From assembly GCA_035937135.1 (NCBI GenBank), contig DASYVL010000138.1, positions 1-41,724 of the forward strand: 41,724 nt of DNA. Reading direction: 5' to 3'. Source of the stretch: Terriglobales bacterium (GTDB lineage Bacteria > Acidobacteriota > Terriglobia > Terriglobales > Acidobacteriaceae). Positions 1 through 41,724 of the stretch are shown here, piece after piece. A model generated the notes under the pieces. It saw only the letters and a list, made by a program, of their open reading frames with translations. It was not told the DNA's origin and ran no database searches. Positions within the stretch are counted from its first letter, which is position 1. Each line of letters begins with the position of its first letter. The position numbers were made by a program, and so were the translations under genes.

Positions 1-391
1 GTTTCTCGTCGGCTTCCTTCCCGCCCTTTTCTCCCTTGGCTTCCTTTGCTTCGACCTCCGGGCTTTCCTTGACCCAGGTACCCGTCAGTTTGACCTTGTG
101 CCCGACGTGCGTCTTCAGGTCGTTCATGCCAACCACCTCCATGCCGCTGCGGTGGTTCCCATTCTTCACAAGGTACTCGCCGTCGGCGTTGGGGCCGCTG
201 AGGCATCCGGTCATGGTGGATTCCTTGGGGCCCGCTGCGGCGGCCTTAGTGTGGGTGGTGCTTTTCGTGGTGGAGGCTGTGGACGTCTTTGCGGGTGTCG
301 AAGCCTTGGTCGAGGATCCATACGATCCCTGGTACGCCCAGGCGGCGACCGCAAACATCAGGACAAAAACCAGTACTGTGACCTTCTTCAT
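1..391 (-). CDS. Secreted OB-fold-like small protein (DUF5818-like), 3' end outside window
   Basis: The gene reads leftward from ATG at 389-391 and runs off the window edge after about 130 codons, so its C-terminus is missing. A good ribosome site (AGGAGAG) lies 5 nt before the ATG. The product starts with a signal peptide (MKKVTVLVFVLMFAVAAWA), followed by a Ser/Thr/Lys-rich linker of about 40 residues. Next comes a small domain with the pattern TGCLSGPN...GEYLVKNG...GMNDLKTHVGHKVKLTGTW, and then a charged Glu/Lys tail. A secreted 'TGCL...GHKVxLTG' domain resembles the DUF5818-type OB-like domains common in Acidobacteriota. That family name is from memory and unverified. Function is unknown; export to the periplasm or surface is the only firm inference. 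Confidence 0.7.
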   Translation of the reverse strand, partial: MKKVTVLVFVLMFAVAAWAYQGSYGSSTKASTPAKTSTASTTKSTTHTKAAAAGPKESTMTGCLSGPNADGEYLVKNGNHRSGMEVVGMNDLKTHVGHKVKLTGTWVKESPEVEAKEAKGEKGGKEADEK

Positions 392-548
392 TTTGTTCTC
401 TCCTTTTTGCAACCGGCGCAGTTCTCCAGGGGACGGGCAACCTAGAGGTGCTGCTGCTTCATCCATGCAGGCATCCCGGATGTCCCGGCGCAGGAACAGG
501 GCTAGAATCATAGTCCTTTCACGCACCCCGCACTAGAGGAGCTTCGTC

Positions 549-1424
549 ATGAGAACGCCACGGCCGTTTTTTCTGAGTCTCTGTCTGGCCCCCCTTCTGA
601 TTGCGACCGCGTTCGCGCAATCTGCTCCCGGCTGGAGCTTTGTCGAGCGCACCCTGGGGCGCGCGGGCAAGCTCCAGGACGGCGTTTACAAGGTCGCGTT
701 CCCGCGCACCGACCTGCACGTGCGCATGGGCCGGACGCCGGTCCTGCCGGCGGCGGCGCTGGGGTCGTGGATGGCGTTTCGCCAGAATGACGCAGGCACT
801 GGCGTTGTGGCCGACGGCGACCTGGTGTTGCTGGAGCCGGAGGTCAACGGCGTGATCAGCGCCCTGGTCGAGCACGACATCGAGGTCAGCGCCGTCCACA
901 ACCATCTGACCGGCGAGCAGCCCGAGGTGCTCTACGTCCACTTCTTCGCCCGCGGCGAGCTGGGGAAAGTCGCTCAGGGCCTGAAGGCCGCGCTGGACGC
1001 GACCGCGACTCCTACCGGGCCCGCCACACCGTCGAAGGCGGCGCTGACCTTCGATCAGAAGAGCATCGAAGAAATCCTGGGGAAGCCGGGGACGGTGAAC
1101 GGAGCGGTGCTCGCGTTCTCCTTCCCGCGGCATCACGCCATTGCCATGCACGGGGCGACACTTCCGCCAGCCATGGGCATGGCCACCGCCATCAACTTCC
1201 AGCCGTCACCGGCAGGCGTGGCCGCTACCGGAGATTTCGTCCTGCGGGAAGCGGAGGCCAACCCGGTGATTACCGCGCTGCGCGCCGGTGGGGTGAAGGT
1301 GACCGCCGTGCACAATCACCTGCTCGACGATAATCCTCACGCGGTCTTCGTGCACTTCTGGGCGGAAGGCAAGGCGGATGCGGTAGCCAAGGCGCTGCGG
1401 GAAGCGCTCAACCGCCTTCAGTGA
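549..1424 (+). CDS. Secreted protein with two DUF1259 (LppY/LpqO-like) domains
   Basis: This is a 291-residue protein with a signal peptide ending near residue 23 (ATAFAQ). Two homologous halves follow. Each carries the DUF1259 signature: about 30-145, with WMAFRQ, GDLVLLEPEVN, VSAVHNHLTGEQPEVLYVHFF; and about 165-290, with MATAINFQPS, GDFVLREAEANPVITAL, VTAVHNHLLDDNPHAVFVHFW. The repeated HNHL...HF pattern suggests a bound metal or a structural histidine cluster, but no enzymatic role is established for the family. A GGAG site precedes the ATG by about 8 nt. It stands alone, divergent from the gene at the left edge. Confidence 0.85.
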   Translation: MRTPRPFFLSLCLAPLLIATAFAQSAPGWSFVERTLGRAGKLQDGVYKVAFPRTDLHVRMGRTPVLPAAALGSWMAFRQNDAGTGVVADGDLVLLEPEVNGVISALVEHDIEVSAVHNHLTGEQPEVLYVHFFARGELGKVAQGLKAALDATATPTGPATPSKAALTFDQKSIEEILGKPGTVNGAVLAFSFPRHHAIAMHGATLPPAMGMATAINFQPSPAGVAATGDFVLREAEANPVITALRAGGVKVTAVHNHLLDDNPHAVFVHFWAEGKADAVAKALREALNRLQ

Positions 1425-1441
1425 GCGACACCCCCACCCTG

Positions 1442-1533
1442 TCATTGTCATCCCGAGCGAGTTTGCTTTGAGGCCCGAAGGGCCGAAGCCCTGAGCGAAG
1501 TCGAAGGAGAAGGGGAGTCGAGGGATCTAGGGT
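1442..1533 (+). repeat. REP-like intergenic palindromic repeat (GTCATCCCGAGCG family)
   Basis: The element starts GTCATCCCGAGCGAG and ends GTCGAGGGATCTAGGG, with an internal hairpin GGCCCGAAGGGCC. Related units occur at 9145-9186, 12725-12803 and 21580-21670 in this window. It fills much of the 300-nt gap between two convergent genes (1425-1724). Apart from it I see only GC-rich sequence there, with no gene. Its position after both stop codons would also suit a transcription end signal. Confidence 0.6.
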
Positions 1534-1724
1534 TCAGACCCGAAGCGCGCTGCGCCCGCCGGGGCGGGCTGGGCCAGAAAACGCGCCCGCCGCGCCTCAT
1601 TGCCCGCCCAATCCTTGAAGTGGTTGCGGGAGGCGGCGAAGTAGCAAGCAGCAGGCGCCAGTCGGCATCTCTCCCTAATAGTTCTCCGAGGCTCGCGGTC
1701 AACAAGAGGAAGCCGGCGCTACCC

Positions 1725-2990
1725 CTAGTCCATCTCCATCTTTCTGAGCATCATGACGCGGGCCTTGTCCAGCCCCTTGCGCTGCAGCTCAAGGGCGCGT
1801 TGCGCTTCCAGGTAGGCCCTCTGGGCGGCGCGGGTGGCATCCAGTTGCGCCCGACGGACGGCCCCCTCCTGGTCGCGCATCAGGAGCGTGGCCTTGCGCA
1901 GCTGGTCGCGGTTCCCGGTCAGGCTGGCGGTGAGCTGTCCGGAGAGCTGCTTTTTCAGGCGCTCCATCTGAGGCTTCAGGCGCTCCATCTCCGGGCGCAG
2001 GCGCTCCATCTGTGGGGTGAGGTGGTTGATCTCGATGTCCATCTGGTCGAGGTCGATGTCCAAGTCGTCCATCTCAAGATCCATCTCCGGGCCGAGCAGG
2101 TGCCAGGCCGAGGACTGCTCCTTGACTTCGGGCAGGACCAGGGAGAGGGTCTGCTCCCGCTTGTCGCGGATGATGCCGACGGCGACTTTGCCGGAGTGGT
2201 GAGTGCGCATGGTGCTGCGCCAGTCGCCCCGGTCGCCGACCTTCTCCTGCTCCACGCGGACGATGATATCGCCCGCCCTGAAGCCGGCGGCTTCCGCCGG
2301 ACTGCCCTTCTCCACCGAGCGGACCAGGACGCCGGCGCCGTTCCTGACGCCGAAGAATTCGCCGAGCTGGGGCGTGAGGTTCTCCACCAGCAGGCCGCTG
2401 CGGCTGGAGCCGGCGAGGACGAACTCAAACTCCCGCGTGTCGATCTTGGGGATGACGACCTTGGGCATCTTCACCTTGGGTCCGACGGAGTAGGCGAAGC
2501 TCTCGTGCTTGTGGCGATCGGCCAGGGTGGCGTTCAGGGTCATGGGCTGGCCGTCGCGGCTGATGCCCAGGGCGACGGTGCGTCCCGGAGGAATCTCATG
2601 GATCATGCGGCGCAGTTGCTCCACGCTCTCCACCCGGGCTCCGTTAAACTCCAGGATGACGTCATGCTCCTTGAGCCCGGCTTTGCCGGCAGGGGCGTCC
2701 TGATCCACCATGAGGACCTCGACGCCGCGCTCTTCCTTGAGCTTGAGGTCGGCCAGGCGCTCTTTGGTGACGTCCTGGGTGTCCACCCCCAGATAGGAGC
2801 CGCTCTCGGAATCCACCCAGACGTGCTCCTCGCCGCCGACAACCTCGGCGGGCGGAACAGGGGCCACGTTCTGCGCGGCTTCGGCTGCCGGAGCCACTGC
2901 GGCCACCGGCGCCATGCCGGTGGCGCCTAGCCACACGCTGGCCGTCAGGCCCAGCAGCGAGATCAATAGGATGCGAAATGCTTTGCTCAT
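1725..2990 (-). CDS. Periplasmic two-PDZ-domain protein with C-terminal coiled coil
   Basis: The product has 421 residues and starts at ATG 2988-2990 behind a strong GGGAGG site. A signal peptide or anchor covers residues 1-25. PDZ domain 1 is at about 65-157 (YLGVDTQDVT...GVEVLMVDQDAPAGKAGLKEHDVILEFNG) and PDZ domain 2 at about 198-287 (SGLLVENLTPQLGEFFGV...GSPAEAAGFRAGDIIV). There is no Ser protease domain, so it is not a DegP or HtrA enzyme. An acidic stretch (300-325) is followed by near-perfect heptads (P-Q/E-M-E-R-L-R/K, three times, 326-346) and a long Arg/Gln/Ala-rich helix to the end, which suggests oligomerisation. It is the last gene of the sigma/anti-sigma operon, 26 nt after the DUF4097 gene. 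Its likely role is sensing or scaffolding of misfolded envelope proteins (inference). Confidence 0.8.
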   Translation of the reverse strand: MSKAFRILLISLLGLTASVWLGATGMAPVAAVAPAAEAAQNVAPVPPAEVVGGEEHVWVDSESGSYLGVDTQDVTKERLADLKLKEERGVEVLMVDQDAPAGKAGLKEHDVILEFNGARVESVEQLRRMIHEIPPGRTVALGISRDGQPMTLNATLADRHKHESFAYSVGPKVKMPKVVIPKIDTREFEFVLAGSSRSGLLVENLTPQLGEFFGVRNGAGVLVRSVEKGSPAEAAGFRAGDIIVRVEQEKVGDRGDWRSTMRTHHSGKVAVGIIRDKREQTLSLVLPEVKEQSSAWHLLGPEMDLEMDDLDIDLDQMDIEINHLTPQMERLRPEMERLKPQMERLKKQLSGQLTASLTGNRDQLRKATLLMRDQEGAVRRAQLDATRAAQRAYLEAQRALELQRKGLDKARVMMLRKMEMD

Positions 2991-3016
2991 GATGGTTCCT
3001 CCCGATAGAGAACTCT

Positions 3017-4285
3017 TTACTTCTTGGCCCGCAGCAACACGATGTTTCCGGAGGTGGTGCGGATCTTCAGCACCGCGCCTCCGCCATTCACTTTGCCTTC
3101 GACCAGGACCTCGTGGGGACCCCACTGGTCCGAATCCGAGACGACGCGAAGTTCGCCGAAGTCGGAGTGCACGCTGCCCTTGGAGCCGGATTCGATGGCG
3201 CCGCGGATGGTGACGCCGACGTTCGAGGGCAGATAGACGGTGACGTCGCCGGAGCTGGTCTCCAGCATGGAGTCGGTGAGCGAAGCGCCGCCGGCGAACT
3301 CGGCGATGATGCCGCCGGCGCCGGTCTCCACCTGCACGCCGCGGGTGAGGCCGGTGAGATGGATGCTGCCGCCGCCCGAGCCGGCGCTGACCTTGCCCTG
3401 GGCCGACACCACGCGGATGCTGCCGCCGCCGGTATTGGCGATGACAGTGCCGCCGGCCTCGCCGATCTCCAGGCTGCCGCCGCCGCTCTCCACCTTGACC
3501 GCGGCGCCGCACTTCAGGACGCGAATGCTGCCGCCGCCGGTTTCCGCAGAAACCGCCTGGCGGGCGGAGATCACTTCGATGGAACCGCCACCGCTGGTAG
3601 CGGCCACGCTGCCGCCGACTGACTTGATGCGGATGCTGCCCCCACCGGTTTCCACGGAGACGTCGCCGCCCATGTTGCCCAGTTCGATGGAGCCGCCGCC
3701 GCTGGAAGCGGTGGCGGGGCCTCCGATCTCATCCAACTGGATGCTGCCGCCGCCGGTTTCCACCGCCACCGTACCGGTGATGCCGTTCACGGCGATGCTG
3801 CCGCCCCCGGTATTGGCATTGACCGCGGCGGTGCCGCGGGGAGTGGTGATGTCGAAATCCACCGAGGCCTGGCGGCGGCCGTAGGAGTTGTCGAACTGGC
3901 CGCGGAAGAGGGCGATCTGGCCCTGCGACCAGGCCTGGATGCGAAAGTTGGAGAACAGCTTGCGGGCTTCTTCTTCCGAGCCCGCCTTCACCCGCTTGCG
4001 CAGGATGTAGGTGAGGTTGGATTGGGCGGCGCCATGCACCTTCACCGAGCCGGCCTCGGTGACCACCTTAATCTCGCGCGGAGCGGGAAGGCTGCCGGTG
4101 ATCTCCTGCACCCAGGTGCTGCCGTCCTTGTAGACCTTGCTCTCGCTTCCGGCGGGATCGCCGCCGAGGAACAGGGTATCGGCCGAGGCCGCCAGTCCCG
4201 CCCACAGCAGGAAGGCGAACGGCCATGCGGCCCGCGACCATTTCTTCAGATTCGGTCTTAGTGCGAATGAATTCAGGCTTTTCAC
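3017..4285 (-). CDS. Exported DUF4097-type protein with ten 18-residue GGGSI solenoid repeats
   Basis: The product has 422 residues. The start codon is GTG (4283-4285), preceded by GAAAGGTGA; no ATG lies nearby. An exported N-terminus (hydrophobic residues 19-35) leads into a beta-rich domain (40-158). Residues 159-338 are ten back-to-back 18-residue units of the form [T/S]GGGSI-x-[V/L/I]-x9, the tenth degenerate (TGAGGIIA). A C-terminal DUF4097-like domain follows (TSSGDVTVYLPSNVGVTIRGAIESGSKGSV; KVNGGGAVLKIRTTSGNIVLL). Such regular spacing points to a right-handed beta-helix or solenoid on the cell surface or in the periplasm. It lies 14 nt after the anti-sigma gene and 26 nt before the PDZ gene, so the three are almost certainly co-transcribed. 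Its biochemical function is unknown. Confidence 0.85.
   Translation of the reverse strand: MKSLNSFALRPNLKKWSRAAWPFAFLLWAGLAASADTLFLGGDPAGSESKVYKDGSTWVQEITGSLPAPREIKVVTEAGSVKVHGAAQSNLTYILRKRVKAGSEEEARKLFSNFRIQAWSQGQIALFRGQFDNSYGRRQASVDFDITTPRGTAAVNANTGGGSIAVNGITGTVAVETGGGSIQLDEIGGPATASSGGGSIELGNMGGDVSVETGGGSIRIKSVGGSVAATSGGGSIEVISARQAVSAETGGGSIRVLKCGAAVKVESGGGSLEIGEAGGTVIANTGGGSIRVVSAQGKVSAGSGGGSIHLTGLTRGVQVETGAGGIIAEFAGGASLTDSMLETSSGDVTVYLPSNVGVTIRGAIESGSKGSVHSDFGELRVVSDSDQWGPHEVLVEGKVNGGGAVLKIRTTSGNIVLLRAKK
3272..3811 (-). repeat. Ten tandem 54-bp coding repeats (18-aa GGGSI units)
   Basis: Codons 159-338 of the DUF4097-like gene form ten contiguous 54-nt units, each opening with codons for [T/S]-G-G-G-S-[I/L]. 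I counted the period residue by residue and found no indel across the ten units. The nucleotide sequence is less conserved than the protein pattern outside the GGGS core. Confidence 0.9.
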
Positions 4286-4299
4286 TTATGTCACCTTTC

Positions 4300-5217
4300 T
4301 CAGTCCAATTCCGGCATGGTGGCCAGCACGCGCCGGGCTTCCCGGCGGATAAAGTCGTTCTGGTCCTGTTCGGCGAGCTGTTGGAAGACTTTGCGCACGC
4401 TCGAATCCGGCTTCACCTTCTCCAGCAGGCGGATGGCCTCGATGCGCACGCCGGGATTGGAGTCCCCCAGCAAAGCCTCCAGCACGACGTTGCGTACGCG
4501 CACGTCTTCGGAGACGTAGTCCCCCAGTCCATCGAGCGCCTTCAGGCGGACGCCGGGATTGCGGTCGTAACGCAGGGCGTACATCAGGGCCTCGCGCACC
4601 CGGGTGTCGTCGGGGCGGCGGGTGAGGAGGTTGATGGAGTCCATGCGGACGCCGGAGTTCTCATTGTTGCGCGCGGCGTAGAGCAGAAGCTGCTGGATGC
4701 GGGGATCGTCCATCGAACCCTGGGCCGACTCCGGCACCAGGCGGTCGTAGCGCACCTGCACGTTGTTGGAGCCGGGCTCCTGGGTGATGCCGCGGATGCC
4801 GGCGATGGAGGACTCGTTGGGAGCGGCGGGGCTGGACCCCGGACGCGAGCCCATGCGGTAGGTGAGCAGCACGCCCGCGGTGAAGCCGACCATGAGGATG
4901 GCGGCGGCCAGGGCGGGAGCGAAGCGGATCTGTCGCAGCCAGGCGCCCGGGTCGAAGACAAAGCGCTGCCAGCCGGCGGCGGGGCGGACGGTTTCGAGCG
5001 ACTCCAGCAAGCGCATACGCGAAGCGGCCACCAGGTTGGGCGTGGGCTCGATGCGAGGCAGCGCCGAGGCCTCCTGCTTCAACTCGCGGACCGAATCCGC
5101 TTCGGCGGCGCAGCCGGCGCAGCGCGCCAGATGCTGCTCCAGCTCGTGGCGGGCGTCGTCGCCCAACTCGTCATACAGATACGACGGGATGTTTTCTTTT
5201 ACCCATTCACAGTTCAT
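4300..5217 (-). CDS. Membrane anti-sigma factor: zinc finger plus HEAT repeats
   Basis: The product has 305 residues. The N-terminal anti-sigma zinc finger (zf-HC2 type) has C3 and H29-x3-C33-x2-C36. One transmembrane helix spans about 99-120. The C-terminal half (about 155-305) is built of HEAT-like helical repeats with recurrent '[NP]xGVR' turns (NSGVRMDSINLL, NPGVRLKALDGL, NPGVRIEAIRLL, DFIRREARRVL). The expected topology is a cytosolic zinc finger holding the sigma factor and a periplasmic HEAT domain as sensor. It lies 30 nt after the ECF sigma gene, the classic regulator pair. An anti-sigma factor whose sensor is a HEAT solenoid, upstream of a beta-solenoid and a PDZ protein, suggests envelope stress sensing by protein-protein contact (inference). 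Confidence 0.88.
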   Translation of the reverse strand: MNCEWVKENIPSYLYDELGDDARHELEQHLARCAGCAAEADSVRELKQEASALPRIEPTPNLVAASRMRLLESLETVRPAAGWQRFVFDPGAWLRQIRFAPALAAAILMVGFTAGVLLTYRMGSRPGSSPAAPNESSIAGIRGITQEPGSNNVQVRYDRLVPESAQGSMDDPRIQQLLLYAARNNENSGVRMDSINLLTRRPDDTRVREALMYALRYDRNPGVRLKALDGLGDYVSEDVRVRNVVLEALLGDSNPGVRIEAIRLLEKVKPDSSVRKVFQQLAEQDQNDFIRREARRVLATMPELD

Positions 5218-5247
5218 AAATCATTCTCAGTCTTTCCCCGCTCGCGC

Positions 5248-5964
5248 TCATCGCATCTCCGACAGCGTGGCTCGGAGCTTCTGGGTGGCGCGAAATAGCG
5301 TGTTCTTGGCCGTGTCCTCGGTGGTGTTGAGCATCTCGCCGATGGTGCGCAGCTTCAATCCCTGGTAGTGCTTCAGCTCGAAGACCATGCGTTCGCGCGG
5401 CGTCAGCCGCTCCAGCGCGCGTCCGATCTTGTGCCCCAGCTCGCGCCGCATCAGGTCGCGCTCCGGATTGCTGCCCGCGCGGCCGTCGGCTTGGCGGTCC
5501 AGCAGGTCGTACTCGACGCCCTGCTTGTCCACCGCCACCGGCGCCTCTTCCTTCCGCACCTGCTTCTTGCGCAGGTGGTCGAGGCAGAGGTTGGTCACGA
5601 TGCGGTAGACCCAGGTGTAAAACGAACACTCAAAGCGGAAGCTGCCCAAGTTCCGGTAAGCCTTGAGGAAGGCTTCCTGGAAGATGTCCTGGGCGTCCTG
5701 CTCGGAGCGGGTGAGGTTGAGCGCCAGCCGCAGCACCGCCTGGTCGTACTGGCGGACCAGCTCCTCGAAGGCAGCGCGGTTCCCGCGTTGCGCCTCCCGG
5801 ATGAGGAGGGTGTCGTCGGCTCGGCTCAGGGTCTGGCTGGCCATTCGTCCCCGTTCTCGGGGGATTACCTTGGAACCGCCTGTGAATCCGGGCCCGCTTT
5901 GGGCGGAAACGCGATACCTGGGATCGCCAACCGCCAGGGGCAGGGCCACTGCTTCGGCCGGCAT
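5248..5964 (-). CDS. ECF-family RNA polymerase sigma factor (RpoE-like)
   Basis: The product has 238 residues. Region 2 is clear (AFEELVRQYDQAVLRLALNLTRSEQDAQDIFQEAFLKAYRNLGSF, then FYTWVYRIVTNLCLDHLRKK) and so is region 4 (RALERLTPRERMVFELKHYQGLKLRTIGEMLNTTEDTAKNTLFRATQKLR, the -35-binding helix-turn-helix). The start at 5964 is chosen because CAGGAG precedes it by about 7 nt. An internal ATG at 5844 (MASQTL) would give a more usual N-terminus of 198 residues but has a poorer site. It heads the operon with the zinc-finger anti-sigma factor, DUF4097 and PDZ genes, and such operons usually autoregulate. The 223-nt gap to the divergent peptidase gene should hold both promoters; I could not identify a convincing ECF -35/-10 pair there. 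Confidence 0.93.
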   Translation of the reverse strand: MPAEAVALPLAVGDPRYRVSAQSGPGFTGGSKVIPRERGRMASQTLSRADDTLLIREAQRGNRAAFEELVRQYDQAVLRLALNLTRSEQDAQDIFQEAFLKAYRNLGSFRFECSFYTWVYRIVTNLCLDHLRKKQVRKEEAPVAVDKQGVEYDLLDRQADGRAGSNPERDLMRRELGHKIGRALERLTPRERMVFELKHYQGLKLRTIGEMLNTTEDTAKNTLFRATQKLRATLSEMR

Positions 5965-6187
5965 GTTTGCTCCTGCTGAGTCTCCGTAAGTCTCACCTTC
6001 CGGTGTCTTGCCTTACAACCATTGGACGGAGCAGAGGCGGAACCGTAAGCAGGATTATAGCGGCCCGGAAGGCCCGGAACGCGGCTCCCAGGGCTTCCCA
6101 AAGCAGGGGTCTTTGCGCATATCCGCCCGGGGTTTTTCTCCCCGGAAGCCGGCAGAGCGAGGCCAGCTCCGATTATGATGAACCCCC

Positions 6188-7051
6188 ATGCTCAAACCTC
6201 GGCGTCTGTTTCCCCTGTTCCTTCTCTTTTTCATCGCCTGGCCGGCAGCGCCGGTCCGGGCCCAGCAAATCTCCTACCATCGGGTGGAGCAGAGCGGCGT
6301 CGAGGAACGCCTCAAGGGCAGCCCCAATGACAACCAGGGGCGCCAGAAGAAGCTGCATCAGCTTTTTGACGCGGCCGGATGCAAGGGCGAGACCCTGACC
6401 GACGTCGAGGTCGAGGGTTCGACGCTGCCGAACGTCATCTGCAAGCTGGCGGGGGAGTCGAACTCGATCATCGTGGTGGGAGCGCACTACGACAAAGTGA
6501 CAGCGGGCCAGGGGGTGGTGGACAACTGGAGCGGCGCGGCGCTGCTGGCCAGCCTGTTCGAAAGCCTGGGCAATGAGCCCCGCCGCCACACCTTCCTCTT
6601 CATCGGCTTCACCGACGAAGAAAAGGGGCTGGTGGGCTCGGCACAGTTCCTCGAGCAAACGACGGCGGAGCAACGATCCAGGATCCGTGCCATGATCAAC
6701 TTGGACTCGCTCGGCCTTTCTCCTACCAAGGTCTGGCTCAGCCACGCGGACAAGGGGCTGGCGGCAGCGCTGAACAACGTGGCGCACTCCATGAAACTGC
6801 CGCTGGCCGGGGTCAACGTGGAGCAGGTGGGTTCGGCGGATTCCGAGTCCTTCGCCAAGAGCAGGATCCCCAGCCTTACCATCCACTCGGTGACGCAGGA
6901 GACCTATCCCGTCCTGCACAGCTCGCAGGACACCCTGGCCGCAATCCACATGGACGAGTACTACGACACCTACCGGCTGGTGGCCGCCTACCTGTCTTAT
7001 CTCGACCAGACGCTGGCAGTGGGCAAGGAAGCTCCCGCGGCGCAAAAATAG
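6188..7051 (+). CDS. Secreted M28-family zinc aminopeptidase-like hydrolase
   Basis: The product has 287 residues with a signal peptide (cleavage after about residue 25, VRAQQ). The M28 metal ligands can be read in order: H100 (GAHYD), D112 (VVDNWSGAA), E144/E145 (GFTDEEKGLVGS; one is the general base and one a ligand), D173 (INLDSLG) and H244 (LHSSQDT). The order and spacing fit the di-zinc peptidase fold, so activity is expected. It probably cleaves N-terminal residues from peptides in the periplasm or outside the cell. It is shorter than multi-domain M28 peptidases, with no PA domain. It is divergent from the ECF sigma gene. Confidence 0.88.
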   Translation: MLKPRRLFPLFLLFFIAWPAAPVRAQQISYHRVEQSGVEERLKGSPNDNQGRQKKLHQLFDAAGCKGETLTDVEVEGSTLPNVICKLAGESNSIIVVGAHYDKVTAGQGVVDNWSGAALLASLFESLGNEPRRHTFLFIGFTDEEKGLVGSAQFLEQTTAEQRSRIRAMINLDSLGLSPTKVWLSHADKGLAAALNNVAHSMKLPLAGVNVEQVGSADSESFAKSRIPSLTIHSVTQETYPVLHSSQDTLAAIHMDEYYDTYRLVAAYLSYLDQTLAVGKEAPAAQK

Positions 7052-7073
7052 ACCCGCGCCCGGAGGCGCGGGT
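7052..7073. terminator. Hairpin between convergent M28 and rplI genes
   Basis: A perfect 9-bp stem (ACCCGCGCC / GGCGCGGGT) with a CGGA loop directly follows the M28 stop codon. No U-tract follows on the + strand. It lies between convergent genes and could act in both directions. Confidence 0.6.
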
Positions 7074-7093
7074 TCGGAGATCGAAGGCGGCGG

Positions 7094-7564
7094 CTACTCT
7101 CCCTTCTCCGCTTCCTTCTCTGCTTCCTTTTCCACGACCACTTTGACGCTGGCCATGACTTCCTTGTGCAGGCGGATGGCGACCTGGAACTCTCCCAGGG
7201 CCTTGATAGGGTCGTCGAGGTGCACCTTGCGGCGATCCACGGTGAAGCCTTTGGCTTCGAGCGCATCGGCGATGTCGCCGGAGGTGACGGAGCCGAACAG
7301 GTGCTCCTGCTCGCCTACCTTGCGGCGGAAGGTGAGGGTGAGCTCCTGCATCTGCTGCGCCACGCCCTCGGCGTCGGCCTTGTCGCTGGCCGAGCGGCGC
7401 TGGGCGGCGGCCTTCATCTGCTCGATGACGGCGCGGTTGCCCTTGGTGGCCTCTATGGCCAGCTTGCGCGGCAGCAGGTAGTTGCGGCCGTATCCTTCGG
7501 CCACCTTGACCACATCGCCGCGAAAACCCAGCTTGGGTACGTCTTCTTTCAGGATGACTTCCAT
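7094..7564 (-). CDS. rplI: 50S ribosomal protein L9
   Basis: The product has 156 residues. It opens with the L9 N-terminal signature (MEVILKEDVPKLGFRGDVVKVAEGYGRNYLLPRKLAIEA). A long connecting helix rich in Lys, Ala and Gln follows, then the C-terminal rRNA-binding domain (FGSVTSGDIADALEAKGFTVDRRKVHLDDPIKALGEFQVAIRLH). The tail is an extra Glu/Lys repeat (EKEAEKEAEKGE). It is the last gene of the minus-strand block prs, rplY, pth, rpsF, rpsR, rplI. It contacts 23S rRNA near the L1 stalk. Confidence 0.98.
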   Translation of the reverse strand: MEVILKEDVPKLGFRGDVVKVAEGYGRNYLLPRKLAIEATKGNRAVIEQMKAAAQRRSASDKADAEGVAQQMQELTLTFRRKVGEQEHLFGSVTSGDIADALEAKGFTVDRRKVHLDDPIKALGEFQVAIRLHKEVMASVKVVVEKEAEKEAEKGE

Positions 7565-7588
7565 GTCAGACTCCGGTCCTAAATTTTA

Positions 7589-7616
7589 TCCGACGGGCGA
7601 GTCGCCCGCCGCTACA
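7589..7616 (-). repeat. GTGTAG-hairpin dispersed repeat
   Basis: On the minus strand, GTGTAG is followed by a palindrome containing CGGGCGACTCGCCCG (7594-7608). The same 15-mer occurs at 39432-39446 on the other strand. The element sits in the rpsR-rplI gap, where it may also attenuate readthrough. See the other copies at 15351, 25107, 35780 and 39381. Confidence 0.6.
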
Positions 7617-7631
7617 CAAGACCTGCCTTGC

Positions 7632-8051
7632 TCAGCGGGTGGCGAAGGGCAGCAGGGCGATGTTGCGCGCCTGCTTGATGGCCGCGCCCAGGCGATGCTG
7701 GTGCGGCGTGCACACCCCGGTGATGCGCCGCGGCGTGATCTTCCCGCGCTCGTTGATGAACTGCGAGAGCATGCGAAAATCCTTGTAATTGATGCCGTCG
7801 ATCTTCTCCACGCAGAACTTACACACTTTTCTGCGCCGAAAGAACTTGCGCCCTCCGTCGCGGGACGAGCCACCGGGGCGCGGTCCGCGGTCTCCGCCCG
7901 GACTGCGGCGGTATCCCCCGCCGGGCGCGGGCCGGCCCACGTGCGGCGTGCGAGCGGCGGGCGTGGAAACGGTTGGAGTGGTGGAAGTGGCAGGAGTGGC
8001 GGCCGCCGTCTCCGGCGCCGTTGCTTCGTTCTTCACTTGCTCGTCAGTCAT
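7632..8051 (-). CDS. rpsR: 30S ribosomal protein S18 with long low-complexity N-terminal extension
   Basis: The product has 139 residues. The conserved S18 core runs from about residue 68 to the end ([68 protein letters not shown]). It keeps C-x2-C plus a CTPH motif, so it is a zinc-binding (C+) type. Ahead of it are about 67 residues rich in Thr, Pro, Ala and then Gly/Arg, whereas most S18 proteins are only 75-90 residues long in total. It lies between rpsF and rplI as usual. S18 pairs with S6 on the 30S platform. Confidence 0.97.
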
Positions 8052-8099
8052 AACTCTCCTTCGTTGTGGGCGTCCGCCAAGGCGAACGCCGGAAAATGA

Positions 8100-8495
8100 T
8101 TACACCGTAGCCGCGGCGGCCGGTTCAGCCCCTGCCTCGGCGGCGGACTGCGGCTTGCGCTTGACCCGCGAATCGCGGATCTTCTTTACCTTCTCCAACC
8201 GCTTCTGCTCCTCGTCCACGCGCACGGTGAGGAACTTGATGACCGGCTCGGTCACTCGCATGCGGCGCTCCAGCTCGTGCACCATCTCGCCCGAGCCCTC
8301 CACGGTCAGCAGGACGTAGATGCCCTCTTGGAACTTGCGCACCGAGTAGGCCAGACGCCGCTTGCCCATGCGCTCGGTCTTCACCGTGCCGGCGCTGGAG
8401 GTGACGGAACCTTCCAGGTGAGCGATCAGCTTTTCCACTTCTTCCTCCGGCACGTCGGGCCGGATGATGAACATCACTTCGTAAATACGCGCCAT
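8100..8495 (-). CDS. rpsF: 30S ribosomal protein S6
   Basis: The product has 131 residues and starts MARIYEVMFIIRPDVPEEEVEKLI, with the S6 pattern continuing through GKRRLAYSVRKFQEGIYVLLTVEGSGEMVHELERRMRVTEPVIKFLTVRVDEE. An Ala/Glu-rich tail follows. It partners S18, encoded just downstream. An AGGAGAAAGAG ribosome site precedes the ATG. Confidence 0.98.
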   Translation of the reverse strand: MARIYEVMFIIRPDVPEEEVEKLIAHLEGSVTSSAGTVKTERMGKRRLAYSVRKFQEGIYVLLTVEGSGEMVHELERRMRVTEPVIKFLTVRVDEEQKRLEKVKKIRDSRVKRKPQSAAEAGAEPAAAATV

Positions 8496-8525
8496 CTCTT
8501 TCTCCTCAGCAGCCCTGGGGCTGCG

Positions 8526-9116
8526 TCATTTCTCCGGACTCTCCGCCGTACCCCGGCGGTTGAACCGGTTCATCGCCTTGCCGGCGCCCTCGGTGAGCAG
8601 CACCTTCACCGCTTCGGCGGCCGAATCCAAAAGCTCATCCACGGCCTTGTACTGCGCCTTGCGGAACGGCGAGAGCACGTACGCCGCGCCGTCCCGCACC
8701 GCACGCGCCGGAGCGATGCCCAACCGAATCCTTACGAACTCCTGCGTCTCCAGCGCACCGAAAATCGATTCCAGGCCATTGTGCCCGGCGGAGCTGCCCC
8801 GCTGGCGAACACGCATCGTGCCCAGCGGCAGGTCGAGTTCGTCGTGGATCACGATCAAGTCCCGCGACGGCTCGGCCTCGAACTTTTCCACCAGCTCCCG
8901 TACCGACATGCCACTCAGGTTCATGAAGGTCTCCGGCTTGGCCAGGAGAACTTCTTTCCCGCCGATCTCGGCCTTGCCGGTCAACGCCCGGCAGCGCCGG
9001 TTGGAGACCCGAACGCCGCACTGCTCGGCGATCCGGTCCACCGCCAGGAAGCCCATGTTGTGCGGCGTGAACTGGTACTCGATGCCCGGATTGCCGAGCC
9101 CGACGATCAGTTTCAC
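8526..9116 (-). CDS. pth: Peptidyl-tRNA hydrolase
   Basis: The product has 196 residues. It releases tRNA from prematurely dropped peptidyl-tRNA. Family motifs are intact: VKLIVGLGNPGIEY at the N-terminus (catalytic-site Asn in GNPG), TPHNMGF with the catalytic His, KPETFMNLSG, HDELDLPLG with the conserved Asp, and GSSAGHNGL. The start is taken as GTG at 9114-9116, because homology begins exactly there. Upstream codons in the same frame give only low-complexity residues. It sits between rplY and rpsF in the usual order. Confidence 0.96.
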   Translation of the reverse strand: MKLIVGLGNPGIEYQFTPHNMGFLAVDRIAEQCGVRVSNRRCRALTGKAEIGGKEVLLAKPETFMNLSGMSVRELVEKFEAEPSRDLIVIHDELDLPLGTMRVRQRGSSAGHNGLESIFGALETQEFVRIRLGIAPARAVRDGAAYVLSPFRKAQYKAVDELLDSAAEAVKVLLTEGAGKAMNRFNRRGTAESPEK

Positions 9117-9144
9117 GTCTACTCTTCGTTCCGCCGCGAATGCA

Positions 9145-9207
9145 CGAGATCCTTCCCCTTCGGCTTGCTCAGGGTCAGGATGACGCCCGCGGGCTCGAAC
9201 GCCCGCG
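9145..9207 (-). repeat. REP-like unit plus hairpin in the rplY-pth gap
   Basis: On the minus strand a perfect 7-bp stem CGCGGGC/GCCCGCG (9188-9207, 6-nt loop) lies a few nt after the rplY stop. A GTCATCCTGACCCTGAGC... unit ending AGGATCTCG follows (9145-9184). It is related to the 1442 and 12725 repeats. The hairpin could partly terminate rplY. Confidence 0.55.
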
Positions 9208-9216
9208 AAAGCGGCG

Positions 9217-9954
9217 TCACTTTTTCTCCTTCTTCTCGGCCTTTTCCGGCTTGGCAGGAGCCGCCTCGGCCTCGGCGCCTTCCTCCGGCACCTCCTGCTT
9301 GCCCTTCTTGATGACCTCGGGCTCGGCGGGGGCGGCCGTGGCAGCTTCGGCGGCGGCTTCCGGCGTCGGCACAACCTCTTCCTTCACCGAGACGATGTGT
9401 ACCACCGGCTGGTTGGCGTCGGTGAGGAATCTCCATTTGGGATCGTGCGGCAGATCGCTGACGCGCAGCACCTTGCCGAATACCAGCTCGCTCACGTCGA
9501 CATCAATGTGGCTGGGGATGTCGCCGGGCAGGCACTCGATCTCCACCTCGCGCTGCACTTGCTCCAGGATGCCGCTCTGCTGCTTCACACCCGCGGCTTC
9601 GCCCTGCAGCAGCACCGGGACCTTCACCCGCAGGCGCTCGTCCATGGCGATGCGCTTCAAATCCACGTGCAGCAGCGCTCCGTACACCGGCTCGTACTGC
9701 CAGTCCACGATCATCGCCTGAGCTGACTCCCCGCCCACCTTCAGCTCGAAGATGGTGTTGTGCCCGGCCTGGGAGTTCAGGATCTGCGTGATGTGCTTGG
9801 GGTTGAGGCTGACCGCCATGGCCGGCTTTTTGGCGCCGTAGACCACGCCGGGGATGCTGCCGGCTCGGCGCAGGCGCCGAGCCACGTTCTTGCCGCGCGC
9901 CTCTTCCGTTCGCGCTTGCGCTTCCACTACGTTCACGGTTGCCGTGCTCTTCAT
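9217..9954 (-). CDS. rplY: 50S ribosomal protein L25, CTC/TL5 type
   Basis: The product has 245 residues. The 5S-rRNA-binding L25 domain comes first (about 5-100: ARTEEARGKNVARRLRRAGSIPGVVYG, then MIVDWQYEPVYGALLHVDLKRI). The C-terminal TL5/CTC beta domain follows (about 105-195: VKVPVLLQGEAAGVKQQSGILEQVQREVEIECLPGDIPSHIDVDVSEL). The last 50 residues are Ala/Glu/Lys/Pro-rich. It lies between prs and pth, a widespread order in which ctc is associated with general stress in some bacteria. Confidence 0.97.
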   Translation of the reverse strand: MKSTATVNVVEAQARTEEARGKNVARRLRRAGSIPGVVYGAKKPAMAVSLNPKHITQILNSQAGHNTIFELKVGGESAQAMIVDWQYEPVYGALLHVDLKRIAMDERLRVKVPVLLQGEAAGVKQQSGILEQVQREVEIECLPGDIPSHIDVDVSELVFGKVLRVSDLPHDPKWRFLTDANQPVVHIVSVKEEVVPTPEAAAEAATAAPAEPEVIKKGKQEVPEEGAEAEAAPAKPEKAEKKEKK

Positions 9955-9980
9955 AATCCTTTCCCTATCTCGAAACTTGA

Positions 9981-11006
9981 CTACGAAAATAGCGTGCTGA
10001 CCGAGGTCTCCTCATGGATGGACTGGATGGCGCGCGCCACCAGCCCGGCGATGGAGAGCACCTTGATCTTGGGCTCGTTGCGTCCCGCGGCGGTCAGCGG
10101 GATGGTGTTAGTGACCACCACCTGCTCCAGCCGCGACTTGGAGATGCGCTCGATGGCCGGCCCGGAGAGCACCGGATGCGAGGCACAGGCGTACACCTTG
10201 AGCGCGCCGGCGCCCAACAGGGCCTCGGCGGCGTTGACCAGCGTGCCGGCGGTGTCGACGAGGTCGTCGAGGATCAGGCAGGTGCGCCCCTTGACGTCGC
10301 CGATGACGTGCATGACCTCGGCCACGTTGATATCGGTGCGCCGCTTGTCCAGGATGGCCATGGGCGACTCCATCTTCTTGGCGAAGAAGCGCGCGCGCTC
10401 CACGCCGCCGGCGTCCGGCGAAACCACGGTCAGGTCCGGCAAATGCAATTCGCGGAAGTAGCCCACCAGCACCGGCGAGGCAAACAGGTGGTCCACCGGG
10501 ATGTTGAAGAAGCCCTGGATCTGGGGAGCGTGCAGGTCCACCACCAGCGCGCGGTCGGCGCCCGCGGTGGTCAGAAGATCGGCCACCAGCTTGGACGACA
10601 CCGGGACGCGCGGCTTGTCCTTGCGGTCCTGCCGGGCGTAGCCGAAATAGGGGATGACCGGGGTGATGCGCCGCGCCGAGGCGCGCTTGAGCGCGTCAAT
10701 CATCAGCAGCAACTCCATCAGGTGCTGGTCCACGGGGAAGCTGGTGGGCTGCACCACGAAGACGTCCGCCCCGCGCACGTTCTCCAGGATCTGCACGTAC
10801 ACCTCGCCGTCGGAGAAGCGGCTGACGTTGCACTGGCCGCGGGTCATGCCCAGGAAGTTGCAGATCTCATCCGCCAGCGGCTCATTGGCCGATCCGGAGA
10901 AGATCTTGAACTTGTCGTCGCGGCGCGCGCGTTGCGGCTTGCGCTCCGGCTTGGACTGCTCGTCCGCCTGGCTCTTCTTGTCGGTCGTGGTCGCTATGGT
11001 CGCCAT
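9981..11006 (-). CDS. prs: Ribose-phosphate pyrophosphokinase (PRPP synthase)
   Basis: The product has 341 residues and makes PRPP from ribose 5-phosphate and ATP for purine, pyrimidine, His and Trp synthesis. Visible motifs are FKIFSGSANEPLADEI, RFSDGEVYVQILENVRGADVFVVQPT, PYFGYARQDRK (the flexible ATP loop), VVDLHAPQIQGFF, VVSPDAGGVERARFFAKKM and the PRPP-binding loop CLILDDLVDTAGTL. The first 31 residues (Ala/Thr then Lys/Arg-rich) extend beyond the usual start at FKIF. No alternative ATG lies at the homology boundary, so this start is kept. It is the first protein gene after tRNA-Gln on this strand. Confidence 0.97.
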   Translation of the reverse strand: MATIATTTDKKSQADEQSKPERKPQRARRDDKFKIFSGSANEPLADEICNFLGMTRGQCNVSRFSDGEVYVQILENVRGADVFVVQPTSFPVDQHLMELLLMIDALKRASARRITPVIPYFGYARQDRKDKPRVPVSSKLVADLLTTAGADRALVVDLHAPQIQGFFNIPVDHLFASPVLVGYFRELHLPDLTVVSPDAGGVERARFFAKKMESPMAILDKRRTDINVAEVMHVIGDVKGRTCLILDDLVDTAGTLVNAAEALLGAGALKVYACASHPVLSGPAIERISKSRLEQVVVTNTIPLTAAGRNEPKIKVLSIAGLVARAIQSIHEETSVSTLFS

Positions 11007-11068
11007 ATTTCCTCCGCTGGTCTGGTTGAACCGCGTTGGACCCCGCTTCCTGCCCCCTGCTTCATCTC

Positions 11069-11142
11069 TGGCTGGGCGGCTAGGATTCGAACCTAGACTA
11101 AGTGCTCCAAAGGCACTTGACCTACCCTTAGTCGACCGCCCA
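11069..11142 (-). tRNA. tRNA-Gln (anticodon UUG)
   Basis: The 74-nt cloverleaf includes an encoded CCA. The acceptor is TGGGCGG paired with CCGCCCA; D stem GACT/GGTC; anticodon stem AGTGC/GCACT around loop CTTTGGA, which gives anticodon TTG; variable loop of 4 nt; T stem CTAGG/CCTAG with TTCGAAT. The T1-A72 pair and discriminator G73 agree with glutamine identity. It lies 62 nt upstream of prs on the same strand and may be co-transcribed with it. Confidence 0.97.
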
Positions 11143-11154
11143 AACCCCGTGTAT

Positions 11155-11205
11155 CGTTTCTCGTGTCTCGTCTCTCGAGAAACCAGAAACGAGAAACTAG
11201 AAACC
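11155..11205. repeat. GAGAAAC/GTTTCTC repetitive inverted repeat
   Basis: GTTTCTCGT (11156-11164) is the exact complement of ACGAGAAAC (11189-11197). Extra partial copies (CGAGAAAC, GAGAAACTAGAAAC) lie between and beside the arms. The element sits between the ispE stop and the tRNA-Gln 5' end and overlaps the ispE stop codon. Confidence 0.6.
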
Positions 11206-12171
11206 CAGCATCCGCTTCCAATACCCCCGCCGCGGCAAGGTCATGGTCGCCAGCGCCGGGATGCCCTGCTTCTTCAGCCGGGCCGCCGCTTTCTTCGCCG
11301 CCGCCGCCGAGCCAAACAGCCCATAGAGCGCCGAGCCCGAGCCGGAGAGCGACACGTACCTCGCCCCACTGGCTATCAGGGCACTCTTCACGTCACGCAA
11401 TTCGGGATATTGAGGAAAGACGACCTGCTCGAAGTCGTTTTCTATCCCGGTACGGACTAGGTCGAGAAGCAGTGCCTCGGCCCGGTCCCCGCCCTTTGCG
11501 GGAACACCGGTTGGGGAACCACTCAGCCACCCCACCATCGAGTGGCTGCAAGCACTGATTCTATCGGACTCGTCGCCACCCGTCAATTTGCCGCCCGCGT
11601 CCGTCCCGGCGAGCTTGTCCCAGTCGGCAAAGGCTTGGGGAGTGGAAACACTGATCTCCGGCGTGGCCACCACACAGGACAAAGGCGGCAGATCCTCCAG
11701 GGGATAGACCTCTTCCCCGCGGCCCAGGCCCAGCACCGTCCCACCCAGCAGGAACAGCGGGACGTCGGAGCCGACCGCGGCCGCCAGGCGCATGCGCTCG
11801 GCGGCCGGAAGGCGCGCTTTGAGCGCCCGCTCCAGCCCGAAGAGCGTGGCGGCGGCGTTCGAAGAGGCCGCGCCCAGGCCTCCCTGCACCGGGAGGCGTT
11901 TCTCGATGTGGATGGTGACATGGCGGCGCGCGTCCAGCGCGGCAAGCGCCAGCTCCGCCATGCGGTGGCAAGTGTTGGACTCGTTTTCCGGCACGCCCGG
12001 GTGGCCGCAGCGAATCTCGATGCCGCGGCCGCTCGCCACCTCCACGCGCACCCGGTCGTGGAGCGCGATGGTCTGATAGACGGTGCGCAGCTCGTGGAAG
12101 CCGTCCTCGCGCCGGGGGCCGATGGCCAGCCCGAGGTTGATCTTAGCGAAGGAGCGGACGCTGACCGGCAT
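11197..12171 (-). CDS. ispE: 4-diphosphocytidyl-2-C-methyl-D-erythritol kinase
   Basis: The product has 324 residues. It is a GHMP kinase that phosphorylates CDP-ME in the MEP isoprenoid pathway. Motif 1 is RSFAKINLGLAIGPRREDGFHELRTVYQ, motif 2 is the ATP loop PVQGGLGAASSNAAATL (about 94-110), and motif 3 is VSLSGSGSALYGLF near 275-288. It is about 40 residues longer than the E. coli enzyme. The excess lies around residues 205-237 (SDRISACSHSMVGWLSGSP then TGVPAKGGDRAEA), which looks like an in-frame insertion. The C-terminus ends just before tRNA-Gln on the same strand. Confidence 0.95.
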   Translation of the reverse strand: MPVSVRSFAKINLGLAIGPRREDGFHELRTVYQTIALHDRVRVEVASGRGIEIRCGHPGVPENESNTCHRMAELALAALDARRHVTIHIEKRLPVQGGLGAASSNAAATLFGLERALKARLPAAERMRLAAAVGSDVPLFLLGGTVLGLGRGEEVYPLEDLPPLSCVVATPEISVSTPQAFADWDKLAGTDAGGKLTGGDESDRISACSHSMVGWLSGSPTGVPAKGGDRAEALLLDLVRTGIENDFEQVVFPQYPELRDVKSALIASGARYVSLSGSGSALYGLFGSAAAAKKAAARLKKQGIPALATMTLPRRGYWKRMLGF

Positions 12172-12203
12172 GAGGAGAGGATTCTAAATCAGCCGTCCGC
12201 AAT

Positions 12204-12231
12204 CCGCAGGAGAGCGTCAGGCATCCTGCGG
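12204..12231. terminator. Hairpin at the 3' end of the DoxX-like gene
   Basis: A perfect 8-bp stem CCGCAGGA / TCCTGCGG with a 12-nt loop overlaps the last codons and stop of the DoxX-like gene, just upstream of ispE on the same strand. There is no U-tract, so termination is only a possibility. Confidence 0.35.
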
Positions 12232-12621
12232 CTGGCGGAAAGGCAGGAGGCGGCGGATGCGCTCATCTCGCAGATACAGGCCGGCCCAGACGAAGATGCC
12301 GAGAATGAGGGCGGTGGGCCAGCCGGGGTCGCCGATGCGCACGTGGGTGGCGATTGCGCCGCCGAGATAGCCGGTCATCAGGATGGCGCCCAACACCGCG
12401 GTGCGCGGGATGGCGTAGATCAGCGCCGAACCGAGTTCGAGCACACCGACGACCAGGATCGTGCTCTCCTGGTAGCCGAACTTGCTCATGCCCTCGACCA
12501 CCTGCGGCGTGCGCGCGAACGCCATGGCGGCACTCGTTGCCAGCACCAGAACAGGGAGAGCGCTGAGAATCCGTCCTGTCCAGAGGAGCCAGGGCTTTTG
12601 GGTGTGCGATGTGGTAGGCAT
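12217..12621 (-). CDS. DoxX-like small membrane protein
   Basis: The product has 134 residues with four predicted membrane segments (about 12-34, 51-72, 76-93, 101-115). It has the DoxX_2-like pattern MSKFGYQESTILVVGVLELGSALIYAIPRTAVLGAILMTGYLGGAIATHVRIGDP. Proteins of this type are linked to quinone or thiosulfate oxidation or to general redox maintenance in some bacteria, but no specific reaction can be assigned here. It precedes ispE by 45 nt on the same strand, with a hairpin between them. A Met-rich start (MPTTSHTQKP) follows an AAGGAG-type site about 6 nt upstream. Confidence 0.82.
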   Translation of the reverse strand: MPTTSHTQKPWLLWTGRILSALPVLVLATSAAMAFARTPQVVEGMSKFGYQESTILVVGVLELGSALIYAIPRTAVLGAILMTGYLGGAIATHVRIGDPGWPTALILGIFVWAGLYLRDERIRRLLPFRQPQDA

Positions 12622-12724
12622 GAGTGCGCTCCTTCTTCAGGGTGAGAGATGCGGCAGCAGGGACGGTCGATTCGTCCCGAACAAAGATTTCACAGGAAAA
12701 AGAAAACAAATACCAGCAAAAAGC

Positions 12725-12803
12725 CTGACATCGAGGCTGCGGCTCGGTATGCTTCCCTTCGGAAAGGCAGGTCCCTCGACCCGCGCTCGCTCGGGATGAC
12801 AAC
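12725..12803 (-). repeat. REP-like intergenic repeat (GTCATCCCGAGCG family)
   Basis: On the minus strand it reads GTCATCCCGAGCGAGCGCGG then GTCGAGGGACCTGCC, followed by the small hairpin CTTTCCGAAGGGAAG. It is related to the repeat at 1442. It lies in the 272-nt gap between the DoxX-like gene and the DUF805-like/SRPBCC gene. The rest of the gap is AT-richer and shows no gene. Confidence 0.6.
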
Positions 12804-12893
12804 GTTTAATTTTGCTTTGGTATGCAACGTCGATTTTGTTTGGCATGGCAACAGTGATTCCGGAATGACAACCACCGGTTGCCGAGGTGAGGA

Positions 12894-14266
12894 ATGCGAC
12901 TGAGGCTCTCTGACCTGTGGAGCTGGCAGGGGACCATCGACCGCGGGCCCTACGCCGTTTGGGGCGTGTTGCTGTTCGCGTTCAAGCACAACCTCGACCG
13001 CGTGGTGGCTTCCTGGGTCTTCAAGGAGCCGTGGGGGATCTTCAACTACCTGCTGCCGGGCGCGGCATCTTCGCTGCTCGACCTGCCACGGAGCGAGCGG
13101 CTCTTCTTCGCCGTGATGGTGGCGATGGCGCTGCCCTTCATCTGGAGCGGCGTGGCGCTCACCCTGCGCCGGCTGCGCGACGCCGGGCTGCCCTTGCCCA
13201 TGGTGGCGCTGTTCTTCGTGCCCGTGCTCAACCTGTTCTTCTTCGTGATTCTGAGCTTCGCGCCCCCGCGCCCGGCGATCGAGACGTCGGCCGCGGTCCG
13301 CGGGCAAAGCTGGCTGGATCGCGTCATCCCTAAGAGCACGCTGGGCAGCGCTGCCGTCAGCGTCCTGCTGACCCTGCCCATCACCGTCTTCCTCACGGTG
13401 GTGGGCGCTGAGTTTTTCAGGAACTACGGCTGGGGCCTGTTCATCGGCCTGCCCTTCGGCATGGGCCTGATCTCGGTCCTGATCCACGGCTATCAACGGC
13501 CGCGCAGCTTCCCCAGTTGCATCCTGGTGGCGCTGACCTCGGTGACCTTGGCGGGCGTGGCGCTGCTCGCACTGGCCCTCGAGGGCGTGGTCTGCCTGAT
13601 CATGGCGGCGCCGCTGGCCATCCCGCTGGCGCTCATGGGCGGGATGATCGGCTACGTCATCCAGCGGCGGCGGCTGGAGCCGAGCCCCGTGATGGCCGCC
13701 ATACTGCTGGCCCTGCCGGGATTGATGGGGCTGGAGCACGCGGCAGCGCCTCAGCCGCGAATGCTGCAAGTAACCTCTTCCGTCGTGGTCAACGCGTCGC
13801 CGGAGCAGGTGTGGCGGAACGTGGTCTCGTTCTCCGAGCTGCCGCCGCCCGACGAGTGGGTCTTCCAGACCGGGCTCGCCTATCCCATGCGCGCGGAGAT
13901 CCAGGGGACGGGCGTGGGCGCGGAGCGCCACTGCGTGTTTTCCACCGGAGCCTTCGTCGAGCCCATCACGGTGTGGGACGAGCCGCGGCGGCTGGCCTTC
14001 GGCGTGCGCGACGAGCCGCCGCCCATGGTGGAGCTTTCACCCTACCAATTGCATCCGGCGCATCTCGACCACTACTTCTCCGCCAAGGCGGGCGAGTTCC
14101 GCCTGACGCCGCTCCCCGGCGGACGCACGCTGCTCGAGGGCACCACCTGGTATGAGAACCGCTTCTGGCCGGAGAGCTACTGGCGGCAGTGGTCGGACCT
14201 CATCGTCCGCCGCATTCACATGCGCGTGCTGCGGCACGTGAAGCGCCTGGCGGAAGAGTCGGCCGG

Positions 14267-14270
<4 letters not shown>
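12894..14270 (+). CDS. Multi-pass DUF805-like membrane domain fused to SRPBCC domain
   Basis: The product has 458 residues; GGTGAGG lies 2 nt before the ATG. The N-terminal 130 residues resemble the DUF805 membrane family ([20 protein letters not shown]...[34 protein letters not shown]). Several further membrane segments follow (about 150-180, 185-205, 210-245, 265-280). From about residue 290 a soluble SRPBCC (polyketide cyclase-like) domain begins ([30 protein letters not shown]...[34 protein letters not shown]...[34 protein letters not shown]). SRPBCC folds bind hydrophobic ligands, so a membrane-tethered lipid- or ligand-binding role is plausible but unproven. Its stop overlaps the ruvB stop at a shared CTAG. 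Confidence 0.82.
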
Positions 14271-15310
<1,040 letters not shown>

Positions 15311-15350
15311 GCTGGCGCGAGTGTAAGACGAATCCGGGATTCAGGCAATC

Positions 15351-15378
15351 GGCACGGGTCGAAGACCTGTGCCCACAC
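15351..15378 (-). repeat. GTGTGG-hairpin dispersed repeat
   Basis: On the minus strand GTGTG is followed by GGCACAGGTC-TTC-GACCCGTGCC, a 10-bp stem with one mismatch and a 3-nt loop. It lies in the 74-nt gap between the 161-residue unknown gene and ruvB. It belongs to the same structural family as 7589, 25107, 35798 and 39381. Confidence 0.55.
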
Positions 15379-15384
15379 GTGCTC

Positions 15385-15870
15385 CTACCTCTCCGGCGAG
15401 AAAAGCACGGGCTTGAGGACGAGCTCCGAGGCGGCCTCGAGCGCCAGCTGCTGGCTGCCGTTCATCAACTGGGGCGTGCCCTTCTCGTCGAGCGCCACAG
15501 GGATGGCGCCGATCTCTTCTGACGGACGGCCGTGGGCGCGGGGCGTGCGCACGATTTGGTAGTTCACCGAGCGCGTCTCCAGGTTGAGGAAGATCTCCAT
15601 GCGGATGCTGGGATAGGGAGAGCGCTTGAGCACGAGCGTGCCCGACGCGGGCTTCTCGACTTCGAAGACCTTCTGCTTGTCGTCGCGGAAGAGCTGGTTG
15701 AATTCGGCGACGTGGTTCTCCACCACGGCCGCGAACTTGTCCCACAGGGCGGGCGCCTTGTCGGCGACCTTCTTCACGCGGTCGAGGCGCGCCGCGCTCT
15801 TCTGCTGCAGCGTGCGCTCCTGCGCCTTGCGCTTTTCCGCCTCGCGCTTGACCCAGCTTTCCGCAGTCAT
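15385..15870 (-). CDS. Unknown protein in EF-G-like operon
   Basis: The product has 161 residues; I do not recognise a family. The first 35 residues are a charged helix (Lys/Arg/Glu/Gln-rich). A helical segment (ALWDKFAAVVENHVAEFNQLFRDD) and a beta-rich C-terminal half (GTLVLKRSPYPSIRMEIFLNLETRSVNYQIVRTPRAHGRPSEEIGAIPVALDEKG) follow. There is no signal peptide or membrane segment, so it is cytosolic. Its ATG overlaps the stop of the preceding 68-residue gene (ATGA at 15867-15870), which indicates translational coupling. Both follow the EF-G-like gene. Confidence 0.72.
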   Translation of the reverse strand: MTAESWVKREAEKRKAQERTLQQKSAARLDRVKKVADKAPALWDKFAAVVENHVAEFNQLFRDDKQKVFEVEKPASGTLVLKRSPYPSIRMEIFLNLETRSVNYQIVRTPRAHGRPSEEIGAIPVALDEKGTPQLMNGSQQLALEAASELVLKPVLFSPER

Positions 15871-16073
15871 GGCTCCCGCCGGGTGGCGCCGACTTCCACC
15901 AGCACTTCGTTCAGCACCGCCACCCCATCCTGATAATCCACGCGCACCAGGCGCATGCGGTACTTGTAGTTGCGAAGCACGGTGGAGGCCAGGTCGAACT
16001 CGCGGAAGGAAGCCACCTTGCCCCACTGGCCCTTTTTCTCCGCCCAGAGCTCGTACTGCTGCCAGTCGGGCAT
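15867..16073 (-). CDS. Small unknown protein after the EF-G-like gene
   Basis: The product is 68 residues, begins MPDWQQYELWAEKKGQWGKV and ends VEVGATRREP. I recognise no family. It is aromatic-rich with no signal or membrane segment. The pattern 'YELW...KWGKVASFREFDLASTVLRNYKYRMRLVRVDYQDG' looks like a compact alpha/beta domain. Its start lies only 2 nt after the EF-G-like stop and its stop overlaps the next ATG. It is therefore the middle gene of a tight three-gene unit, and its short length is not a truncation. Confidence 0.72.
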   Translation of the reverse strand: MPDWQQYELWAEKKGQWGKVASFREFDLASTVLRNYKYRMRLVRVDYQDGVAVLNEVLVEVGATRREP

Positions 16074-16075
16074 GG

Positions 16076-18178
16076 CTACTCTTCTTCCGCCGGGGCTTCG
16101 CCGCGCGCGGCCTTGGCGGCGGCCACGATCTTCTCCTGCAGGTGCGCGGGGACGATGTCGTAGTGTGCCATCTCCATGCTGAAGGTACCGCGGCCCTGGG
16201 TCATGGCGGTGAGGTCGACGCCGTAGGTGAGCATCTCGGCCATGGGCACCTCGGCCTTGACGATGGTCTTGCCGGTCTTGTTGTCCATGCCCTGGATGCG
16301 GCCGCGGCGCGAGTTGAGGTCGCCCATGATGCTGCCGGCGAACTCCTCGGGCGCGGTGATCTCCACGTGCATGACGGGCTCGAGCAGGGTGGGCTTGGCC
16401 AGGTCCATGGCCTTGCGGAAGGCGATGCGGCCGGCGGTCTTGAAGGAGAGTTCGTTCGAATCCACGTCGTGGTAGGAGCCGTCATAGAGCGTGACGCGGA
16501 AGTCCACCACCGGGAAGCCGGCGAGATGCCCGCGCGCCGCCGCTTCCACGACGCCCTTCTCCACTGCGGGGATGAAGTTCCTGGGGATGGAGCCGCCGAA
16601 GATGTCGTTGACGAATTCGAAGTTGCCGCCACGGGGCAGCGGCTCCATGCGGATCTTGCAGTCGCCAAACTGGCCGTGCCCGCCGGTCTGCTTCTTGTGG
16701 CGGCCCTGCACGTCGGCCTTGCCGCGGATGGTCTCCCGGTAAGGCACCTTGGGCGCCTTCAGGATGACTTCGGTGTGGTAACGCTTCTTGAGCTTGGAGC
16801 AGATGACCTCGATGTGCTGCTGGCCGGTGCCCGCGATGAGGAACTCCTTGGTCTGGGGATCGCGGAAGAAGCGCACCATCATGTCCTCTTCCATTAGCTT
16901 GTGGATGCCGTTGGAGAGCTTGTCCTCGTCGGCGCGCGTCTTGGGCTCGATGGCGAAGGTGATGGCGGGTTCGGCGAGCGCGACCGGCGGATACTGGATG
17001 GGATGGGCCTTGTCGCCCAGGGTGTCACCGGTGAGCGTCTCCTTCAGCTTGGCGACGGCTCCGATGTCGCCGGCATGCAGCTCGGGAATCGGGGTGGCCG
17101 TCTTGCCCTGCATCACTGAGATGTGGGAGAGCTTCTCCGAAGCGTTCTTGGTGAAGTTCTGCGCCACGGCTTCGTTCTTCAGCACTCCGGAGAAAATCTT
17201 GAGGTAGGAGATGCGGCCGGCAAAGGCGTCAGAAACGGTCTTGAAGACGTAGAGGGAGAGCGGCTCGGAGTCGGCCACTCTGCGCGTGGCGGGCTCGCCG
17301 TTCTCCCCCGGCGCCGACTGCACGGGAGGGCGGTCGGTGGCTGCGGGCAGGAAGTCCGCGGCGAAATCGAGGATGCGGTCGCTCCCCATGTTGCCCAGCC
17401 CGGAGGCGTAGAGCACAGGGAAGATGCGACGCTGGGCCACCGCTTCCCGCAGTCCCGGGATGAGATGCTCTTCGGGGATGGTGCCCTTGTCGAAGAACTC
17501 TTCCATGAGGGCGTCGTTGCCTTCAGCGATCAACTCCACCAGTTTTTCGTGCCCGGCCTTGGCGGCCTCGGCCATGGCGGCGGGAATCTCGCCCTCCTTG
17601 CCCTTGCCGTTGCCGCCCAGCTCGTAGGTGTAGGCCTTCATGCGCACCAGGTCCACCACGCCGATGAAACTCTTCTCCTGGCCGATGGGGAGCTGCACGG
17701 GGACCACAGCACGTCCAAAGGACGAAGTCAGCGACTCCAGCGTGCGACTGGCGTCGGCGCGCTCGCGGTCCATGCGGCTGGCGACGATGACGCGTGGCAG
17801 CTCGAGTTCCTCGGCGAAACCCCAGACGCGGTCGGTCACCACCTCCACGCCGGCGACGCCATCCACCAGCACCAGCGCGGCTTCGACCGCCACCATGCAG
17901 GTCTTGGCCTCGTGCACGAACATGCTGAAGCCGGGAGTATCGATGAGGTTGACCTTGGTCTTGCCCCACTCGGCATAGGCCACGCCGCTGGAGAAGGTCA
18001 TGGCGCGCGCAATCTCTTCTTCGTCGTGGTCGGTGACGGTGGTGCCTTCATCCACGCGGCCCAGCCGCTGCGTGGCTCCGGCGGTGAAGAGCAGCGCGGA
18101 GACCAGCGAGGTCTTGCCGGCGTGTCCGTGCCCGACCACCGCCAGATTCCGGATGTTGGCGCCTTCGTAGACCTTCAC
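16076..18178 (-). CDS. EF-G-like translational GTPase with altered G3 and G4 motifs
   Basis: The product has 700 residues with the full EF-G domain order (GTPase, II, III, IV, V). The P-loop is GHGHAGKT (16-23), and domain IV contains QTGGHGQFGDCKIRMEPL. In place of the canonical DTPGH it has DTPGF (80-84), so the catalytic His is Phe. In place of NKxD it has S134-R-M-D137. Switch I reads EIARAMTF rather than the usual RGITI. It is therefore a paralogue of the EF-G2-like class, not the housekeeping fusA, which normally sits in the str operon. A role in translocation under stress, or ribosome binding with slow GTP turnover, is inference. It leads a unit with two small unknown genes. Confidence 0.9.
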   Translation of the reverse strand: MKVYEGANIRNLAVVGHGHAGKTSLVSALLFTAGATQRLGRVDEGTTVTDHDEEEIARAMTFSSGVAYAEWGKTKVNLIDTPGFSMFVHEAKTCMVAVEAALVLVDGVAGVEVVTDRVWGFAEELELPRVIVASRMDRERADASRTLESLTSSFGRAVVPVQLPIGQEKSFIGVVDLVRMKAYTYELGGNGKGKEGEIPAAMAEAAKAGHEKLVELIAEGNDALMEEFFDKGTIPEEHLIPGLREAVAQRRIFPVLYASGLGNMGSDRILDFAADFLPAATDRPPVQSAPGENGEPATRRVADSEPLSLYVFKTVSDAFAGRISYLKIFSGVLKNEAVAQNFTKNASEKLSHISVMQGKTATPIPELHAGDIGAVAKLKETLTGDTLGDKAHPIQYPPVALAEPAITFAIEPKTRADEDKLSNGIHKLMEEDMMVRFFRDPQTKEFLIAGTGQQHIEVICSKLKKRYHTEVILKAPKVPYRETIRGKADVQGRHKKQTGGHGQFGDCKIRMEPLPRGGNFEFVNDIFGGSIPRNFIPAVEKGVVEAAARGHLAGFPVVDFRVTLYDGSYHDVDSNELSFKTAGRIAFRKAMDLAKPTLLEPVMHVEITAPEEFAGSIMGDLNSRRGRIQGMDNKTGKTIVKAEVPMAEMLTYGVDLTAMTQGRGTFSMEMAHYDIVPAHLQEKIVAAAKAARGEAPAEEE

Positions 18179-18303
18179 TGGTTGGCTCCTGGTTGGAGAG
18201 GAGCGGCTGCGCCCTGTGGAGCGCAGCGATGAGTCCTGAAACCGAAGATGCTAACACACGAAAAATGCGCCCTCAACCGGCGGCCTCCTCCGCCGGGCGG
18301 TGT

Positions 18304-18693
18304 ATGATTCCCCGCTCCATGCGGCGCTTCACCGCCATCCCGCTGCTGGCCCTGCTGTTGGCTGCGACCTTCGCGCAGCCGGCGATGGCGCTGTTCCATG
18401 CGGACGGGCATGCCTGCTGCCCACCGGGGACCACCGCGCAACCCGTAAAGCACTCTGGACATCATCACCACGCGCCCGCTGCGCCGAGCTCCACCTTCAG
18501 CAGCACCATGCCGGACTGCAGCCGCTGCTGTCCCTGCCTGGCCCCTGCGGCGGTGGAGGCGGGCGTCCCCGTAGCCTCGCCGGTTCCTGGCGCTCCGCAG
18601 ATTCTCCGCAGCTTCCCGATCTCCCTCGCTCCCGCCGGCCGCCTGGCCGCGCCCCAGTCCGAACGCGGCCCTCCCACTGCTTCCTCCTGCTGA
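18304..18693 (+). CDS. Small secreted His/Cys-rich protein, possibly metal-binding
   Basis: The product has 129 residues from ATG 18304; an ATG at 18319 would give 124, and neither has a strong ribosome site. A signal peptide (RRFTAIPLLALLLAATFAQPAMA) precedes a mature part with HADGHACCPPG, HSGHHHHAP and CSRCCPC. The rest is Ala/Pro-rich and ends in Cys. I recognise no named family with certainty; DUF2946-like secreted proteins have a similar layout. Soft-metal (copper or other) binding in the periplasm is a reasonable guess from the His and Cys clusters. It is followed on the same strand by an outer-membrane protein and a DsbA-like thioredoxin. Confidence 0.6.
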   Translation: MIPRSMRRFTAIPLLALLLAATFAQPAMALFHADGHACCPPGTTAQPVKHSGHHHHAPAAPSSTFSSTMPDCSRCCPCLAPAAVEAGVPVASPVPGAPQILRSFPISLAPAGRLAAPQSERGPPTASSC

Positions 18694-18753
18694 ACGTTCC
18701 TCCAGTAGAGGAGGACCAGATCCAGGAATCCAAGAATCCATTCGGGAGGAAGC

Positions 18754-19515
18754 ATGCGTCCGCTCGTCCGCCTGTTGCTTTGTCTTTTTACATTCGCTGC
18801 CTTCAGCGCGCGCCCGTTGCGCGCCCACGACAGTGAGCCCATCAACACCGAATTCGCTGCTCCGTTCACCTATAAAGCCGGCAACCTGCAATTTGGCCTG
18901 CGGTACGCCCACAACCTGCGTTCTTACGATGTAGCAAGCTTCGAATTCGAGTACGGCGTCTGGCAGCGCATGCAGTTCTCCATCAGCGCGCCGCTTACCC
19001 GCACCGACGCTTCGGGTAAGACCTACGTGCGGCCCGGCAACGTCGAGATCGCCTACCGCTATCTGCTGGCGGGCGGAAACGAGCGCCGCTTCGCCCTCTC
19101 CATCAACCCCGAGGTCACGCTGCCGGTGGGCGACAAGCGGGTGGCGGAGCGCGCCTTCGCGGTGGGCGGCGCGCTCCACCTCGACCTCCATCCGAGCGAC
19201 CGCCTCTGGACCCATCTGAACCTTGGCTACGAAACGCCCATCGCCCGCTTTGAGGAGAAAGAAAAAGTCTTCTTCTACCGGGCCGCCGCCATGTACCACG
19301 CCAGCGAGCGCTTCCAGCCGGTGCTGGAACTGGTGGGCGAGCACGGTTTCCACGACGGCTCCACCCGGCTGGCGGTGGTTCCGGAGCTGATCTTTTCTCC
19401 CAGCCACCGCTGGGAGATCAAGGCGGGGATGCCGCTGGGGGCGACCCGTGCCACCCCTGACGTGGGCTTCCAGTTTCAGTTAACATGGAAGTTCGGTCGG
19501 GAGGGGCGGCAGTGA
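18754..19515 (+). CDS. Outer-membrane beta-barrel protein (MetA-pathway transporter-like)
   Basis: The product has 253 residues; GGGAGG lies 6 nt before the ATG. The signal peptide ends near residue 24 (LRAHDSEP). The mature chain alternates polar and hydrophobic residues in beta-barrel style (NLQFGLRYAHNLRSYDVASFEFEYGVWQRMQFSISAPLTR, RFALSINPEVTLPVGD, LWTHLNLGYETPIARF, RWEIKAGMPLGAT). It ends in an amphipathic strand with aromatic residues (VGFQFQLTWKFG). It resembles the 'phenol MetA pathway' porin-like family, but the substrate is unknown. It lies between the His/Cys-rich gene and a DsbA-like gene, probably in one transcript that ends at the 20212 terminator. Confidence 0.75.
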   Translation: MRPLVRLLLCLFTFAAFSARPLRAHDSEPINTEFAAPFTYKAGNLQFGLRYAHNLRSYDVASFEFEYGVWQRMQFSISAPLTRTDASGKTYVRPGNVEIAYRYLLAGGNERRFALSINPEVTLPVGDKRVAERAFAVGGALHLDLHPSDRLWTHLNLGYETPIARFEEKEKVFFYRAAAMYHASERFQPVLELVGEHGFHDGSTRLAVVPELIFSPSHRWEIKAGMPLGATRATPDVGFQFQLTWKFGREGRQ

Positions 19516-19547
19516 CCCGTCTCCCGGCCGATCAGCGAGGTCCAGCC

Positions 19548-20195
19548 ATGATTTCCCACAAATCGAGTTTTCTGTTGCTTCTATTCCTGCTGGGGACGGC
19601 GCTCACGGCGCAGGTGGCGAGCCAGCGCGCGCTGCGTCCGCCGCCCGGCGCTTCGGTCGCGCTGGTGGTCTTCGAAGACCTGGAGTGCCCGGACTGCAAG
19701 CGCGCCGCGCCGCTGTTGGAAGAGGCCGCCCGCGCCTACAAGATCCCCCTGGTGCGCCACGACTTCCCCCTGCCCAAGCACAACTGGTCGTTCGACGCCG
19801 CCGTGCTGGCGCGCTTTTTCGACACCAAGTCCAAGAAGACCGGGGACGAATTCCGCGCCTACATCTTCCAGAACCAGGAGCAGATCACGCGCGAGACCCT
19901 GCGGCCGTACGCCGAGCGGTTCGCCTCCGACCGCAAGGTGGACCTGCCCTTCGCCGTCGATCCCCGGGGCGAGCTGGCCAAGAAGGTGAAGGCGGACTAC
20001 GCGCTGGGCCAGGCCATCAACATCCAGCACACCCCGACCATCTACGTGGTGAGCAACAAGGAGAGCGGCACGCCGTTCGTGGAAGTGGTGGACCGCACCA
20101 ACCTCTACGCCATGATCGACAAGATGAAGCGCGAGGCGGTCCCGGTCTCGGCCAGCGCTACCAAGAGCACCAAGAAGTCGGCCACGCCCCAGTAA
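19548..20195 (+). CDS. Secreted DsbA-like thioredoxin-fold protein
   Basis: The product has 215 residues. ATG at 19548 is chosen over an in-frame ATG at 19485 because a signal peptide starts there and AGCGAGG lies 8 nt upstream. The signal is residues 1-22. The thioredoxin fold follows, with active site C47-P-D-C50 (VFEDLECPDCKRAAP) and the cis-Pro loop (IQHTPTIYVV). It matches the Thioredoxin_4/DsbA-like family that reduces, oxidises or isomerises periplasmic disulfides. The Lys/Ser/Thr-rich C-terminus is disordered. It is the last gene before a strong terminator. Confidence 0.88.
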   Translation: MISHKSSFLLLLFLLGTALTAQVASQRALRPPPGASVALVVFEDLECPDCKRAAPLLEEAARAYKIPLVRHDFPLPKHNWSFDAAVLARFFDTKSKKTGDEFRAYIFQNQEQITRETLRPYAERFASDRKVDLPFAVDPRGELAKKVKADYALGQAINIQHTPTIYVVSNKESGTPFVEVVDRTNLYAMIDKMKREAVPVSASATKSTKKSATPQ

Positions 20196-20211
20196 TCGTT
20201 CCACGAAAAGC

Positions 20212-20245
20212 AAAACCCCGCCGAGTGGCGGGGTTTTGTTGTTTC
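20212..20245 (+). terminator. Strong Rho-independent terminator
   Basis: A perfect 11-bp stem AAAACCCCGCC / GGCGGGGTTTT with a GAGT loop is followed by GTTGTTTCT. It ends the DsbA-like gene. The A-tract on the 5' arm makes it bidirectional, so it can also end the convergent peroxiredoxin gene (stop at 20256). Confidence 0.93.
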
Positions 20246-20255
20246 TGGCTGGCTG

Positions 20256-20741
20256 CTACAGTTTGCGCAGGACTGCGAGACAGTCCTCATTGGGCGGTTG
20301 CTCGCCCAGCTCGTACAGCTTGCTGAAGGCGATCTTGCCGGCTTTGTTCACGATGAAGACAGCGCGCTGGTTGATGCCGGGGATGGGGTCGCCCTCGCGG
20401 AAGACGCCGTATTTCTTCGCCGTCTCGCCGTGGGGATAGAAGTCGCTGCACAACGGGTAGCGCAGCGGACCGATATCATGCTTCTGCCAGGCGATGTGGC
20501 TGAAGACCGAATCCACGCTCACGCCCACGACCTGGGCGTTGAAGCCGGCGAACTTGTCGAGGTCCGTGTTGTACGCCGGCATTTGCGCGCTTCAGGTGGG
20601 GGTCCAGTTGAGAGCGTAGAAGGCCACCACCACGTGCTTTTTGCCGCGGAAATCGGAGAGCTTGAACTTGTGCTTCTCCGTCCCGGTCACGGCCGGCAAC
20701 TCGAAATCCGGAGCCACCTGGCCGACTGCGAGGATCGCCAT
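20256..20741 (-). CDS. Peroxiredoxin with in-frame TGA at the peroxidatic cysteine (selenoprotein candidate)
   Basis: Reading through one TGA (20592-20594, codon 50) gives a complete 161-residue AhpC/TSA-family peroxiredoxin. The N-terminal half is [20 protein letters not shown] through [22 protein letters not shown] follows, then [72 protein letters not shown] and a normal C-terminus. In homologues this position is the active-site Cys of the TPxC motif, so the natural reading is selenocysteine (TPTU). Both halves are in frame with no other lesion. A GGGGGGAAG site precedes the ATG. The only Cys residues are in PLCSDF and EDCLAV, so resolution may use thioredoxin or a 1-Cys mechanism. It reduces peroxides in the cytosol and is divergent from a Dps-like ferritin. 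A point mutation or assembly error is the alternative. Confidence 0.85.
20544..20594 (-). promoter_or_regulatory. Candidate bacterial SECIS hairpin after the TGA codon
   Basis: In the mRNA, 11 nt after UGA a perfect 7-bp stem GCCGGCG / CGCCGGC forms (arms 20574-20580 and 20544-20550). Inside it, AAC/GUU pairs next to a 3-nt bulge, and a small CG/CG-closed loop GACCU begins about 27 nt after the UGA. Bacterial SECIS elements lie within coding sequence just downstream of UGA, with a G early in the apical loop, so distance and shape fit. Folding was done by eye. Confidence 0.6.
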
Positions 20742-20855
20742 CTTTCTCTTCCCCCCTCAAAAAATTGCCGCCTCAGCAGTCCGTACCGCCGAGGCGCGTG
20801 GCATCAGTGTAGCACTCGGAACCTGCGCTTCCAGCGCGCCGCCCAGAGGCTCATT

Positions 20856-20883
20856 TATTATGCGTCGGGTATTATGCGTCGGG
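20856..20883. promoter_or_regulatory. Tandem 14-bp direct repeat between divergent peroxiredoxin and Dps-like genes
   Basis: Two adjacent perfect copies of TATTATGCGTCGGG occupy 20856-20869 and 20870-20883. They lie 114 nt from the peroxiredoxin start and 75 nt from the Dps-like start. Each copy holds a -10-like TATTAT. An operator for a redox regulator, or a small repeat expansion in a promoter, are the two readings. Confidence 0.5.
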
Positions 20884-20958
20884 CAGGCCGGGCCGGACAT
20901 CTTACCCGGGCACGGCGTACACTGATGTGCTGATTTCAAATCGGAAGGAGCAATCTAT

Positions 20959-21525
20959 ATGGGAAAGGTAGCACGGGAAGTTGTGGTCAAGGCCGGCGTC
21001 AACGTGGACGAGCTGCTGAAGAAGCTGGTGCGCGCGGCCTCGGCTGAATTCACGACGTATTACTACTACACCATCCTGCGGGTGAACGCGATCGGCTTCG
21101 ATGGCGAAGGATTGAAGGAGATCATCGAGGACGCGCGCATCGAAGACCGCAACCACTTCGAGGCGCTGACCCCGCGCATCTACGAGCTGGGCGGCAAGCT
21201 GACGCGCGACATCAAGGACTTCTGCGCCGAGGCGGCCTGTCCGGATGCCTACCTGGCCAAGAATCCCAAGGACATGAAGCAGATGCTGAAGATCCTGGTG
21301 GGCGCCGAGCGCTGCGCCATCCGGGTGTACACCGAGATCTGCCAGATGACCCAGGGCAAGGACCACCGCACCTACGATCTGGCGCTGGCCATCCTGCACG
21401 AAGAGATCGAGCACGAGGCGTGGTTCAGCGAGTACCTGGGCGAAGGGCCGAGCGGACACTTCCGCCGCGGCACGCCGGGCGAGTCTCCCTACACCTCAAG
21501 GTTCCTGACGGTGCCCAAGAAGTAG
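20959..21525 (+). CDS. Dps-like ferritin (DPSL/thioferritin type)
   Basis: The product has 188 residues with a GAAGGAG site. It is a four-helix ferritin-like protein with iron ligands placed as in the bacterioferritin-type site: E30 (AEFTTYYYY), E62-x3-H66 (IEDRNHF), E117 (GAERC), E149-x2-H152 ([10 protein letters not shown]). Cys residues at 89, 94, 119 and 128 recall the archaeal/bacterial DPSL 'thioferritins', which carry a Cys pair near the di-iron site. Such proteins use peroxide to oxidise and store iron, and protect DNA. The divergent peroxiredoxin, with its candidate Sec residue, and the nearby Rieske protein support a peroxide-defence role. The exact disulfide partners are inference. 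Confidence 0.85.
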
Positions 21526-21539
21526 TGGCGTGCGGCTTT

Positions 21540-21560
21540 GGGGGCAGGACGGCTGCCCCC
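21540..21560 (+). terminator. Hairpin after the Dps-like gene
   Basis: A perfect 8-bp stem GGGGGCAG / CTGCCCCC with the 5-nt loop GACGG starts 14 nt after the stop codon and is followed by TTGTG. The stem is strong but the U-tract is weak. Confidence 0.6.
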
Positions 21561-21579
21561 TTGTGCCGACTGTGTTTGG

Positions 21580-21670
21580 TTTACATTCCGAGGCCGAAGG
21601 CCGAGGAAGCCCTACACACTCCCAGCTCATTGCCGGGAATAGGGCTCCCTCGCTGCGCTCGGGATGTAAA
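21580..21670. repeat. Fold-back pair of REP-like units
   Basis: TTTACATTCCGAGGCCGAAG... (from 21580) and, in reverse, TTTACATCCCGAGCGCAGCG... (from 21670) form an imperfect long inverted repeat, with both arms carrying GAGG(A/G)AGCCCTA. Each arm resembles the GTCATCCCGAGCG family at 1442, 9145 and 12725. It fills most of the gap between the Dps-like and Rieske genes (21561-21722). Confidence 0.6.
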
Positions 21671-21722
21671 AACAGACCGCACGAGAGGTGCCATCATACC
21701 GGCCTTGGAACGCGCCAGACAG

Positions 21723-22094
21723 ATGCCAAAGACACGGAAGCCCGGCATTCGCTGGGTGCGAGTGGCGCGGGTGAGTGACGTCCCGCGGGGCCAGGTCCGC
21801 GGCGTGGAGGCGGAGGGCCGCAAGCTCGCTCTGGTGAACCGCGACGGCGAGTGGTTCGCGCTGGATGCCGTCTGTCCGCACCAGGGTGGCCCGCTCGACG
21901 AGGGCAGCCTGTGGCAGGGCGCGGTGGAGTGTCCCTGGCACCACTATCGCTTCGACCCCGCCACCGGCAAGAACCTCTACCCCGCTGACGTCTATCCCGA
22001 AGACATGCCGCAACTCCAAGCCGACGTGCAGCCGGTCGAGACCTTTCCCGTGGACGTAAGAGGAGAAGAGGTGTTCGTGGGCCTGCCGGGGTAG
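21723..22094 (+). CDS. Rieske-type [2Fe-2S] ferredoxin
   Basis: The product has 123 residues from ATG 21723; no strong ribosome site is visible, and homology starts at about residue 10. The Rieske cluster ligands are C51-P-H53 (AVCPHQGGPLDEG) and C70-P-W-H73 (VECPWHHYRFDPATG). It is a small soluble single-domain protein of the NirD/toluene-dioxygenase ferredoxin type. It has no signal or transmembrane segment, so it is an electron carrier rather than a bc1 subunit. The partner enzyme is not adjacent. Its last 42 codons reappear at 24649-24777 beyond the hydrolase/cytochrome insert. Confidence 0.9.
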   Translation: MPKTRKPGIRWVRVARVSDVPRGQVRGVEAEGRKLALVNRDGEWFALDAVCPHQGGPLDEGSLWQGAVECPWHHYRFDPATGKNLYPADVYPEDMPQLQADVQPVETFPVDVRGEEVFVGLPG

Positions 22095-22099
22095 CCGCG

Positions 22100-22978
22100 C
22101 TACGCGATTTCTTTGTTCGGGGGCGCTGAGACGGTATTCGCAACCCCTGCCCGAAGAAAATTCACCAGCTCAGAGTTCACTTCGTCCGCATGGGTCCAGG
22201 TTATGCAGTGCGGTCCATCCTTGATCACCAGCTTGCGGGCTCCCTTGATCAGTTTGGCGGTCCGGAGTCCCGAGGCGTTGATAGGCACAATCCGGTCTGC
22301 ATCGCCGTGCATGACCAGCGTGGGTACGTCGATGCGGGCCAGGTCCTTGCGGAAGTCCTCATGCCAGGTTGGCACGCAAGCGAAACAGGCCGTGGCAGAG
22401 GAGCCGGCCGCGATGTTCCAGCTGGACTGGATGGCATGTGGGCTGACGCGCTTTCCCAGCAAGAGGTCCGCGTTGTAGAAATTCTTGAAGAACTCGGTGA
22501 AGAATGCGTAACGGTCCGCCACGATGGCGTTCTGGATCCCCTCGAAGACACTGCCATCCACGCCCTCAGGGTTGTCCGCCGCCTTCAGCAGATAGGGTGT
22601 GACGGCGGAGATAAATACTGCCTTGCTCACACCCTTCGATCCGTATCTCCCCAGGTAGCGCGCCACTTCGCCGCCACCCATCGAGAAACCGACGAGGGCG
22701 AAATCACGCAGCTCGAGCTGCGTCACCAGTTTGTGCAGGTCCTCGGCGAAAGTGTCGTAGTTGTAGCCGGTGGTTGGCTGGCTGGACTTGCCGAACCCTC
22801 TGCGGTCATACGTGATGACCCGGTGACCGGCAGCGAGAAGCACCGCGACCTGCTTCTCCCAAGAAGCGCCGCTCAGCGGATATCCGTGAATCAGGACAAC
22901 GGGCTTGCCCGAACCGTGGTCCTCATAGTAGAGATCGATGTTGCCGGAGTTTTCCTTGCCGACGGTAACGTATGGCAT
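22100..22978 (-). CDS. Alpha/beta hydrolase, non-heme haloperoxidase-like
   Basis: The product has 292 residues. It has the alpha/beta hydrolase core: oxyanion region VVLIHGYPLSGASWEKQ (27-43), the nucleophile elbow GFSMGG with S99, the acid in HGDADRIVP (D228 or D226) and H257 (DGPHCITWTHADEV). The layout matches cofactor-free chloroperoxidase/bromoperoxidase-like esterases. These are usually simple hydrolases whose halogenating activity is incidental. There is no signal peptide. It ends 5 nt beyond the Rieske stop, in convergent orientation, and starts the segment that looks lower in GC than its neighbours. The local context gives no substrate. Confidence 0.88.
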   Translation of the reverse strand: MPYVTVGKENSGNIDLYYEDHGSGKPVVLIHGYPLSGASWEKQVAVLLAAGHRVITYDRRGFGKSSQPTTGYNYDTFAEDLHKLVTQLELRDFALVGFSMGGGEVARYLGRYGSKGVSKAVFISAVTPYLLKAADNPEGVDGSVFEGIQNAIVADRYAFFTEFFKNFYNADLLLGKRVSPHAIQSSWNIAAGSSATACFACVPTWHEDFRKDLARIDVPTLVMHGDADRIVPINASGLRTAKLIKGARKLVIKDGPHCITWTHADEVNSELVNFLRAGVANTVSAPPNKEIA

Positions 22979-23078
22979 TGAGACTCCCCCTGTTTCTGTG
23001 TTCGTTGTTCAGTTTTTCTGGCTGCCCACTCTTGCAGCACTATCGACGGTTCGTCCTAAAGGTTCAAGCAGCCCAACA

Positions 23079-24497
23079 TCACAGCGCCCGAAGAAAAGCC
23101 ACCAGATCTTTCTTTTCTTGCTCGGTCAAATTTCTCCCCAGAGCAAGGTTGAAGTACTCCACTGTGTCCTCCAAAGTGAGTAGCCTGCCGTCATGCAGAT
23201 AGGGCGGGGTATCTTTGATCCCGCGCAGGGGGAAAGTCTTGATTGGACCGTCCGCTGCCATCATCATGCCGTTCACCATGCGCTGCTCATAGAAGCTGTC
23301 TGCCTGCAGGTTGTGCATGGTGTTGTCCGTGTAATATGGGGGCTCATGGCAGGAAGCACACCGCCCTTTGCCAAAGAACACTTCCTGCCCGCGCGTTTCG
23401 GCAGGTGTAGCTTTGGCGGGGTCCAGTTTTCCATCCCATCCCAGCTTGGGAGCTGGAGGAAAGTCGAGCAATTCCTGAAATTCGCCCATGGAATGAACCT
23501 GGCTGCCTCGTTCTAGGGGGTTCACACCTTTCTTGGCCGCAATGACCTGATCTCCATCGAAATAGGCTGCCCGCTGTTCGAACTCCGTAAAATCCTCAAC
23601 CGTCTTCAAAGCTCGTTGTGAACCGAACAGCCGCTGAATATTGACACCTCGCAATGCAGGCGTTTCGATGCGGTGGCGGAATTCCTGAGGCCGAATGTCC
23701 CCCACCAGGTGGAATGCGCCGTTCGACCCGCCATTCGCGTGACAATCCAGGCAAGCGACGCCACGGCTGGGCTTATCGGAACGGCGATCATCGGTTTGGT
23801 TGAATTGCTGTTGTGGGAAGGGCGTGAGCAGCAGCCTCACTCCCTCCAACTGCTTGGGATTGAGAATCCCGTTGAACAAATCGTAAAAGTTTTCAATGGT
23901 AACCAGCTGTCCTTTTGTAACGTCGCCAAGATCTGGCCGCGTAGTCAGATAAATCGCCGGCGGAAATTCTGGAAGGAAGTGTTCAGGAATGTCGAAGTCG
24001 AGATCGAAGCGGGTCAGGTCGCGCTGCTCTTGTTTCAGCACCTCCTGAATCTCGAACTTCGGGAAGACCATGCCACCTTCGGGGTGATTGGCGTGAGGCA
24101 AAGGCAGAAACCCTTGCGGGAATAGACCCTTTTGGCGAATCTGTTGAGGCGTCATGCCAGCCAGTTGGGCCCAGGTGACTCCGGGCGGCAGCTTCACCCG
24201 CACACCTTCCTGGACTGGCTTGCTGCGATCCATGACCACGCCCTCTGCAGGCCGGTCGCTCAAGTCGTACCGTTCTGCCAGCAAGTCCATCTGGCGTTTC
24301 ATCACTGCTGCTTTCGCAGCGCTCATGCGGCCCCGGACGATGGCAAAACTCTCGGTCTCCACAACCGGCATGTAACTGGACTTGTTGGGTGGCCCCGGTC
24401 GGGTTTGCGGGACATCTTGCGCGAAGAGGGATGCGGTCACCGCACAAATGGCCGCGGTCCGAATGATCATGCATTTTAAGTTTCTGATATCCCGCAT
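23079..24497 (-). CDS. Exported diheme c-type cytochrome (cytochrome c peroxidase-like)
   Basis: The product has 472 residues from ATG 24497. ATG 24470 is an alternative; neither has a clear ribosome site. A signal peptide (CMIIRTAAICAVTASLFA) is followed by two c-heme sites numbered from 24497: C249-LDC-H253 (GVACLDCHANGG) and C380-ASC-H384 (KGRCASCHEPP). The C-terminal heme domain has the MauG/CCP-like ending (FPLRGIKDTPPYLHDGRLLTLEDTVEYFNLAL...LTEQEKKDLVAFLRAL). Family enzymes reduce peroxide or oxidise a protein partner in the periplasm. The long N-terminal region (about 80-200) is not familiar to me. It lies in the segment that reads lower in GC, next to the alpha/beta hydrolase. Confidence 0.83.
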   Translation of the reverse strand: MRDIRNLKCMIIRTAAICAVTASLFAQDVPQTRPGPPNKSSYMPVVETESFAIVRGRMSAAKAAVMKRQMDLLAERYDLSDRPAEGVVMDRSKPVQEGVRVKLPPGVTWAQLAGMTPQQIRQKGLFPQGFLPLPHANHPEGGMVFPKFEIQEVLKQEQRDLTRFDLDFDIPEHFLPEFPPAIYLTTRPDLGDVTKGQLVTIENFYDLFNGILNPKQLEGVRLLLTPFPQQQFNQTDDRRSDKPSRGVACLDCHANGGSNGAFHLVGDIRPQEFRHRIETPALRGVNIQRLFGSQRALKTVEDFTEFEQRAAYFDGDQVIAAKKGVNPLERGSQVHSMGEFQELLDFPPAPKLGWDGKLDPAKATPAETRGQEVFFGKGRCASCHEPPYYTDNTMHNLQADSFYEQRMVNGMMMAADGPIKTFPLRGIKDTPPYLHDGRLLTLEDTVEYFNLALGRNLTEQEKKDLVAFLRAL

Positions 24498-24642
24498 CGT
24501 TAGCGAGGGGCAGCAAGTCAAAACGTCCCACACGGCTGGTGAAGAGGAGCAGACTAAGCGGGCCATATTAGCGGCGACGAAAACGAGGGTCTGTGCAATT
24601 GTGAACACCTCTTGTGGGCCTGACCGGTTCCCCTAAATCCGC

Positions 24643-24777
24643 ACACAGGGCAAAAGCCTCTACCCGGCCGACGTCTATCCCGAAGACATGCCGCAGCTCC
24701 AGGCCGACGTGCAGCCGGTCGAGACTTTTCCCGTGGAAGTCAGAGGAGACGAGGTGTACGTGGGGCTGCCGGGGTAA
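24643..24777 (+). pseudogene. Duplicated 3' fragment of the Rieske gene
   Basis: From 24649 the sequence encodes GKSLYPADVYPEDMPQLQA... to VYVGLPG and TAA, the last 42 codons of the Rieske gene at 21723-22094. About 90% of bases are identical by my hand count (13 differences in 129). Most differences are silent, and there is a 1-nt indel at the left boundary. The cluster-binding part is absent, so it cannot be functional. Confidence 0.88.
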
Positions 24778-24831
24778 CAAAGAGTGATTCGGGTTGAGTA
24801 TCCTCATGGTTCTGCGACAAAGGAGCCGTCC

Positions 24832-25044
24832 CTAACGCCTGGCTGAGATGGTCTCCCCGTTTACTGTCAGCTGATAGCTCCTGTCCGGTAACGCTTGTGA
24901 AACACGCTCGATGAAATAGTTGGCGTAGGCAACGTCTCCGGTTCCAGGTACGCTAACCTTCGTAGCCGACACGGTGCAGGTCGCTTGGTGTCCTTCTCCA
25001 CGAAGAGTCCCCGAGAAGGTCACTGGTTTTTTGATTGAGGCCAT
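24832..25044 (-). CDS. Small unknown protein
   Basis: The product has 70 residues, MASIKKPVTFSGTLRGEGHQ through LTVNGETISARR. GTAGGA lies about 5 nt before the ATG. It appears as a small beta-rich domain without signal or membrane segment. I recognise no family. It lies between the Rieske fragment and acnA and may be a lineage-specific gene. Confidence 0.55.
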   Translation of the reverse strand: MASIKKPVTFSGTLRGEGHQATCTVSATKVSVPGTGDVAYANYFIERVSQALPDRSYQLTVNGETISARR

Positions 25045-25106
25045 CTTTTTCCTACTTTCGGCAACTTGAGTACACGTGGAAATTGTAGCAACAGGGACTG
25101 GACCAG

Positions 25107-25138
25107 GTGTGGCTGATTCTCTGCGGGCGCGCCCGCAG
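25107..25138 (+). repeat. GTGTGG-hairpin dispersed repeat
   Basis: GTGTGGCTGATTCT is followed by the perfect 18-bp palindrome CTGCGGGCGCGCCCGCAG (25121-25138). It immediately follows the acnA stop codon, so on the minus strand it is well placed to act as an acnA terminator. Same structural family as 7589, 15351, 35798 and 39381. Confidence 0.6.
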
Positions 25139-25139
25139 C

Positions 25140-27890
<2,751 letters not shown>

Positions 27891-27942
27891 GGCGTGAGCT
27901 CCGGAGAGAGGGTGAGGCCTGATTCTACAACGCGGGGCGGGG

Positions 27943-28017
27943 CTAGCCCGCGAGCCATCCGCGGAAGATCAGCGGCAACAGCCAGCCGTTCAGCAGTGCG
28001 ATGACCACGTTCATCAT
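27943..28017 (-). CDS. Possible 24-residue hydrophobic peptide coupled to uspA
   Basis: An ATGATG start overlaps the uspA TGA (28014-28017). The frame encodes [20 protein letters not shown] then WLAG and stop, 24 residues and almost entirely hydrophobic, like a single-pass membrane microprotein. Stop/start overlap suggests translation by reinitiation. No homologue is known to me, and it is too short to judge by composition. Confidence 0.35.
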
Positions 28018-28448
28018 TCTTCCGTCGAACTCTTCTTGGCCCTAAGAAGAAGAACGGGCACGCTGATACTATGCTGCACCCGGCTGGCGGTGGTCCCGCG
28101 AAATATGTCGGAAAGCAGACGGTGGCCGTGGGTGCTCATGGCCACCAAGTCGCAACCCTTCTGCTGAACCCATTTGATGATCTCCTCTGCCGGCTCGCCA
28201 TACGCCAGTTCGGCCTCCACGGGAATGCCCAGGGACTGGAACTCCGACCGGACCTTTTCCAAGTACGCGGTGTCTTCTGCAATCTCGGGACTGACCGCGT
28301 CCGGGCCGTAGATCCTGGCTGCCCATCCATCGGCTACATGAAGCAGCACCAGGCGGCTGTGCGCCAGCGTGGCCAGTTCCTTGATGTGCTCGATGATCGC
28401 CCGGTCCGTGGGAGTGCCGTCCAACGTCACCAGAATCGTGTCGTACAT
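28014..28448 (-). CDS. Universal stress protein UspA family
   Basis: The product has 144 residues. It shows the Usp fold: first strand YDTILVTLDGTPTDRAIIEHIKELA, then RLVLLHVADG, GDPAEE-like GEPAEEIIKWVQQKGCDLVAMSTHGH, and the ATP-binding-type glycines in THGHRLLSDIFRGTTASRVQHSISVPVLLLR. It is probably an ATP-binding stress modulator in the cytosol. It lies 27 nt after mntH on the same strand, so the pair may be manganese- or MntR-regulated together. Confidence 0.92.
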   Translation of the reverse strand: MYDTILVTLDGTPTDRAIIEHIKELATLAHSRLVLLHVADGWAARIYGPDAVSPEIAEDTAYLEKVRSEFQSLGIPVEAELAYGEPAEEIIKWVQQKGCDLVAMSTHGHRLLSDIFRGTTASRVQHSISVPVLLLRAKKSSTEE

Positions 28449-28475
28449 GGTTGTTCCATTTCTGTCGTCCCGGCG

Positions 28476-29858
28476 TCACCCGCCGGTGATGACCTGCCAC
28501 GCCGCTTTGAGCGAGTCCGGCAGTCCATAGACATCCAACATAGTAATCAGGAGAGCGCTGCTCCAACCCGCGGTCAGCAAGAACCAGCCATTCTTCCAAT
28601 TCCCCATTCGCTTGCGGGAACTGGTGAAGTGCAGGAGTGGGAACATGGCGAAGGGAAGCTGCAGCGCCAGCACGACTTGGCTGAGGATCAGCAGACCCGT
28701 GACGCTGCTGTCACCGCGCAAACCGATAATAACGACCGCCGGCAGGATGGCCAGGGTGCGGGTGATGAGCCGCCGCACCCAGGGTTGGATGCGCCAATGC
28801 ATGAAGCCTTCCATCACGACTTGGCCGGCGAGGGTGCCGGTGATGGTACTGCTCTGGCCACTTGCCAGCAGGGCCACCGCAAATAGCGTGCTGGCAACGG
28901 GCGTCCCCAGTAAGGGCGCCAGGGTCAGATAGGCGACGCGGATCCAATCACTGTCGGCGCTGAACTTCACCACCTGGCCGCCCGGCACCATCACGCTCGG
29001 CTTGCCAAAGAACACCATCGCTGCCAGCACCATGATGGCCGCGTTGACGAAAAAGGCGATGGTCAAGGCCACGGTGGCGTCGATGGTGTTGAACTGGATC
29101 CCGCGGCGGATAGAGAGTTCGTCCTTCTGCAGCTTGCGGCTTTGTACCAGGGCCGAGTGCAGGTACAGGTTGTGGGGCATCACGGTCGCCCCGATGATCC
29201 CGATGGCGACGAATAACATCCCCGCTTGCCGCAACTGCGGCGTAACCAGTGCACGTCCCATCTCCAGGAAACTGGGCTGGGTCTGCGGGAGAACGAAAAT
29301 CTCGATGAAGTAGCACACGCCCATGGTGGTGATCAGCAGCAGGACGATGGCCTCGATGGTGCGCATCCCAAAGCGTTGCAGGGCCAGGAGGAGCAGCACG
29401 TCCAGGCCCGTGATGAGGACTGCCCAAAGCAGCGGGATATGGAACAGCAGGTTGAGGGCTACGGCACTGCCGAGCACCTCCGCCAGGTCACAGGCGCCGA
29501 TGGCGACTTCGCTCATCAGCCAATTGGGCCAGCGGGCCCACTCCGGGTACCAGTCGCGGCAGCATTGGGCGAGATCCTTCCCGGTCACCACGCCCAAGCG
29601 CGCGGAAATCACTTGCATGAAGATGGCCATCAGGCTGGCCAGGCCGACCACCCACAAGAGCCCGTACTTGAACTGCGCTCCGCCTTGCAGGTCCGTGCCC
29701 CAGTTGCCGGGATCCATGTAGCCGACGCTGATCAGGATCGCCGGCCCGACGAATGCCCGCCACTGTTCCCAGAAGCCGGCGTGGTGGGGCGGCACCTCGA
29801 CGGAACCGTGTATCCCCTCCAGGGACACCGAACTGTGGCGCGGAACCTTCGTCCCCAT
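28476..29858 (-). CDS. mntH: Nramp-family manganese/divalent metal transporter
   Basis: The product has 460 residues from ATG 29858. An upstream TTG (29897) would add 13 residues, but it falls right at the predicted transcription start, so the ATG behind GGGGGAGG is preferred. It is a multi-pass inner-membrane Nramp protein. TM1 carries the metal motif DPGNWGTD (49-56) and TM6 carries MPHNLYLHS, with Met and His as expected for Mn2+/Fe2+. Uptake is proton-coupled. It lies just downstream of mntR (DtxR family). Its promoter carries the same TTAAC-N5-TTAAC element as the mntR promoter, so repression by Mn-MntR is likely. Confidence 0.95.
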   Translation of the reverse strand: MGTKVPRHSSVSLEGIHGSVEVPPHHAGFWEQWRAFVGPAILISVGYMDPGNWGTDLQGGAQFKYGLLWVVGLASLMAIFMQVISARLGVVTGKDLAQCCRDWYPEWARWPNWLMSEVAIGACDLAEVLGSAVALNLLFHIPLLWAVLITGLDVLLLLALQRFGMRTIEAIVLLLITTMGVCYFIEIFVLPQTQPSFLEMGRALVTPQLRQAGMLFVAIGIIGATVMPHNLYLHSALVQSRKLQKDELSIRRGIQFNTIDATVALTIAFFVNAAIMVLAAMVFFGKPSVMVPGGQVVKFSADSDWIRVAYLTLAPLLGTPVASTLFAVALLASGQSSTITGTLAGQVVMEGFMHWRIQPWVRRLITRTLAILPAVVIIGLRGDSSVTGLLILSQVVLALQLPFAMFPLLHFTSSRKRMGNWKNGWFLLTAGWSSALLITMLDVYGLPDSLKAAWQVITGG

Positions 29859-29903
29859 ACCTCCCCCGGCTCGCCGCTCGCGCTCTTCGGAAGACAATCC
29901 GCT

Positions 29904-29932
29904 ATCCTATATTAACTATGATTAACTCTCAA
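29904..29932 (-). promoter_or_regulatory. mntH promoter with candidate MntR operator
   Basis: On the minus strand TTGAGA (-35, 29927-29932), a 17-nt spacer and TAGGAT (-10, 29904-29909) form a promoter. The spacer contains GTTAATCATAGTTAA (29912-29926), that is TTAAC-N5-TTAAC on the + strand. The same spaced element occurs at 30671-30685 in front of mntR. Confidence 0.65.
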
Positions 29933-29946
29933 ACTTTATCCGTGAT

Positions 29947-30618
29947 TCATGCACGGAGGGGAGTGACCCAGACCTTTTCCGCCACCGGGCCGCCCAGGGA
30001 GACGCGGCCGGAGCCGGTGCGGACGCTCATGGTCTGGTCGTAGTTGCGGGCCAGAACCTTCACGCGCACGCCGGGGCGGATGCCGCGCTCTTCGAGGAAC
30101 TCCAGCAGGCCGCGGTCGCGCTCGTAAACGCTGCTCACGGTGTAACTGCGACCGGGATGGCCTTCCGCCAGCAGCCGCAGCCCGCGCCGGCGGCGGTTCG
30201 CGGGACGCTCGGGCGTCACCAGGTTGCCGTGGGGGCAGATACCGCCGCGCCCCAGCTTGCGGGCCAGCTTGGCTTCAAAGTCCGCGGAGACGGCGTGTTC
30301 CAGGCGCTCGGCCTCGTCGTGCACCTTGTACCACTCCATGCCGAAGACTTCGGCGAGCATGCGCTCGATGAGGTGGTGGCGGATGGCGGTCCGCCCGGCG
30401 ATCTGGCGCCCGGCGGCGGTCAGGTGCACGCGGCCGTCCTTGTCCACGCGCACCAGGCCGTCCTTTTTCAGCCGGCGCAGGGCCATGGTCACCGCCGGGG
30501 GCGAGACCGAAAGCCAGTGCGCCAGCGTGGCCGAGATCACGCTGCGGCCCTCGCCCTCCGCTTCCAGGATGGCCTTGAGATAATCCTCTTTCGAGACGGT
30601 GATGAGGGATCTTGGCAT
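29947..30618 (-). CDS. mntR: DtxR/MntR-family metal-dependent repressor with FeoA-like domain
   Basis: The product has 223 residues. A winged helix-turn-helix covers about 8-75 (SKEDYLKAILEAEGEGRSVISATLAHWLSVSPPAVTMALRRLKKDGLVRVDKDGRVHLTAAG). The metal-binding and dimer domain is about 76-140 (RHHLIERMLAEVFGMEWYKVHDEAERLEHAVS, with the family H...E-x2-E-H ligands). An FeoA/SH3-like C-terminal domain (about 150-223) follows. D12 at the DtxR Met10 position favours the manganese-specific MntR type. The residue equivalent to B. subtilis MntR E11 is Lys, so the metal site differs. It controls the downstream mntH, probably with autoregulation. Confidence 0.92.
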   Translation of the reverse strand: MPRSLITVSKEDYLKAILEAEGEGRSVISATLAHWLSVSPPAVTMALRRLKKDGLVRVDKDGRVHLTAAGRQIAGRTAIRHHLIERMLAEVFGMEWYKVHDEAERLEHAVSADFEAKLARKLGRGGICPHGNLVTPERPANRRRRGLRLLAEGHPGRSYTVSSVYERDRGLLEFLEERGIRPGVRVKVLARNYDQTMSVRTGSGRVSLGGPVAEKVWVTPLRA

Positions 30619-30657
30619 GTGGGTGCGGACTTCGCCGCCAGAGGAAACGGAACATTC

Positions 30658-30686
30658 ATTATACTTTTAGTTAACCTCGCTTAACC
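30658..30686 (-). promoter_or_regulatory. mntR promoter with candidate MntR operator
   Basis: A perfect -10 TATAAT lies on the minus strand (30658-30663). Upstream is GTTAAGCGAGGTTAA (30671-30685), that is TTAAC-N5-TTAAC on the + strand, overlapping the -35 position (GGTTAA at 17-nt spacing). It matches the mntH element and suggests autoregulation. Confidence 0.65.
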
Positions 30687-30795
30687 CAGAAATCGGCGCC
30701 CTGCGACCGCCTGCAAGGTTTGACTTTGCCTTTCCCCGCCCCTACCCTGAGTCTTCTGCGTTTTGTCTTCCGTCCATGGGTTGCGAGGGAGCTGA

Positions 30796-32076
30796 ATGAA
30801 GGTACTGGTGATTGGTGGCGGAGGCCGCGAGCATGCGCTCGTTTGGAAGCTGCGCCAGTCTCCGCGCGTCACTGAAGTCCTGTGCGCCCCCGGCAACGGC
30901 GGCATCTGCGAAGAGGCCGAGTGCGCCCCGGTGGACGTCCGGAACCTGGACGCCATGGTGGAGCTGGCCACGCGGCTGCGTCCCGACCTGACCGTGGTGG
31001 GGCCGGAGCTGCCGCTGACCCTGGGCGTGGCCGACGAATTCGCGCGCCGCGGCCTGCCCGTCTTCGGGCCGACCCAGGCTGCCGCCCGGCTGGAATCCAG
31101 CAAGAGCTTCGCCAAAGAGTTCATGCAGCGCTACCAGGTCCCCACGCCGCACTACGCCATCTGCGCCTCTGCGGACGAGGTGAAGGACGCGCTGGCGCAC
31201 TTTCATCCGCCTATCGTGGTGAAGGCCGACGGTTTGGCCGCGGGCAAGGGCGTGGTGATCGCCCAGACGAAGGAAGAGACAGCAACGGTGGCCGCCGAGA
31301 TGCTGAGCGGCAAGCTGCTGGGCGAGGCGGGCGCGAAGGTCGTGCTGGAAGAGTTTCTGGAGGGCGAAGAGCTTTCCTTCCTGGTGATGAGCGACGGGGA
31401 GCGCGTGGCCGCGCTGGCCGCGTCGCAGGACCACAAGCGCGTGGGCGATGACGATACCGGCGCCAACACCGGGGGCATGGGCGCCTATTCCACCGACGCG
31501 CTGCTCGATCCGCAGATGCGCGAGTGGCTGCTCACCCACGTGGCCCGCCCGGTGATCGCCGGCATGCGCGCCGAGGACGCCGAATACCGCGGCATCCTTT
31601 ATTGCGGCCTGATGATGACCGCCCGCGGACCCATGGTGCTGGAGTTCAACTGCCGCTTCGGCGACCCGGAGACCCAGGCCATCCTCATGCGCCTGGACAG
31701 CGACCTGGTGGACGCGCTCGAAGCCGCCATCGAGGGCCGGGTGAGCGATGGCGACTTCAAATGGTCGGGGGAGGCCTCCGTTTGCGTGGTGGTGGCCGCC
31801 GGCGGCTATCCCGACAGCTACGAGTCCGGGAAAAAGATCACGGGACTGGAAGAGGCCGCAAAAGTGGAGGGCGTGAAGGTCTTTCACGCTGGAACCAGCC
31901 GGCGCGATGGAGCCTTCTACACCGCGGGAGGCCGGGTGCTGGGCGTGAGCGCCCGCGGCGCCGACCTGGAAACCGCTGTGGGGCGCGCGTATTCCGCGGC
32001 GGAAATGATCCGCTTTGAAGGCATGCACTATCGCAAGGACATCGCGGCAAGGGCGCTGAAACCAGCGGCACAGTAG
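30796..32076 (+). CDS. purD: Phosphoribosylamine-glycine ligase (GARS)
   Basis: The product has 426 residues. It catalyses the second step of purine synthesis: PRA, glycine and ATP give GAR. Motifs are MKVLVIGGGGREHALVWKL, VVGPELPLTLGVADEF, the ATP-grasp core (PPIVVKADGLAAGKGVVIAQT, EEFLEGEELSFLVMSDG), the catalytic DHKRVGDDDTGANTGGMGAYS, and the Mg-binding EFNCRFGDPETQ. Length is normal. A GGGAG site lies near the ATG. purE follows after 64 nt. I see no purine riboswitch in the 110-nt leader. Confidence 0.98.
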   Translation: MKVLVIGGGGREHALVWKLRQSPRVTEVLCAPGNGGICEEAECAPVDVRNLDAMVELATRLRPDLTVVGPELPLTLGVADEFARRGLPVFGPTQAAARLESSKSFAKEFMQRYQVPTPHYAICASADEVKDALAHFHPPIVVKADGLAAGKGVVIAQTKEETATVAAEMLSGKLLGEAGAKVVLEEFLEGEELSFLVMSDGERVAALAASQDHKRVGDDDTGANTGGMGAYSTDALLDPQMREWLLTHVARPVIAGMRAEDAEYRGILYCGLMMTARGPMVLEFNCRFGDPETQAILMRLDSDLVDALEAAIEGRVSDGDFKWSGEASVCVVVAAGGYPDSYESGKKITGLEEAAKVEGVKVFHAGTSRRDGAFYTAGGRVLGVSARGADLETAVGRAYSAAEMIRFEGMHYRKDIAARALKPAAQ

Positions 32077-32140
32077 GTTTAGTTCAGAGACAAAGCCAAC
32101 CACAAAGGACCCGAAGGAACACGAAGGCAAAGAGGAAGGC

Positions 32141-32656
32141 ATGGCAGAGAAACCGGTGGTTTCCATCGTGATGGGCAGCGACTCCGACCTGGAGGTCATG
32201 CGCGAGGCGGCGAAGGCGCTGGAAGAGTTCGGCATCGCCTACGAGATGGACGTGACCTCAGCGCACCGCGCGCCGCGCAAGACGGCGGAGTTCGCGCGAA
32301 ATGCCGCCGAGCGCGGCGTCAAGATCATCATCGCCGGCGCGGGCGGGGCCGCGCATCTGGCCGGCGTCTGCGCGGCGGAGAGCACGCTGCCCGTCATCGG
32401 CGTCCCCATCCCGTCGTCTGCGCTGCAAGGCTTGGATGCGCTATTGGCGACGGTGCAGATGCCCGCCGGCATCCCCGTGGCCACGGTGGCTATTGGCAAG
32501 GCCGGCGCCTACAACGCCGGCGTGCTGGCAGCACAGATACTCGCAGCCAGCGACAAATCGCTCGCCGCCAAGCTGGCTTCGCACAAAGAGAAGCTGGCCC
32601 AGGACGTGGAAGAGAAGTCGGCGAAGCTGAAAGCCTCGCGCGCCCGTGAATCGTAG
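32141..32656 (+). CDS. purE: N5-carboxyaminoimidazole ribonucleotide mutase
   Basis: The product has 171 residues. It converts N5-CAIR to CAIR in purine synthesis. It shows VSIVMGSDSDLEVM at the N-terminus, SAHRAPRKTAEFARNAAERGVKIIIAGAGGAAHLAGVCAAESTLPVIGVPI, and GLDALLATVQMPAGIPVATVAIGKAGAYNAGVLAAQIL, all typical of class I PurE. The last 25 residues are a charged Lys/Ala/Glu tail. The upstream 64-nt gap has a degenerate CACAAAGGACCCGAAGG repeat. It ends 11 nt inside the next gene, so the two are coupled. Confidence 0.98.
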   Translation: MAEKPVVSIVMGSDSDLEVMREAAKALEEFGIAYEMDVTSAHRAPRKTAEFARNAAERGVKIIIAGAGGAAHLAGVCAAESTLPVIGVPIPSSALQGLDALLATVQMPAGIPVATVAIGKAGAYNAGVLAAQILAASDKSLAAKLASHKEKLAQDVEEKSAKLKASRARES

Positions 32657-33068
32657 CGCACTTTTTGTCACCCTCGCCCCCGCGATCACGATACCGATCG
32701 TCATGATTGTCTACGCACGCGGGCAGCATCCCTGGGAGTGGTGGCAGTTTCTGGGGCTGGGGTTGGCGGCGGCGGGCCTGCTGCTGCTGACCATCGCGCG
32801 TCTCCGGCTCGGCAATTCGTTCTCGCTCACGCCGCAAGCCCGGGAACTGGTGACCGGCGGACTCTATCGCCGCGTCCGCCATCCCGTCTACGTCTTCGGG
32901 GCCGTGGCCATTGCGGGCTTGTTTCTCTATCTCAACGTGCTCCCCGCGCTGCTGGTGTTCCTAGTGGTCATTCCGCTGCAGATTGTGCGCGCACGCGCCG
33001 AGGAGCGCGTACTGGAGGCGCATTTCGGGCAGCAGTATCGCGACTACAAGGCGCGGACCTGGTTCTGA
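32646..33068 (+). CDS. Small membrane methyltransferase-like protein (ICMT/PEMT fold)
   Basis: The product has 140 residues. It begins at GTG 32646 inside the purE end (11-nt overlap). Four hydrophobic segments are visible (about 5-23, 33-50, 80-98, 99-115). Its C-terminal half has the isoprenylcysteine carboxyl methyltransferase/PEMT signature: LVTGGLYRRVRHPVYVFGAVAI, then ARAEERVLEAHFGQQYRDYKART, which in the family forms the SAM site. The substrate, a lipid or small thiol, is unknown. Coupling to purE is probably positional only. Confidence 0.82.
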   Translation: MNRSALFVTLAPAITIPIVMIVYARGQHPWEWWQFLGLGLAAAGLLLLTIARLRLGNSFSLTPQARELVTGGLYRRVRHPVYVFGAVAIAGLFLYLNVLPALLVFLVVIPLQIVRARAEERVLEAHFGQQYRDYKARTWF

Positions 33069-33105
33069 TGGGAAATGTGCCAGCGCGCGGCCCTGCGCTC
33101 CATCC

Positions 33106-33984
33106 TTAGAGCTTCAGTGACTTGAGGTACTCGCGCAGCCCCTCGCCCAGGTCCGGGCGTTTGAGCGCGAACTCGATGGTGGCCTTGAGGAAGCCCAGCT
33201 TGTCGCCGGTATCGTGCCGCTTGCCCTCGAAGGTGAAGCCGTAGACTTTCTCTTCCTGGAGCAGCAGCTTGAGGCCGTCGGTGAGTTGCAGTTCGCCGCC
33301 AGCGCTGAGCGGCGTGCGGTCGAGCACGGAGAAGATCTTCGGAGTCAGGATGTAGCGCCCGATGACCGCCAGCTTCGACGGCGCATCCTCCGGCTTGGGT
33401 TTTTCCACCAGGTTGGTGATCTCGTGCAGCTTCCCGGCAAAGCGCCCATTTACCGGCTTGGCCTCGATGACACCGTAGGCGGAGATTCCGGGGCCCTCGA
33501 CCACCTGCGTGGCGATGACTGAGCAATGCGTCTCCTCGAAGACCGCCATCATCTGCTTCAGAACGGGAACCTCAGCGTCGATGACATCGTCGGCGAGCAG
33601 GACGGCGAAGGGCTCGTCGCCCACCATCTCGCGCGCCATGAGCACCGCGTGGCCCAGGCCGAGGGCTTCTTTCTGGCGCACGTAGGCGACGTGGATCATA
33701 TCCGAGATCTGGCGCACGATGCCCAGCAGCTCGGTCTGGCCGCGGTGTTCGAGCATGTGCTCCAGCTCGTAGCTGTGGTCGAAGTAATCCTCGATGGCGC
33801 TCTTGCCGCGGCCAGTGACCATGATGATCTGGTCGCAGCCGGCGGCCAGCGCTTCCTCTACGCCGTACTGGATGATGGGTTTGTCCACCAGGGGCAGCAT
33901 CTCCTTGGGCTGCGCCTTGGTGGCGGGCAGGAAGCGCGTCCCCAAACCGGCGGCGGGGAAGACAGCTTTTCGAACTCTGGTCAT
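33106..33984 (-). CDS. galU: UTP-glucose-1-phosphate uridylyltransferase
   Basis: The product has 292 residues and makes UDP-glucose. Motifs are RKAVFPAAGLGTRFLPATKAQPKEMLPLVDKPIIQYGVEEA (nucleotide-binding loop), GHAVLMAREMVGDEPFAVLLADDVIDAE, VEKPKPEDAPSKLAVIGRYIL and TGDKLGFLKATIEFAL. ATG 33984 (MTRVRKAV) is preferred as the usual start. A GTG at 33990 overlaps the upstream DUF885 TGA and would add only two residues. It follows the DUF885 peptidase gene on the same strand. Confidence 0.97.
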   Translation of the reverse strand: MTRVRKAVFPAAGLGTRFLPATKAQPKEMLPLVDKPIIQYGVEEALAAGCDQIIMVTGRGKSAIEDYFDHSYELEHMLEHRGQTELLGIVRQISDMIHVAYVRQKEALGLGHAVLMAREMVGDEPFAVLLADDVIDAEVPVLKQMMAVFEETHCSVIATQVVEGPGISAYGVIEAKPVNGRFAGKLHEITNLVEKPKPEDAPSKLAVIGRYILTPKIFSVLDRTPLSAGGELQLTDGLKLLLQEEKVYGFTFEGKRHDTGDKLGFLKATIEFALKRPDLGEGLREYLKSLKL

Positions 33985-33986
33985 GG

Positions 33987-35720
33987 TCACAGTGTGGGCG
34001 AGTCCTCGCCCAGCATGAGCTTGCGCACTTCGCGGATGGGGATGAGCCCGTGCTTCATGAAGCTGTCATGGAAGCCCTGCAGGGTGAACTTGTCGCCCAT
34101 CTTCTTCTTGTAGTCCTCGCGCAGCTTCATGATCTGCAGCTTGCCCAGGGTATAGACGAGGTACGTCGGGTCTCCGGTGCCGCGCTTGGTCTCGCGCTCG
34201 GCGATGCTCTTGGTTTGGTAGCCCTCTTTGACAAAGAAGTCCACCGCCTGGTCGTAGGTCATATCGCCGGTGTGCATCTTGATGCCGACGATGTAGCGGG
34301 CGTTGCGCAGCAGCGCGTCCTGGAGTTGGCCCAGGCGCATCTTGGGATCGTCGTGGGCGACGTGCTGGTCGAGCATCATCTGCTCGGTGTAGTGCGCCCA
34401 GCCTTCTGTGCTGGTGTTCGAGCCCAGCACTTTGCGCAGCTTGGTGGGAAACAGCGGCATCCACAAGTACTGCATGAAGTGGCCCGGCCATACCTCGTGA
34501 ATGGCCACCGCCAGCATCACGGGGCGGCTGTTGCCGGCCATGTGGCCTTCGACTTCCTCCTTCGACCAGCTTGCCTCTGGCAGCGTCACGTTAAAAAACG
34601 CTTCCGTGGCTTTGGTCTCGAAGGCGCCCGGCGTATCCATGGAGGCGAAGGTGGTAGCCCGCGCGAAGGGCGGAGTTTCCTCCATGGCCGGCTTCTGCTG
34701 CGAGGGCACGGTCATGATCTTGTTCTTGATGATGAAGTCGCGCAGGCCATCGAGCAGGTCGCCATAGGCCTGCAAGAGCTTGTCGGGCGCTGGGTGGTCG
34801 TGCTGCATCTGCTTCAGGATCTCCTGCGGGTCGCCCTTGGGATCGATTTCCGCGGCGGTCTTGCGGAACCACTCCTGATTGGCGCGCAGGTTGGCCATGC
34901 CGATCTCCAGCAGCCGGTCGAGCGGGATGTCCACGCCCTCCTGGTAGAGCAGCTTCTTCTGATAGTTCTCGGGGCCGATGCGGAAGTCGCCGGTCGAGCT
35001 CGGCAGCAGGTCTTCCTTCATCCACTTCTGATAATCACCGAGGGCGGCGATGACGGCGGCGTTGGAGGACTTGAACTCCGCCAGCAGTTTTTCGTCCTTC
35101 ACCTTATCGAAGGCCAGAGGCACGTCGTGCTCGAAGAAGGAGATGAGCCCCGGGGTCTGTTGCAGCGCGATCTCGGTGTAGATGCGCGGGGGATTCTTCA
35201 GATTGGCGCGTGCGGCCGCGAACACCGCCCGCATCTTGCGCTCGCGCGCGATCACCGACTTCAGCCGCTCCTCTTGCGGCGCGTAGTTGCGCGCCATGAT
35301 GACGAAGACGCTGTTGGTGATGCCGCTCTGATAGTTGTCCGGGTCCTTTTCCCAGCCGCGGATGGCTTCGAGCGTGAGCAGCCGGTTGTTGAGGTAGCCG
35401 AGCATCAGGCGGCGGTCGATCTGCGCCTCGGCGTCCAGGCCCTGCTCGCTGAATTTTTCCGCCTGGGCGAGCCTCTGTTTCAGCGCGGCGATCTCGGCGT
35501 CCACGCCGGCCTTGGAGTAGTCCTCAAGCTCGGCGTCGTGCTGGTGCAGGCCGTCGGCGGTGGCGCCCGTCGGGTGGAAGGAATAGAGCTGGTCGAGGAA
35601 TTCGTCGCCGAGTTGCTCCCACGCCTTCATGTGCTTCGCGTCCACTTTCCCCGCCGTGGAAGTGTCGTGCGCCATGGCCACACCCAGAAACAGCATCAGA
35701 ACCGCAATCGTCAGTCTCAA
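33987..35720 (-). CDS. Secreted DUF885-family metallopeptidase
   Basis: The product has 577 residues with a signal peptide (MRLTIAVLMLFLGVAMA). It is DUF885 over most of its length. The metal-binding signature HEVWPGH (408-414) and the second Glu region NTSTEGWAHYTEQMM (about 435-450) are present, so a zinc peptidase activity (carboxypeptidase Taq-like fold) is likely, in the periplasm. The C-terminus FTLQGFHDSFMKHGLIPIREVRKLMLG is typical. The stop meets the galU start region. No frameshift is seen. Confidence 0.92.
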   Translation of the reverse strand: MRLTIAVLMLFLGVAMAHDTSTAGKVDAKHMKAWEQLGDEFLDQLYSFHPTGATADGLHQHDAELEDYSKAGVDAEIAALKQRLAQAEKFSEQGLDAEAQIDRRLMLGYLNNRLLTLEAIRGWEKDPDNYQSGITNSVFVIMARNYAPQEERLKSVIARERKMRAVFAAARANLKNPPRIYTEIALQQTPGLISFFEHDVPLAFDKVKDEKLLAEFKSSNAAVIAALGDYQKWMKEDLLPSSTGDFRIGPENYQKKLLYQEGVDIPLDRLLEIGMANLRANQEWFRKTAAEIDPKGDPQEILKQMQHDHPAPDKLLQAYGDLLDGLRDFIIKNKIMTVPSQQKPAMEETPPFARATTFASMDTPGAFETKATEAFFNVTLPEASWSKEEVEGHMAGNSRPVMLAVAIHEVWPGHFMQYLWMPLFPTKLRKVLGSNTSTEGWAHYTEQMMLDQHVAHDDPKMRLGQLQDALLRNARYIVGIKMHTGDMTYDQAVDFFVKEGYQTKSIAERETKRGTGDPTYLVYTLGKLQIMKLREDYKKKMGDKFTLQGFHDSFMKHGLIPIREVRKLMLGEDSPTL

Positions 35721-35779
35721 AGGACCTCCTCGAGTTCCGTCGAATTGATTAGGCTATCACGGCGTACGGCTCCGGTGGG

Positions 35780-35818
35780 GCTCGCCGGGCGAGCGTGGAG
35801 ACGCGGCATGCTGCGTCT

Positions 35819-35819
<1 letters not shown>
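35780..35819. repeat. Two consecutive hairpins between mfd and the DUF885 gene
   Basis: GCTCGCCGGGCGAGC (35780-35794) is a 7-bp stem with one central base. GAGACGCGGCATGCTGCGTC... (35798-35819) is a 22-nt near-perfect palindrome preceded on the minus strand by GTGTA, like the GTGTNG-hairpin family. It ends exactly at the mfd stop codon and may terminate mfd. The 98-nt gap holds nothing else. Confidence 0.6.
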
Positions 35820-39349
<3,530 letters not shown>

Positions 39350-39380
39350 TCCATTTTGATTCTAACAGCCTGGCCGGGTC

Positions 39381-39446
39381 TGTGTGGAAGCGGGGATCCG
39401 CCCGCGGAATCCATTTCAGACTGTGTGGATGCGGGCGACTCGCCCG
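39381..39446 (+). repeat. Two tandem GTGTGG-hairpin units upstream of hemL
   Basis: Unit 1: TGTGTGGA, then a GGATCCGC-CC-GCGGAATCC hairpin (39394-39412, one bulged A). Unit 2: TGTGTGGA, then the GCGGGCGACTCGCCCGC hairpin (39431-39447) containing the same 15-mer as 7594-7608. They lie in the 5' leader of hemL and across the promoter region of the divergent mfd gene. Confidence 0.65.
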
Positions 39447-39472
39447 CGTGTCTCCGTGGTACATTTCTTGCC

Positions 39473-40771
39473 TTGCCCCGCAAGACCGAAATCTCCCGCA
39501 AGCTGCAGCAGCGCGCCGAGCGCGTCCTTCCCGGCGGCGTGAATTCGCCGGTGCGCGCCTTCCAGGCAGTGGGAGGCGAGCCTCCGTTCATCGTCAAAGG
39601 AAGTGGCGCGCATGTCTGGGACGCCGATGGCAACCGGTATCTCGACTACCTCGGCTCCTGGGGGCCGCTCATCCTCGGACACGCGCATCCCGAGGTGGTG
39701 GCCGCGATCGAAGAGGCCGCGCGCCGCGGCTCCAGCTTCGGCGCTTCCACTCCCGCGGAAGTCGATCTGGCCGAGGCCGTGCTCGAAGCCTTTCCCGCGA
39801 TCGAGAAAGTCCGCTTCGTCAGCTCCGGGACGGAGGCGGTGATGTCCGCCATACGCCTCGCGCGCGCCTTCACCGGACGCAAGTACATCGTGAAGTTCGA
39901 GGGCTGCTACCACGGCCACGCCGATTCCCTGCTGGTGAAAGCCGGCTCGGGCGTGGCCACGCTCGGCATCCCCGGCTCCGCCGGCGTGCCCGAGGAGTTC
40001 GCGCAGCTCACGCTGGCGCTGCCGTTCAACGATCCGAAGGCGGTGGAGAAGGCCTTCCGCGAATTCCGCGGCGAGATCGCGTGCGTGATCGTGGAGCCGG
40101 TGGTGGGCAACATGGGATGCGTTCTGCCGGCGCCCGAATATCTGGATGCGCTGCGCTACCTGACCTCGCGCGAAGGCGCGCTGCTGATTTTCGATGAGGT
40201 CATCACCGGCTTCCGCGTGGCCTACGGCGGCGCGCAAGAGCTCTACGGCACGCGTCCCGACCTGACCACGCTGGGCAAGATCATCGGCGGCGGCCTGCCG
40301 GTGGGCGCCTACGGCGGCCCGGCCGAGATCATGGACCAGGTCGCGCCGCTGGGGCCGGTCTATCAGGCGGGCACGTTATCGGGGAATCCGCTGGCCATGG
40401 CCGCCGGCCTTGCAACGCTCAAGCATCTGCGCGACCACCGCGAGATCTACGGACAGCTGGAGCGCCGCGCCGCGTCTTTAGTCGAGATGGTCTTGAGCGC
40501 GGCGAAGGATGTTGGCGTGGCCGTGACCGCCAACCGCGTCGGGTCTCTGTTCACCTGGTTCTTCACCGATTCGCCGGTGACCGACTGGGGCTCGGCGGCG
40601 AAGTCAGACACCAAGATGTTCGGGAAATTCCACCGGGCCATGATGGCGGGAGGCATCTACCTGCCACCGTCGCAATTCGAGTGCTGCTTCCTAAGCGCCG
40701 CGCATTCGGAAGAGGATGTGCGCGAGACGGTCGACGCGGCGAGGAAGGCCTTCCAAACCTTTCACCACTGA
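39473..40771 (+). CDS. hemL: Glutamate-1-semialdehyde 2,1-aminomutase
   Basis: The product has 432 residues. It makes 5-aminolevulinate in the C5 heme pathway. PLP-binding K269 lies in [19 protein letters not shown]. Other landmarks are [97 protein letters not shown] and [21 protein letters not shown]. No ATG or GTG fits the frame near the homology start, so TTG at 39473 is chosen. There is no clear Shine-Dalgarno site. The open frame continues upstream into mfd antisense, which is not coding. Confidence 0.94.
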
Positions 40772-40828
40772 GACACGGAGCCACGGAGAAAAATAGAGCT
40801 ACCTCTGCGCCTCCGCGCCTCCGCGGTT
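40764..40828. terminator. Fold-back repeat between convergent hemL and deacetylase genes
   Basis: CACTGAGACACGGAGCCACGGAG and, after 14 nt, CTCTGCGCCTCCGCGCCTCCG form imperfect arms of a long hairpin. The left arm overlaps the hemL stop and the right arm the deacetylase 3' end. It is probably a bidirectional terminator made from a repeat of the ACACRGAG type. Confidence 0.45.
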
Positions 40829-41542
40829 AGCTGATTCCTGCATCAGCTCCGGTATCGTGATAAAGCGGAAACCGTCCGCCTGGTAACGTGAGATCAGCTG
40901 CTCGGTGGCCGCGACAGTCGGCGCGCGATCCACGCCCATGTGCCAGTGGCCGCCGTCGTGCAGCAGGATGACGTCGCCGCCGCGGACATGGCGCGCCACT
41001 CGCCCCTCGATAGCCTCCGGCGTGGGAAGCTTCCAATCGTTGCCCGGGACGCTCCACATCACCGTGGTCAGGCCGCGCCTGGCGGCGGCTCGCAGCGTCC
41101 CCGGACGGCGGAGGCCCCAGGGCGGGCGAAATAGCTTCGAGTGCTCGCCCACCGCGTCCGTGAGCGCACGCTCGCAGGTGTCAAGTTCCCGGGCGAGCTG
41201 CGCTCCGGAGGCGAAGAACAGGTTGGAGTGCGTGTAGGTGTGGTTGCCGATGACGTGTCCCGCCTGGGCGACGGCGCGCGCGATCTCCGGGCGTTCGCGG
41301 ACGAAGCGCCCAATCATGAAGAAGGTGGCCTTCACCCCGTGCTTGGCCAGCACCTCGAGCAGGCGCAGGGTGTGCGGGTCGTTGGGGCCGTCGTCGAAGG
41401 TGAGGGCAAGTTGCCGCGAGCCTGCGCCGGCGGCGACGAAGGTCTTGCCGAAGAGCTGCGAGCTCGGGCTGACCGCGCCGTAGGAGACGGCACCCGCTGC
41501 GCCTCCCAGCGCCACTACCCCGCCAATCGCTGCTTCCAGCAT
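40799..41542 (-). CDS. Polysaccharide deacetylase (CE4 family), membrane-anchored
   Basis: The product has 247 residues from ATG 41542, with an N-terminal hydrophobic anchor (MLEAAIGGVVALGGAAGAVSYGAV). The NodB homology motifs are intact: motif 1 TFDDGP (D50, D51), motif 2 H101-TYT-H105, motif 3 RPPWG (139-143), motif 4 VMWSVPGNDWK and motif 5 ILLHDGG. It should remove N-acetyl groups from a cell-wall or exopolysaccharide outside the cytoplasmic membrane, using a divalent metal. It is convergent with hemL. Confidence 0.92.
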   Translation of the reverse strand: MLEAAIGGVVALGGAAGAVSYGAVSPSSQLFGKTFVAAGAGSRQLALTFDDGPNDPHTLRLLEVLAKHGVKATFFMIGRFVRERPEIARAVAQAGHVIGNHTYTHSNLFFASGAQLARELDTCERALTDAVGEHSKLFRPPWGLRRPGTLRAAARRGLTTVMWSVPGNDWKLPTPEAIEGRVARHVRGGDVILLHDGGHWHMGVDRAPTVAATEQLISRYQADGFRFITIPELMQESANRGGAEAQR

Positions 41543-41560
41543 CGCACCGATTGTAAAGAA

Positions 41561-41633
41561 GCACTCAGCATTCAGCCATCCGCATTCAGTAAACCTCGGC
41601 CGGGCTGAGTACGGATGGCGGGTTGCCGAGTGC
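41561..41633. repeat. 29-nt imperfect inverted repeat
   Basis: Arm 41561-41589 (GCACTCAGCATTCAGCCATC...) is complementary to 41605-41633 with 6 mismatches in 29 and a 15-nt loop. It lies just upstream of the deacetylase start on the minus strand and is probably a mobile palindromic repeat. Confidence 0.55.
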
Positions 41634-41647
41634 TGCACCGTTTACTC

Positions 41648-41680
41648 ATCCCGCAATTGTGCGGGCGGCGATTGCGGGAT
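41648..41680. promoter_or_regulatory. Alternative hairpins upstream of a gene starting at the window end
   Basis: ATCCCGCAAT (41648-41657) is the exact complement of ATTGCGGGAT (41671-41680). It can alternatively pair as CCCGCA-ATTG-TGCGGG (41650-41665). The two stems exclude each other, which resembles an attenuator or a nested palindromic repeat. Confidence 0.4.
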
Positions 41681-41705
41681 ATGCTGCCCTGAGTCGTCGA
41701 GGGTC

Positions 41706-41724
41706 ATGGCCAACTTTTTCGAGC
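41706..41724 (+). CDS. Possible start of a rightward gene, cut by the window edge
   Basis: ATG at 41706 opens MANFFE and then the window ends. GAGGG precedes the ATG closely. Only six codons are visible, so no identity can be given; the start itself is uncertain. Confidence 0.3.

Follow-up and report, generated by a model that had tools for sequence, protein, structure and literature searches.

A clade of predicted selenocysteine peroxiredoxins in soil Acidobacteria

A 41,724-nucleotide stretch of DNA from a Terriglobales bacterium (the window) carries on its minus strand a 161-codon peroxiredoxin frame of the AhpC/TSA family, running from 20741 to 20256 and interrupted by one in-frame TGA. 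We conclude with high confidence that the gene encodes a selenoprotein peroxiredoxin, in which SelB, together with a downstream hairpin, has the UGA of codon 50 translated as selenocysteine (Sec). An earlier note on this DNA had proposed a Sec-peroxiredoxin, and that interpretation is supported by alignment to Cys homologues, by the TGA found in relatives, by TGC and TGT versions of the same codon, by the SelA, SelB, and SelD genes, and by a covarying hairpin. The peroxiredoxin represents a new clade within the known Sec-peroxiredoxin kind, a widespread branch in soil Acidobacteria. It places a predicted selenium peroxidase in a single, largely uncultured family of soil Acidobacteria, a protein for which ordinary annotation would give a 108-residue fragment without the active site. 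Natural Sec and Cys versions coexist in the clade, with three Cys forms nested among the Sec forms, and because both versions are present, the benefit of Sec in a peroxiredoxin would be measurable on close orthologues.

The frame begins with an ATG at 20741-20739 and ends with a TAG at 20258-20256 (minus strand). The earlier note had described a single TGA at codon 50 of an otherwise open peroxiredoxin frame; its coordinates are all exact and the context that it gave around the TGA agrees with our reading, although it left the strand (minus) unstated. It had also seen homology on both sides of the TGA. The 161-residue readthrough product matches Pfam AhpC-TSA (PF00578) over residues 6-139 (E 4.6e-33, 114 bits vs 26), a match that spans both sides of the TGA, and the product also matches PF08534 (8.3e-19). 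The ribosome site that the note had assigned to the start was recovered as well, as was the truncation that it had expected from gene finding: ORF listing of the locus yields the 108-residue 3' part alone (20256-20582). The features of the gene are as follows.

20256..20741, minus strand: predicted Sec-peroxiredoxin gene, AhpC/TSA family (frame reading, Pfam, AlphaFold2 model)
20746..20757, minus strand: Shine-Dalgarno-like AGGGGGGAAGAG just upstream of the ATG (sequence)
20613..20615, minus strand: codon 43, Ala where the PxxxTxxC/U motif usually has Pro (alignments)
20592..20594, minus strand: TGA codon 50, read as selenocysteine at the peroxidatic position, TPTU (alignments, orthologue codons)
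20364..20366, minus strand: Arg126 codon; this catalytic arginine is invariant in peroxiredoxins (alignments, counts)

Our sample for orthologues comprised 298 genomes from the order to which the window belongs, and close relatives were taken from a scan of GTDB representative genomes. An orthologue with exactly one in-frame stop, a TGA, is present in 52 of the 298 genomes, within the same bacterial family, and the TGA lies at the identical codon in all 27 TGA genes that were read (the window's included). Six close relatives (L002-L007, MAGs labelled Terriglobia, Terriglobales or Acidobacteria; 51-64% identity) have the TGA at the same codon in 6/6 cases, and the more distant L008-L016 (40-46%) have Cys at the codon aligned to it. 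Two checks suggested in the earlier note, alignment to Cys homologues and a search for the same TGA in related genomes, thus gave a TGA in the column of the peroxidatic Cys and its recurrence in dozens of genomes. Seven further genomes of the order have a best match (over 240 bits) that is free of stops; three of the seven were read, and codon 50 in these Cys orthologues is TGC (G009) or TGT (G102, G191). The combination of Cys and frame damage in relatives, which the note had held to count against its reading, was not encountered.

In a tree of 40 sequences, the three Cys rows (L088, L106, and L108) fall inside the Sec clade. Judged from this tree, the pattern reads most simply as Sec-to-Cys changes, the number of which is approximate because the deepest forks are modestly supported. 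SelA is retained in all three Cys-orthologue genomes. Table 1 of a 2006 survey (PMC1794560) lists no Sec-to-Cys change for peroxiredoxins.

Downstream of the TGA, folding and comparison of orthologues define one further element of the gene.

20544..20580, minus strand: SECIS-like hairpin (folding, covariation in 29 TGA orthologues)

The hairpin begins 11 nt 3' of the TGA. Its lower stem pairs 20580-20574 with 20550-20544, its apical pairs are 20566/20558 and 20565/20559, and the apical loop comprises 20564-20560. The 65 nt from the TGA onward align without gaps in 29 orthologues, and we scored a hairpin of seven pairs (columns 18-21/45-48, 24/42, and 29-30/36-37). These positions were paired in 92.1% of cells compared to 86.2% with partners shuffled, and 13 double-changed cells were observed versus 3.7 in the shuffles (0/500); when the hairpin was slid to other positions, at most 49.3% of cells were paired. 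Since the shuffle control leaves shared ancestry in, we relied also on the slide control and on the occurrence of several pair types. Both columns of the apical pair 30/36 are third codon positions; this pair occurs as G-C in 13 sequences, C-G in 7, A-U in 3, and G-U in 1, and 2 sequences have A-U in place of G-C at pair 21/45. The third codon positions of the stem hardly vary, with CCG in 26/26 Pro codons (columns 16-18) and GCC in 27/29 Ala codons (columns 46-48). RNAalifold by itself returned the lower stem and pair 24/42 and no other pairs. A G occupies position 1 of the apical loop in the window, and some relatives lack a G there. The mean folding energy is -10.7 kcal/mol for the Cys orthologues (three sequences only) versus -18.1 kcal/mol for the TGA orthologues. 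The stem is weaker in two of the three Cys orthologues; L088 (TGC) still folds at -17.0 kcal/mol, a hairpin that might have been kept as a recent Sec-to-Cys conversion would leave it. Changes of the apical pair at third codon positions are what a bacterial SECIS element would be expected to show.

In the proposed mechanism, the hairpin just 3' of the UGA would direct recoding by SelB, which, carrying Sec-tRNA-Sec, would read the UGA at codon 50 as selenocysteine. The resulting selenol would be the peroxidatic group, reducing H2O2 or organic hydroperoxides and being converted to a selenenic acid as the peroxide is reduced, and an external reductant would then return the selenenic acid to the selenol. 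For the window protein itself, we infer both the peroxidase reaction and the reductant.

The predicted peroxiredoxin fold comes from an AlphaFold2 model built from 34 sequences (pLDDT 97.6), which matches many solved peroxiredoxins with a TM of about 0.9; it was used in place of a poor seven-sequence model (pLDDT 63). Thr47 and Arg126 are invariant across the clade (alignments, counts), and the catalytic set of the window protein keeps Thr47, position 50, and Arg126, with Pro43 replaced by Ala. Position 43 of the motif is Val in L002 and L093 and Pro in most relatives. The sole position that is Sec or Cys in every member is 50: Cys98 is found in 22/29 Sec proteins, and several Sec proteins have no other Cys at all. 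As the clade conserves no further Cys, we regard the protein as probably a 1-Sec enzyme; a mechanism with an external reductant, either a small thiol or a second protein, is our best guess.

The gene is flanked by the following elements.

19485..20195, plus strand: Thioredoxin_4/DsbA-like protein, convergent neighbour (gene neighbourhood)
20211..20238, no strand assigned: terminator-like hairpin in the gap that separates the peroxiredoxin from the convergent Thioredoxin_4 gene (sequence)
20959..21525, plus strand: ferritin-like protein, divergent neighbour (gene neighbourhood)

A Thioredoxin_4/DsbA-like gene lies beside the orthologue in nine other clade genomes; because this gene is convergent, a functional link with the peroxiredoxin is only a suggestion. 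Another terminator-like hairpin, with a T run, closely precedes the ribosome site on the strand of the gene (20769-20796, minus); no counterpart was seen in orthologues, and we rejected it as a part of the mechanism.

The window's own genome, a 2.2 Mb draft in 192 contigs, encodes intact SelA (447 bits), SelB (379 bits), and SelD (371 bits), and its SelD has an in-frame TGA of its own, at the place where SelD usually carries Sec (AAGUASK). Absence of all Sec machinery, which the earlier note had said would speak against its reading, is thus contradicted by these three genes; of the components that it had proposed to look for, selA, selB, and selD are present, and tRNA-Sec is represented by a 5' half only. 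Across the order, SelA is found in 136/298 genomes and in 51/52 of those with a TGA peroxiredoxin (Fisher p about 3e-19, uncorrected for shared ancestry). The sole TGA-peroxiredoxin genome without SelA (G152) has a tRNA-Sec recognised by ARAGORN (L123). In the window, TGA is also the stop codon of a DUF885 and an Nramp gene, both full-length; the code is therefore not globally changed.

The tRNA-Sec of the window's genome does not adjoin selA, selB, or selD. It consists of the 5' 43-44 nt on contig C145 (L075/L079; 359-402, minus strand), of which 43 nt, extending as far as the 3' side of the anticodon stem, match the relative G003 exactly. Beyond this half lies unrelated DNA of lower GC content (0.54 vs 0.65), and the contig ends after about 360 nt. 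Most of the relatives examined have an intact tRNA-Sec. The site is the orthologous tRNA-Sec locus, because its PhzF-like gene neighbourhood is common to G003, G009, and G013; for G003 and G013, 235-320 nt separate the tRNA-Sec from the end of its contig. A search of the window's assembly for the family 3'-half pattern with up to 3 mismatches did not find the 3' half, and a covariance model built from 25 relatives gave nothing better than the 5' half in this genome. A tRNA-Sec pattern containing GGTTCGA proved too strict, because the T arm is GCGTTCGA in many family members. The best RF01852 hit in the genome (49.4 bits, above the cut-off) was rejected as a tRNA-Sec, being identified as tRNA-Ser(TGA) by ARAGORN. 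The DNA past the break had no match among phage or plasmid records. On another contig of this genome (C180, L053), two tRNA-Thr genes that share the anticodon TGT were observed at 1328-1403 and 2611-2687, about 1.2 kb apart. Transfer RNA genes are common integration sites, and for this reason the half gene likely results either from an assembly break or from a recently inserted element. Because the assembly holds the 5' half alone, Sec decoding in the window's strain is a property that we infer.

The broken tRNA-Sec matters for a reading in which the family is truly one of selenoproteins, and this strain has recently lost Sec decoding, so that the TGA now stops translation after 49 residues. 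The unrelated lower-GC DNA at the orthologous locus and the missing 3' half are what such a loss would leave. However, SelA, SelB, and SelD (the last with its own TGA) are intact, the peroxiredoxin frame and the hairpin are without decay, and the tRNA-Sec half sits close to the end of its contig (about 400 nt away) in a draft of 192 contigs. Moreover, tRNA-Sec was also not detected in the drafts G001, G007, and G251, which have both a TGA peroxiredoxin and SelA, pointing to assembly loss at this locus. We consider recent loss unlikely on this evidence. A non-canonical tRNA-Sec in this lineage, split or interrupted by an intron or mobile element, with SelA, SelB, SelD, and the Sec-peroxiredoxin still functional, seems to us very unlikely.

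The remaining readings dispense with Sec at codon 50. A fresh nonsense mutation would look just like a single in-frame stop, and a misread TGC or TGT is the corresponding sequencing error, but the same TGA recurs with intact frames in dozens of independent assemblies, tracks with SelA, and is followed by a covarying hairpin; the orthologues refute this reading, to which we give next to no credence. Decoding of TGA as some other amino acid, by general reassignment or suppression, is comparably implausible: nothing was found in its favour, TGA serves as the normal stop of the complete DUF885 and Nramp genes of the window, and the alternative residue at codon 50 in relatives is always Cys. A Sec-peroxiredoxin thus remains our preferred interpretation.

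The selenoproteins known from bacteria already include a family of Sec-peroxiredoxins (PMC13188914; PMC5029168). The first such enzyme was that of Eubacterium acidaminophilum (cited in PMC13188914; PMC5029168), the bacterial family has been given as 91 proteins from 78 organisms (PMC5029168), and its motif as PxxxTxxU (PMC13188914). The 2006 survey (PMC1794560) gives four selenoproteins in three families in its entry for Acidobacteria, and our literature search found no description of the window's Sec-peroxiredoxin clade in this phylum. Other Sec forms differ from the window protein in score or motif: with the thiol peroxidase Prx-SUH (NF045827), also of the peroxiredoxin superfamily, the window protein reaches 48.6 bits where the cut-off is 298, and a peroxiredoxin-like family, likewise of this superfamily, has the motif UxxS (PMC13188914) where the window protein has USAQ. 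Three Chloroflexi (Anaerolineae) loci (L023, L024, L025) contain peroxiredoxin-like genes with an in-frame TGA in GF[MI]-TGA-PYC, a UxxC type.

The window protein resembles PrxU (NF040737, TxxU) in its AhpC/TSA fold and in the UGA-coded Sec at the peroxidatic T-P-x-U. Unlike PrxU, its clade has no conserved second Cys, and the window sequence has Ala for the motif Pro. With 73.7 bits, it scores far under the NF040737 cut-off of 270, and it therefore belongs not to the PrxU subfamily but to another clade. A fold search placed typical 2-Cys Prx chains first, whereas a search with the clade profile placed AhpE, the 1-Cys peroxiredoxin of Mycobacterium tuberculosis (Rv2238c), nearest among solved sequences (E 2.4e-41). 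The likeness to the AhpE type extends to a similar length (153-164 residues); AhpE has Cys at work, whereas the window's clade mostly has Sec.

Follow-up and report, generated by a model that had tools for sequence, protein, structure and literature searches.

A putative two-hairpin SECIS element with a distal candidate SelB-binding hairpin in a peroxiredoxin gene of Acidobacteriota

The window analysed here is a stretch of 41,724 nucleotides from a Terriglobales bacterium (contig DASYVL010000138.1 of assembly GCA_035937135.1) and carries a peroxiredoxin gene with an in-frame UGA (Table 1). The product scores 114.2 bits against the Pfam AhpC-TSA model, for which the gathering score is 26. It has the family and the T-P-T-U active site of the TxxU-type selenoprotein peroxiredoxins, as given for the TxxU entry in the accessible part of the review PMC13188914, and differs in scoring 73.7 bits against the NCBIfam PrxU equivalog NF040737, below the curated cut-off of 270. 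On the plus strand, the open reading frame at 19485-20195 looks like a thioredoxin-fold protein with a CPDC motif and that at 20959-21525 like a ferritin-like protein; our impression, drawn from the list of open reading frames only, is thus of a redox neighbourhood.

Table 1. The peroxiredoxin gene, its in-frame UGA and the predicted RNA elements in the window
Feature	Position from UGA	Window coordinates	Strand	Basis
Predicted selenoprotein peroxiredoxin gene (AhpC/TSA), 161 aa, WTPT-U-SAQM		20256..20741	minus	TGA read as Sec, PF00578, orthologues
In-frame UGA, predicted selenocysteine, residue 50	+1..3	20592..20594	minus	Cys at this position in most non-UGA homologues
P1a 5' arm, GCCGGCG	+15..21	20574..20580	minus	Folding and orthologue covariation
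P1a 3' arm, CGCCGGC	+45..51	20544..20550	minus	Folding and orthologue covariation
P1b apical helix, loop 31-35 GACCU	27-30/36-39	20556..20568	minus	Orthologue covariation
P2 hairpin, ACGCCCA-GGUCG-UGGGCGU, proposed SelB-binding SECIS hairpin	+56..74	20521..20539	minus	Conservation, covariation, losses
P2 apical loop GGUCG, A-U closed		20528..20532	minus	G64-U65 invariant in 102/102 distinct rows

Homologues were taken from 25 loci and from a search of 399 genomes of the class (loci and best-scoring places), and 115 of them align over the codon, which is TGA in 60, Cys in 51, Ser (AGC) in 3 and another codon in 1. The genome itself encodes SelA (560 bits), SelB (379 bits) and SelD (371 bits), the last with one in-frame TGA, and its SelB aligns lengthwise with that of E. 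coli, including the C-terminal winged helix. Because selA, selB and a UGA-containing selD are present, the UGA of the peroxiredoxin gene is very likely a selenocysteine codon. The selD gene (L017 1399-2451, minus strand, contig C180) carries a canonical near hairpin.

The assembly yielded no complete tRNA-Sec gene; its best Rfam match is a serine tRNA. Contig C145 holds the 5' 43 nt of a tRNA-Sec, 95% identical to that of a relative; this 5' half includes the UCA anticodon and is followed by unrelated sequence (L243 360-402, minus strand). The 3' half was not found in the assembly, since a search allowing 3 mismatches gave 6 matches against 14 for a reversed control pattern. The halved gene may reflect an assembly break, an insertion or a disrupted gene. 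A tRNA-Sec with the anticodon UCA is present in all 20 of the relatives' loci that were fetched.

A first-pass annotation of this DNA had described, as a SECIS-like element, a perfect 7-bp stem, GCCGGCG/CGCCGGC, from 11 nt past the UGA, with a G-starting apical loop about 27 nt away. Both details hold on the minus strand, where exactly 11 nt intervene before the stem (P1a) and the loop GACCU starts 27 nt after the UGA. Just two of the four pairs of the apical helix P1b form in the window sequence itself. The folding that the annotation had suggested does yield the hairpin, at -20.1 kcal/mol, but this single-sequence result for the P1 region is not significant (z of -1.47, with 21 of 200 dinucleotide shuffles as good), and the opposite strand folds alike because GCCGGC is palindromic. 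Single-sequence folding was thus rejected as proof of P1. Synonymous recodings of the window match the seven P1a pairs alone in 11% of cases. Over the 84 nt from the UGA, a span that includes P2, the RNA is unusually stable relative to 2000 synonymous recodings (z of -2.85, p of 0.0035).

We compared the structure between homologues with UGA and with Cys. Numbering starts at the UGA (+1 to +3, window 20594-20592, minus strand), and the tested structure comprises P1a (15-21/45-51), P1b (27-30/36-39) and P2 (56-62/68-74). Alignment A1 holds the 60 UGA rows, which are gap-free over 84 nt counted from the UGA, and alignment A2 the 33 of the 51 Cys rows that come from genomes of the same class. In A1, 83.1% of the cells are paired, compared with 33-48% for slid versions of the structure; 111 cells carry double changes against a shuffled mean of 48.6, a count reached in none of 500 shuffles, and the covariation score is 0.235 against 0.03-0.145 for the slid versions. 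The paired fraction in A2 is 50.8%. RNAalifold with RIBOSUM scoring recovers P1 and P2 from the UGA rows (-39.7) and next to no structure from the Cys rows (-0.5). A second alignment-folding method finds six P2 pairs only, and no P1, in the UGA rows, and no structure in the Cys rows. The stability of the 84 nt relative to synonymous recodings has a median z of -1.92 in the UGA rows, with 41/60 below -1.5, and of -0.20 in the Cys rows, with 7/51 below that value.

The compensatory changes for which the first-pass annotation had proposed to search are present in P1 among the 60 UGA orthologues, 59 of them distinct. P1a is paired in 77.7% of cells there and in 40.7% of those of the 33 Cys orthologues, and P1b in 69.1% and 37.9%, respectively. 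Double changes are found at pair 21-45 (GC 29, AU 15) and at pair 30-36 (GC 21, CG 10, AU 8). Equally strong pairing in Cys orthologues, which the annotation had named as evidence against its stem, was not observed, P1 not being kept there. The stem thus stands as part of an RNA structure tied to the UGA. The extent assigned to the element, 20544-20594, proved incomplete, as a second hairpin at 20539-20521 had gone unmentioned.

This second hairpin, P2, is far more conserved than P1. Its pairs form in 96.6% of cells in the 60 UGA rows versus 68.4% in the 33 Cys rows. At the third-codon positions 60, 63, 69 and 72 the commonest base reaches 100, 97, 100 and 93% of the 60 UGA rows, compared with 57, 57, 45 and 73% of the 51 Cys rows. 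Pair 57-73, which is UA in 31 and CG in 22 of 59 UGA rows, ranks first in mutual information among the scanned columns that are compatible with pairing; the high-scoring pairs 5-108 and 49-109 fall outside the model and look like clade signal.

On the tree, the UGA label of the Prx-U family requires 9 changes, at least 7 of them forced by starred branches. Six Cys groups and one Ser group, 19 rows together, are nested among the UGA rows. All seven P2 pairs are retained in 1/19 of these nested rows and six in 4/19, the corresponding numbers for the UGA rows being 46/60 and 14/60. Thus compared, P1 and P2 are maintained when the codon is UGA and decay when it is Cys or Ser. Presence of SelA was tried as a means of telling UGA from Cys genomes and fails, 46/52 of the former and 26/28 of the latter being above the cut-off. 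Since the Cys genomes mostly retain SelA, the loss of P2 in Cys rows is not simply a loss of the machinery. Some Cys homologues do match the covariance model of the element (G307 at 1.8e-12, G337 at 2.4e-10 and G120 at 3.1e-8). The peroxiredoxin paralogues L101, L109 and L126, which have an AGC (Ser) codon in place of Sec, form one clade, and their genomes also have a UGA copy. Three of the 51 Cys rows (L046-L048) contain a TGA three codons upstream and are likely selenoproteins of the form F(M/I)-U-PYC in Anaerolineae.

We ran a covariance model of the element (R1) over 80 genomes. The first 24 extra elements read, from 19 loci, all have TGA at model position 1 and belong to another peroxiredoxin family, of secreted type, with FTGG-U or a similar motif, of which the genome studied here has one element (G000:C169:23338-23421). 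The alignment of this family has 70 rows, 64 with TGA and 6 with Cys; three loci yielded no row. Its UGA rows fall into two clades that group together in the tree, B with 19 rows and C with 43. In type B, P2 is complete in 19/19, with A58-U72 where the Prx-U family mostly has G58-C72, while P1 is found in another register (21-27/43-49) and is 97% paired. Covariation within a set of 23 type-B-like rows is weak because these are near-invariant, the compensation lying between families. In type C a near hairpin, GGCG-UAUC-AGGCU-GAUA-U-CGCC, spans +18..39, with at least 7 of 8 near pairs in 35/40 rows and a complete P2 core (4/4) in 2/40; this count of 40 excludes L259, L270 and L271, which share a 6-nt insertion, and L268 and L275, which belong to another family. 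The P2 core is 4/4 in 51/59 Prx-U and 19/19 type B rows, none of which has 7 or more of the 8 near-hairpin pairs. Judged from these alignments, P2 and the canonical near hairpin replace each other between sister clades.

Several other observations were made among these loci. Secreted-type selenoprotein peroxiredoxins occur in tandem pairs about 500-700 nt apart (L229-L233, L240, L250, L251, L255, L260, L262, L264, L265 and L267), with near hairpins that have a bulged U and an AGG loop. L268 and L275, from two genomes, are likely selenoproteins with DTPG-U (PrxQ-like), and L283 likely one with W-U-PYC.

In the published model of bacterial SECIS elements (bSECIS), 16-37 nt separate the UGA from the apical loop, and a subset of genes misfits (accessible part of PMC13188914). 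We scanned the rows for hairpins following the published rule, with a contiguous stem of at least 4 bp and a loop of 3-9 nt whose first or second base is G. At 16-37 nt, a G[G/U] loop was found in 10/59 Prx-U, 0/19 type B, 40/43 type C, 30/30 selD and 7/51 Cys rows, and one at 50-70 nt in 56/59, 19/19, 25/43, 0/30 and 29/51, respectively. Far hairpins with any G loop and an energy of -5 or below are present in 52/59 Prx-U and 19/19 type B rows, versus 11/43 type C and 11/51 Cys rows. The near stems of type C are bulged and reach this energy in just 3/43 by the contiguous-stem scan. The published spacing holds for each of the 30 selD rows read.

Across the phylum, R1 matched 54/396 genomes at E <= 1e-5. 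The 25 new loci among the 65 matches listed have TGA at position 1 in 25/25 and a complete P2 core in 24/25. A natural one-codon deletion in L304 (1501-1581) places an intact P2 3 nt nearer the UGA and offers a case of spacing tolerance. By eye, L291, L295, L303, L306 and L311 have a small near hairpin at 17-20/25-28 (CCUC/GAGG or CUUC/GAAG) with a non-conserved loop and an intact P2.

The 60 Prx-U rows, 19 type B rows and 24 phylum rows were pooled, leaving out L304, which gave 102 distinct UGA rows. Pair 58-72 is GC in 62, AT in 35, GT in 4 and GG in 1; 57-73 is CG in 48 and TA in 44; 59-71 is CG in 94 and TA in 1; and 61-69 is CG in 101 and GC in 1 (L293, with Glu and Phe codons in place of those for Gln and Leu/Val/Met). 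Base 60 is C in 102/102, and bases 63-65 are GGU in 96, AGU in 5 and CGU in 1. In 35 of the 103 pooled rows, a subset picked for spread, P2 is 97.6% paired against 20-43% in slid controls. Collecting the secreted and phylum rows with the covariance model favours P2; the 60 Prx-U rows were collected by protein similarity and so form the unbiased set. Since the amino acids encoded at the P2 apex (Gln-Val-hydrophobic) constrain part of its sequence, the invariance of G64-U65 does not count as independent evidence, which comes from the synonymous and paired positions of P2 alone.

Taken together, the gene probably encodes a Sec-peroxiredoxin whose UGA would be recoded by a two-hairpin SECIS element within the coding region, with P2 as the putative SelB site and P1 as a spacer. 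P2 is likely the SelB site by prediction. P2 keeps its position and its A-GGU..U apex across the families compared, while P1 shifts register. The C-terminal winged helix of SelB would grip the GGU apex of P2, where G64-U65 may be the counterpart of E. coli G23-U24, and P1 would fold away the intervening bases and bring P2 within reach of SelB on the ribosome. The distance from the UGA to the P2 loop is 59-60 nt without folding of P1; with a closed P1 omitted, the path shortens to 22 nt in this gene (11+4+7) and to 30 nt in type B (17+6+7). These values fall within 16-37 nt, and we thus propose P1 as a spacer hairpin.

The first-pass annotation had cast P1 itself as the SECIS, and P1 could bind SelB at canonical spacing with P2 as an accessory that slows the ribosome or protects the mRNA, for instance. 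We regard this as unlikely, although P1 covaries, is lost in Cys orthologues and starts 11 nt after the UGA as does the upper hairpin of E. coli (accessible part of PMC8659212). G31, the first loop base, lies 27 nt from the UGA, within 16-37 nt, and the loop is G-first in most Prx-U rows, in agreement with what the published model sets for loop position. However, that loop varies among orthologues and is mostly of the GA- rather than the GG/GU-type, the G loop sits on two pairs in the window instead of a contiguous upper stem of at least 4 bp, and the rule scan finds no near hairpin there. P1 is thus better viewed as a SECIS part or spacer than as the SelB-binding hairpin. Furthermore, its register differs in the secreted family while P2 stays, and P2 is mostly gone where a good near hairpin exists, which would not be required of an accessory element. 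Both hairpins might also form one compact tertiary fold, read by SelB as a composite, in which GACCU (31-35) kisses AGGUC (62-66). The two segments are complementary in the window and their pairs form in 80% of cells over 59 rows, yet they show no compensation, with 2 double-change cells and with the paired percentage reached by 109/500 shuffles; P1 loops vary against a constant P2 loop, and P1 differs in the secreted family. This kissing interaction was rejected as complementary without covariation, and the composite fold as a whole seems improbable.

It is very hard to reconcile the data with pairings that merely mirror a conserved protein and GC-rich codons, with no function of the RNA. P2 and P1 do lie partly on conserved codons, the single-sequence folding is unremarkable and about 11% of synonymous recodings reach the pair counts of P1a or P2 individually, but synonymous positions are fixed in the UGA rows only, compensatory changes exceed the slid and shuffled controls, and the stability relative to synonymous recodings separates UGA from Cys rows. 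A sequencing error, a pseudogene or another suppressor reading of the UGA would account for the incomplete tRNA-Sec of this assembly and is just as improbable, given that TGA is kept in 60/115 aligned homologues from many genomes, that relatives have a UCA-anticodon tRNA-Sec and that selA, selB and selD are present, selD itself requiring UGA decoding. The reading with P2 as putative SelB site and P1 as spacer is therefore preferred. More broadly, it is fairly likely that several peroxiredoxin-type selenoproteins of Acidobacteriota use a second bacterial SECIS class, with a putative SelB hairpin about 60 nt after the UGA, a spacer hairpin in between and interchangeability with a near hairpin.

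Rfam gave no match at E <= 10 over 20400-20800 and only a tRNA-Gln across the window. A literature search, to which subscription literature was mostly outside scope, found no far or two-hairpin bacterial SECIS in the accessible texts. According to the accessible part of PMC12013277, a tool built on the published SECIS model misses at least 13% of genes in one benchmark; a defined far element might lie behind one class of missed selenoprotein genes, and its covariance model, with the phylum matches above, is a means to find them. It also makes testable whether SelB needs a fixed distance along the mRNA or a fixed spatial distance that an intervening hairpin can set.

The loop of the SelB-binding hairpin of E. 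coli is AGGUCU, with which A62-G63-G64-U65 of P2 lines up, with the variable base 63 falling on G22. That hairpin spans +15..31, and U17, G23 and U24 are important in it, as stated in the accessible part of PMC8659212. The near hairpins of type C and selD, presumably read by the same SelB, have AGG.. or GU.. loops at canonical spacing after the UGA (mostly 23 nt in type C, 19-20 nt in selD), with P2 absent or degenerate. With the canonical bSECIS of the E. coli fdhF type, P2 shares the in-frame upstream UGA, predicted to encode Sec in a genome with SelA, SelB and SelD, and a hairpin in the coding region with a small A-U-closed loop having G and then G/U (GGUCG, within 3-9 nt) on a stem of 7 bp (at least 4 and up to 16 bp in the model), whose stability of -11.6 kcal/mol is below -7.5 as in the model. 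P2 differs in its contiguous stem, which lacks a bulged U like U17 of E. coli, in the second conserved hairpin that intervenes and in a loop 59-60 nt from the UGA (59 nt here) rather than 16-37 nt (accessible part of PMC13188914). Because of this spacing P2 was not classed as a canonical bSECIS, which does not lower the working assignment as SECIS-like. By these comparisons, the element is predicted to belong to a known kind of SECIS and to be new in its spacing.
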